Origin: Bacillus sp. FJAT-29937 | GTDB taxonomy: Bacteria; Bacillota; Bacilli; Bacillales; Cytobacillaceae | Reading direction: 5' to 3' | Assembly: GCF_001509555.1 (NCBI RefSeq) | Contig: NZ_LMAS01000002.1 | Span: 124,001 to 188,000, forward strand | DNA: 64,000 bases | Shown: positions 1 to 64,000 of the stretch, one piece after another | Position numbering within the stretch: the stretch's first letter is position 1 | Layout of the letters: each line of letters opens with the position of its first letter | Notes under the pieces: generated by a model | Database searches by the model: none | What the model was told of the DNA's origin: nothing | Seen by the model: the letters and a program-made list of their open reading frames with translations, nothing else | Made by a program: the position numbers and the translations under genes

Positions 1-1
1 G

Positions 2-646
2 ATTGAGTCCAGTGTAGCCGCGAAAGTTGGTGTGAAGCTCTGGATCATTGTGGCGGTTAGAGTTGGATTAGCGATTATTTCGGCTATCGTCATTAATTTA
101 GTTTGGCATGGTGGTTCGGAAATAGCGAAATATGGGATGATTCCGGCAAAGGAAGAGGAGCTTTCCGGCTGGGCAGCCATTCTGCTGGATGCACTGCAAA
201 AGGCGGGGCTGGGCATATTGCAGCTTGCCATCATAGTCATTCCGCTCATGGTCGCCATTCAATTTTTGAAGGATTTAAACTGGCTGGCCGTTTTTTCAAA
301 ATGGATGGCGCCTGTTACAAGAGCGCTGGGGATGAAAGAAAATACCTCAACCACGCTGGCTGCTGGGTTATTATTCGGCCTAGCCTTCGGAGCGGGAGTC
401 ATGATTCAAGCGGTGAAAGAGGACGGGGTCAGCAAAAAGGATGTTACGATTGCGTTTATATTTCTGGTCGCCTGTCATGCCGTTGTGGAAGATACGTTAA
501 TATTTGTCCCTCTCGGCATACCAGTGCTTCCCCTTCTGCTTATCCGTTTGGGAGTTGCGATTTTATTAACATTAATTGTTTCATTCATCTGGAACCGAAT
601 TGATTGGGATAAAAGAAAGGAAACCGTATATGAGCACACAAATTAA
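2..646 (+). CDS. yvoD: YvoD-like nucleoside-recognition (Gate) domain membrane protein, 5' truncated
   Basis: The frame is already open at base 2, so the gene runs in from beyond the left edge; the GTG at 32 is internal rather than the true start. At least four hydrophobic segments are visible, with the 'nucleoside recognition'/Gate pattern ([17 protein letters not shown], then [17 protein letters not shown]). The position directly before ppaX and yvoF matches yvoD in B. subtilis. The 3' end overlaps the ppaX start by 17 bases, so the two are probably translationally coupled. Family members are related to the SpmA/SpmB Gate proteins; the transported or sensed ligand is not known to me. Confidence 0.85.
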
Positions 647-1283
647 TACAATCTTATTTGATTTAGACGGAACATTAATCGATACAAATGAACTAATCAT
701 TTCCTCTTTTTTGCATGTGTTAGGAAGCTATTATCCGGATCGCTATAAAAGGGAGGATGTTTTGCCTTTCATGGGCCCTACACTCAGAGAAACATTTGAA
801 ACAGTTAATCCCGAAAAAGTCGAGGAAATGATTGAGGCCTACAAGAGTTTCAATATCACGAATCATGACCTGCTCGTCAAGGAATTTCCGGGCGTCTTTG
901 AAACGATTCGCGCTTTAAAGGAAGCTGGCTACAAAATCGGGATTGTCACAACGAAGGGGATGATCACCGTAAAAATGGGCCTTGCTCTAACGAAGCTTGA
1001 TCAATTTTTCGATGTGGTCGTTGCTTTAGATCATGTTCAAAATCCGAAGCCTGATCCGGAGCCGATTTTCAAAGCATTAGAGCAGCTCGGAGCAAAACCG
1101 GAAGAAGCGATGATGGTTGGCGATAATTCCCATGATATTTTAGGTGGGAAAAATGCGGGCACCCAAACGGTAGCCGTTTCGTGGAGTTTAAAGGGAAGAC
1201 AGTTTTTAGAAGGATTTAACCCAGATTATATGATCGATCATATGGAAGATTTACTTGATATTTTAAAGGTTGAAAAAGGATGA
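630..1283 (+). CDS. ppaX: pyrophosphatase PpaX
   Basis: A HAD-superfamily hydrolase of 217 residues. Motif I is [11 protein letters not shown] (nucleophile Asp11, Asp13), motif II lies around IVTTKG, the catalytic Lys is in NPKPDP, and motif III is [12 protein letters not shown]. In B. subtilis PpaX hydrolyses the pyrophosphate formed when HPr kinase/phosphorylase dephosphorylates HPr-Ser-P, so it supports carbon catabolite control. The ATG at 630 is chosen because it follows a GAAAGG ribosome binding site and begins [14 protein letters not shown], although the frame is open 54 bases further upstream. It overlaps yvoD upstream and yvoF downstream (4 bases). Confidence 0.93.
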
Positions 1284-1813
1284 GGAGAACGGAACGCTTT
1301 CCGGTAGAGGGAGGCAATTCCCTTTGGCATGTGTATAAAACCGTTCCGTTCTGGAAGGTAGTAAAAAACTTCGCTGTCATCCAGCTGGCTCGCTACACCC
1401 CTTTCCTAGGGATGAAAAACTGGCTGTATCGCACGTTCCTGCGGATGAAGGTTGGTGATCAAACGTCATTTGCCCTTATGGTGATGCTTGATGTCATGTT
1501 CCCTGAAAAAATCAGTGTCGGCCGGAATACGGTTATCGGCTACAACACAACGATTCTCGCACACGAATATTTGATTAAAGAATACAGGCTGGGGCCGGTT
1601 GAAATTGGCAGTGAAGTGATGATCGGTGCCAATTCCACAATCCTTCCGGGTATAACGATTGGCGATGGAGCCATCGTGTCAGCAGGTACACTCGTTCATA
1701 AAGATGTCCCAGCAGGCTCCTTTGTCGGTGGAAATCCCATGCGGATTATCTATACACAGGAAGAAATGGAAAAACGGTGGGCAGACGATCCGATATATGG
1801 GGGAATAAAATAA
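1280..1813 (+). CDS. yvoF: YvoF-like hexapeptide-repeat acyltransferase
   Basis: A 177-residue left-handed beta-helix (LbetaH) protein. Imperfect hexapeptide repeats cover roughly residues 75-160 ([35 protein letters not shown]) and end in the typical GGNPMRII segment seen in maltose/galactoside O-acetyltransferases and serine acetyltransferases. The ATG overlaps the end of ppaX (ATGA), so translation is probably coupled. The acyl donor and acceptor cannot be told from sequence; in B. subtilis yvoF sits in the same hprK-lgt-yvoD-ppaX operon. A strong terminator follows directly. Confidence 0.85.
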
Positions 1814-1817
1814 ATAA

Positions 1818-1857
1818 AAAAAGCTCCGGTAAGCCTCTTTGGCTGCCGGAGCTTTTT
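1818..1857 (+). terminator. terminator after yvoF
   Basis: The arms AAAAGCTCCGG-aAGCC and GGCT-GCCGGAGCTTTT form a long GC-rich hairpin with a TCTTT loop and a U-tract. It closes the yvoD-ppaX-yvoF operon. Confidence 0.92.
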
Positions 1858-1889
1858 GTTGTCAGTCATAGATAAAAAAATCTATTCAC

Positions 1890-2005
1890 AGGACAAATTG
1901 TGACAAAATATTTTATTTGCACATGTCATAATTATCACAAAATTATGTAAATTCATAATATTTGTGACACTATAATAAAATAAGAAATTTAAAGCAGGTG
2001 TGAAT
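1890..2005 (+). promoter_or_regulatory. upstream region of the peptide importer operon with TGTGA repeats
   Basis: An AT-rich leader. A TATAAT -10 candidate lies at 1971-1976, just after TTTGTGACAC. TTGTGACA occurs at 1898-1905 and again as TTTGTGACA at 1961-1969. TCACAAA (1935-1941) forms a 7-bp inverted repeat with TTTGTGA (1961-1967). No good -35 box is seen, which would fit an activator-dependent promoter. The regulator is unknown. Confidence 0.45.
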
Positions 2006-3019
2006 ATGAGTAAAAAACCTATTCTTCAAATAAAGGATTTAAAGGTATCGTTTCAATCAGGAAAAAAGTTTGTACCAGCAATTGATGGAGTCAGTTTCGA
2101 ATTGAACGAGGGAGAGATTTTGGGGATTGTTGGAGAATCAGGAAGCGGGAAAAGTGTAACCTCATTAACAGCGATGGGATTGATTCCTTCTCCTCCAGGT
2201 AAAATTGAAACCGGCGAAATTATTTTTGAAGGAAAGGATTTAAAAAATATCTCTGAAAAAGAATGGAGAAAAATCCGAGGAAATCAAATTTCGATGATTT
2301 TTCAGGAGCCAATGACTTCACTGAATCCCCTTTTTACAATTGGAAACCAGTTAACTGAGGCTATTCGTTTACATACTGCAACATCAAAAAGTGCGGCAAA
2401 GGCTAGAAGCATAGAACTGCTTAAGCTTGTTGGAATCCCCAGAGCAGAAGGAATTCTCTCAGAGTATCCGCATCAGTTATCCGGCGGAATGAGACAAAGA
2501 GTGATGATTGCGATGGCGATGGCCTGCAATCCGAGGGTGCTAATTGCGGACGAGCCAACAACTGCTCTTGATGTAACAATCCAGGCACAAATTCTTGCGC
2601 TTATGAAGGATTTAAACGAAAAAACGAACACATCGATCATTCTCATCACTCACGATTTAGGGGTAGTTGCAGAAATTTGTGAACGAGTGATTGTCATGTA
2701 CTCCGGCCAAATCGTTGAGCAGGGGGATGTTCGAACGATTTTGAAGAATCCTCAGCATCCATATACGAAGGGTCTGTTGAAATCAGTGCCTGATTTAAGA
2801 GGGAAGAAAGACCGACTTTATAGTATTCCAGGAAATGTACCGACACCCGGAACGGTGCATAAAGGATGTAGGTTTGCGGCAAGGTGTTCGGAGGTATTTG
2901 ACCGCTGCCATGTAGAATCCCCTGAATTAAATATAATGGAAACGGATGGGCATAAGGTCCGATGTTTACTACATACATTGAAGGGAAGGAGTGATGAACA
3001 TGTCGGAGTTACTTCTTGA
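2006..3019 (+). CDS. oligopeptide/dipeptide ABC transporter ATP-binding protein (OppD/DppD type)
   Basis: A peptide-importer ATPase of 337 residues. Visible are Walker A GESGSGKS, the ABC signature LSGGMRQRV, Walker [13 protein letters not shown] and the H-loop ITHDLG. The C-terminal oligopeptide/dipeptide extension carries spaced cysteines (CRFAARC...C...C), a pattern linked to a [4Fe-4S] site in some DppD proteins. Start: a GTG at 2000 is in frame, but AGGTG at 1996-2000 is the likely ribosome binding site for the ATG at 2006 (5-base spacing). First gene of a D-F-A-B-C importer operon; it overlaps the next gene by 20 bases. The exact peptide substrate is not determinable. Confidence 0.92.
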
Positions 3020-3968
3020 GGTTAATGGCCTGAAAAAGTATTTCCCGATAACGGGGGGGATTTTAGGCAGGAAAAAGGGAGAAGTGAAGGCTGTCGATGA
3101 TGTTTCTTTTTATGTGAATAAGGGAGAGACTCTTGGAATCGTTGGTGAAAGCGGTTGCGGGAAATCGACAACAGGAAGACTGCTCATGCGATTAATAGAA
3201 GCAAGCGACGGCAGGGTTGTTTTCGAAGATAAAGAGATTACGAGTATGAGTAAATCAGAACTTAGAAAGACGCGCAGGGATATCCAAATGGTATTCCAAG
3301 ACCCATATGCATCATTGAATCCGCGCCATTCAATTGAGCAGATACTGGAGGAACCATTAATTGTACATGGCATCGGTACGAAAGAGGAACGAAAAAAGCA
3401 AGTGAAGGAGATGCTTGAAGTTGTTGGCTTAAGCAGCTACCATGCGAAAAGATACCCGCACCAGTTCAGCGGTGGGCAGCGTCAGCGGATTGGAATTGCT
3501 AAAGCTCTCATGACCAGGCCCAAGCTTATTATTGCAGACGAGCCTGTTTCAGCACTCGATGTTTCGATCCAAGCCCAAGTTCTTAACCTAATGAAAGATA
3601 TCCAAAAGGAATTTCAGCTTACATATATATTTATCGCCCATGATTTAGGGGTTGTCCGTCATATTAGCAACCGGGTTGGTGTAATGTACTTAGGCAGATT
3701 AATAGAGTTAGCCGAAAGTGAAGAATTGTATGAGAATCCGAAGCATCCCTATACACAGGCACTTCTTTCTGCGGTTCCTATACCGGATCCTGATATGAAG
3801 AGGGAAACAATATTAATTCAGGGCGAGCTTCCAAGCCCTTCAAATCCGCCATCAGGATGTGCATTCCATACTCGGTGTGCACAGTGTATGGATATATGTA
3901 AAACGACTAGACCAGAGGAACACAATCTAAACGGTCATTATGTTGCATGCCACTTGTATAACAAGTAG
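3000..3968 (+). CDS. oligopeptide/dipeptide ABC transporter ATP-binding protein (OppF/DppF type)
   Basis: The second ATPase subunit, 322 residues. It shows Walker A GESGCGKS, signature FSGGQRQRIGIAKAL, Walker B LIIADEPVSALD, H-loop IAHDLGVVRH, and a C-terminal domain with clustered cysteines (GCAFHTRCAQCMDIC). It pairs with the upstream OppD-like protein to energise the permease. GAAGGAG at 2985-2991 has an 8-base spacing to the ATG at 3000 (MSELLLEV); the in-frame GTG at 2991 and ATG at 2994 are too close to it. The 20-base overlap with oppD suggests coupling. Confidence 0.92.
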   Translation: MSELLLEVNGLKKYFPITGGILGRKKGEVKAVDDVSFYVNKGETLGIVGESGCGKSTTGRLLMRLIEASDGRVVFEDKEITSMSKSELRKTRRDIQMVFQDPYASLNPRHSIEQILEEPLIVHGIGTKEERKKQVKEMLEVVGLSSYHAKRYPHQFSGGQRQRIGIAKALMTRPKLIIADEPVSALDVSIQAQVLNLMKDIQKEFQLTYIFIAHDLGVVRHISNRVGVMYLGRLIELAESEELYENPKHPYTQALLSAVPIPDPDMKRETILIQGELPSPSNPPSGCAFHTRCAQCMDICKTTRPEEHNLNGHYVACHLYNK

Positions 3969-4011
3969 CAAGCAGCACTTATGATATAAAAAAAATTGGG
4001 GGAAAATGCAC

Positions 4012-5652
4012 ATGAGGACAAAGACTTTCAAAATGCTGCTGATTTCTATATTAGCCATTAGTATGTTTCTAGTTGGCTGCAGCGGAAAATCAAATGAACC
4101 TGCTGGAAGCACTGAAAGCACTAAAAGCACTGACAGCGGCAACAGCGGCAGCGACGAATCCGCGAAAAAAGACACACTCGTTTATGGACGTAGCGGAGAT
4201 TCTGTTTCTCTTGATCCAATCTCAACAACAGAAGGTGAAACATTCAAAGTAACGGAAAATATCTTTGAAACATTATTGGAGTATGGTGATCAAGATACTA
4301 CGGTTAATCCAGGGCTTGCGGAAGAATGGTCAGTTACTGATGACGGTTTATCTTACACTTTTAAACTTCGCAAAGGTGTAAAATTCCATGATGGCACTGA
4401 CTTTAATGCAGAAGCGGTTGTATTTAACTTTAATCGCTGGATGAATGGGAATGAGGAGAGCTTCCCGTACTACTCAATGTTTGGCGGATATAAAGGGGAA
4501 GAGGGGCACGTTATTAAAGAAGTGAAGGCTGTTGATGATTATACTGTTCAATTTGATCTAACTAGACCACAGGCTCCGTTCCTTAAGAACATTGCGATGT
4601 CACCGTTTGGAATAGCGAGTCCTGCAGCTGTTGAAAAGTATGGAGATAAATTCAGAGAAAATCCAGTTGGAACGGGTCCGTTTAAATTCGTTGAATGGAA
4701 GCAAAATGACAGGATTACAATTGAAAAGAATACAGAATACTGGAAAGATGGCTATCCAAAGCTAAATAAAGTGATCTTCCGTGTAATACCAGAAAACACT
4801 GCTCGTCTGAACGCTCTTGCAAATGGCGAGATTGACTTAATGGATGGTCTTAATAATTCAGATGAAGCAACTGTATTAGGCAATGACAATTTACAAATTA
4901 TCGAACGTCCATCTATGAACGTTGGGTATATCGGTTTAACAACAAATCGCAAGCCATTCGATAATAAGCTTGTTCGTCAAGCTATTAACCATGCAGTTGA
5001 TAAGCAATCGATTATTGACGCGTTCTATGGAGGAAAGGCAGACGCTGCAGTTAACCCGATGCCATCTTCCATTGAAGGCTACAATGAAGCAATCGAACCA
5101 TATCCATATGATTTAGAAAAAGCGAAAGCATTGCTAAAAGAAGCAGGTTATGAAAATGGATTTGAAATCGATCTATGGGCAATGCCTGTCGCACGTCCAT
5201 ATATGCCTGAGGCACAAAAGGTTGCTGAGCTTATCCAAGAAAGCTTAAGCAAAATCGGTGTTACAGCCAATATCCAATCTGTTGAGTGGGCAACGTATTT
5301 AGACAAAGCGGCAAAAGGTGAGTTTGATATGTTCATGCTTGGCTGGACAGGGGACAATGGGGATCCAGACAACTTCCTTTATACTTTGCTAGACAAAGAT
5401 AGCATCGGAAGCAATAACTATGCTTATTACAGCAATGATGAGCTTCATGATATTTTGATTCAAGCTCAAACAGAGCCTGAACAAGAAAAGCGTAATGAAT
5501 TATACAGAAAAGCGCAAGAAATCATCCATGATGATGCACCATGGGTTCCGCTCGTACACTCAACGCCATTATTAGCAGCTGCGAAAGACGTGGCAAATTA
5601 CTTGCCGCATCCAACTGGCTCTGAAGCATTAACAAACGTGGAATTTAAATAA
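4012..5652 (+). CDS. peptide ABC transporter substrate-binding lipoprotein (OppA/DppA type)
   Basis: A family 5 extracellular solute-binding protein of 546 residues. It has a lipoprotein signal peptide (basic n-region, hydrophobic stretch, lipobox LVGC about 20 residues in), then a Ser/Thr/Gly-rich linker and the SBP_bac_5 core (VYGRSGDSVSLDPI, GTGPFKFVEWKQND, AINHAVDKQSI, and a C-terminal DAPWVPLVH segment). The ATG at 4006 lies only about 3 bases from the GGGGGAA ribosome binding site, so the second ATG at 4012 is preferred. It delivers peptides (or a related ligand such as glutathione or nickel chelates) to the adjacent permease. Confidence 0.9.
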   Translation: MRTKTFKMLLISILAISMFLVGCSGKSNEPAGSTESTKSTDSGNSGSDESAKKDTLVYGRSGDSVSLDPISTTEGETFKVTENIFETLLEYGDQDTTVNPGLAEEWSVTDDGLSYTFKLRKGVKFHDGTDFNAEAVVFNFNRWMNGNEESFPYYSMFGGYKGEEGHVIKEVKAVDDYTVQFDLTRPQAPFLKNIAMSPFGIASPAAVEKYGDKFRENPVGTGPFKFVEWKQNDRITIEKNTEYWKDGYPKLNKVIFRVIPENTARLNALANGEIDLMDGLNNSDEATVLGNDNLQIIERPSMNVGYIGLTTNRKPFDNKLVRQAINHAVDKQSIIDAFYGGKADAAVNPMPSSIEGYNEAIEPYPYDLEKAKALLKEAGYENGFEIDLWAMPVARPYMPEAQKVAELIQESLSKIGVTANIQSVEWATYLDKAAKGEFDMFMLGWTGDNGDPDNFLYTLLDKDSIGSNNYAYYSNDELHDILIQAQTEPEQEKRNELYRKAQEIIHDDAPWVPLVHSTPLLAAAKDVANYLPHPTGSEALTNVEFK

Positions 5653-5664
5653 TAATCATGAAAT

Positions 5665-5694
5665 GGGGAGGGGATTTTCCCTCCTTATTTTAGT
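5665..5694 (+). terminator. intra-operon hairpin between the binding protein and permease genes
   Basis: GGAGGG (5667-5672) pairs with CCCTCC (5679-5684), followed by TTATTTTAG. Such a weak terminator commonly lowers permease expression relative to the binding protein. Confidence 0.6.
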
Positions 5695-5714
5695 AATAAA
5701 AGAGGTGACAACCA

Positions 5715-6722
5715 ATGCTTACATATACGGTACGCCGTGTTTTTTCATTAATACCAGTATTATTTGGAATGACACTTATTGTTTTTGCCATTATTCATGC
5801 GATTCCTGGTAACCCTGCACAAATCATTCTTGGGCAAAGGGCAACGAAGGAATCAATCGCGGTATTAACGAAAGAACTAGGTTTGGACAGACCCTGGTAC
5901 TTACAATATTTTGAGTATCTTAATAACCTGTTACATGGTGACCTTGGAACCTCACTAAGGACAAGGGGGCCTATAAATGAGGAAATATGGCCTTTCTTGG
6001 CAGCGACGTTTGAGTTAACAGTCGTTGCTATGATTATTGCCGTTTTTATTGGTGTGAATGCAGGGATTATCAGTGCTTGGTTCTCGAAATCGTGGTTTGA
6101 TTACGTTGCAATGGTCTTTGCACTTATTGGGGTATCCATGCCGATCTTTTGGCTGGGGTTAATGATGCAATGGGGATTTTCTAACGAATTAGGCTGGTTT
6201 CCAACGACAGGAAGAGAAAATGTAAGGGACCCAGTATCCTCCATTACCAATTTGTATTTATTTGATACGTTAATTCAAGGAAGATTTGATCAGTTTACAA
6301 CAGTTTTAAAACATCTAACCTTGCCGAGTCTTGCTCTTGCGACTATACCGATGGCCATTATTGCAAGAATGACGCGTGCCACGATGCTTGAGGTTATGAA
6401 TTCCGATTACATTCGTACGGCTAGAGCCAAAGGTTTAAGAATGTTCTGGGTCGTTTATAAGCATTCATTAAAAAATGCGGTCATTCCAGTTCTAACTGTA
6501 ATTGGTTTGCAAACAGGGCTGCTTTTAGGCGGAGCGATTTTAACGGAAACGATATTTGGCTGGCCTGGCATTGGCCGGTATTTATATGATGCAATCGGGT
6601 ACAGAGATTATCCAGTTATCCAGTCAGGTATATTAGTGATTGCAGCCATTTTTGTTTTGATAAACTTAATCGTTGACCTGTTATATGCAGTCGTTGATCC
6701 AAGAATTAAATATACCAAATAG
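5715..6722 (+). CDS. peptide ABC transporter permease (OppB/DppB type)
   Basis: An integral membrane permease of 335 residues. It has the N-terminal TM-plus-motif of the family (MLTYTVRRVFSLIPVLFGMT, then GNPAQIILG), about six TM segments, and the EAA loop with ARAKG near residues 238-255 that docks the ATPases. AGAGGTGA precedes the ATG. It is preceded by a binding protein and followed by the partner permease; the two form the membrane channel. The length is normal for the family. Confidence 0.92.
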   Translation: MLTYTVRRVFSLIPVLFGMTLIVFAIIHAIPGNPAQIILGQRATKESIAVLTKELGLDRPWYLQYFEYLNNLLHGDLGTSLRTRGPINEEIWPFLAATFELTVVAMIIAVFIGVNAGIISAWFSKSWFDYVAMVFALIGVSMPIFWLGLMMQWGFSNELGWFPTTGRENVRDPVSSITNLYLFDTLIQGRFDQFTTVLKHLTLPSLALATIPMAIIARMTRATMLEVMNSDYIRTARAKGLRMFWVVYKHSLKNAVIPVLTVIGLQTGLLLGGAILTETIFGWPGIGRYLYDAIGYRDYPVIQSGILVIAAIFVLINLIVDLLYAVVDPRIKYTK

Positions 6723-6734
6723 GAGGAATTGTTA

Positions 6735-7634
6735 ATGGCTGAACTTGCAAAAAATACGGCAAATACTACGCCAATTGCTTCTGAAGAAAAGCTCATTCCT
6801 CCTTGGAAGGAAGCTTGGCTGTCATTTTGTAAAAACCGATTGGCTTTAGTTGGTTTAGGAATTGTTATCTTTTTTATTATTTTAGCGATTATCGCTCCCT
6901 ATATCGCTCCGTACAGCTTTAGGGACCAGGTTATAGCAGAGAGAATGCAAGCCCCCTCCAGCCAGCATTGGTTTGGCACTGATGACTTCGGCCGGGATAT
7001 TTTTTCACGTGTTCTATATGGAGCAAGAATCTCCCTTTGGGTAGGATTTTTCTCAGTGTTAGGCTCAGTCTTTTTCGGGACCATTCTTGGAATTATCGCT
7101 GGTTATTATGGTCGTTGGGTAGACGCCATTATTTCAAGAATTTTTGATATCATGCTTGCATTTCCGAGTATTTTATTGGCCATTGCAGTAGTGGCAATTT
7201 TAGGCCCATCATTACAAAATGCACTAATCGCAATTGCGGTTATAAACATCCCGAACTTCGGAAGACTTGTTCGGTCAAAGGTGCTAAGCGTGAAGCAAGA
7301 TGAATATATTATGGCAGCACGCGCAGTAGGGATGAAGGATACTCGAATTCTTTTTCGTCATATTTTGCCGAATAGTATTTCCCCTGTTATCGTTCAAGCA
7401 ACACTTGCGATTGCCACCGCTATTATAGAGGCCGCTGCATTAGGATTCCTTGGAATGGGCGCGCTGGCTCCAACCCCAGAGTGGGGGAAAATGCTTGCCG
7501 ATTCTAAAAACTATATCACACAAGCCCCTTGGACATTAATTTTCCCAGGGCTGGCTATTATGCTGACTGTATTAGGATTCAACCTAATGGGAGATGGACT
7601 TCGAGATGCCCTCGATCCGAAAATGAAGCAATAA
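6735..7634 (+). CDS. peptide ABC transporter permease (OppC/DppC type)
   Basis: The second permease, 299 residues. It has the OppC_N-type N-terminal TM followed by HWFGTDDFGRDIFSRVLYG, a strongly conserved family segment, five more TM segments, and an EAA loop (AARAVGMKDTRILFRHILPNS). Start: AGGAGG at 6721-6726 lies 8 bases before the ATG at 6735; the in-frame TTG at 6729 is too close to it. It heterodimerises with the upstream OppB-like subunit. Last gene of the importer operon. Confidence 0.92.
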   Translation: MAELAKNTANTTPIASEEKLIPPWKEAWLSFCKNRLALVGLGIVIFFIILAIIAPYIAPYSFRDQVIAERMQAPSSQHWFGTDDFGRDIFSRVLYGARISLWVGFFSVLGSVFFGTILGIIAGYYGRWVDAIISRIFDIMLAFPSILLAIAVVAILGPSLQNALIAIAVINIPNFGRLVRSKVLSVKQDEYIMAARAVGMKDTRILFRHILPNSISPVIVQATLAIATAIIEAAALGFLGMGALAPTPEWGKMLADSKNYITQAPWTLIFPGLAIMLTVLGFNLMGDGLRDALDPKMKQ

Positions 7635-7638
7635 GATG

Positions 7639-7668
7639 GGGACTCTATTAGAGAGTCTCTATTTTTTT
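7639..7668 (+). terminator. terminator of the peptide importer operon
   Basis: GACTCT (7641-7646) pairs with AGAGTC (7652-7657), followed by TCTATTTTTTT. Confidence 0.8.
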
Positions 7669-7686
7669 GTACAAAAACCCTACTTC

Positions 7687-7710
7687 AATTTTCGATATTG
7701 CTCGAAAATT
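7687..7710. repeat. 9-bp perfect inverted repeat upstream of the his promoter
   Basis: AATTTTCGA (7687-7695) and TCGAAAATT (7702-7710) are separated by 6 bases. It lies about 16 bp upstream of the his -35 box, so it could be a regulator site; there is no T-tract to make it a terminator on the plus strand. Confidence 0.5.
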
Positions 7711-7725
7711 ATAGTTATTAAATGG

Positions 7726-7799
7726 TTGACGTAAGTGATGATAAGCGATAAAATAATCTTTATCTTACTACCATATTAGCGAACTAAAGCATTTAGCTA
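7726..7799 (+). promoter_or_regulatory. his operon sigma-A promoter and downstream dyad operator candidate
   Basis: TTGACG (7726-7731), a 17-base spacer, then TAAAAT (7749-7754): a near-consensus sigma-A promoter. Downstream at 7777-7799 is an imperfect dyad running TAGC-x-AA-x-T ... A-x-TT-x-GCTA. It would sit at about +16 to +38 and could block transcription. HisR (YerC), a TrpR-like repressor, is known to control his genes in Firmicutes; assigning this site to it is inference. The leader is too short for a T-box. Confidence 0.65.
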
Positions 7800-7822
7800 T
7801 TTTAGATATGAGGTGAACGGAT

Positions 7823-9007
7823 TTGAGCCGCTTGTTTATGTTTGAAAAGCCTTTAGGGATGAGAGATACACTGCCGGATTTGTTTAATCGGAAGCGGAAG
7901 GTAAGAGCTTCGATTGAGGAAGAAATGGAGCGCTGGGGCTACCAGTTTATTGAAACTCCAACACTAGAATACTATGAAACGGTCGGGTCGGCTTCAGCCA
8001 TATTAGATCAGCAGTTATTTAAATTGCTGGACCAAGAAGGACATACACTTGTCCTTAGACCAGATGTGACAGCGCCAATCGCACGGGTTGCCGCTTCGCG
8101 TTTATTAAAAAATGATCTGCCTATCCGCCTCGCTTACACAGCCAATGTGTTTCGCGCCCAGCAAAGAGAGGGCGGCCGGCCGGCGGAATTCGAACAAATT
8201 GGGGTCGAATGTATTGGCGATTATACGATCAGTGCGGATGCAGAAGGGCTCGCATTAATTATAAGCTCATTACAGGAAGCAGGGCTTGAGGATTTTCAGC
8301 TTTCTGTTGGCCATATCGGATTTGCCCGCACACTTTTTCTGCAAATTTTAGGAACAGAAGAAAGAGTCGATGCGCTGACGAGATTCTTATATGAGAAAAA
8401 TTATGTCGGCTACCGGGAGCATGTGAAGGGGCTTGGCCTCTCTTCGATTGATAAACAGCGGTTGCTTGATTTTCTGAAGCTTAGAGGCGGAGCAGAAGTG
8501 ATTGAAATGGCTTATAGTCTGCTTGAGAATGACTTAGGCAGAGAGGATGTTCTGCAGCTCCAGCAGCTATTTGAAATGATGGGAGACTATGGGCTTGAAG
8601 AAAAAGTGAAATTTGATTTAACGCTCGTCAGCCATATGAGCTATTATACGGGAATCCTTTTCGAGGTCTATGCGGGGAAAGTTGGATTTCCGATTGCTAG
8701 TGGCGGCCGTTATGACCAATTATTGCAAAAGTTCGGGAAGGAAACTGGAGCCACTGGTTTTGCCATTCGAATTGATCGCCTGCTTGAGGCCCTTGAGGAC
8801 GAAGAAGTGGGATCGCAAGCCAGCTGTATTTTATTTAGCCCGGAACGGCGAAAGGAAGCGTATCAGGTTGCTAAGGAGCAACGAAATCTTGGGAAAAGAG
8901 TGGTTTTACAAGATATCAATGGGGTGAAGGACATTGATCAATGTACGAATCAATATGAAGATATCACCTTTTTAGTTGGCAAAGCGGGGAGGGAGACAGG
9001 GATATGA
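7823..9007 (+). CDS. hisZ: ATP phosphoribosyltransferase regulatory subunit HisZ
   Basis: A histidyl-tRNA-synthetase paralogue of 394 residues, without evidence of an anticodon-binding role. Class II motifs are present ([41 protein letters not shown]). HisZ has no catalysis of its own and pairs with short-form HisG to give an active, histidine-sensitive ATP phosphoribosyltransferase. The start is TTG at 7823 with GAGGTGA 6 bases upstream; the next candidate, ATG 7838, would lack a well-placed ribosome binding site. First gene of the eight-gene his operon; it overlaps hisG by 4 bases. Confidence 0.95.
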
Positions 9008-9651
9008 AGGATGTTTTAACCATTGCGATGCCTAAGGGGAGAATTTTTGAAGACGCGGTTGAACTGCTTCGTCAAGCCGGATTTCGTCTCCCGCCGGAGT
9101 TTGATGATTCAAGAAAGCTGATTATTGATGTGCCGGAAGAAAGCTTTCAGTTTATTTTAGCAAAGCCTATGGATGTCCCTACTTATGTGGAGCATGGTGT
9201 GGCAGACCTTGGAATTGCAGGGAAGGATGTCATGCTTGAGGAAGAACGGGATGTTTACGAGCTCCTTGATTTAAAAATTAGTGCGTGCTACCTCGCTGTG
9301 GCAGGACTACCGAATACGAAAATGAATAACGTAGCCCCTAAGGTGGCAACGAAATACCCGAATGCTGCGGCCGCTTATTTCCGTGAGCAAGGGGAGCAGG
9401 TTGAAATTATTAAGCTGAACGGTTCAATTGAGCTAGCGCCATTAATTGGCTTGGCGGATCGAATTGTTGATATTGTTTCAACAGGAAGAACATTAAAGGA
9501 AAACGGACTGGTTGAATATGAGCGGATGGTAGACATCACCTCGAGATTAATCGTTAATCCTGCGAGCTTCCGAATGAAGGATGAACGGATCAGTGAGCTT
9601 GTTGAACGTTTAAGCGAAGTGAAAAGATTGCAGAGCTTTGATGCCCTCTAA
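9004..9651 (+). CDS. hisG: ATP phosphoribosyltransferase catalytic subunit HisG (short form)
   Basis: First committed step of histidine synthesis: ATP + PRPP to phosphoribosyl-ATP. The 215-residue length marks the short form that needs HisZ, which is encoded directly upstream. Family segments seen are [27 protein letters not shown] and the PRPP-loop-like [14 protein letters not shown]. The ATG overlaps the end of hisZ (ATGA), consistent with equal, coupled synthesis of the two subunits. Confidence 0.96.
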
Positions 9652-9663
9652 GGAGTGAAATAA

Positions 9664-10935
9664 ATGCGGATTTTGAAAATAAATGATGGAGTGTCCATCA
9701 AAAGGTCTGTAGATAACGGAACAGAAGAACAGCGGGCGATAGTGAAGGGGATTATTGAGCAGGTTCGAGCAGACGGGGATGCCGCATTAGCAGCCTTCAC
9801 GGAAAAATTCGATGGGATCTCCCTATCTAATTTTGCTGTTACGGACGATGAAAAAAGGGAAGCTTATGAAGAAATCGATGATGAGATTTTAGGGATAATC
9901 CGTGAAGCGGCAGCAAATATTCGCTCTTTTCACGAAAAACAGCTTCGCCCGTCATGGATGACAACAGATGAAAACGGCACGATTCTCGGCCAAAAGGTAA
10001 CCCCGCTGGATTCAGTTGGCCTATATGTACCAGGCGGAACAGCCGCCTATCCATCCTCTGTGCTTATGAACGTGCTTCCTGCCAAGGTTGCAGGAGTGAA
10101 ACGAATTGTTATCACATCTCCCCCTGATAAAAAAACAGGGAAGCTTCCACCAGCCGTCCTAGTAGCCGCTCAAGAGGCTGGGGCTGAGGAAATTTATAAA
10201 GTGGGCGGTGCTCAAGCCATTGCAGCATTGGCTTATGGAACGGAAACGATTACTCCTGTTGATAAAATCACGGGGCCAGGAAATATATTTGTGGCTTTGG
10301 CAAAGCGAGAAGTGTTTGGAGATGTCGATATTGATATGATTGCAGGACCAAGTGAAATTGCAATTTTGGCAGATGACACGGCAAAACCAGATGAGGTGGC
10401 AGCTGACTTATTGTCCCAGGCCGAGCATGATGCTTTTTCCTGCAGCGTCCTCGTCACTCCATCAGAGAATTTGGCAAAGGAAGTTTCAGCTGAGGTGGAA
10501 AAGCAATTGGCTTTACTGCCTCGTCGGGAAATCGCCGCTCAATCCATTGGAAATTTCGGAGCAATTTATGTGACGGAAACAATGGAAGAGGCAGTTGAAA
10601 CGGTTAATAGCCTTGCTCCCGAGCATTTAGAAATTATAACAGAAAATCCGCTGGAGCTTCTAGGGACAATCAGACATGCTGGGGCGATTTTTCTTGGACG
10701 CTTTAGTCCCGAACCAGTCGGCGACTATTTTGCCGGACCGAATCACGTATTGCCGACAAACGGAACAGCCCGTTTTTCGAGTCCGCTCAATGTAGAGGAT
10801 TTTCAGAAAAAATCCAGCATCATTTATTACAGTGAGAAAGCACTAAGAGAAAACGGGGAGAAAATTTCCGCATTTGCACGTCTTGAAGGATTAGAAGCCC
10901 ATGCGCGGGCAATTGATATAAGGTTGAAGAAATAA
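9664..10935 (+). CDS. hisD: histidinol dehydrogenase HisD
   Basis: A zinc enzyme that carries out the last two oxidations, histidinol to histidine, with NAD. It has 423 residues, the usual length. Family segments are [67 protein letters not shown] and APEHLEI, holding the metal-binding Gln/His/Asp/His set. A ribosome binding site AAGGAGTGAAATAA leads the ATG, 12 bases after hisG. A 42-base gap to hisB follows. Confidence 0.96.
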
Positions 10936-10977
10936 AGGTCGGAGGCAGGTCCCAAAATCCTGCTAGGAGGAGAAGAC

Positions 10978-11565
10978 ATGACAAGAACTTCAGAGGTTAA
11001 AAGGAAAACGAATGAAACGGAAATTTATTTAGCTTTAAATATTGATGGTCAAGGGGAGAGCAAGCTGGAAACGGGAGTCCCGTTTTTGACGCACATGCTT
11101 GACCTTTTTACAAAGCACGGGCAGTTTGATTTAACTGTTGATGCTAAGGGTGACATAGAGATCGATGATCACCATACGACAGAGGACATCGGCATTTGCC
11201 TTGGACAAGTATTAAGGGAAGCTCTTGGCGACAAAAAAGGAATTAAGCGCTACGGAAATGCGTTTGTGCCGATGGATGAGGCGCTGGCGCAGGTTGTCAT
11301 TGACCTAAGCAATCGCCCTCACCTCGAAATGAGAGCGGAGTTTCCAAGCCAAAAAGTGGGCACTTTTGATACAGAGCTTGTTCATGAATTCCTATGGAAG
11401 CTTGCCCTTGAAGCCAGAATGAATCTGCATGTGATTGTTCACTACGGCCAGAATACACATCATATTATTGAAGCGATTTTTAAAGCATTAGGACGTGCTT
11501 TACATGAGGCGACAACGATTGACCCTAACATTAAAGGAGTGCCATCTACGAAAGGGCTGTTGTGA
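10978..11565 (+). CDS. hisB: imidazoleglycerol-phosphate dehydratase HisB
   Basis: A monofunctional 195-residue dehydratase (no HisN-type phosphatase domain as in enterics). The two manganese-binding motifs are visible as DDHHTTEDIGI near residues 62-72 and YGQNTHHIIEAIFKALGRAL near 160-180. AGGAGGAGA lies a few bases before the ATG. It ends one base before hisH begins. Confidence 0.96.
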   Translation: MTRTSEVKRKTNETEIYLALNIDGQGESKLETGVPFLTHMLDLFTKHGQFDLTVDAKGDIEIDDHHTTEDIGICLGQVLREALGDKKGIKRYGNAFVPMDEALAQVVIDLSNRPHLEMRAEFPSQKVGTFDTELVHEFLWKLALEARMNLHVIVHYGQNTHHIIEAIFKALGRALHEATTIDPNIKGVPSTKGLL

Positions 11566-12204
11566 ATGATTGGGATTATTGATTATGGAATGGGTAATCT
11601 TTTCAGTGTCAGCAAAGCACTTGAAAGATTAGACGTCTCGTACTTTATTTCGGATAAAAGAGAAGAGCTTCAGAAGGCAGATGGGCTGATTCTTCCTGGT
11701 GTAGGCTCCTTTAAGGATGCGATGGAGCTTTTAGAACGATTGGATTTAGCGAGCATGATAAAAGAATACGTGCAGCTAGGGAAACCGCTGCTCGGGATTT
11801 GTTTAGGCATGCAGCTATTATTTGAAGAAAGTGAAGAGAACGGGCTGACAAAGGGGCTTCATCTCCTGCCGGGTTCTGTGAGAAGATTTCCTGGAGTTTC
11901 AGCGGACGGAGTGACCTATAAAGTCCCGCACATGGGCTGGAATCGTCTCACTTTTGTTCAAGGTTCGCCGCTTCTTCAATCAGTACATGAAAATTACGCA
12001 TACTTTGTTCACTCTTATTATGTAGATACAGACGATAAAAGCGTAGTTATCGCGGAAAGCAGCTATGATGTAAAAGTCCCAGCTGTTGTCGGCAAAGAAA
12101 ATATATATGGGATGCAATTTCATCCAGAAAAAAGCGGACAATTAGGCATGGAGCTTTTAAGTAATTTTACTGGAATTGTATTGGAAAGGATGACCGGAAA
12201 ATGA
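11566..12204 (+). CDS. hisH: imidazole glycerol phosphate synthase subunit HisH (glutaminase)
   Basis: A class I glutamine amidotransferase, 212 residues, supplying ammonia to HisF. The nucleophile Cys is in [10 protein letters not shown] near residue 85, and the His-Glu pair is in [10 protein letters not shown] near 185-190. Start ATG abuts the hisB stop (TGAATG), indicating termination-reinitiation. It overlaps hisA by 4 bases. Confidence 0.96.
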
Positions 12205-12929
12205 GTTTTACCATTTATCCAGCAATCGATATGCGAGGCGGGAAATGTGTCCGACTGCTTCAAGGAGATTATAATCAGGAAACGGTATATGGGGATTCCC
12301 CTTTTGATATGGCGAAAAAGTTTGCAGATGAAGGAGCCAGCTGGATCCATATGGTCGACCTTGATGGAGCAAAGGATGGAAAAAGAGTCAATGACGCTTC
12401 TGTTATCAAAGCAGCTAAAGAGCTGAAGGCTCAAATTCAAATTGGCGGCGGCATTCGAACCGAAACCGATATTGTTCATTATTTGGAAAATGGAATTTCA
12501 CGTGTCATCATCGGAAGCATCGCCGTTTCGAAACCAGATTTCGCGATTGAAATGATCCGGAAATATGGTAAGCAAATTGCTGTTGGCTTGGATGCAAAGG
12601 ATGGCTATGTGGCAACGCACGGCTGGCTGAACACGTCTGAAGTGAAGGCAGTCGAGTTAGGGAAACGCTTCGCTGATGCTGGAGCAGAGACGTTTATTTT
12701 TACAGATATTGCAACAGATGGCATGCTGTCCGGCCCCAATATAGAGGCAGTCAGACTGCTGGCAAAAGAAACAGGTAAAAGTGTTATCGCGTCTGGAGGA
12801 GTCAGTGAGTTAGCTGATTTAACTAGTTTAAAAGAATTTTACAAAGATGGGGTAACAGGCACCATTGTCGGAAAAGCCATTTACGAAGGTCGCTTTACAG
12901 TGAAGGAAGCATTGGGAGAGGTGAAGTAA
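12201..12929 (+). CDS. hisA: ProFAR isomerase HisA
   Basis: A TIM-barrel isomerase (242 residues) that opens the aminoaldose ring of ProFAR to PRFAR. The beta-1 segment is [18 protein letters not shown] with the acidic catalytic Asp, and half-barrel phosphate-binding motifs are [10 protein letters not shown] and [12 protein letters not shown]. The second catalytic Asp is in [14 protein letters not shown]. The start overlaps hisH (ATGA). Confidence 0.96.
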
Positions 12930-12931
12930 TC

Positions 12932-13690
12932 ATGCTGACAAAACGCATAATACCGTGCCTAGATGTAAAAGAGGGCCGCGTTGTGAAAGGAATTCAATTT
13001 GTTCAGCTTCGTGATGCAGGTGATCCAGTGGAGCTTGCCCGTTTTTATGATGAGCAAGGGGCGGATGAGCTTGTTTTTCTAGATATATCAGCTTCTGTTG
13101 AAGGAAGAAAAACGATGGTTGAAGTTGTTCGTTCGGTTGCTTCTGAATTGGCGATCCCGTTTACAGTTGGCGGCGGTATTAATTCATTAGAGGATATGAA
13201 AAGAATTTTACGAGCTGGGGCAGACAAGGTTTCTCTAAATACAGCTGCAGTAAATAATCCGAATCTGATTACAGACGGGGCGAAGTTTTTTGGCTCACAA
13301 TGCATTGTTGTTGCGATTGATGCCAAGTACGATTCAGAGCTTGGAACATGGCGTGTATATACCCACGGGGGCCGGACGCCATCCGAATGGAAAGTCATCG
13401 AGTGGGCGAAGGAAGTAGCTGAGCGTGGTGCTGGCGAGATATTGCTGACAAGCATGGACTCGGATGGAGAGAAGAATGGATTTGATATCGCTCTGACGAA
13501 AGCAGTTAGTGAAGCGGTGACGATTCCGGTTATTGCTTCAGGAGGAGCAGGGAACTCAGAGCATTTTGCTGAAGCTTTTGAAAAGGGGAAAGCGGATGCC
13601 GCGCTGGCTGCTTCGATTTTTCACTATAAAGAAACATCGGTAGCTGAAGTGAAGGCTTATTTGAAGGAAAAAGGAGTGCCTGTCCGATGA
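12932..13690 (+). CDS. hisF: imidazole glycerol phosphate synthase subunit HisF (cyclase)
   Basis: A TIM-barrel cyclase (252 residues) paired with HisH; it makes imidazole glycerol phosphate and AICAR. Visible are [17 protein letters not shown] (catalytic Asp), [27 protein letters not shown] (second catalytic Asp) and [12 protein letters not shown]. It starts two bases after hisA and overlaps hisI by 4. Confidence 0.97.
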
Positions 13691-14328
13691 ATATCGAGGA
13701 GCTATCATTTGATGAAAAAGGCCTTATCCCGGCTATTGTTCAGGATGCGACAACACGAGAAGTTTTGACATTAGCTTACATGAACCGGGAATCTCTTGAA
13801 AAATCAATCGAGTCAGGTGAAACGTGGTTTTTCAGCCGTTCTAGACAGGAGCTTTGGCATAAAGGAGCAACGAGCGGGAACACGCAGCGAATTGTCGAAA
13901 TGAAATTTGACTGTGATAAAGATGCGATTGTGGTGCTCGTTGATCCTGCAGGGCCTGCATGCCATACTGGGGCAGTGAGTTGTTTTGAGGAGAGCCTTTA
14001 TCAATCAGGCGAATCTGCTGGCAGCCTATCAGATTATAGCATTCTCTTGTCACTTGAAAAATTGATTCAAGAGCGGGAATCGGAACGACCGGAAGGAGCC
14101 TACACAACCTATTTATTCGAAAAAGGCGTGGACAAAATTTTGAAAAAGGTCGGCGAAGAAGCGGCCGAGGTCATCATCGCCGCAAAAAACCGTGACAAAG
14201 AAGAGTTAAAATGGGAAGCGGCTGATCTGCTCTATCATTTACTCGTGTTACTTAGAGAGCAGGAGCTTCCGTTTAAAGAAGTGTTGAGTGTGTTGGATAA
14301 AAGACATGAGAAGAAATCGGATGAATAG
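13687..14328 (+). CDS. hisI: bifunctional PRA-CH/PRA-PH protein HisI(E)
   Basis: A fused enzyme of 213 residues. The N-terminal half (about 1-110) is phosphoribosyl-AMP cyclohydrolase with metal-binding Cys/Asp motifs ([26 protein letters not shown]). The C-terminal half (about 115-205) is phosphoribosyl-ATP pyrophosphohydrolase with [15 protein letters not shown] and the acidic segment of the MazG-like fold. It catalyses steps 2 and 3 of histidine synthesis. Last gene of the operon, followed by a terminator. Confidence 0.96.
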
Positions 14329-14341
14329 CGTATGAATGAGG

Positions 14342-14373
14342 AAACCAAATCACATCATTGATTTGGTTTTTTT
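14342..14373 (+). terminator. his operon terminator
   Basis: AAACCAAATCA pairs with TGATTTGGTTT around a CATCAT loop, followed by TTTT. Confidence 0.92.
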
Positions 14374-14450
14374 CAATTGTATTAACTAGTGTCTTATTTT
14401 AAAGATTACATTGTTTTTATTTGAATACAATCTACTAGGAGGTGCGCAAA

Positions 14451-14852
14451 TTGAAAAAAATCCTTATGCAAGTAAGCAGGTTATTTTTAGGTGTTGTTTT
14501 CTTGGGGGCTGGTCTAAATGGTTATGTAGTTATCTTTGGATTCGACCCATTTGCACCAACAAGCCCCGAAGCTATGGCATTATTCGAATTTAAATATCTA
14601 TTAATTACGGAAAAAACTTTAGAGATTTTATGCGGAATTTTACTCTTGACCAATCAGTTCGTTCCATTGGCGATTGCCATATTATCGCCAATTGTTGCTA
14701 ACATTTTCTTGCTTCATTTATTCATAGACCATTCGTTGCTTCTTTTGGCAATCATGCTATCCATTGCCCTCGGTTATTTGTTGTTTTATTATAGAAAAAA
14801 CTTTATGAGAATATTAGAGAGAAAACCAAAACCTTCTATTAAGGAAGATTAA
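14451..14852 (+). CDS. DoxX-like small membrane protein
   Basis: A protein of 133 residues with four predicted TM segments, in the layout of DoxX/DoxD-type proteins: SRLFLGVVFLGAGLNGY at the N-terminus, a short PFAPTSPEA loop, then TEKTLEILCGILLL and two more helices, with a basic tail. The start is TTG at 14451 because AGGAGG (14437-14442) is 8 bases upstream; the GTG at 14442 overlaps the ribosome binding site. No function can be assigned; it stands alone between the his terminator and a repeat array. Confidence 0.7.
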   Translation: MKKILMQVSRLFLGVVFLGAGLNGYVVIFGFDPFAPTSPEAMALFEFKYLLITEKTLEILCGILLLTNQFVPLAIAILSPIVANIFLLHLFIDHSLLLLAIMLSIALGYLLFYYRKNFMRILERKPKPSIKED

Positions 14853-15210
14853 AATAGCGCTCGTTTAAAACAAACTCACATCAAAACGAGCACTATGAAG
14901 TGTCCATAGTGCTTGTTTGACAAAGACTCACCTCAAAACGCTAACTATGAAGTGTTCATAGTGCTCGTTTGACAAAGACTCACCTCAAAACGCTAACTAT
15001 GAAATGTTCATAGTGCTTGTTTGACATAAACTCACATCAAAACGCTTACTATGAAGTGTTCATAGTAAGCGTTTGACAAAGACTCCCATCAAAATGCTTA
15101 CTATGAAGAGTTCATAACGCTCGTTTGACAAAGACTCACCTCAAATCGCTAACTATGAAGAGTTCATAACGCTAGTTTGACATAAACTCACTTCAAAACG
15201 CTCACCATAG
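14853..15210. repeat. tandem array of 52-bp hairpin-forming repeats
   Basis: Six contiguous 52-bp units begin at 14892, 14944, 14996, 15048, 15100 and 15152, flanked by a partial unit (14853-14891) and a 7-base remnant (15204-15210). Each unit opens with ACTATGAAGTGTTCATAG and contains GTTTGACA-AAGACTCAC. The stretch AAACGAGCACTATG ... CATAGTGCTTGTTT across a unit junction forms a ~14-bp hairpin. No spacers or variable segments are present. Confidence 0.95.
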
Positions 15211-15411
15211 AAAAATAAATGAACTAATCAAGATAAATATATTGTGCAGAATGGCGTTTCCTTAATTTATGGGGGAACGTTTTTGTCGTTTAGAAAGTTT
15301 GAAAAGAAAATTACTTAAAAGTGCTGATTTTGCGCAATGGGGCATTTATGCTGAAAAGAATTACATTTAAAAAGAGGAATTTACGACTTAAAAGCTAATC
15401 CCTATAAGTGA
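15211..15411. other. spacer between repeat array and DinB-like gene
   Basis: AT-rich sequence of about 200 bases. I see no convincing promoter, terminator or ORF. An approximate GCGCAATGGGGCATTT segment near 15334 resembles intergenic sequence common in Bacillaceae but has no assignable role. Confidence 0.5.
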
Positions 15412-15912
15412 ATGGGGAAATTTATCGAGGTGTTTAAAATAAGGAAATTCTTTGAGTACAATTGGCAGATAAGAGATGAATGGTTTCAATGGTGTGAGCA
15501 GCTTTCACCAGAGGAGTTAAATAAAAAACGTGTTGGGGGTGCAGGAAGTATTTTAAATACTCTTTTTCACGTTATTGATGTGGAATATAGCTGGATTCGA
15601 GGGATTCAAGGAAAAGAAGATATCGTATTCGGGTCCAATGATTATGATACCCTTGAGAAGATTAAATTTCTCTCCGATCAACTGCGAATTGAAATAAGAG
15701 ATTTTATAAATACAAATATAGACCATGATAAGGATGATCTTGTGAGTGTTCCATGGGACCAAGACAAGTATACAGCTGATGAAATTTTACACCATGTTGT
15801 CGCCCACGAAATTCACCATATTGGTCAACTATCTGTTTGGTCAAGGGAGTTAAATTTAGTTCCTGTCCAGGCGAATTTTATTGGGAGGAAATTGTACTTT
15901 AAACTAGATTAG
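15412..15912 (+). CDS. DinB-fold protein
   Basis: A four-helix-bundle DinB/YfiT-type protein, 166 residues. Likely metal-binding histidines are in NTLFHVIDVEYSW (near residue 50) and in EILHHVVAHEIHHIGQL (near 125-137), the family's spaced-His pattern. Relatives include bacillithiol-S-transferases and stress proteins, but the substrate is unknown. The ribosome binding site before ATG 15412 is poor; an internal start at GTG 15430 is possible. It converges on the minus-strand operon that follows. Confidence 0.72.
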   Translation: MGKFIEVFKIRKFFEYNWQIRDEWFQWCEQLSPEELNKKRVGGAGSILNTLFHVIDVEYSWIRGIQGKEDIVFGSNDYDTLEKIKFLSDQLRIEIRDFINTNIDHDKDDLVSVPWDQDKYTADEILHHVVAHEIHHIGQLSVWSRELNLVPVQANFIGRKLYFKLD

Positions 15913-15926
15913 ATGTTGAAAAATGG

Positions 15927-15956
15927 ATGAGGAGCGGATGGATTTCTGCTCCTCAT
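15927..15956. terminator. hairpin between convergent genes
   Basis: ATGAGGAGC (15927-15935) pairs perfectly with GCTCCTCAT (15948-15956). Read on the minus strand it is followed by CCATTTTTC, so it may end the six-gene minus-strand operon and possibly also the DinB-like gene. Confidence 0.6.
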
Positions 15957-15970
15957 TGTAAGGTGCTTCC

Positions 15971-17122
15971 TTAAAACCTCATTCTCCGCGCCATCGGTTC
16001 GACAACTTGATCCATTAACCGCTTCAAAAATCCCCATACGAATCTCGAACGCAAAGACAAGTGCTTATTATAGAAAAAAGTATATTCGATCGCCTGAAAA
16101 GCCCCGCGGTTTCTTTTGAAATTGCCGGCACCCGCACTGTAATGGCCAATAAAATCCTTTTCAAGAACTTCATCAGTTATTAAATAAGACAACAGACGAT
16201 ACAGTCCATTCATCTGTCCTTTCTCTATTTCATAGCCAAAAATCGGAGTAGTCAGGACACCATTCCGATGAAAATAACCAATTGCTCCATCATAGGAATC
16301 TTGATTCTTTAGCAGTTTAAAATACATTAATTGATAGTCCAGTGCGTTTTTAAAAAAGTGCCACGTAAATTGCGGATTATGCTCTGAATACTTTTTGATA
16401 TAAAGCTGCTCATAATGGCTTTTTATCACATGAATCAAGTCTTCATTTACATCCGAGCCCTCAACGACCTGATAAGAACTTTTCTCCAGCAAAGCTTGAT
16501 CCCGGAAAAAATCCCTTATCCGTTTCTTGCTTAACTCTTTAAATCGGTCAGGATGCAGTAAATATACGGAACGCGACATAATTCGCTTATACGAATTTTT
16601 CTCAAACCCAGCAAACATTTCAGGATAGAGTTCCTTAACAACCGAGCGGAATTGAATGGAATGCTCAGGAAATTGCCTAGTCAAAAACTTCGTAATCCGC
16701 TCAATTTGCCCAGCGCTTAATGGAAAATAAAGATTAGTCGATAGAAACCAATTATTTACCGATACAATTTTATTAATCGCAGTCTGCCGAAAAATAAACC
16801 CAATGAAATCAATGCCTTTCGAAAGGAGCTTTTCCAATCGCGGCTTTTTTAATTCCCACAGCTCCTCCTTCGCATAAGAAATATAGTGCGTATAAGGGGA
16901 GCAAACATATGAATTTTCAAATTCTTTGTCATTCACCGTCAAAGGCATAACAAGATTATCGATTTCCAATAGATACACGTCTGCACGAACATTTGTAATA
17001 TACTTTTCTACTCCATCACGAAGAATTGGGGAAAAATAATCACGGACATAGGCGCCGTCCTTTTTGCTTGCCCAATCAATTTGAACCAACGTCGTTTTGT
17101 CATGAAGATGGATCATGTTCAA
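15971..17122 (-). CDS. GNAT/FemAB-like putative acyltransferase of the six-gene cluster
   Basis: A protein of 383 residues that I do not recognise with certainty. The C-terminal half (about 215-370) looks like a GNAT/BioF2-type acyltransferase fold: a helix with HYEQLYIKKYSEHNPQF, a strand pair GAIGYFHRNGVLTTPIFGYE, LLSYLITDEVL, and the closing GNFKRNRGAFQAIEYTFFYNKHL. The N-terminal half is unassigned. Start is TTG at 17122, overlapping the upstream stop as TTGA; GAAAGG lies 6 bases away. It is the last gene of the operon, so an acyl or aminoacyl transfer at the end of a pathway is a reasonable inference only. Confidence 0.5.
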   Translation of the reverse strand: MNMIHLHDKTTLVQIDWASKKDGAYVRDYFSPILRDGVEKYITNVRADVYLLEIDNLVMPLTVNDKEFENSYVCSPYTHYISYAKEELWELKKPRLEKLLSKGIDFIGFIFRQTAINKIVSVNNWFLSTNLYFPLSAGQIERITKFLTRQFPEHSIQFRSVVKELYPEMFAGFEKNSYKRIMSRSVYLLHPDRFKELSKKRIRDFFRDQALLEKSSYQVVEGSDVNEDLIHVIKSHYEQLYIKKYSEHNPQFTWHFFKNALDYQLMYFKLLKNQDSYDGAIGYFHRNGVLTTPIFGYEIEKGQMNGLYRLLSYLITDEVLEKDFIGHYSAGAGNFKRNRGAFQAIEYTFFYNKHLSLRSRFVWGFLKRLMDQVVEPMARRMRF

Positions 17123-18441
17123 ATACTGCCTTTCATTTGATTTTCAATCCGCTTTAATTTTTTATCAGACGGAAGAATATCATAGGGTGTAAAATGAATC
17201 TTTGGTGCCAAAAGTTTCTTTTCCTCCCATAGCTTAGCCAGCTCGCGAATAATATTCTCCCTAACAACACTCTCATTCCTGCAAACCTTCACCTTAACCT
17301 CCAGTTCCTCCAAGCCTTTTTGAATGACCTTATATTCCAAAATATCTTCAGAGGAAAACATAATCGCCCTTCTAATAAAATCCGGAAAAAGAGAAGAAAG
17401 CTCGCCGCTGTCAGCCTGTTTCCCGTAGAAAATATCATCGCAGCGCCCGTCAATCCTTTCTAAAGCAAGAAAGTGCGAACCGCATGGACAAGGTGTTTTC
17501 TTCTCAACGAGAATGTCATTCAAACGATAGCGGATAATCGGCTGGGTCGTTCGGCTAAAATCGGTAATAATCGGAACAAAAACCCCGTCATCTAAATATT
17601 CCTTTTCAATAACAACCAGATCTTCATTAATATGCAAGGTGCCATGCGAACAACTAGCCGCCAAGAACCCTTCTGTGCATTGGTACACATGATGCAGAGT
17701 TTGCAGAAAAACCGCTTCTATGTATGTTTTATCAATATCCTCCAAAACCTCAGCTACAGAAACAATTTTTCTAGGCTGAATCTGAATGTCCCCATTTGCT
17801 TGCCAATCTGCCACTTTTCGTAAAATAGAGGGTGGACCAATCACAATGGTCGGCTGAACCGCCTTTAATTTCCGGATATGCTCCTCGAAATCATCCAATA
17901 AATCGAAAAAGTGAAAAGCGATCCGGCCATTTTGGGTTGAAGTATAAAGATTATTATTTGCCCTTAAAAAGAAAGCAATCTGATGCTTTCTTAAAATACT
18001 CCCTGGCAATACCTTTGCCAAAATCGTCCCGGCCCAAAGTGCACTCTCCCGGTCTGATATGAGAAAAATCCCTCGATTCCCGCTTGTCCCCGATGAGAGG
18101 CCAACGGAGATATCCCCAATCTTCGGTGAAAAATCCCTTGAATTCTCCGCTTCAAAAGCAACATGAAGGGCTTCTTCTTTTTTGATCCCGACCGTATTAA
18201 TGGAATCAAAGTTCTCCATCATGATGGACTTGTCTATCATCGGCAGCTGGTCCCAATGATTGTATTTCAATTCATCCTCGTATCCTTTATAAAACTCCCG
18301 GTAAAAAGGGGAGGATTCAAGCACAAATTCCAAATGCTTTTTTATTTTCCTATTCTGATAAGTTTCAAGCTCTTCGCGGGAAGAAAAATTCCTCCCAAAT
18401 TTAGTCGTAATATACTGTTTTAAGATGGATATTTTATTCAT
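17119..18441 (-). CDS. PaaK/F390-synthetase-like adenylate-forming enzyme
   Basis: A protein of 440 residues in the CapK/PaaK (phenylacetate-CoA ligase-like) branch of adenylate-forming enzymes. It has the P-loop GLSSGTSGNRGIF near residues 112-125, YQCTEGFLAASC, the RYRLND core motif, a CPCG cysteine pair typical of this branch, and IDGRCDDIFYG before the C-terminal subdomain. It should activate a carboxylate as an acyl-AMP and pass it to CoA, a carrier or an amine; the substrate is unknown. The ATG overlaps the upstream gene by 8 bases and the next gene by 4. Confidence 0.8.
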   Translation of the reverse strand: MNKISILKQYITTKFGRNFSSREELETYQNRKIKKHLEFVLESSPFYREFYKGYEDELKYNHWDQLPMIDKSIMMENFDSINTVGIKKEEALHVAFEAENSRDFSPKIGDISVGLSSGTSGNRGIFLISDRESALWAGTILAKVLPGSILRKHQIAFFLRANNNLYTSTQNGRIAFHFFDLLDDFEEHIRKLKAVQPTIVIGPPSILRKVADWQANGDIQIQPRKIVSVAEVLEDIDKTYIEAVFLQTLHHVYQCTEGFLAASCSHGTLHINEDLVVIEKEYLDDGVFVPIITDFSRTTQPIIRYRLNDILVEKKTPCPCGSHFLALERIDGRCDDIFYGKQADSGELSSLFPDFIRRAIMFSSEDILEYKVIQKGLEELEVKVKVCRNESVVRENIIRELAKLWEEKKLLAPKIHFTPYDILPSDKKLKRIENQMKGSI

Positions 18442-19285
18442 AAATAAAACCCCTCTTCGCCTTTTCCCAAGTAATCGAGCAATGAGTTGGCAAAATATCT
18501 ATCTCCGGCTGAACCTTTGATAAATGATGCAGCATTTGAATATTCCTAACATATTGCTGCTTATCTGCAATAAGCAAGTCAGCGATTTTATGCGGATAAA
18601 TGAGCTGCTCAAAAGCCTCGCTTACCCATACCGCATCCGCACATAGAAAAACGCGTTTTCCGCTCATAAGCTCAATGAAAATGCCGAATTGCCCGACTGC
18701 ATGCCCTGTTAAATCAACCGCGACAACCGAATCATCATCAAACACAGCGTACCCTTTCTCAAATTCCCCAAAGCTTTCGTCTAAATCAATCTGTGCTGCA
18801 CGGTCAATAAAAGTCAGCCTTTCATTTAGATCCGCTGGCAGTAATTCAAGCAAGCAGCCCTTTGTAAGCGCCTTGAATTTACTGTTATGGCGAATATCCT
18901 CGTAAGCTGATTCGAATGTATATACCTTTGCCTGAGGAAAGTCCTTCAGCCCAGCCGTATGGTCTCCATGAAAATGCGAAATAAGGATGGTGCTGATATC
19001 GTCAGGTGAAATTCCGTCCTCCAGTAATTGATTTTTAATCGATTGCTCCTCGGAAAAATAAACCGGTGTTAGCTTCGCATAAACCGAGTAAGGAAATCTT
19101 TTTGTTGACTCGAAAAAGCGGGAAGCATACCCTGTATCAAATAAAATATAACCGTGTGTTGAATGCTCCAGCAGCCCAACAATCGCGGGAAAGGCAATCG
19201 CTTGAAATCCCTTGTTCGGGTTCACAATTTTTTCAGGATGTGTACAATAGCCGCATTCGTATAGCTTTAACATCTTAATGCTCAT
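18434..19285 (-). CDS. MBL-fold hydrolase resembling AHL lactonases
   Basis: A metallo-beta-lactamase-fold hydrolase of 283 residues. The dinuclear metal motif is HFHGDHTAGL near residues 104-113; later ligands are the His in DLTGHAVGQFG, the Asp in CADAVW and the His in ILPTHCS. The N-terminal layout (LYECGYC ... LLEHSTHGYILFDTGYA) is that of the AiiA/AttM-type lactonase group rather than glyoxalase II. A lactone- or thioester-opening step, editing, or self-protection would fit; the substrate is unknown. It overlaps both neighbours (11 and 8 bases). Confidence 0.8.
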   Translation of the reverse strand: MSIKMLKLYECGYCTHPEKIVNPNKGFQAIAFPAIVGLLEHSTHGYILFDTGYASRFFESTKRFPYSVYAKLTPVYFSEEQSIKNQLLEDGISPDDISTILISHFHGDHTAGLKDFPQAKVYTFESAYEDIRHNSKFKALTKGCLLELLPADLNERLTFIDRAAQIDLDESFGEFEKGYAVFDDDSVVAVDLTGHAVGQFGIFIELMSGKRVFLCADAVWVSEAFEQLIYPHKIADLLIADKQQYVRNIQMLHHLSKVQPEIDILPTHCSITWEKAKRGFIYE

Positions 19286-20267
19286 TTTTCTTCCACCAAT
19301 CTACAAAATGCTGAATCCCTTCCTCGATACTGACTCGAGGTTCATAGCCGAGCTCCTTCTTCGCTTTTTCAATGTTTAATGTTTGTGATTTGGAAAGGAC
19401 ACTCACTGTATAGCGGGTAAGAATCGGCTCCTTTCCGCCAAGAAAAATGGACGACACATGCTCGAGGACCTTTGCAATGAAAAACGCCTTATTAAACGAA
19501 ATATCTTTATAGGAATAGGTTTTCCCAAGCTGCCCCATCACTTCTTCAATCATCTTGTACAGATTCACACGAACGCCATTCGTTATATTATATTTTTGAC
19601 CTAGTGTATGCTCCCCTGAATTCATGCACAGGATTAAGGCATCCACGACATTTTCAACATAGGTGATGTCCACTTCAACTGAGCCATCGCCAATTTTCGG
19701 AAACATGCCTTTTTCACAAACTTTTATTAAACGAGGCAGAATCGCGTTGTCACCTGGCCCGAATATGGCTCGAGGACGGATCGTCACGACCGGAAGCCCG
19801 TCCCGAAAAGCCTGATCAATTTCCCGCTCCGCCAAGTATTTCGTTTTGGCGTAGTGATTGACGAATGTTTCAGGCAGCTGATCCGATTCTTTCACATCTA
19901 ATCTTTCATCATAATGAAAGTACAGGCTTGGTGTAGACACATGAATAAGCCGCTTCACATTTGCTTGCCTGCAGCCTTCGATTATATTCTTTGTGCCGAT
20001 AACATTAGAGTTATAGAAATCATCATATTTTCCCCATGGTGAGGAAAGGGCGCCGCTATGAATAACATAATCCTGTCCGTGACATAAGTCGAGAACGCTC
20101 TCTTCGTCCTCCAAGGAACAGGAAATAAACCGAACCCCCTGCTTGTTCAGCTGCTTGCCAATTGCTTGATTTCTCCCAATTGCAGTGACATCATAGCCCA
20201 TTTTATGCAGACGCAAAGCTAGCTTCTGCCCAAGAAAACCAGTTCCGCCCGTTACTAAAATCTTCAT
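19275..20267 (-). CDS. NAD(P)-dependent epimerase/dehydratase or 3-beta-HSD-like reductase
   Basis: An extended short-chain dehydrogenase of 330 residues. The Rossmann motif is TGGTGFLGQ at residues 7-15, the catalytic Ser-Tyr-Lys set lies in HVSTPSLYF and HYAKTKYLAER, and RPRAIFGPGDNAILP follows. The pattern is close to the 3-beta-HSD/OleD branch, which reduces beta-keto acids or sterols, rather than to sugar epimerases; that finer placement is a judgement by eye. The ATG overlaps the ATP-grasp stop (ATGA). Confidence 0.82.
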   Translation of the reverse strand: MKILVTGGTGFLGQKLALRLHKMGYDVTAIGRNQAIGKQLNKQGVRFISCSLEDEESVLDLCHGQDYVIHSGALSSPWGKYDDFYNSNVIGTKNIIEGCRQANVKRLIHVSTPSLYFHYDERLDVKESDQLPETFVNHYAKTKYLAEREIDQAFRDGLPVVTIRPRAIFGPGDNAILPRLIKVCEKGMFPKIGDGSVEVDITYVENVVDALILCMNSGEHTLGQKYNITNGVRVNLYKMIEEVMGQLGKTYSYKDISFNKAFFIAKVLEHVSSIFLGGKEPILTRYTVSVLSKSQTLNIEKAKKELGYEPRVSIEEGIQHFVDWWKKNEH

Positions 20268-21385
20268 TTATCTTCCTCATCCCAACTAATATCTAATGTA
20301 GATTGCTGGATCATCGTTGTGCCATTCTTTCTGCTTTCCTGCCAAAGTGCGTACATGCTATAGAATTGATAAAAAAACGGCTTAAAATCCCGCAAACTCC
20401 ATGTAATATCCCGATAAGAAAATAACGTCTTAAGCCAACGCATAAACCCTCGGCCCCGCTTCCAATTATCAAACCCATAAGCCATCAAAGCGAGGCTGAT
20501 AGCCATCCTCGTTTCCTGATCCGGATACAAGGTGATTTCAGCGTCTGGAAAAAAACACCCCGCAGCCAGATAATCAAACAAATGCAGACCGCTCGTCGCA
20601 CGAGGATTACATTCAATCGGAATCGCAACATCCTCCCGATTCACAATAAAATCAAAGGAAATCTGCCCCGTAAACCTCAAATCCGCCACAACCGTTCTAA
20701 CAAAATGCTCAATATCCTTCCGCTCGGAATAGCTGAAAGCAATCGTTGCGCCAATCCCAGCTGTAAAAGTAGTTTGATAGACAGAATGGGCAAGCAATTT
20801 CCCATCCCGTGCAATGCCATACGAGCAATATGGCACCCCATCTATTTTTTCCTGCGCAATCCATAAGGAGTCAAAAAGAGAGGGATCATATTCATTTTTA
20901 TGAAGAAAAACAACATGGTCTGAAAAACGTGAAAATACTTTTTTTATTACAATTTCACCGTCTGGAACCTTCGCAGAGGAGCATTTTACCGTTTCAGGCG
21001 TCTTAAACCCAAGCCCCTCGACATACTCAATAAAATCAAACTTATTATGAAGCAGCAGCATATTTGCAAAATCGCCTACAAAAACCTCGCAGTAAGGAGA
21101 AAATGCATCCTTATATTTTGAAATAAAAAAGCTTTCCTCACATGTCGGAATGAGAAGGTCAATTTTATTCACTTGAATAAATTCCGCTAGCTCCACAACA
21201 AAATCCTCCGTCCGAAACTTTGGAGAAGGATAGAGAAAGTATTCCTGAATGGATGCGGAAGATTTCGTTAAAGCATATGGGACGCTATCAGCCGCATACA
21301 CCTCATGTCCGCTCTCCTTCAGAATCCTGCATAAATGCAACGTAACAGGGGCGCGTGCACCCGTTACTAAAACCTTAATACTCAA
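20264..21385 (-). CDS. ATP-grasp ligase
   Basis: An ATP-grasp enzyme of 373 residues of the carbamoyl-phosphate-synthase-like kind. The N-terminal Rossmann-like domain is VLVTGARAPVTLHLCRILKESG, and ATP- and metal-binding residues are in EIVIKKVFSR, IAQEKIDGVPYCSYG and IPIECNPRATSGLH. Such enzymes join a carboxylate to an amine, thiol or similar through an acyl phosphate. Start is TTG at 21385, 8 bases from GGAGG; an upstream in-frame TTG at 21400 overlaps that ribosome binding site. It overlaps the KAS III gene by 11 bases and the SDR gene by 4. Confidence 0.83.
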   Translation of the reverse strand: MSIKVLVTGARAPVTLHLCRILKESGHEVYAADSVPYALTKSSASIQEYFLYPSPKFRTEDFVVELAEFIQVNKIDLLIPTCEESFFISKYKDAFSPYCEVFVGDFANMLLLHNKFDFIEYVEGLGFKTPETVKCSSAKVPDGEIVIKKVFSRFSDHVVFLHKNEYDPSLFDSLWIAQEKIDGVPYCSYGIARDGKLLAHSVYQTTFTAGIGATIAFSYSERKDIEHFVRTVVADLRFTGQISFDFIVNREDVAIPIECNPRATSGLHLFDYLAAGCFFPDAEITLYPDQETRMAISLALMAYGFDNWKRGRGFMRWLKTLFSYRDITWSLRDFKPFFYQFYSMYALWQESRKNGTTMIQQSTLDISWDEEDK

Positions 21386-22364
21386 GGATGATTCCTCCAA
21401 TAGAAAGACCCGCTGACGTACCTAATAACAGCAAGCGATTGCCCCGTTTTATTTTTCCTTGTTTAATAGCTTCATATAAAGCCATCGGAATGGAGGCAGC
21501 AATCATATTTCCATAGTTTTCGATAATCGACATGAACCTGCTTTCAGGGACATTTAATTTCCTTCTAATAATTTTCATGGCAGCTGCACTTGCCTGATGG
21601 GGAATAACCAAATCAATATCCTCCATCAGCAAATCGGTTTGCCCAAATAATTTTTCAATAAAGCTAGGTATAAGCTTAGATGACATTTTGAAAATCGCGC
21701 GGCCATCCATATAAAATAGGAAGTCTTCCTTTGTTTCCTCACGATGCTCTCGCGGATGGATTTTCGTACCCCCACCGCGAATTTCCGATAAATGCGCTCC
21801 AGCACTATAGGTTTCCATATGGGAGGCGAGAATGCCAGAAGGACCGTCCGTTCTAGACAAAACGGCTGCAACGGCCCCGTCCCCGAATAAAATACTGCTC
21901 TCGTCCTGTTTCCAGTTAATCCCGACTGAGGAAATTTCACTGGATATTAAAAGAACATGTTCATATCTGCCTGCATCCATAACATAACTAATCATATCTA
22001 GAGCCGTCACAAAGCTCAGACATGTTGAGTTCACATCAAAGCAAGGGATTCCAGAATGCTGTAAGCCAAGCTGCTCTTGAATTAAAGAAGCATTGCTCGG
22101 AATAGCCTGCTCCATCGTTCCGCTGCCGCTAACAATGCAATCAATTTCGGAAAAAGATAACCCTGCGTCCTGTAAAGCAAGCTTAGCTGCTTCCGCTCCC
22201 ATAAACGAAGCCGTTTCATCTTCAACAAAATGCCGCTGCTTCACCCCAGACTTATTTTCCGACCAGCCATCCTTCGCTCCAATCATTTGATCAATTTCTG
22301 AAGCTGTTACTAACCGTTTCGGCAAATAAGCCCCGATTCCCTGTATCTTTACCTTTCGTTTCAT
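21375..22364 (-). CDS. 3-oxoacyl-ACP synthase III-like (KAS III/thiolase fold)
   Basis: A FabH-type condensing enzyme of 329 residues. The Cys-His-Asn triad is complete: Cys in DVNSTCLSF, His in VIPHQASAA, Asn in IIENYGNMIAAS. The glycine-rich end GTSAGLSIGG is also present. It is the first gene of a six-gene operon with no fatty-acid synthesis genes beside it, so a specialised condensation (OleA-like or primer loading) is more likely than housekeeping FabH. Start is ATG at 22364, with GAGGTGTGA just upstream; longer in-frame starts at 22418 and 22379 lack this. Confidence 0.85.
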   Translation of the reverse strand: MKRKVKIQGIGAYLPKRLVTASEIDQMIGAKDGWSENKSGVKQRHFVEDETASFMGAEAAKLALQDAGLSFSEIDCIVSGSGTMEQAIPSNASLIQEQLGLQHSGIPCFDVNSTCLSFVTALDMISYVMDAGRYEHVLLISSEISSVGINWKQDESSILFGDGAVAAVLSRTDGPSGILASHMETYSAGAHLSEIRGGGTKIHPREHREETKEDFLFYMDGRAIFKMSSKLIPSFIEKLFGQTDLLMEDIDLVIPHQASAAAMKIIRRKLNVPESRFMSIIENYGNMIAASIPMALYEAIKQGKIKRGNRLLLLGTSAGLSIGGIILEY

Positions 22365-22601
22365 GATGTCACACCTCATGTTTAGATGATTCTTATAAAA
22401 ATAAAATAACAGAAACAATTAGAAATTACTTAAAAATTGACAAAAAATGTTTTTTAAAAATTTACACTATGCTATTTGTATGCGAATGTTAATCGAGCTG
22501 TACCCATTGTGCTTTCGGAATAGTTAATATTCTCCAATCCCTTCTCCAACAGCTTGTTTCTATGATATACTACTTGAGTTAATAAGAAGGTGGAGGATTT
22601 C
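22365..22601. promoter_or_regulatory. divergent promoter region between the KAS III operon and yvcD
   Basis: An AT-rich 237-base divergent spacer. A TATACT -10 candidate for yvcD lies near 22566 without a good -35. For the minus-strand operon, TTGTCA with TAATTG after a 16-base spacer is one weak candidate. No clear operator dyad is seen. Confidence 0.35.
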
Positions 22602-24104
22602 ATGAGCAAAGACTCTAAAGCAAGACAAACAACAGGAAAATTACTATTATTTAACCCGACAGGTGAGTATTATTTTGCAAAAGGCTTAAAGGCTTACCAC
22701 AAAAGGGATCTTTATAAAGCAAAAAAATATTTACAGCGCGCGGTGCAGCTAGAGCCCTCTGAGCCCATGATTGTCTGCCAATTAGCTGTTATTTGTTCGG
22801 AATTAGGTGAGTACCAGCAGGCGAACAAGCTTTTTCTGGAAATTATCGAAGAGCTGGATGCAGATATGGTGGAATGCCATTATTTTCTTGCCAATAACTA
22901 TGCTCATCTAGGCTACTTCAAGGACGCTTATCACCATGCGAATTTATATATGGATTTAGATGAGGATGGAGAATTTGCCGAGGAAACGATTGATCTTCTC
23001 GAATTGCTGACGATGGAAGCGGAAGATATGGATGAGAAGCTTTACGAACAGGATGATCTCATTACGAAACAGGAGGAAGCCAGAGAACTGTTGGAGTCTG
23101 GTCATTTTCCGAAAGCGGTTGAAATTCTGAACTCTGTCATAGATGAATATCCCGAATATTGGTCGGCCTATAACAATTTGGCCCTTGCGTATTTTTATCT
23201 CGGAGAAATCCAAAAGGCTGCTGATATTCTAGACAAGGTTTTTAAAGAAAATCCAGGGAATCTGCATGCTTTATGCAACAAGCTTGTTTTTGCCTTTTAT
23301 GAGCGGGATTATAAGGCAGTAAAGGCACTTAAAGAGGTCCTGAAAAAAATTAATCCATTATCCATTGAGCACCAGTTTAAGCTTGGGGCAACACTAGCAT
23401 TAATTGGTGAGTACGAATCCGCTTTTTCTTGGCTTAGAAGGCTTCAGAAAAAAGGCTTTGATGGAGATGGGGCTTTTTATTATTGGCTTTCTTATGCTGC
23501 CCATTTTACCGGAAGAGACCAAGTCGCCAAATCAGCTTGGGAAAAAGCAGTTGAATTAAATCCAGATAAAGCTGGTTTCGAGCCTTGGAATGATGAAAAG
23601 GGGAAAAACAGCGGATTTGAAAATCATCAGGCGTCCATTCTTAAAAGGTTAGAAAGTGAACATATTGAAGAACGCCTATTTGCCCTGTTCTTAACGGCCA
23701 TGTCAGATGGAAAAGAACAGCTGCTGACTTCAAAGGAAATGAATCAAAACTTTAAATTCTCCCATTTGGAGCGGGAATATATATCCTTTATCCGTAAGGG
23801 AGGAAAATCAACCCCCGTTCATGATGTTGCCGCGTTATTATATAAGAATTACCACCCGATTGGCACGGTTGAAGCAGGATTATTTCTAATGTGGTTTACC
23901 GTTTTTGTTGAAGCCGTTAATCAAAATCAGCCCATAAAAAATGAGGCAGCTTGGGCAGCCGCTGTTGAATATACTTGGATCAAAACGAGAGAAGGAAAAG
24001 GATCTCAGCAGCACATAGCTGAAAAGTATGGGATCTCAGCCTCCACTTTGGGCAAGTATGTGAAGCTTCTAAAAACAACTTCTTCTTCACGAGCAGATTT
24101 TTAG
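22602..24104 (+). CDS. yvcD: tetratricopeptide-repeat protein YvcD
   Basis: A TPR protein of 500 residues. At least six TPR-like helical hairpins are visible in residues 20-320, for example AKGLKAYHKRDLYKAKKYLQRAVQLEPSEP and YNNLALAYFYLGEIQKAADILDKVFKENPG. The C-terminal third ends in a helix-turn-helix-like segment (IAEKYGISASTLGKYVKLL). Start ATG 22602 is 6 bases from GGTGGAGG; GTG 22590 lies inside that site. The position before trxB matches yvcD of B. subtilis. Function is unknown; TPRs mediate protein contacts. Confidence 0.85.
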   Translation: MSKDSKARQTTGKLLLFNPTGEYYFAKGLKAYHKRDLYKAKKYLQRAVQLEPSEPMIVCQLAVICSELGEYQQANKLFLEIIEELDADMVECHYFLANNYAHLGYFKDAYHHANLYMDLDEDGEFAEETIDLLELLTMEAEDMDEKLYEQDDLITKQEEARELLESGHFPKAVEILNSVIDEYPEYWSAYNNLALAYFYLGEIQKAADILDKVFKENPGNLHALCNKLVFAFYERDYKAVKALKEVLKKINPLSIEHQFKLGATLALIGEYESAFSWLRRLQKKGFDGDGAFYYWLSYAAHFTGRDQVAKSAWEKAVELNPDKAGFEPWNDEKGKNSGFENHQASILKRLESEHIEERLFALFLTAMSDGKEQLLTSKEMNQNFKFSHLEREYISFIRKGGKSTPVHDVAALLYKNYHPIGTVEAGLFLMWFTVFVEAVNQNQPIKNEAAWAAAVEYTWIKTREGKGSQQHIAEKYGISASTLGKYVKLLKTTSSSRADF

Positions 24105-24213
24105 ACATATTCTCCTAATTTTTATAGGATGGATGTAGTTGGTCATAATAAAAATATGTCTAAATTGATCTAGCCGAAAATATGTCGAAGTGGCTATTTT
24201 ATTGAAGGAGTGA

Positions 24214-25170
<957 letters not shown>

Positions 25171-25177
25171 ATTCTTC

Positions 25178-25213
25178 AACCGCCTCTGGATAGGATCTGG
25201 GGGCGGTTTTTTC
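25178..25213 (+). terminator. trxB terminator
   Basis: ACCGCC pairs with GGCGGT, followed by TTTTT. Confidence 0.88.
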
Positions 25214-25239
25214 GTGGTATTTTAAAAATCAGATAGAAG

Positions 25240-25325
25240 TTTGTGACGTGCTTTGAGCTGTTCATGGAGCTCGTTTTTCACCATGTCCGAAGAAAACCCG
25301 CACTATGAGTGCTACATAAACAAGG
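25240..25325. repeat. degenerate copy related to the 52-bp repeat family
   Basis: GTTCATGGAGCTCGTTTTT and AAAACCCGCACTATGAGTG resemble parts of the array units at 14.9-15.2 kb (GTTCATAGTGCTCGTTTGA; AAAACGCTAACTATGAAGTG). It is a single, eroded unit in an intergenic position. Confidence 0.5.
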
Positions 25326-25373
25326 CTTTAGGAACTCTTCCTAAATCTCACCCCCATCACTCAAAGGAAAACC

Positions 25374-25440
25374 TTAACAAAAAGTAACTCTGTTTTAATT
25401 TTCCTGTAACAGTAGTGAAATAAAAATCAGTTATTATAGA
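25374..25440 (+). promoter_or_regulatory. PhoP-box-like direct repeats and -10 element
   Basis: TTAACA (25374), GTAACT (25384), TTAATT (25395) and GTAACA (25406) are spaced 10-11 bases apart, the spacing of PhoP boxes in Bacillus. TATAGA at 25435-25440 is a possible -10 box. No gene follows before the terminator at 25480, so any transcript would be about 60 nt. Confidence 0.35.
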
Positions 25441-25479
25441 AATAGAAATTGACCCCCTTTTAAAGATATAACCCTTTTT

Positions 25480-25509
25480 AGCACAGATTCGTCTGTGCTC
25501 TTTTTTTTT
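25480..25509 (+). terminator. strong orphan terminator with UUCG loop
   Basis: AGCACAGA and TCTGTGCT close a TTCG tetraloop and are followed by nine T residues. It lies about 310 bases after trxB and its own terminator, so it probably ends a separate short transcript. Confidence 0.85.
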
Positions 25510-25646
25510 GTATTAAAAATGTTTTCTTCCATATGTTGAAACTTTCAATTCATTGTTACCGTATAACAAAAATAGTATAATGAAGTGACATATGCTAATG
25601 AAAATTACTTAAGGAAGTCAGAACGGAAAAAATGAGGTGAAGAATG

Positions 25647-26105
25647 ATGCAGCGAGTCACCAACTGTGTGTTAATTAAGGATAATCAAGTGCTGTTATTG
25701 CAAAAACCAAGACGTGGCTGGTGGGTAGCGCCCGGCGGCAAGATGGAGCCGGGGGAATCGGTTCGGGACTCCTGCATTCGTGAATATAGAGAGGAAACAG
25801 GCATTTATTTACGCAACCCGAATATAAAGGGAATTTTCACCTTTATTATGAAAGAAGGAGACCGGGTTCTTTCTGAATGGATGATGTTTACCTTTTTGGC
25901 AACGGAAGCAGATGGATTGAATGTGGATGAGTCTGAAGAGGGAAAAATTCTTTGGCATCCGTTTGAGGAAATTAAGAACCTGCCCATGGCTGCAGGTGAC
26001 TACCATATTCTTGAATATATGATTCATGGAAAAGGCATTATTTACGGGACTTTCACCTATACACCAGATTTTGAGCTTATAAGCTATCGATTAGATCCAA
26101 GCTAA
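25647..26105 (+). CDS. nahA: Nudix hydrolase NahA (YvcI)
   Basis: A Nudix enzyme of 152 residues with a complete Nudix box, GKMEPGES followed by REYREETGI (near residues 32-55). In B. subtilis the orthologue in this position, YvcI/NahA, converts (p)ppGpp to pGpp, linking it to alarmone turnover; I transfer that role by synteny. Start: GAGGTGA is 6 bases before ATG 25647 and 3 before ATG 25644, so the second is preferred. It heads the nahA-rapZ-glmR-whiA-crh block. Confidence 0.88.
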   Translation: MQRVTNCVLIKDNQVLLLQKPRRGWWVAPGGKMEPGESVRDSCIREYREETGIYLRNPNIKGIFTFIMKEGDRVLSEWMMFTFLATEADGLNVDESEEGKILWHPFEEIKNLPMAAGDYHILEYMIHGKGIIYGTFTYTPDFELISYRLDPS

Positions 26106-26132
26106 GTTAGAACGTGTCAGGGGGAAAATAGA

Positions 26133-27026
26133 ATGAGTACGGGTGCTGTGAATGAAACTCAAATTGTGATAATTACCGGAATGTCGGGTGCAGGAAAAAC
26201 GGTGGCCATCCAAAGCTTTGAGGATCTTGGTTTTTTCTGTGTTGACAATCTGCCTCCAACACTGCTGCCAAAATTTCTTGAACTAATGAAGGATTCTGGG
26301 AATAAAATGAATAAGGTAGCGTTAGTCATGGATTTACGAGGGCGTGAATTTTTTGATCACCTGTTTAAAGCACTCGATGATCTTTCTGAAACCTCATGGG
26401 TAACCCCGCAAATTCTTTTTTTGGATGCGGATGATTCGACATTGGTGCGTAGGTATAAAGAAACTCGTAGACGTCACCCTCTTGCTCCTTCGGGATTGCC
26501 TCTAGAAGGAATTAAGCTTGAACGCAATTTATTGGAAGAGTTAAAAGGGAGAGCGCAAACTATTTATAATACGACTCAGTTAAAGCCAAGGGAGCTTCGT
26601 GAAAAAATTCTAACAGAGTTCACTATGAATAAAACAACGATGTTCACGGTTAATGTCATGTCATTTGGCTTTAAACATGGAATTCCGATTGATGCTGATC
26701 TTGTTTTTGATGTTCGATTTTTGCCAAATCCCCATTATATTGACCATATGCGCCCGAAAACGGGGCTTGACGAAGAAGTATATAACTATGTTCATAAATG
26801 GACGGAAACGACTAAATTCCTTGAGAAGCTTACAGAGCTGTTGAGCTTTATGCTTCCTCATTATAAAAGAGAAGGGAAGGCTCAGCTCGTTATTGCGATA
26901 GGATGTACAGGCGGACAGCACCGTTCTGTAGCGTTAGCTGAGTACATTTCCAACTACTTCAAAGATGATTATCATACGCGAATTACGCACCGTGATATTC
27001 AGAGTAGAAAGGAAAATGAAAAATGA
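26133..27026 (+). CDS. rapZ: RNase adapter / nucleotide-binding protein RapZ (YvcJ)
   Basis: A P-loop protein of 297 residues, with Walker A GMSGAGKT at residues 16-23 and the family segment [16 protein letters not shown]. The C-terminal domain has the conserved [15 protein letters not shown]. In B. subtilis YvcJ binds and hydrolyses GTP; in E. coli RapZ guides GlmZ sRNA decay. The C-terminus overlaps glmR by 4 bases, and the RapZ-GlmR pairing links both to cell-wall precursor control. Confidence 0.94.
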
Positions 27027-28006
27027 AGACGAACCGACAGCCGAGAGTCGTCATCATTGGCGGGGGAACTGGGTTACCTGTTCTGTTGAGGGGATTAAAG
27101 CAGTATCCCGTTGATATCACTGCTATTGTGACAGTTGCCGATGATGGAGGCAGCTCTGGACGGCTTAGAAACGACTTGCATATTCCTCCTCCAGGTGATA
27201 TTCGAAACGTATTAGCCGCACTATCTGATGTAGAGCCGCTAATTGAGGAGATGTTTCAGCATCGTTTCACAACGTCAAATGAATTATCGGGACATTCTCT
27301 CGGGAATTTAATTTTGGCAGCTATGACTTCCATTACTGGGAACTTTGTTCATGCCATTCAGGAAATGAGCAAAGTGTTAAATGTGAGGGGCAAGGTATTG
27401 CCAGCTGCGAATCAGAGTGTCGTCTTACATGCTGAAATGGAAGATGGGACTGTTGTTTCTGGCGAATCCAAAATCCCATACTCTGGGAAAAAAATCAAAA
27501 AGGTATTTCTTACACCTAAACATATTAAACCTCTTCCTGAAACAATCTCAGCTATTAGGAAAGCGGATTTAATCATTATTGGTCCAGGCAGTTTATATAC
27601 TAGTATTTTGCCGAATCTTCTCGTTCCTAAGCTTGGAGCAGAGGTTTGCCGTGCAAAAGCGAAAAAGGTATATATATGCAATTTAATGACACAGGCGGGA
27701 GAGACGTATAACTATTCTGCTGCTGATCATGTTCAGGCAATATATGATCATATGAGCTGTGCTTTCATTAACACGATTCTTGTGAATAACGAGGATATCC
27801 CTTCCAAGGTCCGAGAGCGTTATAATGAAGAAAAGTCTCAGCCGGTCGTCTTTGATATAGATAGACTCCATGAATTAGGACTGGAAGTGATTCCAGGGGA
27901 AATTGTCAGCCTGAAGGACGGCGCTATTCGTCATGATACAAAAGAGGTGGCATCCATGCTATACTCAATTCTAATAGATGAAAAAGAAAAACATCTTAAA
28001 AAATAA
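27023..28006 (+). CDS. glmR: gluconeogenesis/cell-wall morphogenesis factor GlmR (YvcK)
   Basis: A CofD/YvcK-like Rossmann protein of 327 residues. Key segments are [38 protein letters not shown] and [15 protein letters not shown]. In B. subtilis GlmR binds UDP-GlcNAc and stimulates GlmS, needed for growth on gluconeogenic carbon. The ATG overlaps rapZ (ATGA). Downstream whiA follows after a short gap. Confidence 0.94.
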
Positions 28007-28059
28007 TATTATTAGTGGTCAGCGCCTCTTGCGCTTTTCTAAGAATAGGGGTGAAGGAG

Positions 28060-29001
28060 TTGTCTTTCGCTTCAGAAACGAAAAAGGAATTAACGAATCT
28101 CGAAGTAAAGGATTGCTGTGGGAAGGCTGAATTATCCGCACTTATTCGAATGAACGGATCCCTTTCCTTTTCTAACAGAAAGTTAATTGTCGATATTCAA
28201 ACTGAAAATGCAGCGATTGCAAGAAGAATCTATATATTGATTAAGAAGAACTTTCATGTCCAAGTCGAGCTGCTTGTCCGTAAGAAAATGAGACTGAAGA
28301 AGAATAATGTGTACATCGTCCGATTGTCTGAACAAGCAAGCGAGATTCTGGATGAGTTAAAGATCCTTAGCGAAGGATTTGTTTTTACAAATAATATTTC
28401 TGAAGAGCTAATTAAAAAGAAATGTTGTAAGCGGTCTTATTTGCGAGGAGCCTTTTTAGCAGGGGGGTCGGTGAATAATCCGGAAACATCGTCCTACCAC
28501 CTTGAAATTTTTTCACTTTATAAGGAACATAATGATTCTCTTTGTGAATTGATGAATACTTTTGGCCTAAATAGTAAAACACTAGAAAGGAAAAAAGGAT
28601 TTATCACATACTTAAAGGAAGCTGAAAAGATTACAGACTTTTTAGGAGTCATCGGGGCTCACAATGCTCTGCTTAGATTTGAAGATATACGAATTGTGCG
28701 GGATATGCGCAATTCGGTTAATCGTCTTGTAAATTGTGAAACAGCGAACTTAAACAAAACGATCGGTGCTGCTTTAAGACAGGTGGAAAATATCCGATTT
28801 ATTGACCAAACAGTCGGTCTTCACATTTTACCGGATAAATTAAGAGAAATTGCCGAGCTGCGTGTGGCGTATCAAGATGTCACATTAAAAGAACTCGGCG
28901 AAATGGTTTCTGGCGGCGCAATCAGCAAGTCAGGCATCAATCACCGATTAAGAAAAATAGATGAGATAGCAGATAAATTGAGAGCAGGAGAATCGATTTA
29001 A
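28060..29001 (+). CDS. whiA: WhiA-family DNA-binding protein
   Basis: A protein of 313 residues with a LAGLIDADG-like N-terminal fold ([24 protein letters not shown]) and a C-terminal helix-turn-helix ([26 protein letters not shown]). In Bacillus WhiA affects cell division and chromosome segregation. The start is set at TTG 28060 ([15 protein letters not shown]), matching the family N-terminus, with GGGGTGA about 5 bases upstream; the frame is open further upstream to 28015. Confidence 0.94.
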
Positions 29002-29031
29002 TGAAGATTCCGTAGGGGAGGAAGAAGAGAA

Positions 29032-29289
29032 ATGGTAGAAAAACAGGTTGAAGTAAGATTGAAAACAGGATTACAGGCAAGGCCTGCAGCGCTCTTTGTA
29101 CAGGAAGCAAACCGGTTTTCATCAGATGTTTTCCTTGAAAAGGACGGTAAGAAAGTAAATGCGAAAAGCATCATGGGCTTAATGAGCCTAGCGGTTGGCT
29201 CAGGCACTGTCATTACATTGATTGTCGATGGCAAAGATGAAGCCCAAGCGATTGAAGAGCTTGCCGAATATATTCAGCAGGAGCATTAA
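29032..29289 (+). CDS. crh: catabolite repression HPr-like protein Crh
   Basis: An HPr paralogue of 85 residues. The active-site His15 of HPr is replaced by Gln (GLQARPAAL), so it cannot take part in PTS phosphotransfer, while the regulatory Ser46 is kept (NAKSIMGL). Crh-Ser-P is a co-repressor for CcpA in Bacillus. GGGGAGGAAGAAG precedes the ATG. It completes the nahA-rapZ-glmR-whiA-crh block. Confidence 0.96.
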   Translation: MVEKQVEVRLKTGLQARPAALFVQEANRFSSDVFLEKDGKKVNAKSIMGLMSLAVGSGTVITLIVDGKDEAQAIEELAEYIQQEH

Positions 29290-29333
29290 TAAAAAACAAC
29301 TCGCACTAATAGGAGCGGGTTCTAAAAACTTAC

Positions 29334-29374
29334 AGCATGGTAATTCGTCAAGGGATTTGCCGTGCTTTTTATTT
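29334..29374 (+). terminator. terminator after crh
   Basis: AGCATGG (29334-29340) pairs with CCGTGCT (29360-29366, one G-T pair), followed by TTTTTATTTTATT. Confidence 0.7.
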
Positions 29375-29383
29375 TATTAAAAT

Positions 29384-29577
29384 TATAAGCGGAGAATTTC
29401 CGTCTATTGTTAATAATGGGTAATTAAGAAGCAATATAAGCGGAGAAATTCCGACTAACTGCTCAAAATAAGGCAAAATCTAAAGAATTGGATAAGATAA
29501 GCGGAAAATCTCCTCTTATTTTTAAGAAAATATCGGTATTTCTCAATTTAAACGGAAAATCTCCGTCTATTTTTTTA
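29384..29577 (+). repeat. dispersed ~195-bp element, copy A
   Basis: It contains four short palindromic motifs of the form AAGCGGAGAATTTCCGTCTA at about 29387, 29437, 29498 and 29550. The whole stretch, including the sequence between motifs, aligns with the reverse complement of 62963-63152. It lies between the convergent genes crh and clpP. It has no ORF of note. Confidence 0.88.
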
Positions 29578-29623
29578 CAAATGAGACTTTTTAACGATTT
29601 GCCATAAACTATTGATAAGCAAT

Positions 29624-29666
29624 AAAAAATGGCGTGAGAAAATCTCTGCGATTTCTCACCCCATTT
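29624..29666 (-). terminator. clpP terminator
   Basis: On the minus strand AATGG-gGTGAGAAA and TTTTCTCACg-CCATT form a long hairpin ending in TTTTTT, 40 bases after the clpP stop. Confidence 0.88.
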
Positions 29667-29706
29667 GCCTTGTAATTTTCATTAATTAGCGAGTTATTTT
29701 ATGTTC

Positions 29707-30306
29707 TTACTTATCTTTTTTCTCATCTAGGCGAGTAATAATTTTGTCCACAAGACCGTACTCAAGAGCTCTTTCAGCAGTCATGAAGTTGTCGCGGTCT
29801 GTATCACGAGCAATCACTTCTAGCGACTGGCCTGTGCGTTCAGCAAGAATCGTGTTTAGCTTATCACGCAAGAATAAAATGCGTTTTGCAGCAATTTCAA
29901 TTTCAGTCGCCTGACCTTGTGCGCCTCCAAGTGGCTGGTGAATCATAACTTCACTATTCGGAAGAACATAGCGCTTGCCTTTTTCACCTGCAGCAAGCAA
30001 GAATGCACCCATAGAAGCGGCCATGCCGATACATACTGTTGATACGTCAGCTTTAATGTACTGCATTGTATCATAAATGGCCATTCCAGATGTAATGCTT
30101 CCGCCTGGACTGTTAATATACAAGGTAATATCCTTCTCAGGGTTTTCTGCTTCTAGGAATAGCAATTGAGCAACAATCGAGTTCGACACATGATCATCAA
30201 TCGCGCTTCCAAGCATAATAATGCGGTCCTTTAGAAGACGGGAGTAGATATCATACGCACGCTCTCCCCTGTTTGTTTGTTCAATAACTGTAGGGATTAA
30301 GTTCAT
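29707..30306 (-). CDS. clpP: ATP-dependent Clp protease proteolytic subunit ClpP
   Basis: A serine protease of 199 residues. The catalytic Ser is in [11 protein letters not shown], the His in VMIHQPLGG, and the Asp lies near [10 protein letters not shown]. It forms the 14-mer barrel served by ClpC, ClpX or ClpE. Start is ATG 30306 ([19 protein letters not shown]) with AAGGAGGAATT upstream; a longer frame from 30339 is not needed. Its promoter carries a CtsR operator, so it should be heat- and stress-induced. Confidence 0.97.
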
Positions 30307-30382
30307 CTTTAAATTCCTCCTTAAAAGTAAGGTAAACATTCAAAGTCATATAGACAAAAGATGTTTTTCTTTATGTAATATT

Positions 30383-30412
30383 ATGATACACTGATGGTCA
30401 ATAAAGGTCAAA
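30383..30412 (-). promoter_or_regulatory. clpP promoter overlapping a CtsR operator
   Basis: On the minus strand TTGACC (30411-30406), a 17-base spacer and TATCAT (30388-30383) make a sigma-A promoter. On the plus strand TGGTCAATAAAGGTCAAA (30395-30412) is the tandem GGTCAAA heptad bound by the class III heat-shock repressor CtsR. It covers the -35 box. Confidence 0.88.
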
Positions 30413-30516
30413 CAATTCACTTTCATTAGCGAAACTAATCGTTCGACACCGTTTGCTCGGGTAAATTCCCTCGTATCCATCATACCCGCTTCACCATTTT
30501 TTAAACAAAGAACAGC

Positions 30517-30545
30517 TTGCCAAGCTCCGAAAAATATCGTATAAT
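30517..30545 (+). promoter_or_regulatory. tRNA-Arg promoter
   Basis: TTGCCA (30517-30522), a 17-base spacer, TATAAT (30540-30545). Transcription would start about 73 bases before the mature tRNA. Confidence 0.8.
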
Positions 30546-30624
30546 ATGTAATCGTAGCATAAAAAAAGGTGCACCATAAATCGGGTCCATTCAATCCCCG
30601 CTGTGCCCTACTATTTTTCAATAT

Positions 30625-30696
30625 GCCCTCGTGGTGCAACGGATAGCACGTGAGATTCCGGTTCTTAAGATGTGGGTTCGATTCCTGCCGAGGGCG
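30625..30696 (+). tRNA. tRNA-Arg (anticodon CCG)
   Basis: A complete cloverleaf of 72 nt. The acceptor is GCCCTCG/CGAGGGC with discriminator G, the D-arm GTGC/GCAC, the anticodon stem TGAGA/TCTTA with loop TTCCGGT (anticodon CCG, reads CGG), and the T-arm GTGGG-TTCGATT-CCTGC. CCA is not encoded. A single arginine tRNA (trnQ) lies at the same place beside clpP in B. subtilis. Confidence 0.95.
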
Positions 30697-30709
30697 TCAT
30701 AATTAGATG

Positions 30710-30757
30710 AGTTCTTATGTTTGTATGAGTTTTATACAAACACAGGAACTTTTTTTG
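30710..30757 (+). terminator. tRNA-Arg terminator
   Basis: AGTTC and GAACT flank an inner stem GTTTGTAT/ATACAAAC, followed by seven T residues. Confidence 0.88.
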
Positions 30758-30873
30758 TTTCAAAAATTTCAGGCTGCCAAACACTCCACATTAAAAAATA
30801 AAAACGCCCACTATTATGAGGAATTACCCCCCCATACAGCGAGCGCAAAATCTATCTTTATTCTCCTAGAAGC

Positions 30874-31116
30874 CTACTCCTCTCTAGTTTCGAGCTTCTG
30901 AACTCCTTTATAGCCATCTTTTTTTGCTGCCTTTTTTCCATGTAAGAATGTGATGGCTGGTGCTGCCAGCATGCCGAAAAGCATTAAGACGATTCCAATG
31001 TTCAATAGACCAGAGTTTCCTTGGGTGCCTCCCACATAGAGAAAAGGAAAGGAAACAATTGTAACAATAAATGCGATTGTTTGAAGACCTACCTTAGTTG
31101 CAAAAAAACCTCTCAT
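30874..31116 (-). CDS. small two-TM membrane protein following the lactate permease
   Basis: A protein of 80 residues with two hydrophobic segments (about 12-32 and 38-58) and a basic, hydrophilic tail (GKKAAKKDGYKGV). It begins 16 bases after the lactate permease stop and is preceded by an AAGGAGTTAGG-type ribosome binding site, so the two are very likely co-transcribed. I do not recognise the family. An accessory role for the permease is possible but unsupported. Confidence 0.6.
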   Translation of the reverse strand: MRGFFATKVGLQTIAFIVTIVSFPFLYVGGTQGNSGLLNIGIVLMLFGMLAAPAITFLHGKKAAKKDGYKGVQKLETREE

Positions 31117-31132
31117 TTTACCTAACTCCTTC

Positions 31133-32746
31133 TTAAATAAACAGTGTCGTAATCGTAAGTATGATCCCTATCAAAAGAGCAACACCAATCGCAATAGGCA
31201 AAATCCTTTTCAGGACGAGCCCCTCTTGACCAAGTATTCCTGCTGTTGTTGTACCAAGAATGATCTTGCTTGGTGATAAAACAGATCCCATCGCACCGCC
31301 TGCAGTATGAGCCCCTAATATGGCCGCTTCATTTAAATGTAAAAGCGAGGAAGTCGCTTGCTGGAATCCGCCAAATAAAATATTAGAGGACATATTACTG
31401 CTCGTCATAAATGACCCAAGAAGGCCAATGGCTGGTGCCAGGAATACATAAGTCTGTCCCATAACTCCGGCTGTTCCCATCGCAAGTTCTGTAGTTTGTC
31501 CAGTTCCGCCCATGATTTTAGACATAATAATCAATGCGATGACTGCGATCGTAGAAGGAACTGTTTTTTCAATGGTTCTCCTAATGGCCCGGGTTCCTCC
31601 GCCTTTTTCAATTCTGCCTTGGCTCTTAAAATAGACAAAACCGATGATAGCAGCTAGAAGCAAAAATAACCCGGAATTCGTTAATGGCATGACAGGCGAA
31701 AATAAATCATAACTATGATTCACCACACCATAACCGGTCGTTGTTTCCGGATAGCTTAAACCTAAATGCCACTGATTCAAAAAGGTCTTTAAAGGCCCAA
31801 TAAGCAAAATTATCAGTGTAATCGCTGTTAATACATAAAAAGGGAAAAATGCTTGATTCATGGTAAGCGGATCTTTAGAGACTTTTTCTTCTTTCTTGTT
31901 GTTCCCTTCCTGACGAACCATAAGTTTACTATCTTTAATACTCCATGGTTCCCTGTACATTTTCAGCTTGCCAATAAATAAGATAGCAACCAATGACAGC
32001 AATGACGGAATAAAGGCTGCTAAGGCAGGATTCATTTGTGCTAAAATGGTTTCTCCTCCGCCTTGAATCAAGGAAATAATGATTACGGCTGGCAATCCTT
32101 TTTTAACAGCCGCAAAGCGCCCATACACCCAGCTAATGGTGATGCCAGTAGCTATATTAATAATCCAAATAAATAAGGAAGCCCAGACAGCGGCTTCGAT
32201 GACCGTTCCGCCTTGAATACCTGTTTGGGAAACTAATGCATCCCAAGCTACAGCTAATGTTCCAAATGTATTACCCCATGCCTGTCCTAATAAAGCAATG
32301 ACTACAGCCCATAGGGGTCTTACGCCAAGTCCAACTAATAAAGGAGCACAAACGGCAATTGGTACACCGAAGCCAGTGATTCCTTGTAAAAAACTGGCGA
32401 ACACCCAACCGATTGCCATGATTTGAAGCAGTTCATTAGACGTGAATTTTTTTAATCCATTCCGAATAGAATCGAATGCTTTCGCTTCATTAGTGACTTC
32501 ATAAATAAGAATGGCAGGCAAAATAATGATGATGACCGTTAACGAAGTCCATATCCCTTTTGCACTTTCCAATCCTAATAGCTGTAGATCTGATTTATAA
32601 AAAACGATGGAAATAATAAATGCAGCCAATAGCCCAATAGGTGCAGCCTCGGCAGCTCCCCAATTGAACTTCACCATTAGTAAAATAAGTATGATAATTG
32701 GGATTGAAGCCATTAGCCACATCAAAATATTTACAGGCAGTTCCAT
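31133..32746 (-). CDS. L-lactate permease (LctP family)
   Basis: A polytopic transporter of 537 residues, about 12-14 TM segments, with the family segments FLQGITGFGVPIAVCAPLL, LLGQAWGNTFGTLAVAWDAL and GSFMTSSNMSSNILFGGFQQ, and HTAGGAMGSVLSPSK near the end. It takes up L-lactate (or glycolate) with protons. AGGAGGAATTAGGAGT precedes the ATG. It lies between trnQ and rpoN, where B. subtilis has other genes, so it is probably an insertion. Confidence 0.9.
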   Translation of the reverse strand: MELPVNILMWLMASIPIIILILLMVKFNWGAAEAAPIGLLAAFIISIVFYKSDLQLLGLESAKGIWTSLTVIIIILPAILIYEVTNEAKAFDSIRNGLKKFTSNELLQIMAIGWVFASFLQGITGFGVPIAVCAPLLVGLGVRPLWAVVIALLGQAWGNTFGTLAVAWDALVSQTGIQGGTVIEAAVWASLFIWIINIATGITISWVYGRFAAVKKGLPAVIIISLIQGGGETILAQMNPALAAFIPSLLSLVAILFIGKLKMYREPWSIKDSKLMVRQEGNNKKEEKVSKDPLTMNQAFFPFYVLTAITLIILLIGPLKTFLNQWHLGLSYPETTTGYGVVNHSYDLFSPVMPLTNSGLFLLLAAIIGFVYFKSQGRIEKGGGTRAIRRTIEKTVPSTIAVIALIIMSKIMGGTGQTTELAMGTAGVMGQTYVFLAPAIGLLGSFMTSSNMSSNILFGGFQQATSSLLHLNEAAILGAHTAGGAMGSVLSPSKIILGTTTAGILGQEGLVLKRILPIAIGVALLIGIILTITTLFI

Positions 32747-32814
32747 ACTCCTAATTCCTCCTTCATTACGCCATCACAAATATATATTTTTCTTATTTTC
32801 CCTTCAACAGCCAT

Positions 32815-32886
32815 AGTGCATAAAAAGCCAAGGGTTTAATGTGCACTTTGTTGAAAAGGAAAATATCATGAAATAATAGCTGTCAA
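32815..32886 (-). promoter_or_regulatory. candidate lactate permease promoter and dyad
   Basis: On the minus strand TTGACA (32886-32881) is followed 15 bases later by TATTTT (32865-32860), a short-spaced sigma-A candidate. Just downstream AGTGCA (32815-32820) and TGCACT (32842-32847) form an inverted repeat that could be an operator or leader hairpin. Confidence 0.4.
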
Positions 32887-32934
32887 AGATTGAAAAATGT
32901 GTAATAAAATGTTTGGAAACCTTTTGGAATATTT

Positions 32935-32963
32935 TTGACTACCTGCCTAGAAACTCGTATAAA
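32935..32963 (+). promoter_or_regulatory. sigma-A promoter upstream of rpoN
   Basis: TTGACT (32935-32940), a 17-base spacer, TATAAA (32958-32963). If it drives rpoN, the leader is about 270 bases long. The rest of the spacer, 32970-33225, has no convincing ORF; a small hairpin (TAGC/GCTA near 33138-33153) followed by a T-run near 33156 could attenuate it. Confidence 0.65.
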
Positions 32964-33243
32964 ATGGGCGTTTTTCAAATGAATACCTTTAATATGTACA
33001 AAAATGAATTTATTATGAAGGTACTGAATAACACGATGTATGAATGATGAACTTTTTATGAACTTTAAAAAAATAAATTTATTAACCTAAAAAAATTCGT
33101 TCAGAAAATATTAAAAATTCAAGACACAGCAAGGTTTAGCTCATTAGGCTAGTATTTTTTTAGGAAAAACCCCTTCTTTAGCCAGTATATTCCCATTCAC
33201 CATTCGTCTTCCTTATTGTAGAATGGTAAGGGGGGGTTGTGAG

Positions 33244-34581
33244 ATGAAGTTACAAGCTGGGTTATGGCAGCAGCAAACATTAAAGTTAACAATGACTCAA
33301 GAGCTGACTCAGGCAATTGCCTTGTTGCAGTATAATACGCAGGAGCTTTCTGAATTTCTGGAGAATAAAGCATTGGAAAATCCTTTATTGCAAATTGAAA
33401 CAGGGAACGTTCAAGCGATGGACCCCCGCTTTGACAGAGCAAAGCCTGCAAAGAAAAAAGTAGAAAAAGATAAACAACATTGGATTGAACAGATTGGAAA
33501 AATAGAACCTTATTTAGATGAACATATTAAGTCTCAGCTTGACTTTAAGCTTGTTCATTCGATTGCAAACGGGGAAAAGGTTTTTGATTATCTTATTGAG
33601 TGCTTGGATGAAAACGGTTACTTGCGAGTGGAAATGAGTGAGGTAGCAGCCCGTTTTCGGATTTCAGATGAAGAAATTGAGAAAGCTATTCACCTTTTGC
33701 ATGGAGTAGAGCCGGCTGGGATCGGCGCACGGAATCTGCAGGAATGCATTCTTTTGCAATTAAAGAGGAAGCAGCAAAGAAATGATTTGGCTGAAGAAAT
33801 AATAGAAAAGTATTTTAATAGTTTTGCGGATAAAAAGTGGAGAGACATCTCCAAAGAACTTGGGGTAAAGATGTCAGAGATTCAAGAAGTCTTTGATTTC
33901 ATCCAAACATTAAATCCAAGGCCGGCGTCTTCCTTTCAGCATGAGAAGTCTGCCTATATTGTTCCGGATGTGATCATTGATTGGGATGGAGAATCCTTTT
34001 CTGTCAGTGTCTTTGATGAAGCTTTGCCGAAAATTAGCTTTAATAATGACTATTTTAAAAGGTTTTCATCCAATAAAGATAAACAGGTTAAACGCTTTTT
34101 ACAGGATAACCAACAGGATTATTTCTGGATTATGAGGAGCATAGAGCAGAGAAAAGAAACATTAACAAAGGTTTCCTTGAAGATTGTCGAGAAGCAGCAG
34201 GAATTTTTCATTAAAGGCCCTGCCTATTTAAAGCCGATGATCATGAAGGAAATTGCGGATGAGCTTGATATTCATGAATCAACAGTGAGCCGGGCTGTAA
34301 GGGAAAAATATGCCCAAACGCCTTTTGGTACGTTAGAATTACGATCTTTTTTCTCGAGCACGATTAAAACGACTTCTGACGAAAATACATCGTCTAAACA
34401 AGTAAAAACAATTATAAGCAAGCTCATTGATGGCGAAAATAAACAAAAGCCTTTGTCTGATCAAGAATTAGTGCAGCTGTTGAAGGATCAGGAAGGCATG
34501 GTTGTATCAAGAAGAACGATAGCGAAGTACCGGGACCAGCTGGGAATCCCGTCATCCTCAAAGCGAAAACGATATGATTGA
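33244..34581 (+). CDS. rpoN: RNA polymerase sigma-54 factor (SigL/RpoN)
   Basis: A protein of 445 residues. The Gln-rich activator-interacting region is at 1-45 (LWQQQTLKLTMTQELTQAIALLQ), the core-binding domain lies in the middle, the helix-turn-helix is near 345-365 (ADELDIHESTVSRAVREKY), and the RpoN box variant SRRTIAKYRDQLG sits near the C-terminus. In Bacillus it serves amino-acid, levan and acetoin use with enhancer-binding activators. ATG 33244 follows a G-rich ribosome binding site; the longer in-frame start at 33223 is not needed. Confidence 0.95.
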   Translation: MKLQAGLWQQQTLKLTMTQELTQAIALLQYNTQELSEFLENKALENPLLQIETGNVQAMDPRFDRAKPAKKKVEKDKQHWIEQIGKIEPYLDEHIKSQLDFKLVHSIANGEKVFDYLIECLDENGYLRVEMSEVAARFRISDEEIEKAIHLLHGVEPAGIGARNLQECILLQLKRKQQRNDLAEEIIEKYFNSFADKKWRDISKELGVKMSEIQEVFDFIQTLNPRPASSFQHEKSAYIVPDVIIDWDGESFSVSVFDEALPKISFNNDYFKRFSSNKDKQVKRFLQDNQQDYFWIMRSIEQRKETLTKVSLKIVEKQQEFFIKGPAYLKPMIMKEIADELDIHESTVSRAVREKYAQTPFGTLELRSFFSSTIKTTSDENTSSKQVKTIISKLIDGENKQKPLSDQELVQLLKDQEGMVVSRRTIAKYRDQLGIPSSSKRKRYD

Positions 34582-34599
34582 TGAAAAAGGAGAAGCGCG

Positions 34600-34861
34600 G
34601 TGAACAGACGTACTCTAGTGCTATATACACGAAATCGCTGTCCTTTATGTGATAAAGCGAAGTCGATTATTATGGAATTGAAGGAAGAATGGGATTTCCA
34701 TTATAAAGAGATGGATATTGATTTAAGTGATGATCTGACTGAAAAATATGGACTAATGATCCCTGTTGTTGAAATTGATGGAACTGAGGTTCAATACGGA
34801 CAAATTGATAAATGGACGATAGAAGAAGGGCTTCAAGATAAAAAAAAAACTAAAAAGTTGA
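34600..34861 (+). CDS. glutaredoxin-like protein; no stop codon before cggR as sequenced
   Basis: A small thioredoxin-fold domain of about 80 residues with the redox motif RCPLC near residues 13-17 and the cis-Pro segment MIPVVEIDG. GTG start with AAGGAG upstream. As written, the frame does not end: after an A10 run (34840-34849) it reads through a terminator hairpin and the CggR operator into cggR, giving a 471-residue ORF to 36015. One A more gives a stop at 34851-34853; one A fewer gives TGA at 34859-34861. The end shown is therefore conditional. A separate glutaredoxin gene is the likelier reality. Confidence 0.7.
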
Positions 34862-34871
34862 ACTATTCAGT

Positions 34872-34914
34872 TGCCCCTGCTAAAATAAAAATAAGAGCAG
34901 GGGTGATTTTTTTT
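34872..34914 (+). terminator. terminator between glutaredoxin-like gene and cggR
   Basis: CCCCTGCT (34874-34881) pairs with AGCAGGGG (34896-34903), followed by TGATTTTTTTT. A strong hairpin placed just where the glutaredoxin gene would end if the A-run differed by one. Confidence 0.88.
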
Positions 34915-34922
34915 ATCCCCAG

Positions 34923-34960
34923 TGGGACACGATATGACTACGCGGGACATATAATGTCCA
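34923..34960 (+). promoter_or_regulatory. CggR operator and cggR-gapA promoter
   Basis: Tandem half-sites TGGGAC-N6-TGAC and CGGGAC-N5-TGTCC, as in the known CggR operator of B. subtilis. The TATAAT -10 box (34950-34955) lies inside the second repeat. Repression by CggR is relieved by fructose-1,6-bisphosphate in that organism. Confidence 0.88.
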
Positions 34961-34983
34961 TAAGAAGTAAAAGGGGCAAAAAA

Positions 34984-36015
34984 ATGAACTCAATCATCGA
35001 TATTCAAAAAAGATTATTACCTGATTTACTGGCCATTATGCAAAAGAGGTATCAAATCCTCCATTATATCGGCTTAATGGAGCCAGTAGGAAGAAGGAGT
35101 TTAGCAGTTAGCCTTAACCTGACCGAAAGAGTGCTAAGAAGTGAGGTTGAATTTTTGAAAGGCCAGAGTCTGCTAGTGATTACTAGTGCCGGGATGAGTT
35201 TAACGTCGGATGGCAAAGACCTCCTCAATCAGCTTAGAGAAGTGATGAGGGATATAACAGGTATTCAGGCTTTGGAGGTTAAGCTTCAAACAACGCTCGG
35301 CATTCAAAAAATCATCATTGTGCCAGGTGACAGCGAACAATCCCCATGGGTAAAAAGTGAGCTTGGCAGAGCCGCAGCTGATTATATGAAATCAACCCTT
35401 AAACGAAAAGATTCCGTCGCGGTTACCGGTGGATCGACAATGGCGGCAGTCGCTGATCGGTTAACGCCAGATTTCACTGAGTTTGAATTGCTATTCGTGC
35501 CAGCAAGAGGCGGAATCGGTGAGGATGTAAAAAATCAAGCCAATACGATTTGTGCTGCAATGGCAGACCGAACGAATTCCAGCCATAGAGTTCTCTATGT
35601 TCCAGACCAGGTCAGCCAAGAGATGTACAGCACCATGATGAGAGAGCCGGAATTAAAAGAGGTCTTGGGATTAATTAAGTCGGCCAGCATGGTTTTACAT
35701 GGAATTGGAGACGCTATGGTAATGGCAGAGCGCCGAAAAACAAGTGAAAATGACATGGATTCAATCGTTAAAGAAAAGGCTGTAGGAGAGGCATTTGGCT
35801 ATTATTTTAATGAAGCCGGCCAGGTCGTTCATAAGGTACAGACGATTGGACTTCAGCTTCAGGACTTAGCCCATATACCCCATATCCTTGCTGTGGCAGG
35901 AGGGCCTTCCAAGGCAAAAGCAATTGCCTCCTATTTGAAACAAGCGCCATCATCTACCGTTCTGATCACAGATGAAGGGGCAGCAAATGAGTTAATAAAG
36001 AATTTAAATATATAA
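34984..36015 (+). CDS. cggR: central glycolytic genes regulator CggR
   Basis: A SorC/DeoR-type repressor of 343 residues. The N-terminal winged helix spans about 20-95 (HYIGLMEPVGRRSLAVSLNLTERVLRSEVEFLKGQSLL), and the sugar-phosphate-binding domain has VTGGSTMAAVADRL, FVPARGGIGED and VAGGPSKAKAIASYLK. ATG 34984 is preceded by AAAGGGG and matches the usual start and length. It autoregulates and controls gapA from the operator just upstream. The frame is open upstream into the glutaredoxin-like ORF. Confidence 0.94.
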   Translation: MNSIIDIQKRLLPDLLAIMQKRYQILHYIGLMEPVGRRSLAVSLNLTERVLRSEVEFLKGQSLLVITSAGMSLTSDGKDLLNQLREVMRDITGIQALEVKLQTTLGIQKIIIVPGDSEQSPWVKSELGRAAADYMKSTLKRKDSVAVTGGSTMAAVADRLTPDFTEFELLFVPARGGIGEDVKNQANTICAAMADRTNSSHRVLYVPDQVSQEMYSTMMREPELKEVLGLIKSASMVLHGIGDAMVMAERRKTSENDMDSIVKEKAVGEAFGYYFNEAGQVVHKVQTIGLQLQDLAHIPHILAVAGGPSKAKAIASYLKQAPSSTVLITDEGAANELIKNLNI

Positions 36016-37047
<1,032 letters not shown>

Positions 37048-37063
37048 AGAAGCGATATTTTTC

Positions 37064-37266
37064 GGTTATTTGGACAGGAAAAGCGCGGAATCTGGAAACC
37101 TGTCCAGAAAAGTAGGTTATTTGGACAGGAAAGACCCGGAATCTGAAAACCTGTCCAGAAAAAAGGTTATTTGGACAGGAAAGGCCCGGAACCCGATAAC
37201 CTGTCCAGAAAAGAGAACTTTTTGGACTGGATTTGCTCAGAACCTGAAAATCTGTCCGAAAAAGAC
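37064..37266. repeat. four ~50-bp hairpin repeats between gapA and pgk
   Basis: Units start at about 37064, 37115, 37165 and 37216. The first three read GGTTATTTGGACAGGAAA ... CCTGTCCAGAAAA; the fourth is degenerate. In each, TGGACAGG and CCTGTCCA form an 8-bp stem around about 20 bases. Bases 37267-37461 after them hold only AT-rich sequence, a weak hairpin near 37350-37380 and the pgk ribosome binding site. Confidence 0.93.
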
Positions 37267-37461
37267 AAGAAACTTCCACTTGATTTTAATTCTTCAAAAT
37301 GAACTAAACATATTGGAATTTAAAACGGCAAACGACTATAATGATAGAGGGAAAAGAGGAGATGGGCATAAAACCACTCTTCTTTTTTATAGGCAGTTTT
37401 TTTAATACATAATAAGTTTTACCTTTATAGACTAGCTTTGCTAATAGGAGGTTTCTTTTTT

Positions 37462-42281
<4,820 letters not shown>

Positions 42282-42287
42282 TATAAT

Positions 42288-42319
42288 GGGGTGACTGCTG
42301 CGGCAGTCACCTTTTCTTT
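42288..42319 (+). terminator. eno terminator
   Basis: GGTGACTGC (42290-42298) pairs with GCAGTCACC (42303-42311), then TTTTCTTT. Confidence 0.9.
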
Positions 42320-42334
42320 GTATTCTGCTGGAGG

Positions 42335-43243
42335 TTAGTATACATTCCCTTTCATTAAAGAAATAAACATCTCCTTAAACGCATCACTGGCTGGGGACAT
42401 GATTTGTTTTTTATTAATTAAATAAAAATTGCGTTTTAACGAGATGCCTTTCAATCTGGTTTGTTTCAATAGCCCTAGGTCTAGTTCTTTTTGGATAGTT
42501 GTTTTGGAAATAATAGCAACCCCCAAACCGGATTCAACTGCAGATTTAATTGATTCGGTATGCTCAAGCTCCATAACAATATTTAATTGATCAATTTCTA
42601 TATGATGCTTTAATAGTATTGATTCCAATACCTGCCTGGTGCCTGACCCTTCTTCTCTAGCAATGAATGGCAGTGAAAACAATAACTCAGGTTCAATTGT
42701 ATCTTCTGCAAGATAAGGATGAGGGTGTCTGGCGGATGAAATGATGACAAGCTCATCCTCTAAAAATGGCAGACTATCAAATTCTTTTCGGGGAATTGCC
42801 GACTCAATGAATCCCAAATCAATTGTTCCATCCAGCAGCTTTTCAATAATCTGTTTGGAATTGTCTACTATTAAACTTATATGAACATTAGGATATTGCT
42901 TGATAAAATCACCTAGAAAATAAGGCAGTAAATATTCGCCAATGGTTAGACTTGCACCTAAACGAAGGTTGCCGTGGATGCTGTCAGATAGAAGGGAAAT
43001 TTCTTTTTCCACTTGATTAACAAGCTGGTTTATTTGTTCTACAAAACTGAACAGGATGGTTCCAGCATGTGTCAGCTCCATTTTTTTCGTGGAGCGGTCA
43101 AATAATGTTGTATGTAAATATTCCTCTAAATGCTTAATATGTAAACTGACAGATGGCTGTGAAAGGTGAAGGACTTTCGCAGTCTCTGAAAAATTCTTTT
43201 TTGTTGCGGCAGTGTAAAAGACCTTAAGATGCTCTAAATTCAT
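42335..43243 (-). CDS. LysR-family transcriptional regulator
   Basis: A protein of 302 residues. The N-terminal winged helix is MNLEHLKVFYTAATKKNFSE followed by AKVLHLSQPSVSLHIKHLEE; the C-terminal effector domain spans about 90-300 (GASLTIGEYLLPYFLGDF, AREEGSGTRQVLE). It is divergent from the GntR gene and the taurine island. Related CysL/CysB-type regulators control sulfur genes, which would fit the context, but the effector cannot be told from sequence. GAGGAGGGATATAA leads the ATG. Confidence 0.85.
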   Translation of the reverse strand: MNLEHLKVFYTAATKKNFSETAKVLHLSQPSVSLHIKHLEEYLHTTLFDRSTKKMELTHAGTILFSFVEQINQLVNQVEKEISLLSDSIHGNLRLGASLTIGEYLLPYFLGDFIKQYPNVHISLIVDNSKQIIEKLLDGTIDLGFIESAIPRKEFDSLPFLEDELVIISSARHPHPYLAEDTIEPELLFSLPFIAREEGSGTRQVLESILLKHHIEIDQLNIVMELEHTESIKSAVESGLGVAIISKTTIQKELDLGLLKQTRLKGISLKRNFYLINKKQIMSPASDAFKEMFISLMKGNVY

Positions 43244-43316
43244 TTATATCCCTCCTCAACTTTCTGAATTTATCAACTATTATAAAAGAAACTAATGACA
43301 AGCGCGACATAAATTA

Positions 43317-43331
43317 GTAACATATAGTTAC
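43317..43331. promoter_or_regulatory. operator-like dyad between the divergent lysR and gntR genes
   Basis: GTAAC-ATATA-GTTAC is a perfect inverted repeat in the 125-base divergent spacer, within a T-rich/A-rich frame typical of LysR-regulator boxes. Which of the two regulators binds is unknown. Confidence 0.5.
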
Positions 43332-43368
43332 AAATATCATAATTGGAAAATTAAGGGGGCAGGCAATA

Positions 43369-44100
43369 GTGAATTTAAATCCAAAAGATCCGGTGCCACT
43401 TCACATTCAATTAAGAAATAAACTCGAGAAATTAATTAAGGAAGGATATTACCAAGAGAAAATTCCAAGTGAAAGGGAACTGATGGAGTCCTATAAAGTG
43501 AGCAGGAGTACGGTGAGAGAAGCTGTTTCTCATTTAGTTAGGGATGGTATTTTAGAAAAAGTCCATGGAAAAGGGACATTTATTTCCCTTAAACCGATTC
43601 AGGATTGGCTCGGCAGCCTTAGCAGTACGACCGAGATTATTAAACGAATGGGCATGAAACCTGATGCAAAGCTTGTGGAGCACGGCTTTTTGGCAACACC
43701 AAATGAGATTAAAGAAGTAACGGGTTTTCAAGAAGCTTACTATATTAAAAGAATCAGATATGCAAATGATGTTCCCATTGCCATTGAAGTTCAGTACTAT
43801 CCAATTGAAATTGGCAAAAAATTAGCAGAGTTAGATATTGAAAAAGGGACTTTATTCGATTTACTCGAGGAAAATCTGCAAATTAAATTTGCCGAAGCAG
43901 AGCAGATCATCACAAGCGGTCAATTATCTAGGGAAGATGCTGAGCTATTAGAGATACCAGAGCCTTACAATGTCCTTGTAACAGAACGAATGCTAATGGA
44001 CGTAGAGGATGATTTAATTGAATATTACATTGGCTATTTCCGCTCAGATATGTACTCATTTCGAATCAAACTTTCAAGAAGTATAATAACAATGGCTTAA
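43369..44100 (+). CDS. GntR-family (HutC/UTRA) regulator, likely of the taurine genes
   Basis: A protein of 243 residues. The GntR winged helix is at about 8-75 (KIPSERELMESYKVSRSTVREAVSHLV, LEKVHGKGTFIS), followed by a UTRA effector domain (AYYIKRIRYANDVPIAIEVQYYP). GTG start with AGGGGGCAGG upstream. It lies just before ald-tpa-xsc and in the same direction, so it is the best candidate for their regulator. It is not the MocR-type TauR of proteobacteria. Confidence 0.85.
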   Translation: MNLNPKDPVPLHIQLRNKLEKLIKEGYYQEKIPSERELMESYKVSRSTVREAVSHLVRDGILEKVHGKGTFISLKPIQDWLGSLSSTTEIIKRMGMKPDAKLVEHGFLATPNEIKEVTGFQEAYYIKRIRYANDVPIAIEVQYYPIEIGKKLAELDIEKGTLFDLLEENLQIKFAEAEQIITSGQLSREDAELLEIPEPYNVLVTERMLMDVEDDLIEYYIGYFRSDMYSFRIKLSRSIITMA

Positions 44101-44337
44101 AGATAGGCTGAAATGGAACTATTAAAAATATTAATAAATAGTATTAAGAATATTAAATATTAATTATAATTAGAATATATTGAAAATTTAGAGTTTGTAT
44201 GATTTAATTCAATTAAGGTTTCAATGTTATCCAAACTGGTACGGATGACCTAACGTCCGGATTACAATGTATAGTGTAAATGCTGTCATCCATGTAAGAT
44301 AACTTTTGACCATAATTAACTGAAAGGACATGAGGTT
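44101..44337 (+). promoter_or_regulatory. upstream region of the taurine genes
   Basis: An AT-rich 237-base spacer. TATAGT at 44270-44275 is a possible -10 box. Just upstream CGGA (44242-44245) and TCCG (44256-44259) flank a weak dyad. No good -35 is seen, fitting regulated expression. Confidence 0.35.
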
Positions 44338-45474
44338 ATGATTATCGGTGTACCAAAAGAAATTAAGAATAACGAAAATCGGGTTTCAATGGATCCAGCA
44401 AGTGTAGCCTCTTATGTAAAAGCAGGTCACCGGGTTTTAGTTGAGAAAGACGCTGGCTTGGGAAGTGGAATCACGAATGAAGAATACGAAAAAGCGGGCG
44501 CAACCATTGTCCCGACAGCGGGAGATGCTTGGGCTGCAGACATGGTAGTCAAAGTGAAAGAGCCTCAAGTCGGGGAGTTTCCATACCTGCGTAAGGACTT
44601 AATTTTATTTACGTATCTCCATCTGGCTGCTGAACCTGAACTATTCAAAGCATTGATCGATAACCAGGTGACGGCCGTAGCATATGAAACGATACAGCTG
44701 GAAAATCGTTCACTGCCGCTGTTAACTCCAATGAGTGAAGTAGCCGGAAGAATGTCGGTTCAGCTGGGCGCACAATTTTTAGAAAGAATTCATGGAGGGA
44801 AAGGGGTTTTATTAGGCGGAGTCCCCGGCGTAAAACCTGGAAAAGTTGTCATTATCGGAGGAGGAGTCGTCGGAACTAATGCGGCGAAAATGGCCGTTGG
44901 ACTAGGAGCAGATGTGACAATCATTGATATAAGCGCTGAGCGTCTCCGTCAATTAGATGATCTCTTTGGCGGCAGAGTCAAAACTGTGATGTCCAATCCA
45001 TTCAATATTGCGGATGCGGTCAAGCAGGCAGATTTGCTCATTGGTGCAGTATTAATCCCTGGCGCAAAGGCTCCGCAGCTAGTAAGTGAAGAAATGGTTA
45101 AACAAATGGAAGAAAGATCTGTCATTATTGATGTTGCTGTTGATCAAGGCGGATCAATAGAAACGATAGACCATATTACATCTCATGATTCCCCCACATA
45201 TATCAAACATGGTGTATTACATTATGCCGTACCAAACATCCCTGGAGCTGTCTCAAAAACATCAACGTATGCCCTGTCAAATGTAACTGCCCCATATGGG
45301 CTGCTGCTTGCTAACAAAGGGATCCAACAAGCTGCACAGCTAAACCCGGCATTGGCAAAAGGCTTTAACACCTATAATGGCAAAGTTACACATCCAGCTA
45401 TAGCCGCAACATATAACATTCCTTTTACACCATTAAGTGAAATTCTACAAAAAGAACCATCTACCATTTTATAA
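44338..45474 (+). CDS. ald: alanine dehydrogenase
   Basis: An NAD-dependent enzyme of 378 residues: L-alanine to pyruvate and ammonium. The N-terminal [16 protein letters not shown], substrate residues in KVKEPQ and YLHLAAEP, Rossmann [16 protein letters not shown] and [13 protein letters not shown] are all present. In this operon it would regenerate the pyruvate consumed by taurine transamination. AAGGACATGAGG precedes the ATG. It is 21 bases from tpa. Confidence 0.94.
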
Positions 45475-45495
45475 AAAATAGGGGGGATCATCATA

Positions 45496-46860
45496 ATGAC
45501 GAAACTAGAAGTTCAAGAGCAGGAAATACTTGAAGTTCAGGATCAAAATCATTTATGGCATGCTATGAGCCGTCATGTGGAAGGCGGTAAACCAACCATT
45601 GCTGAATCTGGTGAAGGTGCGTGGTTTACTGATGTGAATGGCAAGCGTTACTTGGATGGTGTGTCCGGGTTATGGTGTTTAAATTTAGGTCATGGCAGAA
45701 AGGAAATAGTTGATGCGGCAGCGGAACAAATGATGAAGCTTTCCTATTTCCCGCTAACACTCAGTCATATTCCGGCGATCCAATTATCTGCTAAAATTAG
45801 TGAACTATTAGGAGATTCATATAAAACATTCTTTTCCAATAGCGGCTCTGAAGCCAATGAAACGGCGTTTAAGATTGCCAGACAATATCATATTCAGAAT
45901 GGCAACCCAGGAAAATTCAAAATTATTTCAAGGTATCGCGCTTATCATGGGTCAACGCTGGGCGCACTTAGTGCAACGGCCCAGGCAAACCGAAGAGTTA
46001 AATACGATCCAGGTGTGCCGGGATTCCTTCATGTTCCACCGCCATACAGCTATCGCTGCCCGTTTGGTGATGAGGTCACGGATTGCGATAAAACGGCTGC
46101 AGAAATGATTGATCAGATGATTAATTGGGAAGGAGCTGAAACAGTTTCTGCCGTTATCATGGAACCATTTATTTCCGGCGGCGGTGTGATTGTTCCTTCA
46201 GAATCCTATATGCAAAGAGTAGCTGAGATTTGTAAGAAACATAATGTCCTTCTCATTTGTGATGAGGTCGTTTCAGGGTTTGGCAGAACAGGTAAAATGT
46301 TCGGATTCATGCATTCTGAAGGTGTTCAGCCTGATATCGTAACAATGGCGAAGGGTCTGACGAGCGGATATTTACCGCTTGGAGCAACCGCAGTCAAATC
46401 TCATATTTTTGAAACTTTTAAAGAGAAGGGCGCCGACCAACACCTTCGTCATGTGTCTACATATGGCGGGCATCCGGCAAGCTGTGCTGTCGCACTAAAA
46501 AATATTGAAATTATTGAAGAAGAAAATATCGTAAGCAGAGTTGCCTCTTTAGGTGAATCTATTTTAGGAAGATTAAAAGATTTAATCGAGCATGAAAACG
46601 TTGGAGAAGTACGCCATAAAGGATTTTTATATGGGATTGAATTAGTTAAAGATAAAGAGTCCAAAGAACCGGCTGCAGATGAAATGTTGGCTAAAGTAAT
46701 TGGCCTATGTAAAGAAAAAGGCTTAATAATCGGGAGAAATGGTGACACTGTGCCAGGTTTTAATAACGTGCTGATTGTTGCTCCTCCACTTTCTTCAACA
46801 GAAAATGACCTGAACTTCCTAGTGGAAACCGTAAAATACGCTTTTGATCAACTTAATTAA
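45496..46860 (+). CDS. tpa: taurine:pyruvate aminotransferase
   Basis: A class III PLP aminotransferase of 454 residues. Visible are NHLWHAMSRH, the PLP-phosphate segment NSGSEANETAFK, YHGSTLGALSAT, the Asp in LICDEVVSGFGRTG and the Schiff-base Lys in TMAKGLTSGYLPLGA. The specific call as Tpa rests on placement between ald and xsc and beside tauABC: taurine + pyruvate to sulfoacetaldehyde + alanine. Other omega-amino acid donors such as beta-alanine remain possible. Confidence 0.82.
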   Translation: MTKLEVQEQEILEVQDQNHLWHAMSRHVEGGKPTIAESGEGAWFTDVNGKRYLDGVSGLWCLNLGHGRKEIVDAAAEQMMKLSYFPLTLSHIPAIQLSAKISELLGDSYKTFFSNSGSEANETAFKIARQYHIQNGNPGKFKIISRYRAYHGSTLGALSATAQANRRVKYDPGVPGFLHVPPPYSYRCPFGDEVTDCDKTAAEMIDQMINWEGAETVSAVIMEPFISGGGVIVPSESYMQRVAEICKKHNVLLICDEVVSGFGRTGKMFGFMHSEGVQPDIVTMAKGLTSGYLPLGATAVKSHIFETFKEKGADQHLRHVSTYGGHPASCAVALKNIEIIEEENIVSRVASLGESILGRLKDLIEHENVGEVRHKGFLYGIELVKDKESKEPAADEMLAKVIGLCKEKGLIIGRNGDTVPGFNNVLIVAPPLSSTENDLNFLVETVKYAFDQLN

Positions 46861-46873
46861 TTTATGAAGGGTT

Positions 46874-48652
46874 GTGCTAATAATGGCAAAAGTTGAAAAG
46901 GAATTACAACAAATCAAAACAAGAAAAGTAAAAATGACTCCAAGTGAGGCAATTGTTGAAACACTGGTTGCAGAGGGAGTCAAACATATTTCTGGTATTT
47001 TAGGATCTGCCTTTATGGATATGCTTGATCTTCTACCTTCTGCTGGAATACGCTTTATTGGGGTTCGTCATGAACAAAGTGCAGCACATATGGCAGATGC
47101 CTATACAAGGGTGAGTGGAGTAGCGGGCGTAGTAATAGGCCAAAATGGACCTGGAATCACCAACATGGTGACTTCTGTGGCTGCAGCTAATCAAGCACAT
47201 ACTCCAATGGTCGTTATTTCACCATCCGCAGGGACACCAACTGTTGGCTGGGACGGATTCCAAGAGTGTGACCAAGTGTCGGTATTTAAAGCAATTACGA
47301 AGGAAACGGTTAGAGTGACTCACCCTAGCAGGGTTGCTGATTGTTTAAGAACTGCTTTCCGTATCGCGTATGCCGAGCGAGGACCTGTTTTATTCGATAT
47401 CCCAAGGGACTATTTCTATGGAGAATTAGAAGATGCCATATTAGAGCCGCACCAATACCGGGTTGATAATCGAGGCTGTGGATCGTTAGAGTTAATCGAT
47501 CAGGCAGTGGAATTATTGGCAAATGCAAAAAATCCTGTTATTATTTCAGGCCGTGGCATAGTTGACTCTGACGGTATTGAAGCAGTAAAGGAAATTGCGG
47601 AACACCTTACAGCACCTGTAGCTGTTTCATACATGCACAATGATGCATTTCCAGCGAATCATGTGTTAGCAGTTGGACCGATTGGCTATATGGGATCCAA
47701 AGCAGCGATGAACACGCTTAAAGAGGCCGATGTTGTGTTAGCCCTTGGTACCCGTTTGTCCGTTTTTGGGACATTGCCATGCTATGATATCGATTATTTT
47801 CCGAAAAGCGCGAAGATTATTCAAGTTGATATTAATCCGCGTAATATTGCGCGTACACATCCTGTGGAATTGGGCATTATCGGTGATGCCAAGGCTGCAG
47901 GTTCTGAAATCGCTAAACGTTTAAAAGAAAAGACGCCAAATCTAGCAGCAAATCAAGAAAGGCTTCTCAAAACGGCGGAAGAAAAGGAAAAGTGGGAAAA
48001 AGAGTTAGTGGATCTCGCAATGGTAGACGGAACGCCAATTAATCCGCGCCGTGCACTGTTAGAACTGACAAAGGTTCTACCAGATAACGCCATCGTCACA
48101 ACTGATATCGGGAATGTATCTTCAACTGCCAATGCGTACTTGAAATTTAATCATGGTCGTCAGCATATCGCCGCGTTAACTTTCGGTAATACTGGATTTG
48201 CTTACCCATCCGCATTAGGTGCGAAGCTTGCTAATCCAAATAGTCCTGTTGTGGCTATTGTGGGTGATGGTGCATGGGGAATGAGCTTGCATGAAGTGAG
48301 CACGGCTGTTGAACAAAATATTCCTGTAGTTGCTTGTGTTTTCAATAATAATGCATGGTGTGCAGAAAAGAAAAACCAAGTTGATTTTTATAATAACCGT
48401 TTTGTCGGTGCGGATATCCAAAATCCTGATTTTGCTGAAGTGGCAAGATCGATGGGTGCGGTTGGCATAAATGTTGATAAACCTGAGGATGTGGGACCTG
48501 CTATCCAACGGGCGATTGAGTCAAACAAACCGACAGTTATTGACATTCAAGTGGATGGAACCCAATTGGCACCGCCATTTAGAAAAGATGCATTGAAAAT
48601 GCCGACTAGGCTATTGCCTAAATATTCCCACTTAGATCACAGAAACTGGTAA
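46874..48652 (+). CDS. xsc: sulfoacetaldehyde acetyltransferase
   Basis: A ThDP-dependent enzyme of about 590 residues. Family-specific segments are [24 protein letters not shown], the GGFQE-like DGFQECDQ, and, strikingly, [16 protein letters not shown]; the ThDP motif is [15 protein letters not shown] ... NNNAW. Xsc converts sulfoacetaldehyde and phosphate to acetyl phosphate and sulfite. The start is ATG 46883 (MAKVEKE) or TTG/CTG just upstream (46874); the context before 46883 is weak. A terminator follows. Confidence 0.87.
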
Positions 48653-48663
48653 ATCACTTTGAA

Positions 48664-48699
48664 AAGGGGGTAATCTATTGGGATTGCCCCTCTTTTTTT
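48664..48699 (+). terminator. terminator after xsc
   Basis: AGGGG..AATC pairs with GATT.CCCCT with small bulges, followed by CTTTTTTT. Confidence 0.75.
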
Positions 48700-48729
48700 C
48701 TAAACTTCATATAAAGTAGGTGAATATGT

Positions 48730-50148
48730 TTGGAGCATCAACCCGAGAAGTTAAAAGCTGGACTTAAACAAAGACATTTAACCATGATCTCCTTAAGCGG
48801 CGTAATTGGCGCTGGATTATTCGTAGGAAGCGGTATTATTATTGGAAAAACAGGTCCAGGGGCAATACTCTCTTACGTATTTGCTGGCTTAATCGTTGTT
48901 CTCGTTATGCGGATGCTTGGGGAAATGGCAACTGTTAATCCTAATACAGGGTCCTTTGCTGTATATGCAAGAGATGGCATCGGTGAATGGGCAGGCTATG
49001 CGACAGGCTGGTTATATTGGTTCTTCTGGGTGATTGTCATTGCACTTGAAGCAGTAGCGGGTGCAGCAATTATCCATGAATGGCTCCCAGCGATTCCAGT
49101 TTGGATGATCAGTCTTGGAATCATTGTCTTATTAACACTAACCAATGTTTTTTCGGTTAAATCATTCGGAGAATTTGAATATTGGTTTTCCATTATCAAA
49201 ATAGGGAGTATTATTCTATTTTTAGGCTTAGGATTAGCGATTATTTTTGGACTAGTACCAAGTATCAAATCTCCAGGCCTATCTAATCTAACTCATTTCG
49301 GAGGTTTTATACCTAATGGAGTAGGTTCGGTGGTTGTTGGGATTGCTATTGTTTTCCATGCTTTCGTAGGAGTGGAAATACCGGCGATTGCAGCTGGTGA
49401 AACCCCAGACCCGGTGAATTCTGTAAGACGTGCTTTAAATAGTGTGGTTTGGCGGATTCTGATTTTTTATATCGGTTCTATTGCTGTCCTTGTCACCCTT
49501 TTACCATGGAATTCAGCATCATTATTAAAAAGTCCATTTGTTTCAGTTCTTGAAATGATAGGGATTCCTTCTGCAGCTGTACTTATGAATATAGTGGTCT
49601 TGACAGCCCTGCTCTCATGCCTAAATTCAGGACTTTATACGAGCTCTCGTATGCTATTTTCTCTTGCACAAAAAGGGGATGCCCCAAAAATCTTATCTAA
49701 GGTGAGCAAGAATGGGGTTCCTGTTATTGCTGTCATTGCTAGTACACTTTTTGCCTTTATCAGCACGATCTTCAGCTATGTTTCCCCAGATAAAATATTT
49801 TTCTTCTTGGTTAACTCTTCAGGTGGGGTTGGAATTCTCGTTTACTTAGCCATTGCGATTTCACATCTGCGGCTAAGAAAAAGAATGGAAAAAGAAAATT
49901 CAGCTGACTTTAAAATTAAAATGTGGTTTTTCCCGTACTTAACCTATGCGACCATTTTTGCCATGGTTTCCGTGTTAATCTTAATGGCGTTTATTGATTC
50001 ACAGCGTCCACAGTTTATTTTTACAACATTGTTTAGCATAATTGTTATTTCATCCTACTTCATAAATCGGCGGAGAAAAGAAAGTGATCATAGAGAAGAA
50101 ATAGCAATGAATTCTCCAATTTTAAATACCGATAAACAAAAGATTTAA
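48730..50148 (+). CDS. amino acid permease (APC family, GabP-like)
   Basis: A 12-TM APC transporter of 472 residues. It begins GLKQRHLTMISLSGVIGAGLFVGSG and has GEMATVNPNTGSFAVYA and FHAFVGVEIPAIAAGE. The start is TTG 48730, with AGGTGA (48718-48723) 6 bases upstream. It sits between xsc and tauC, so it may move taurine, alanine, beta-alanine or GABA; sequence alone does not decide. Confidence 0.83.
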   Translation: MEHQPEKLKAGLKQRHLTMISLSGVIGAGLFVGSGIIIGKTGPGAILSYVFAGLIVVLVMRMLGEMATVNPNTGSFAVYARDGIGEWAGYATGWLYWFFWVIVIALEAVAGAAIIHEWLPAIPVWMISLGIIVLLTLTNVFSVKSFGEFEYWFSIIKIGSIILFLGLGLAIIFGLVPSIKSPGLSNLTHFGGFIPNGVGSVVVGIAIVFHAFVGVEIPAIAAGETPDPVNSVRRALNSVVWRILIFYIGSIAVLVTLLPWNSASLLKSPFVSVLEMIGIPSAAVLMNIVVLTALLSCLNSGLYTSSRMLFSLAQKGDAPKILSKVSKNGVPVIAVIASTLFAFISTIFSYVSPDKIFFFLVNSSGGVGILVYLAIAISHLRLRKRMEKENSADFKIKMWFFPYLTYATIFAMVSVLILMAFIDSQRPQFIFTTLFSIIVISSYFINRRRKESDHREEIAMNSPILNTDKQKI

Positions 50149-50232
50149 TAAATACTTAAAGAAAAGGCTTATATAGAGAAAATAAAACTAGACCAATTTG
50201 GGTTCATGTAAAGGGAGAGTGAAGCACATTTT

Positions 50233-51108
50233 ATGAATGGAAACATGATGAATAAAAAAGTAGAACAAAATGGCTTTCAACTGGATGACCCCCTTACGCC
50301 ACTAGAGAAACCGGCTATCATACAAAAAAAGCGAAAGTGGAAAATTATGCAGGAAACAGGCATCATGTGGAGTTCAGTTGTTTTCATATTTTTGCTATGG
50401 TATACAGTCACCAAACTTAATATTTTCTCCGAAGTCTTTATCCCATCCCCAGCAAAAACTTGGGCTGCCTTTACTGATTTACTTGTAAACGGATACAAAG
50501 GGAATAGCTTACTATTTCATCTGCTTGATAGTTTATACAGATTATCTGTGGCCTTCTTCGCCGCATTAATTACAGCTGTTCCTTTAGGATTAATTAGTGG
50601 TTATTCATCAAAAGTGAGAGCTGCGTTAGACCCCATCCTAGAATTCTATCGTCCCTTGCCACCGCTGTCATACTACACATTATTAATATTATGGTTTGGA
50701 ATAGGAGATCTTTCAAAAGTTGCTTTACTATATCTTGCAGCATTTGCTCCTATGTATATTGCCGCAGTATCCGGCGTAAAAGGTGTATTGGAAGACCGGA
50801 TCCATTCAGCTACTTCATTGGGTGCAAATAAATGGCAAACGTTCCGCTATGTTATTTTCCCGTCCTGCTTACCGGAAATATTTACGGGAATGCGAACAGC
50901 GATTGGATTTGCTTATACAACTCTAGTTGCCTCTGAAATGGTTGCTGCTGTTTCAGGGATTGGCTGGTTAGTGCTTGATGCAAGTAAATATTTGCGAAGT
51001 GACATTATGTATGTTGGCATTATTTTGATGGGGGTAACCGGAATCTTACTGGATCGGATCCTTCGTAAAGTTGAAATGAGAGCGGTTCCATGGAAAGGAA
51101 AAGATTAA
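50233..51108 (+). CDS. tauC: taurine-type ABC transporter permease TauC
   Basis: An integral membrane protein of 291 residues of the SsuC/TauC type, with about six TM segments, SPAKTWAAFTDLL, the PLPPLSYYTLLILWFGIGDLSK motif and an EAA loop ATSLGANKWQTFRYVIFP. AGGGAGAGTGAAGCA precedes the ATG. It forms the importer with the next two genes. Taurine specificity is inferred from the neighbours tpa and xsc. Confidence 0.88.
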   Translation: MNGNMMNKKVEQNGFQLDDPLTPLEKPAIIQKKRKWKIMQETGIMWSSVVFIFLLWYTVTKLNIFSEVFIPSPAKTWAAFTDLLVNGYKGNSLLFHLLDSLYRLSVAFFAALITAVPLGLISGYSSKVRAALDPILEFYRPLPPLSYYTLLILWFGIGDLSKVALLYLAAFAPMYIAAVSGVKGVLEDRIHSATSLGANKWQTFRYVIFPSCLPEIFTGMRTAIGFAYTTLVASEMVAAVSGIGWLVLDASKYLRSDIMYVGIILMGVTGILLDRILRKVEMRAVPWKGKD

Positions 51109-51126
51109 ATAATTGGGGGTAATTGG

Positions 51127-52155
51127 ATGAGGAATAGCACAAGCAAATGGTTCATGTGTTTGATGGTGGTTGTCGCATTATTTATGATTAGTGCCTGTGG
51201 AAACAAATCAACATCAAAATCCGCTGATGGCACTGTTGAGTTTCGAATTGGCTATCAAGTCATTCCCAATGCAGAGTTGCTAGCAAAAGCAACCAAAATG
51301 TTTGAGGAGAAATTCGAAGGTGTAAAGGTTAAATTGGTTCAGTTTGAGGCGGCTGTTGATGTGAATACGGCCATGGCTGCAGGGGAAATTGATGCAGGCT
51401 TAATCGGATCTAGTTCAGTTGCATCAGGGGTAGCGCAAAATTTGCCATACAAAGTCATATGGCTTCACGATGTAATTGGAGATAACGAGGCATTAGTTGT
51501 AAAAAAAGATAGCGGAATTAAATCTCTTGAAGATGTTGTTGGTAAAAAAATTGCCGTCTCTTTCGGTTCAACAACACATTACAGTTTGTTGTCTGCCCTA
51601 AAATTAAAAGGAATTGATCAAAATAAAATAACTATATTAGATATGAAGCCAGCCGACATGTTAGCTGCGTGGAAACAAGGTCAAATTGATGGTGGATATG
51701 TCTGGTATCCAACATTAGGGGAAATGGTAACAGATGGAGACATCCTATTAACAAGCCGTGACCTTGCACAAGATGGCATTTTAACCGCTGATGTAGGGAT
51801 TGCAACGAAGGACTTTATAGAGAATCATCCAGATGTATTAAATCAATATATAAAAATATTAGATGAATCCGTCCAGTTATATCGTTCATCAATAGACGAA
51901 GCGGCTGAAGCGATGAAAAATGAGTTGAATGTATCGAAGGATGAGACAAAGTTTTTCATGGATCAATTAATTTGGTTAGATGCAAAAGAACAGGCCTCGG
52001 ATGATTATCTTGGAACATCCGATAAAAAAGGAGCTTTTGCCAAAGCGTTAAAAGATACGGCTGAATTTTTAAAAACGCAAAATGCAATAAATACCGTCCC
52101 TGATCTTCAGGCATATGAAGACGCCATTGAACCAAAATTTCTCCAGAAGGATTAA
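51127..52155 (+). CDS. tauA: taurine-type substrate-binding lipoprotein TauA
   Basis: A family of aliphatic sulfonate/taurine binding proteins, 342 residues. It has a lipoprotein signal with lipobox ISAC, then FRIGYQVIPNAELLAKATK, AMAAGEIDAGLIGSS, and VGKKIAVSFGSTTHYSLLSAL. GGGGGTAATTGG precedes the ATG. It lies 18 bases after tauC and 3 before tauB. Confidence 0.88.
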   Translation: MRNSTSKWFMCLMVVVALFMISACGNKSTSKSADGTVEFRIGYQVIPNAELLAKATKMFEEKFEGVKVKLVQFEAAVDVNTAMAAGEIDAGLIGSSSVASGVAQNLPYKVIWLHDVIGDNEALVVKKDSGIKSLEDVVGKKIAVSFGSTTHYSLLSALKLKGIDQNKITILDMKPADMLAAWKQGQIDGGYVWYPTLGEMVTDGDILLTSRDLAQDGILTADVGIATKDFIENHPDVLNQYIKILDESVQLYRSSIDEAAEAMKNELNVSKDETKFFMDQLIWLDAKEQASDDYLGTSDKKGAFAKALKDTAEFLKTQNAINTVPDLQAYEDAIEPKFLQKD

Positions 52156-52158
52156 GAG

Positions 52159-52974
52159 GTGATCCCCATTAATAGTAGGAATGCGCTGGCAGAAATCACA
52201 TCCGAATCTACGGTTATTCAAATAAATGATGTAGAACTAACTTATCAAACAGATAAACAAGTAGTGACGGCATTACAAAATATCAATTTACAAATTAAAG
52301 AAGGCAGTTTTGTCTGTGTATTAGGTCCTTCAGGATGTGGGAAAACAACATTATTACGTATTTTAGCAGGCTTCCATCAAGCTACATCCGGCGAGGTGCT
52401 CCTCGATAATGAGCCCATTTCACCTAAACCTGATAGGCATCGTGGTGTTGTGTTCCAGCAACAAATGCTTTATCCGTGGTTGAATATTGAAGAGAATGTT
52501 GGCTTTGGTTTAAAAATGAGGAAAGTTCCAATGAAAGAAAGACAGGAAATTGTGGATCATTATTTAGAAATGGTTGGCCTTTCTCAGTTTAAAAAATCGA
52601 AATCCTATGAGCTCTCTGGCGGTATGAAACAAAGAGCCTCTATTGCTCGCGTGTTAGCAAACGACCCGCGCATTGTATTGATGGATGAACCATTTGGTGC
52701 ATTGGATGCGATGACAAAGGAGCAAATGCAAGATAATATTAGAAAGATATGGAAAGAGACGCACAAAACGATTTTCTTTATTACACATGATGTGGAGGAG
52801 GCCTTATTGCTAGGAACGCATATTATTGTCCTATCAGCAAGGCCGGGCCGGATCCTTAAAGAAATGTACAGCGATTTACCCTATAAAATCGAAGAAGGGA
52901 AAAGCCGGATGCACCGGACAGAACTGGACTTCGTGAAAAGACGAGAAGAGATCCTTAGCCTCATTTCTTCATAA
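52159..52974 (+). CDS. tauB: taurine-type ABC transporter ATP-binding protein TauB
   Basis: An ATPase of 271 residues. Walker A GPSGCGKTT, signature LSGGMKQRASIAR, Walker B IVLMDEPFGALD and H-loop ITHDVEEALLLG are complete. The start is uncertain: GTG 52159 is preceded by AGAAGGA with 8-base spacing, but the codon lies inside a second good site (AGAGGTGA), which would place initiation at an ATT (52168). The extra N-terminal segment before the nucleotide-binding fold is about 20 residues. It completes tauCAB. Confidence 0.9.
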   Translation: MIPINSRNALAEITSESTVIQINDVELTYQTDKQVVTALQNINLQIKEGSFVCVLGPSGCGKTTLLRILAGFHQATSGEVLLDNEPISPKPDRHRGVVFQQQMLYPWLNIEENVGFGLKMRKVPMKERQEIVDHYLEMVGLSQFKKSKSYELSGGMKQRASIARVLANDPRIVLMDEPFGALDAMTKEQMQDNIRKIWKETHKTIFFITHDVEEALLLGTHIIVLSARPGRILKEMYSDLPYKIEEGKSRMHRTELDFVKRREEILSLISS

Positions 52975-53002
52975 TCTTAAAAAATAAATTAAGCACCTAG
53001 AA

Positions 53003-53041
53003 GATGATTCCTATTTTGAATAGGAGTCCTCTTTTTTATTT
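53003..53041 (+). terminator. terminator after tauB
   Basis: ATTCCTAT (53007-53014) pairs with ATAGGAGT (53020-53027, one G-T pair), then CCTCTTTTTTATT. Confidence 0.8.
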
Positions 53042-53071
53042 TATTTAATTTGTAAATCCGATCCCATCCTA

Positions 53072-53100
53072 TTGTCCAACTCAGGAAAATATGATAAATT
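53072..53100 (+). promoter_or_regulatory. secG promoter
   Basis: TTGTCC (53072-53077), a 17-base spacer, TAAATT (53095-53100). Confidence 0.6.
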
Positions 53101-53139
53101 TAAAATATTGTATTTGTGCGTTTTCAGGAGGTGGCCTTG

Positions 53140-53373
53140 ATGCATACATTATTTATTGTTTTATTAGCGATTGTTTCTGTCGGACTTATCCTTGTGGTGC
53201 TTCTTCAATCTGGTAAAAGTGCTGGACTTTCCGGTGCCATTTCAGGAGGAGCGGAGCAGCTTTTTGGGAAGCAAAAAGCACGCGGTCTTGATTTAATTCT
53301 ACACCGCATCACAGTTGTTCTGGCTGTTCTATTCTTTGTTCTGACTATTTTAGTTTCTTATTTCGCAATATAA
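53140..53373 (+). CDS. secG: preprotein translocase subunit SecG
   Basis: A small two-TM protein of 77 residues in the usual layout: TM1 (about 2-22), the cytosolic loop [23 protein letters not shown], then TM2 (about 52-74). It is part of SecYEG. AGGAGGTGG leads ATG 53140; in-frame starts from 53116 precede the ribosome binding site. It begins the conserved secG-est-rnr-smpB-ssrA series. Confidence 0.95.
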
Positions 53374-53380
53374 AAAATTG

Positions 53381-53410
53381 CCTGGCCTTACGAAAGGTCA
53401 GGTTTTTTTT
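53381..53410 (+). terminator. secG terminator
   Basis: CCTGGCCTT pairs with AAGGTCAGG (one G-T pair) around a short loop, then eight T residues. Confidence 0.92.
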
Positions 53411-53476
53411 CGTTTGTTAAAGAGATTTTTTATTGGATTCTAATCCCTTAGTTTGTTAAAAATATAGATAATCATG

Positions 53477-53530
53477 TTAATTAAACGTTTGGTTAAACGC
53501 CAAAACCTTGTTAATCAATCGTTTAATTAA
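53477..53530. promoter_or_regulatory. 11-bp perfect inverted repeat upstream of est-rnr
   Basis: TTAATTAAACG (53477-53487) and CGTTTAATTAA (53520-53530) are separated by 32 bases. It sits just before the est ribosome binding site. It could be an operator pair or a leader stem. Confidence 0.6.
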
Positions 53531-53551
53531 GGAAAAAGGAGTCTTACATAG

Positions 53552-54298
53552 ATGAAGATTGTAGCACCGAAGCCGTTTACCTTTGGGAATGGAAAACGAG
53601 CGGTATTGCTGTTGCATGGATTTACTGGGAACACAGCTGACATGAGAATGCTCGGACGTTTTCTTGAAGGAAAAGGGTATACCTGCCATGCCCCGCTTTA
53701 TAAAGGACACGGGGTTCCGCCGGAAGAACTGATTTCTACTGGACCAGATGACTGGTGGAAAAATGTCATGGAAGGGTACGAGTTTTTGAAAAATAAAGGC
53801 CATCAGGAGATAGCGGTGTGCGGCTTGTCATTAGGCGGCGTATTTTCCCTGAAATTGGGTTACACTGTACCTATAAAGGGAATTACTTCAATGTGTGCCC
53901 CGATGTATATAAAAAGCGAAGAAGTGATGTATGAAGGAATCTTGCAATATGCCCGGGAATATAAAAGACTGGAAGGAAAAAGCGAAGAGATCATTGAGCA
54001 GGAGATGGCTGAATTCCGCAAGACGCCAATGAAAACATTAAAGGCTCTGCAAAATCTGATCTCGGATGTCCGTCAGCATGTGGATACAGTTTATTCACCA
54101 ACATTTGTTGTTCAAGCACGTCATGATCATATGATTAATACAGACAGTGCCAATATTATTTACAATGCAGTTGAAACAGATGTAAAGCAGCTGAAATGGT
54201 ACGAAGAATCTGGGCATGTCATTACGTTCGATAAAGAGAAAGATATGCTGCATGAGGACGTCTATCAGTTTTTAGAAAGACTTAATTGGGAAGAATAA
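53552..54298 (+). CDS. est: carboxylesterase Est (YvaK)
   Basis: An alpha/beta hydrolase of 248 residues. The oxyanion-side motif is [12 protein letters not shown], the nucleophile Ser is in CGLSLGG near residue 94, the Asp in QARHDHMI and the His in ESGHVI. It cleaves short- to medium-chain esters; related monoglyceride lipases share the fold. AAGGAGTCTTACATAG precedes the ATG. The place between secG and rnr matches yvaK. Confidence 0.93.
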
Positions 54299-54331
54299 TA
54301 GAAACGAACCTCGAGAGGGAGGGAAAAGTAT

Positions 54332-56668
54332 ATGGAAAATATTCAACAGATTATTGATAAGCTCCTCTATTATATGAAGGACGAGGCATACAAGCCTTTG
54401 ACCGTTCAAGAAATGGAGGCGGCATTTGGAATTGAGGATTCATCCGATTTCAAGGACTTCGTCAAAGCATTAGTACAAATGGAAGAAAAAGGGCTTGTTG
54501 TAAGAACAAGAAGCAATCGTTACGGACTTCCTGAAAAAATGAATCTGATTCGCGGTAAGCTAACTGGTCATGCAAAGGGCTTTGCCTTCGTCATACCTGA
54601 AGAGCCGGGGATGGACGATATTTTTATTCCGCCAAATGAAACGAACAACGCGATGCATGGGGATATCGTTCTAGCACGAGTCAGTTCGGAAAGTTCAGGG
54701 CAAAGAAGAGAAGGGACCGTCGTCCGCATTTTAGAACGCGGCATTCAGCAAATTGTTGGAACTTATACAGAGAGCAAGCATTTTGGTTTTGTTCTGCCTG
54801 ATGATAAGAAGTTCACCAGCGATATTTTTATTCCGAAAAATGCATCTTTAGGGGCGGTGGAAGGTCATAAAGTTGTCGTGAAACTGACTACTTACCCAGA
54901 AGGCAGGAAAAGTGCAGAAGGAGAAGTCATTCAAGTTCTTGGTCACAAAAATGACCCGGGTGTTGACATCCTGTCCATCATACATAAGCATAGCTTGCCA
55001 ATGGCTTTTCCGGATGAAGTAATTAGTCATGCAAATAGTACGCCAGACACTATTGCGGAAAGTGATCTCGAAAATCGCCGCGATTTAAGAAATGAAATGA
55101 TTGTAACGATTGATGGAGCAGATGCAAAGGATTTAGATGACGCCGTTACCGTGACAAAATTAGAAAACGGAAATTACAAGCTCGGTGTACATATTGCAGA
55201 TGTATCACATTATGTCACGGAAGATTCCCCTATCGACCGGGAAGCCTCTGACCGGGGAACGAGTGTCTACTTAGTTGATCGGGTCATACCGATGATACCT
55301 CACCGCCTGTCGAATGGCATTTGTTCCTTGAATCCGCAGGTAGATAGATTAGCCTTATCATGTGAAATGGAAATTACCCCGAGTGGAGAAGCAGTGTCAC
55401 ATGAGATTTTTCAGAGTGTAATTAAGACAACCGAGCGGATGACGTATTCAGATGTGAATAGAATTCTTGAGGATCAGGATGAGGAGCTGCTGAAGCGTTA
55501 CGAGCCGCTCATTCCCATGTTTCAGCTAATGGGCGAGCTTGCACAAATTTTACGAGAAAAGCGGATGAAGCGCGGTGCTATTGATTTTGATTTTAAAGAG
55601 GCAAAAGTAATAGTGGATGAAGATGGAAAGCCAAATGATGTTGTTCTTCGTGAACGTTCTACAGCTGAAAGGCTGATTGAAGAGTTTATGCTTGCCGCCA
55701 ATGAAACAATAGCTGAGCATTTCCATTGGCTAGATGTTCCGTTCATCTATCGGATACACGAGGATCCGAAGGAGGATAAGCTAAGAAGATTTTTCGAGTT
55801 TATTACGAACTTCGGTTATTTAGTTAGAGGGACGGCCAATTCTGTACATCCGCGTGCGTTACAAGAAATTATTGAAGCGGTGCAAGGAAAGCCGGAAGAA
55901 ATGGTTGTTTCAACGGTCATGCTTCGCTCCATGCAGCAGGCGAAATATTATCCGGAAAGCCTGGGACACTTTGGGCTGTCAACGGAGTTTTATACGCATT
56001 TTACATCGCCGATTCGCCGTTATCCTGACTTAATCGTCCACCGATTAATCCGAACATATTTAATTCAGGGTAAGCTGGATGCAACGACTAGAGAAAAATG
56101 GAATGTCCTATTACCTGATATTGCCGAGCATACATCGAATATGGAACGAAGAGCAGTCGACGCTGAGCGTGAAACAGATGAGCTGAAAAAGGCTGAGTAT
56201 ATGGAAGATAAAATTGGCCAAGAATACGATGGCATTATTAGCTCCGTTACGAATTTTGGGATGTTCGTTGAGCTGCCGAATACGATTGAGGGCTTAATCC
56301 ACGTAAGCTATATGACGGACGATTACTACCGTTATGATGAGCGCCATCTAGCGATGATTGGTGAACGTACGGGGAATGTCTTCCGAATCGGGGACGAAAT
56401 CACGGTCAGAGTGGTCAAGGTAAATAAGGAAGAACGTTCGATTGATTTTGAAATTGTCGGCATGAAGGGGACGCCTCGCAGAAGGGATTCCAAAGAATTG
56501 CCGAAGATTATTCGTACTGGCAGCAGTGAGCGGAAGCCACGAAAAGGGAAATCTGATCAGGGCCAGGAGAAAAATAAAAATGGCAAAGATTCAGGAAAAA
56601 GCCCAAGAAAGAAAAAGAAGTTTTACGATAATGCTCCAAAGGCGAAGAGGAAGAGTAAAAAAAGGTAG
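54332..56668 (+). CDS. rnr: ribonuclease R
   Basis: A 3'-5' exoribonuclease of 778 residues. Domain order: N-terminal winged helix (1-70), two cold-shock domains (about 70-225), RNB catalytic domain with [12 protein letters not shown] near 255-270, an S1 domain at about 625-710 ([19 protein letters not shown]), and a lysine-rich tail. It degrades structured RNA and works with tmRNA in trans-translation, in line with smpB and ssrA next door. GGGAGGGAAAAG leads the ATG. Confidence 0.96.
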
Positions 56669-56675
56669 TTTCATT

Positions 56676-56713
56676 ATGAGAGGGCCTTGCAAACCTGAGG
56701 CTCTCTTTTTCAA
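56676..56713 (+). terminator. terminator after rnr
   Basis: GAGA-gg-GCCT pairs with AGGC-TCTC, followed by TTTTT. Confidence 0.75.
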
Positions 56714-56730
56714 TCCTCCTAGGTTCTTAA

Positions 56731-56813
56731 TTGAGTGAGCCTTGGAAATTTGCTACAATAAAGTTAAATTTGTTTCTGCAGGTAGCCCCCAAAAGGTTTT
56801 GTTCTTGCAGAAA
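56731..56813 (+). promoter_or_regulatory. smpB promoter and leader inverted repeat
   Basis: TTGAGT (56731-56736), a 17-base spacer, TACAAT (56754-56759). In the leader, TTTCTGCA (56773-56780) and TGCAGAAA (56806-56813) form a perfect 8-bp inverted repeat around 25 bases, just before the smpB ribosome binding site. Confidence 0.75.
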
Positions 56814-56833
56814 TAAGGGTAGGGGGAGTTAAG

Positions 56834-57301
56834 ATGCCAAAAGGCGCAGGAAAAATGATTGCCCAAAACAAAAAGGCTTATCATGATTTTGCAATAGAAG
56901 AAACATATGAAGCAGGGATTGTCCTTCAAGGAACAGAGATCAAATCAATTCGTGCAGGTAAAGTAAACTTAAAGGATTCATATGCCAGAATCGATAAAGG
57001 CGAAATTTTCCTCATCGGGATGCATATCAGCCCATATGAGCAAGGAAATCGCTACAACCACGATCCACTGCGAACAAGAAAGCTGCTTCTTCACGGAAAA
57101 GAAATCAGCAAATTGATAGGCGATACGAAGGAAATCGGTTATTCTATCGTTCCATTAAAACTATATTTGAAAAACGGCTTTGCGAAGGTGTTAATCGGCC
57201 TGGCAAAAGGGAAGAAGAAATACGATAAACGTGAAGATTTGAAAAAGAAAGAAGCGAAACGTGAAGTAGAGCGTGCCTTCCGCGACAGACAGAAAATGTA
57301 G
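56834..57301 (+). CDS. smpB: SsrA-binding protein SmpB
   Basis: An OB-fold RNA-binding protein of 155 residues. [39 protein letters not shown] and LLHGKEI are conserved, followed by the basic tail [21 protein letters not shown] that enters the ribosomal mRNA channel. It delivers tmRNA to stalled ribosomes; ssrA follows 160 bases downstream. AGGGGGAGTTAAG leads the ATG. Confidence 0.97.
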
Positions 57302-57324
57302 GTTGGTTTTACAAAACCTTACAA

Positions 57325-57378
57325 TTGAATTTAAGGCTAGGTGTGTTATAATAATAAATGTCACGAGGTATTGTGACA
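57325..57378 (+). promoter_or_regulatory. ssrA promoter with dyad at the start site
   Basis: TTGAAT (57325-57330), a 16-base spacer, TATAAT (57347-57352). TGTCAC (57359-57364) and GTGACA (57373-57378) form an inverted repeat at about +1 to +20. The precursor leader would be about 100 nt. Confidence 0.7.
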
Positions 57379-57460
57379 CATAAACTTAGCTCAGCTAAAC
57401 TTGAGCATTCCGTTAGTTGTCAGCATGCAGAATAAGATTCGGTGCAGACCTTTATATAAT

Positions 57461-57819
57461 GGGGACGCTACGGATTCGACAGGGATAGTTCGAGCTTAGG
57501 TCGCGAGTCGAGGGGATCGGCCTCGTTAAAACGTCAAAGCCTATAACTGGCAAACAACAAAACAACTTCGCTTTAGCTGCTTAATAGCGCTTAGCGGTTC
57601 GCCCCTCCATCGCCCATGTGGTAGGGTAGCGGACTCACTCTAAGTGGGCTACGCCGGATCTCGCCGTCTGAGGGAAAAGGAAGAGCACAACCAGACTAGC
57701 TGACCGGACGCCTGTCGATAGGCAGAAGGATCAGCGAATCGCGAATATATCGACTACACTCGTAGAAGCTTAAGTGCCGATGTTTCTGGACGAGGGTTCG
57801 ACTCCCTCCGTCTCCACCA
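57461..57819 (+). ncRNA. ssrA: transfer-messenger RNA (tmRNA)
   Basis: A one-piece tmRNA of 359 nt. The 5' GGGGACG pairs with the 3' CGTCTCC followed by A-CCA (CCA encoded), forming the tRNA-like end with GGTTCGACTCC as T-loop. The tag frame begins at GGC 57549 and ends at TAA 57582-57584; the tag is (A)GKQQNNFALAA, with the ALAA end recognised by ClpXP. Pseudoknot sequences follow to about 57740. It rescues stalled ribosomes with SmpB. Confidence 0.97.
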
Positions 57820-57842
57820 AATACATATTTGGTGGTTTTTTA
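57814..57842 (+). terminator. ssrA terminator
   Basis: CCACCAAATA (57814-57823) pairs with TATTTGGTGG (57826-57835), followed by TTTTTT. The stem includes the encoded CCA end. Confidence 0.88.
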
Positions 57843-57858
57843 TTTGCCTTTGTGACGT

Positions 57859-57903
57859 AAAGCATAAAATTTCCGTTTGGAAACTTTATGCTTTATTTTT
57901 TTT
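57859..57903 (+). terminator. second hairpin after ssrA
   Basis: AAAGCATAAA.TTTCC pairs with GGAAA.TTTATGCTTT around GTTT, followed by ATTTTTTTT. It is a backup terminator. Confidence 0.85.
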
Positions 57904-58084
57904 ATGCTTCATAGGTGCCACCAACAAAGCATATATTTACAACGACTTTTCCACTGAACCACTCATCTTAAACTTTTGGAAAACACAATCCCTTCTTCAT
58001 TCAATAGTATTTTCATAGGATAAAGAGAGTTAACACGATTCTTGTTTTTAAACCCAAATTAAATACAAAGTTTCTAATACTTAG

Positions 58085-58114
58085 TTGACATACAAGAATA
58101 CCCAGATTTACAAT
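58085..58114 (+). promoter_or_regulatory. promoter of the FrdA-like gene pair
   Basis: TTGACA (58085-58090), an 18-base spacer, TACAAT (58109-58114). The rest of 57904-58221 has no supportable ORF or hairpin. Confidence 0.7.
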
Positions 58115-58221
58115 TGAATCAGAAAATTCAAAAATGTCATGATTTGTTTTCATAAATCTACAGGTATAAAAAAGAGAGAACAATAGGAAAAACAAAATAA
58201 CTTAGCATGGGGGGATATTAA

Positions 58222-59922
58222 ATGAGACAGGAAAATTTTACGACAGATGTATTAGTTGTCGGTTCTGGTGCGGCGGGGATGATGGCTGCAAGAGCCGCCG
58301 CTGATGAAGGTGCAAACGTAATGATTGCAGATAAAAGTTTAATAGGCAGGGGAGGAGCGACCATTATTGCCCAAATGACAGTGGCCGTAGCCCTAGGTGA
58401 AGCGGAAGAGGATAATCCTGAGATCCACTTCCAGGATACGATGGAGGGCAGCCGCGGGTTAGCAGATCCGGATATCGTCCGGGTAATTGTAGAAAAAGGA
58501 CCTGAAGTTATTAAGGAAGTAGAAGGCTATGGTGTACGCTGGGCAAGAACACCTGATGGAAAGCGCTCACAAGTTGTGTCTCCAGGACATTCAAAGAGAA
58601 GATGTGTTTATGTAGATATTTTAAATACTGGTGGAGCAACCTCAAATGGTCTTCGCAAGGCAATTTGGAAGGATGAAAAAATCCAGCGGTTAAAGAATGT
58701 AATGATTACAAAAATTGTCTGCCATGAAGGGAAAGCGGTTGGAGCACTTGGATTCCTAATGGAGGAAATGATCCCCGTTAGTATCTCAGCTTCACAAGTC
58801 ATTTTGGCTACAGGCGGATTAACAGAGGTATATGAAAGAAATAGTGCTTCCGCGAATATGACTGGTGATGGGTTTGTTTTAGCTGCGGATGCAGGGGCTG
58901 AGCTTCGTGATATGGAAATGGTTCAGTTTTTCCCAATTGCCCATCTTTTCCCTCCGCTTGTTGGCATTGATCCAATTATGTGGGATCCTTTCCGTTATAA
59001 ATTGGGGGGCCGTCTGCTGAATGGAAATCGAGAAGAATTTATGGACCGCTATGCAGGTGAAAAGGCAGGAAAGTACACTGCGACGAGGGATATGACAAGC
59101 TATGCCATTTTTAAAGAAGTAGAGAATGGGCGAGGTACGCCTCATGGTGGCGCATATTTGGATTTTACGATGGTTTCGGAAGAAAAACTAAGAGAAGGCT
59201 TCGGGCCTGTTATTGATATTCTTCTTTCCCAAGGCGTAGATTTGACTAAAGATATGGTGGAAGTTGCTCCAATGGCTCATTTTATGCTTGGTGGAGTAAA
59301 AGTGGATAAAGAAATGAATACAGCTATTGATGGATTACTGGCTTGCGGAGAATTAATTTACGGCATGCATGGAGCCAATCGATTATCTGGAAATGCCATT
59401 ACTGAAGCTTTAGTTACTGGACGTATAGCAGGGGAAACAGCAGGAAGAGTAAGAAAGCAAAGATTTGATGAGATTGTGGAAAAAGAACTAATTGCGGAAT
59501 GGGGGAGGCTGCAGCAGTTTTGGCACCCTAGAGAAGTATCAAAGGATGAAATTGCAACACTTGAAACAAGGCGCAAGGTTCAAAAGGTTATGTGGAAAGG
59601 TGTTGGACCTCTAAGAAATGAAGAGGAATTAAAAAAGGCGTTAGAGGAAATGGAGAAACTGAAAGAAGAAAGCAAAAATATCGCCATAGCCAAACAGGAT
59701 AAGTTCGGTCTTTCACATGTAGAAAAGCTTGAAAACTATCATATGGCAGTTCTCGGAGAAGCCATTACAAAAGGGGCAATTGAAAGAAAAGAATCTAGAG
59801 GTGCCCATGTAAGACTTGATTATCCTGAGCAATCAAAAGATGTTTATGGATTCAGTTATCAATTGAATAAAGACGGACATTGGTCAGTTTTGAATAATAG
59901 TCTAAATACACACAACAAGTAA
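58222..59922 (+). CDS. FrdA/SdhA-like FAD-binding oxidoreductase
   Basis: A flavoprotein of 566 residues. FAD-binding VVGSGAAGMMAARAAADEG, the flavinylation-type region GRGGATIIAQM, ILATGG, VEVAPMAHFMLGGVKVD and LSGNAITEALVTGRIAG are seen, with a C-terminal helical domain like fumarate reductase/adenylylsulfate reductase flavoproteins. No cytochrome b subunit or full FrdB follows; instead a short 2Fe-2S protein does. The substrate is unknown. GGGGGGATATTAA precedes the ATG. Not the housekeeping sdhCAB complex. Confidence 0.75.
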   Translation: MRQENFTTDVLVVGSGAAGMMAARAAADEGANVMIADKSLIGRGGATIIAQMTVAVALGEAEEDNPEIHFQDTMEGSRGLADPDIVRVIVEKGPEVIKEVEGYGVRWARTPDGKRSQVVSPGHSKRRCVYVDILNTGGATSNGLRKAIWKDEKIQRLKNVMITKIVCHEGKAVGALGFLMEEMIPVSISASQVILATGGLTEVYERNSASANMTGDGFVLAADAGAELRDMEMVQFFPIAHLFPPLVGIDPIMWDPFRYKLGGRLLNGNREEFMDRYAGEKAGKYTATRDMTSYAIFKEVENGRGTPHGGAYLDFTMVSEEKLREGFGPVIDILLSQGVDLTKDMVEVAPMAHFMLGGVKVDKEMNTAIDGLLACGELIYGMHGANRLSGNAITEALVTGRIAGETAGRVRKQRFDEIVEKELIAEWGRLQQFWHPREVSKDEIATLETRRKVQKVMWKGVGPLRNEEELKKALEEMEKLKEESKNIAIAKQDKFGLSHVEKLENYHMAVLGEAITKGAIERKESRGAHVRLDYPEQSKDVYGFSYQLNKDGHWSVLNNSLNTHNK

Positions 59923-59933
59923 GAAAGGAGTGA

Positions 59934-60251
59934 ATGGAATTGACACAAGTCAAGTTAAACATTGTTCGGGGAGATGCCGAAAATGGCAAAGAAATGATTG
60001 AATACGAGGTTCCATATTTTGAAGGGATGAGTCTGCTGGACGCTATTTTTTGGATTCGCGAAAATGAGGATCCATCCCTTTCTGTTCGATACTCTTGCAG
60101 ATCAGCCAATGCATGTAAGGAATGCATGGCAATGGTAGATGGAAAGGTTGAGTTTTTATGCAGTATACGTGCAAAAGAAGGAGACTTTGTTCAAATTGAG
60201 CCGTTAAAGACCCGTCCATGGATAAAAGATTTAATTACAGCAATGGAGTAG
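59934..60251 (+). CDS. short 2Fe-2S ferredoxin-like subunit partner of the flavoprotein
   Basis: A protein of up to 105 residues with the N-terminal 2Fe-2S domain of SdhB/FrdB: Cys residues in YSCRSANACKECMAMVDG and a fourth in EFLCS. The C-terminal 3Fe-4S/4Fe-4S domain of FrdB is missing. It begins 11 bases after the flavoprotein with AAAGGAGTG upstream (start ATG 59934 or TTG 59940), so it is probably its electron-transfer partner. What it exchanges electrons with is unknown. Confidence 0.75.
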   Translation: MELTQVKLNIVRGDAENGKEMIEYEVPYFEGMSLLDAIFWIRENEDPSLSVRYSCRSANACKECMAMVDGKVEFLCSIRAKEGDFVQIEPLKTRPWIKDLITAME

Positions 60252-60274
60252 ATTAGCAGGATGAGGTGAAAAGA

Positions 60275-60310
60275 AAGAAGAGCCAATCGAATATTTTTCG
60301 ATGGCTCTCC
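60275..60310. other. hairpin after the 2Fe-2S gene
   Basis: AGAGCC.ATCGAA pairs with TTCGAT.GGCTCT. There is no T-tract on the plus strand, so termination is uncertain. From here to 60545 the sequence is AT-rich with no supportable ORF. Confidence 0.5.
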
Positions 60311-60545
60311 TGGAATTAATTGCAGATTAGTTTTATACATACTTTGTTATGAGAATGATTAAATAAATTTTAATAGCATATAACGAATAATAAATCCAAT
60401 TACCACTTTTTCCATTTAAATAAAAATAATCGGGAATTTTTCTCTAAATACCATTGACCCAAACTCATTGGAATACTAAATATTAAGCTCTTTAAGAGAA
60501 TCTTACCTATCTTATCCAGAATTAAGACTTGTCGTATATTATTTG

Positions 60546-60566
60546 TTAATTAAGTAACTTGATTAA
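60546..60566. promoter_or_regulatory. 21-bp dyad upstream of cdaS
   Basis: TTAATTAAGTAACTTGATTAA is palindromic except for one pair and the centre. It lies about 60 bp before the cdaS start, where a repressor would act. No sporulation-sigma promoter could be identified confidently. Confidence 0.55.
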
Positions 60567-60624
60567 TTACCTTACACATTGTAAACATTAAAAAATAATG
60601 ATTACAGTAAGGAGTTGTGTCTCC

Positions 60625-61245
60625 GTGAACCAAAATAATTGCGACTATTCACCGATGAAATTATCTTTAAAAAAGGATATTGGTCAAATTGTAACTGCCT
60701 TACAGAGTAGTTTAGAAACAATGGATAATGAAAATTATTGTCTTCTTGGAAATTTTGAAAAAATAAAAAATCAATTTATACACATTGAAATGAACGCAGC
60801 CACCTTTTATTTAAACTGCTATTTGTCCCCGTTTACGGATAAATATCCGGAATTATCAATCTGTGTACAAAATATGTCTGAACGGAAACATGGTGGATTA
60901 ATTGTTATTAAACGCGAGGATTCTCTTGAATCATTCATTCATCCTGGTATTTTAATTGGAGCAGAATTGAGTCATTCTTTATTAGAATCAATCTTTTTTC
61001 CAGGAAACCCTCTACATGACGGGGCTGTGTTAGTAAGTCAAAATCACATTGTTTCCGCAGCTAATGTCCTCCCGCTTTCAGACAGATACACGGGCGATAA
61101 AAAACTAGGAACACGTCATCGGGCTGCCCTAGGTCTGTCGGAAAAAACTGATGCACTTGTACTTGTAGTATCTGAAGAAACGGGTAGAATTTCATTTGCT
61201 ATTAATGGGAACTTATATCCAATTGCTTCAGGAGAAATACATTAA
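60625..61245 (+). CDS. cdaS: sporulation-type diadenylate cyclase CdaS
   Basis: A DAC-domain protein of 206 residues, close to B. subtilis CdaS (207). The N-terminal helical region (about 1-70) precedes the DisA_N domain with FPGNPLHDGAVLV (DGA motif) and GTRHRAALGLSE (RHR motif), so the active site is intact. It makes c-di-AMP from two ATP; CdaS acts in the forespore and supports germination. GTG 60625 is 11 bases from AAGGAG; the upstream ATG 60598 precedes that site. Confidence 0.88.
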   Translation: MNQNNCDYSPMKLSLKKDIGQIVTALQSSLETMDNENYCLLGNFEKIKNQFIHIEMNAATFYLNCYLSPFTDKYPELSICVQNMSERKHGGLIVIKREDSLESFIHPGILIGAELSHSLLESIFFPGNPLHDGAVLVSQNHIVSAANVLPLSDRYTGDKKLGTRHRAALGLSEKTDALVLVVSEETGRISFAINGNLYPIASGEIH

Positions 61246-61254
61246 AATAAACTA

Positions 61255-61292
61255 AAGCCTGCCTCGAAATAAAAAGAGGCAGGCTTCTTTTT
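61255..61292 (+). terminator. cdaS terminator
   Basis: AAGCCTGCCTC (61255-61265) pairs perfectly with GAGGCAGGCTT (61276-61286), then CTTTTT. Confidence 0.93.
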
Positions 61293-61549
61293 AGGAAAAT
61301 TATGCTTTATTTCGATTTTCACAAATCCAAGAGATTGCTGAATAATAATTATCAAATTAATAAAAAATAAGTATGAATGTAGAGTTAATCCTAAACATGG
61401 GGGGAGAAGATTATCCAGAAAAAACTTAACTCAAAAAAAGCTAACATGTGGCCAAGGCGAAGAAAGACTGCTATAATTGACGCTTGCCCAAAATTGTAGT
61501 CTGGGTACATACTTCTATTAAGAAAATTCATCTAAAAGGGGAATACAAC
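61293..61549. other. spacer before the triple RidA gene
   Basis: AT-rich 257 bases. A TATAAT at about 61471 has no convincing -35 partner. An in-frame ATG at 61484 is open into the gene but has no ribosome binding site. Nothing else is supportable. Confidence 0.4.
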
Positions 61550-62821
61550 ATGAGCGGCTATAACGCGGTATTAGCAAGAAATACGGAAAATGCTCCAAAC
61601 GGTAACGGTCTATATTCACAAACTGTTGCTTTTTCTCATTACAATAATCTTTCAGCACAATTACCTATCGATCCTGAAACCGGTAAATTGGCAGCTGGTG
61701 GCATAAAAGGGCAGGCTGAACAGTGCTTTAAAAATATCAAGGCAATTGTAGACAGCATCGATCATGTTATGAGCGATATTGTTAGAATCACGGTATTCGT
61801 TAAGGATATCAAGGATGTTGATGCTGTAGACGAAGTTTATAAATCGTTCTTCCCAACCTATGTTCCTGCACGGACAACAGTTGCAGTTGCAGCTTTACCG
61901 ATGGATGCTATGGTTCAAATTGAAGCACTTCTTTCACACGGTGAAGGTACAATTCCAAACGCACCACAAGCAGGCGACCTAATTAAGCTTACAAATAATA
62001 CGGCGAATGCACCAACATGTTCTCTATCTACACAAACTGTGGCTTTCTCTCATTACAATTATCTTTCAGCTCAATTGCCGATCGATCCAAAAACTGGCCG
62101 ATTGGTTTCTGGGGGTGTCAAAGAGCAGGCTGCACAGAGCTTGAAAAATATCAAGGCAATTTTAGAAAGTATCGACGTTCCTTTTGACGATATTGTTAAA
62201 ATGACAATCTTCCTTAAAGATCTTTCAGATACTGAAGCGGTAAACGAGGTTTATTCAACATTTTTCCCAGACTCGGCTATCGCAAGAGCTGTAGGCTATG
62301 TCCCTGCACTGACAACAGTTGCAGCTTCAGCACTGCCTATGGATGCTTTGGTACAAATTGAAGCAGTGGTATCACACGGAGATGGTACACCTCCACAAGC
62401 TGTTGAAGACAGACATGGAATCGTTATATGGGCGAACAATACTGACAATGCACCAAAGAGTTCCCTATCTACACAAACTGTAGCGTTCTCTCATTACAAT
62501 CACCTTTCAGCCCAATTGCCTTTGGATCCAAAAACTGGCCAATTGGTAGCTGGTGGTGTAAAAGAGCAGGCTGAACAGTGCTTGAAAAATATGAAGGCAA
62601 TTGTAGAAAGTATCGAGCACGTCATGGACGATGTGGTTAAAGTAAATATCTTCGTTAAGAATATTGAAGATATGGATGCTGTAGACGAAGCTTACAAAAC
62701 ATTCTTCCCAGGCGGTGTTCCTGCAAGAAGAACAGTTGGCGTATCAGCTTTACCTGGAGATGCTCTAATTCAAATCGATGCAGTTGTATCAAATGCTGAA
62801 GGAACACCTCCAAAAGCATAA
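61550..62821 (+). CDS. single-chain protein with three tandem RidA (YjgF/YER057c/UK114) domains
   Basis: A protein of 423 residues built of three ~140-residue repeats, each with SQTVAFSHYNxLSAQLPIDPxTG, GGxKxQAxQ, and a closing ALPxDAxxQIxA. Ordinary RidA is one such domain forming a trimer, so this chain could fold as a pseudotrimer. The substrate-carboxylate Arg is kept in repeats 1 and 3 (VPARTTV, VPARRTV) but is Leu in repeat 2 (VPALTTV). The Glu two residues before the conserved IE of active deaminases is Gln in all three, and repeat 3 has QIDA. AAAGGGGAATACAAC leads ATG 61550. Confidence 0.88.
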   Translation: MSGYNAVLARNTENAPNGNGLYSQTVAFSHYNNLSAQLPIDPETGKLAAGGIKGQAEQCFKNIKAIVDSIDHVMSDIVRITVFVKDIKDVDAVDEVYKSFFPTYVPARTTVAVAALPMDAMVQIEALLSHGEGTIPNAPQAGDLIKLTNNTANAPTCSLSTQTVAFSHYNYLSAQLPIDPKTGRLVSGGVKEQAAQSLKNIKAILESIDVPFDDIVKMTIFLKDLSDTEAVNEVYSTFFPDSAIARAVGYVPALTTVAASALPMDALVQIEAVVSHGDGTPPQAVEDRHGIVIWANNTDNAPKSSLSTQTVAFSHYNHLSAQLPLDPKTGQLVAGGVKEQAEQCLKNMKAIVESIEHVMDDVVKVNIFVKNIEDMDAVDEAYKTFFPGGVPARRTVGVSALPGDALIQIDAVVSNAEGTPPKA

Positions 62822-62888
62822 CAGGTACTATCAACGTTCTTGTAAATTCCGATTGTGAATGCAAAATCGCATATCCTATTCATAAAAA

Positions 62889-62928
62889 GAAGCTGTCTCA
62901 AATGAAAGTTGAGACAGCTTCCGTTTTT
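62889..62928 (+). terminator. terminator after the triple RidA gene
   Basis: GAAGCTGTCTCAA (62889-62901) pairs perfectly over 13 bp with TTGAGACAGCTTC (62909-62921), then CGTTTTTA. Confidence 0.93.
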
Positions 62929-62962
62929 ACAGACGAGATTATGGTTCTGTACAGTAGTTGGA

Positions 62963-63152
62963 AAATAAACGGAGAAACTCCTTTTATTTTGGGAAATACC
63001 CATATTTCCCTTGAAATAGAGGTAGTTTTTCCGCTTATCTTATCAAAATTCTTGTATTTTGTCTTATTTAGAGAGGTTAGTCGGAATATCTCCCCTTATA
63101 TCTGCTTATTAAGCCGCCAATATAACATTAGCCGGAAATTCTCCGCTTATCT
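62963..63152 (-). repeat. dispersed ~195-bp element, copy B
   Basis: The reverse complement aligns along its whole length with 29384-29577: ATAAGCGGAGAATTTCCGGCTA, ATATAAGG-GGAGATATTCCGACTAA, AGATAAGCGGAAAAACTACC and ATAAAAGGAGTTTCTCCGTTTA match the four motifs of copy A in order. It also lies between convergent genes. Confidence 0.88.
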
Positions 63153-63186
63153 GTACAAAAATCAGCAATGAATAATATGTATTCGA

Positions 63187-64000
63187 TTATTTCGCTAATC
63201 CCAAAATTAACCCCTTATAGATATCGAAGAAAGCTAAGTAGTAATCTTTATAGACATATTCATCTGTTTTGTGTGCCATTTTTGTTTCGCCTGGACCAAA
63301 CATCATGAATGGAAAGTTTTTATCTTTACCACGTAATAAGTTTGATGCGTCCGTCACCCCTGGCGAACCTTTAACAGAAATGTCTAAACCTAAATGTTTT
63401 TTACCGAGTTCTTTAGCAAGTTCAACCATTTCAGACTGACCTGAAGTGAAAACACTTGGCAATGACATTGTCACTTCAACATTAATATTCGAGCCTTCTT
63501 TATTGTATTTGTCAGCTGTTGTATTGAATAAATCAATCACTTCATCATTATCAAATTCCGGGATCGTCCGCACGTTTATTTCAGCTACTGCTTTTTCTGG
63601 AACGGAGTTTACTTGGTTCCCTGCATTAAAAATCGTTGTACTCATAACCAATTTATCTAAAATTTCATTTTTACGAACATCGCCATTCAATTTTTCGTCT
63701 AATTCTAATAGATAGGCCATCAATGGGTTAATGGCGTTATAGCCTTGGTCAGGCATAGAACTGTGTGCTGCTTCACCAATAGACGTTACCTGTAAGTTAA
63801 GTGATCCTTTGTGAGAGTAAATAATCGTGTCATGAGAAGGTTCAGCTACCCATAGATAATCTACATCATCCATATAGCCTTCATCGTATAATTTTTTAGA
63901 GCCTGCGCCGCCGACTTCTTCACCAGTCGTTGCCATAAAACGGACAGTACCTTTTTTAAGTTCATTATTTTCCTTGAGTTCAATCATCACTAAAGCAAGG
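63187..64000 (-). CDS. M20-family metallopeptidase (ArgE/DapE/PepT-like), 5' truncated
   Basis: At least 268 residues of an M20 peptidase; the frame stays open to the right edge (LALV before MIELKENNELK), so the N-terminal part with the first metal ligands is missing. Present are the catalytic Glu-Glu in MATTGEEVGGAG, the Glu/Asp ligand in WVAEPSHD, the dimerisation-domain motif IGEAAHSSMPDQGYNAI, and the His ligand in AHKTDEYV near the end. It probably removes an amino acid or acyl group from a small peptide; the exact substrate is unknown. Confidence 0.85.
   Translation of the reverse strand, partial: LALVMIELKENNELKKGTVRFMATTGEEVGGAGSKKLYDEGYMDDVDYLWVAEPSHDTIIYSHKGSLNLQVTSIGEAAHSSMPDQGYNAINPLMAYLLELDEKLNGDVRKNEILDKLVMSTTIFNAGNQVNSVPEKAVAEINVRTIPEFDNDEVIDLFNTTADKYNKEGSNINVEVTMSLPSVFTSGQSEMVELAKELGKKHLGLDISVKGSPGVTDASNLLRGKDKNFPFMMFGPGETKMAHKTDEYVYKDYYLAFFDIYKGLILGLAK

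Follow-up and report, generated by a model that had tools for sequence, protein, structure and literature searches.

The locus studied here raises the question of what a tightly packed set of six genes, lying on the minus strand at positions 15971..22364 of the window, makes; the window is the whole 64,000-nucleotide stretch of Bacillus sp. FJAT-29937 DNA that was analysed. The original prediction described a six-gene block running in one direction, and six minus-strand open reading frames (A–F) were indeed found. The analyses below indicate that the operon probably makes an unknown lipid-like molecule.

Organization of the Locus

The six genes are as follows:

A, 21375..22364 (minus strand): PRK07204-family beta-ketoacyl synthase III; Cys115, His256, Asn286
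B, 20264..21385 (minus strand): ATP-grasp ligase (PF02655); TTG start; ECNPR metal motif
C, 19275..20267 (minus strand): extended SDR; nearest NCBIfam model OleD; YAKTK
D, 18434..19285 (minus strand): metallo-beta-lactamase-fold hydrolase; full HxHxDH...H...D...H ligand set
E, 17119..18441 (minus strand): PaaK-like adenylate-forming enzyme, TIGR02304 (F390 synthetase-related)
F, 15971..17116, possible alternative TTG start at 17122 (minus strand): tandem-GNAT, FemX/MprF-like putative transferase

At the predicted starts, the overlaps amount to 11 bases for A/B, 4 for B/C, 11 for C/D and 8 for D/E, and the TTG start codon of B is preceded by GGAGG 8 bases upstream. Every neighbouring pair had been expected to overlap by 4–11 bases; this holds for four of the five pairs, since the E/F pair depends on the start codon of F. 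A TTG start at 17122 gives a 4-base overlap, whereas the ATG at 17116, which lines up with the start in the closest orthologues, leaves a 2-base gap. Scans for promoter-like sites (25 vs 17.5 expected) and terminator-like sites (3 vs 6.7 expected) were uninformative.

According to gene names assigned by reading the proteins, a hisI-like gene ends at 14328, with two small genes between it and the block, and the other side is flanked by a yvcD-like TPR gene (22590–24104) followed by a trxB-like gene. The position is thus the predicted one, between the his genes and yvcD, but the block is not a mere interruption of that synteny: two congeners carry only remnants of F between hisI and yvcD, which suggests, from these sequences, that the block formerly sat there and was then lost. 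The G+C content of the block (0.417 vs 0.410 in the remaining window) does not mark it as foreign, and a compositional island was rejected. Carriage by known phages was likewise rejected, as E had zero matches at 1e-5 among 50,697 phage records. By Pfam and NCBIfam profile matches, none of the six genes encodes a PKS, NRPS or carrier protein, in line with the original prediction; cluster rules that look for these may therefore miss the operon.

Ketosynthase A

Profile matches upheld the enzyme classes originally proposed for A–E (KAS III, ATP-grasp, SDR, MBL and PaaK/F390-like), and the catalytic motifs of the encoded enzymes are intact. Gene product A is a beta-ketoacyl-ACP synthase III of PRK07204 (NF005541; 543.7 bits, cut-off 402); its E. 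coli counterpart scores 333 bits, under that cut-off. A passes the broader PRK09352 model (264.9 bits, cut-off 249) and falls below the housekeeping FabH model TIGR00747 (252.6 bits, cut-off 292.1), so the curated cut-off rules out the latter identity. The host genome also encodes a distinct FabH-like synthase that shares 34% identity with A, in agreement with the earlier view that these are not plain primary-metabolism genes.

In the ketosynthase tree, which was built without OleA, PpyS and PqsD and from which two near-copies and five distant paralogues had been dropped, A stands outside the FabH rows at 100/100, on the same side as MxnB/CorB and on a separate branch of its own. MxnB and CorB are also the best solved relatives of A, with which they share an SCLSF-type active-site motif; they are the chain-joining ketosynthases of myxopyronin and corallopyronin (PMC4901931, PMC4578411). 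A differs from them in lying beside C, D and E, in a six-gene set that has neither PKS nor carrier protein.

The FabH-type Cys/His/Asn set is present in A. An OleA/PpyS-type glutamate about 24–27 residues before the Cys was found in 0 of 91 A sequences, and an OleA/PpyS mechanism is ruled out for A, as the glutamate is missing; MxnB/CorB lack it as well. The positions used for this comparison, apart from that of the OleA Cys, follow PMC4578411.

Gene Products B–F

The ATP-grasp ligase B matches PF02655 (ATP-grasp_3; 46.5 bits, cut-off 23.2), its ECNPR motif (metal-binding E-x-N-x-R) is kept in 84 of 87 B sequences, and its structure model (pLDDT 93.2) shows an ATP-grasp fold in fold comparison. 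C belongs to the epimerase/3beta-HSD family, an extended SDR with a YAKTK motif. Its best NCBIfam model is the OleD 2-alkyl-3-oxoalkanoate reductase NF042422 (252.7 bits, below the cut-off of 580), and its top models are reductases acting on 2-alkyl substrates. D is a member of the metallo-beta-lactamase family with a complete metal-ligand set. Lactonases are its best solved relatives, but the AHL lactonase models AttM and AiiA yield 76 and 58 bits against curated cut-offs of 390 and 375, which rule out that identity.

E is a clear member of the F390 synthetase-related family TIGR02304 (599.1 bits, cut-off 251.9). It scores far below coenzyme F390 synthetase itself (TIGR03335; 30.8 bits, cut-off 458.7) and phenylacetate-CoA ligase PaaK (TIGR02155; 25.6 bits, cut-off 646.3), and both identities are ruled out, although phenylacetate-CoA ligases are its best solved relatives. 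E has no Pfam match and hence lacks PF00501 (ANL AMP-binding). No function assigned to the TIGR02304 family was found; the name "F390 synthetase" occurs in a P. syringae transposon-mutant table, in another table of genes and in a remark about ladderane gene clusters (PMC9823363, PMC5467263, PMC2649909), as name matches only.

F of the window has no Pfam or NCBIfam family match, and a sequence search of the PDB gave nothing at E-values up to 1; in NCBIfam, it gave single-member matches only, at chance level (best E-value, 0.015). Among the F members at E-values up to 1, PF13480 occurs in 16 of 36 and PF04339 in 3 of 36, and the window's F has neither. Fold comparison revealed a tandem-GNAT fold of the FemX/MprF aminoacyl-tRNA transferase type, at 6–12% identity to FemX/FemA, Sbb17 and MprF. 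This corrects the GNAT/FemAB-like label first given to F: the preferred reading is a FemX/MprF-like transferase, possibly dependent on aminoacyl-tRNA.

Distribution and Modular Core

Among the 77 loci that were found by E and had enough upstream sequence, A, C and D lie on the strand of E in 72, and B does so too in 69. Within the host family, E is present in 8 of 193 genomes, and F accompanies it near full-length in 7 of these 8, with an internal stop in one of the seven. Order and direction are kept in Bacillales, and A, C, D and E recur together in other phyla. Paracoccus, Rhizobium and Burkholderia have them, as do 672 of 5426 complete E. coli genomes; the laboratory reference strain E. 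coli ATCC 25922 carries the enzyme set. The co-occurrence and order foreseen for the operon were thereby recovered, and the objection that its genes might be scattered in relatives fails.

One tightly coupled unit of six had been proposed. The genes are co-conserved and tightly packed, but the arrangement is modular rather than a fixed six: a four-gene core A-C-D-E (KAS III, OleD-like reductase, metallo-hydrolase and PaaK-like adenylating enzyme) is joined by exchangeable tailoring genes. These are B and F here, a hydroxylase, a desaturase and PAP2 in E. coli, and glycosyltransferases, a sulfotransferase or DUF3419 in other bacteria. The tailoring genes of the relatives favour a lipid-derived product, as was originally suggested.

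Proposed Pathway and Alternatives

The most likely role of the core, with the chemistry inferred, is to produce an acyl lipid that bears a beta-hydroxy group and perhaps has two chains; B and F would supply it with headgroup material of amino-acid type. A would condense acyl thioesters through a new C–C bond and might, like MxnB/CorB, link two chains; C would reduce the resulting beta-keto group to beta-hydroxy, as OleD does; D may hydrolyse a thioester or lactone to the free acid, and E may adenylate the freed carboxylate so that it can be transferred. B of this strain would couple an amino acid or an amine to it, and F could attach one more residue, perhaps taken from aminoacyl-tRNA in the manner of FemX/MprF. 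We give about even odds to the view that the operon is devoted to making a lipid-like secondary metabolite, and that this product is a beta-hydroxy (possibly 2-alkyl-3-hydroxy) acyl aminolipid; in relatives, the backbone would be the same but would carry sugars, sulfate or other groups.

A single-chain, ornithine-lipid-like product is an appreciably weaker candidate. Here, A would carry out FabH-type elongation with malonyl-ACP, C would give the 3-hydroxyacyl chain, D and E would release and re-activate it, and B and F would attach amino acids. The FabH-type Cys/His/Asn set without the OleA/PpyS glutamate, the ATP-grasp fold of B and the FemX/MprF-like F fit this scheme, but A clusters with the chain-joining MxnB/CorB, away from FabH, and the best models of C reduce 2-alkyl substrates.

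Two further schemes appear improbable to a similar degree. An alpha-pyrone or other lactone, with A joining two beta-ketoacyl chains like its best solved relatives MxnB and CorB and the lactonase-like D acting on the ring, would be at odds with the core reductase C, which would remove the keto group needed by a pyrone, with the fact that no gene of the six encodes a PKS or carrier protein, and with the scores of D far under the lactonase cut-offs. The PQS quinolone pathway includes a KAS III, an MBL thioesterase and a CoA ligase, and an aromatic route of that kind, in which an aromatic acid activated by E is then extended by A, with D as a PqsE-like thioesterase, would suit the phenylacetate-CoA ligases related to E. 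Against it, the solved PQS-pathway KAS III (3h76) gives only 111 bits with A, the core here contains an SDR, and the fatty-acid hydroxylase and desaturase near the core in relatives suggest long chains and lipid-type tailoring. A chance neighbourhood of primary-metabolism genes, each of an enzyme class common on its own, can be dismissed, given the order conserved over phyla, the separate FabH-like copy and the parallel presence of E and F.

Relation to Known Systems and Significance

The Ole scheme combines a KAS III-fold synthase, a 2-alkyl-3-oxoacid reductase, an adenylating enzyme and a hydrolase, and the beta-hydroxy acyl lipid pathway favoured here resembles this OleABCD olefin/beta-lactone route in its order of jobs and its reductase-like SDR. 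It differs in the missing OleA glutamate of A, the score of C far under the OleD cut-off, the lack of PF00501 in E (unlike OleC) and the MBL fold of D, with no alpha/beta hydrolase (OleB) among the six genes. Searches of openly licensed PMC papers gave no description of the operon, which agrees with its being called undescribed.

Somewhat more tentatively than the aminolipid itself, the core A-C-D-E may define an unrecognised class of bacterial lipids in Bacillota, Proteobacteria, Cyanobacteria and Fusobacteria, including the 672 of 5426 E. coli genomes. Its beta-hydroxy, probably two-chain backbone would bear headgroups that differ from one bacterium to another (an aminoacyl group added by B/F, a glycosyl group by GT21/UGT, sulfate or a DUF3419-type group), with oxidised forms arising via the hydroxylase or desaturase. 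If the transferase encoded next to this ketosynthase does work like FemX/MprF, aminoacylation that depends on tRNA would be connected with a lipid-type pathway that is itself new, and an enzyme set co-conserved across phyla without a description in the papers searched opens an unknown metabolite class to direct testing by simple gene removal.

Operon Layout and Protein Families

The host assembly containing the window is 4.55 Mb in size, and six open reading frames, designated A to F, occupy positions 22364 to 15971 of its minus strand (window coordinates). With the start codons chosen here, on which the overlap lengths depend, adjacent genes overlap by 11 (A/B), 4 (B/C), 11 (C/D) and 8 bases (D/E). 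E and F overlap by 4 bases if F starts at TTG 17122. With ATG 17116 as the start, which agrees with that of the closest F orthologues, a gap of 2 bases separates the two genes.

Products of the six genes, with family profile scores and motif counts among the compared loci (a few loci are the same place taken twice)
A: KAS III-type ketosynthase, NF005541/PRK07204 (543.7 bits); FabH model TIGR00747, 252.6 bits, under the cut-off of 292.1; broader PRK09352 model, 264.9, over the cut-off of 249; cysteine motif [ST]C[LVT][SG]F in 91/91
B: ATP-grasp_3 protein; ECNPR in 84/87
C: short-chain reductase (SDR), best model OleD (252.7 bits versus a cut-off of 580); YxxxK in 88/89
D: metallo-beta-lactamase (MBL)-fold hydrolase; HxHxDH in 92/92
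E: PaaK-like adenylating enzyme, TIGR02304 (599.1 bits); SGTSG in 92/97
F: tandem-GNAT, FemX/MprF-like protein; no family match in the profile searches

Relationships of Ketosynthase A

A further FabH-like synthase, sharing 34% identity with A, is encoded in the host genome, and A is therefore an extra copy. Among solved relatives, the single sequence of A best matched MxnB (277 bits) and CorB (272), the chain-joining ketosynthases of myxopyronin and corallopyronin, with 207 bits for the top FabH, and a profile built from 33 sequences of A, including one fragment, gave 340, 330 and 277, respectively. In a tree of 35 rows, the core-associated A sequences together with MxnB/CorB were separated from seven FabH rows at 100/100, and the 26 A sequences formed one side of a branch with a support of 92/90, which is not fully firm. 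PMC4578411 places MxnB/CorB inside the FabH clade and describes these two enzymes as devoid of the glutamate used by OleA and PpyS. A glutamate 24–27 residues ahead of the cysteine was found in none of 91 A sequences.

Co-Occurrence of the Genes

A sample of 398 genomes of the host's phylum contained nine with E over the cut-off. In six of these, the window's own included, E is accompanied by A, C and D or more; these four genes are hereafter called the core. In three of the nine, E is weaker (282–290 bits); the core was absent beside it in the two inspected, and the third is in short contigs. Weaker TIGR02304 members in stretches L055 and L056 (282–290 bits) adjoin an ORF of about 405 aa, not the core, which puts the family in no fewer than two gene contexts. 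Of the 14 control genomes, only Deinobacterium chartae had E over the cut-off. Three of 98 genomes from the phylum of an Anabaena carried E at E-values up to 1e-60, two of them also known from a separate E search. Within the host family (193 genomes), E was present in eight, seven of which, G408 included, have a near full-length F; the eighth (G462) is probably L059, a record in which the contig stops about 200 bases past E and B is not seen either.

Because the loci were picked via E relatives (in genome contigs, the best 80 of 325), the following counts are conditional on E. Among the 77 loci with 5 kb or more of sequence preceding E, A, C and D lie on E's strand within the stretch analysed in 72, and A, B, C and D in 69. 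Five loci depart from A-C-D: no D was seen in L073 and no C in L080, and the other three (L093, L106, L117) are cyanobacterial. Where at least 1.5 kb is available downstream (75 loci), F is on E's strand in 40 (38 with B, two without), B occurs without F in 29, and six have neither. Of 90 loci, a few of which are the same place taken twice, 39 have a second SDR next to the core, directly downstream in 35. The second SDR of L053 scored 215 bits with the 3-ketodihydrosphingosine reductase model, under the cut-off of 400, and 382 with PRK06914, over the cut-off of 320.

Arrangements in Other Bacteria

Arrangements of the cluster in other bacteria (plasmid arrangements are from 16 of the 65 plasmid records with a match)
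Plasmid/E. coli record set:
Paenibacillus urinalis: A-B-C-D-E-F and an SDR
Pontibacillus: A-B-C-D-E
Two Paracoccus and one Ketogulonicigenium: A-C-D-E; divergent TetR, sulfotransferase
Pseudomonas FeN3W: A-C-D-E
Paraburkholderia: A-C-D-E-B-F
Shinella, Roseateles, Rhizobium BT03: A-C-D-E-F-Rieske; B on the opposite strand
Rhizobium NIBRBAC: A-C-D-E-DUF3419-F; no B within the stretch
Fusobacterium: SDR-GT21 glycosyltransferase-(unknown)-C-D-E-A
E. coli ATCC 25922: seven-gene block (L144), chromosome 4264045-4270926, between narI and the tRNA-Tyr/purU region
Genomes:
G292, from the host's class: glycosyltransferase-C-D-E-A
Paenibacillus caui: A-C-D-E-GT21 and a second glycosyltransferase
Cylindrospermum: A-B-Rieske-ABC exporter-C-D-E-F

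The E. coli block, located between narI and purU, reads KAS III-SDR-MBL-E-PAP2-fatty acid hydroxylase-fatty acid desaturase. Its four-gene core was found in 672 of 5426 complete genomes of this unevenly sampled species, each covering no less than 80% of the query. In Burkholderia stagnalis, a fatty acid hydroxylase follows the core, and PAP2-like and desaturase-like frames were read by eye. Enclosed in the Cylindrospermum cluster (L134, 5145-7906) are a Rieske oxygenase and an ABC exporter of the cyclic-peptide type (TIGR01194, 487 bits), hinting that the product may be exported. Two Pseudomonas megaplasmids (L141, L149) have the genes scattered or lack some of them: both carry E and B, and one also A, C and D, interspersed with unknown genes.

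Probable Loss and Movement of the Operon

The operon is absent from two congeners (G425, G426), in which F persists only as C-terminal fragments (L048, 10858-11013; L049, 4888-5199) between hisI-like and yvcD-like genes. In G408 (L046, 4270-10729), A is in several pieces and the near full-length F has one internal stop codon; this cluster looks to be decaying. C. gottheilii carries the cluster at a different place, with other genes as neighbours. In one genome of this species (L045, 5599-7694), a partial copy of B is followed by a longer second copy. From the F fragments, the broken genes of G408 and the other site in C. gottheilii, we infer that the distribution of the operon is patchy and that it was lost or moved more than once.

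Proposed Chemistry and Product

Searches of an open-licence literature collection turned up no account of the cluster. All of the enzymes are of known kinds, and it is their combination and modularity that appear to be undescribed. In the proposed pathway, A would form a C–C bond between acyl thioesters, C would reduce the keto group, D would hydrolyse a thioester or lactone, and E would adenylate a carboxylate, while B and F may add amino-acid material. Ceramide glucosyltransferases belong to GT21, DUF3419 is similar to BtaA of betaine lipids, and the substrates of fatty acid hydroxylases include sphingolipids and sterols. Since the tailoring genes of the relatives encode fatty acid hydroxylase, desaturase, PAP2, GT21, other glycosyltransferase, sulfotransferase and DUF3419 proteins, the gene content points to a product that would be a lipid with replaceable headgroups.
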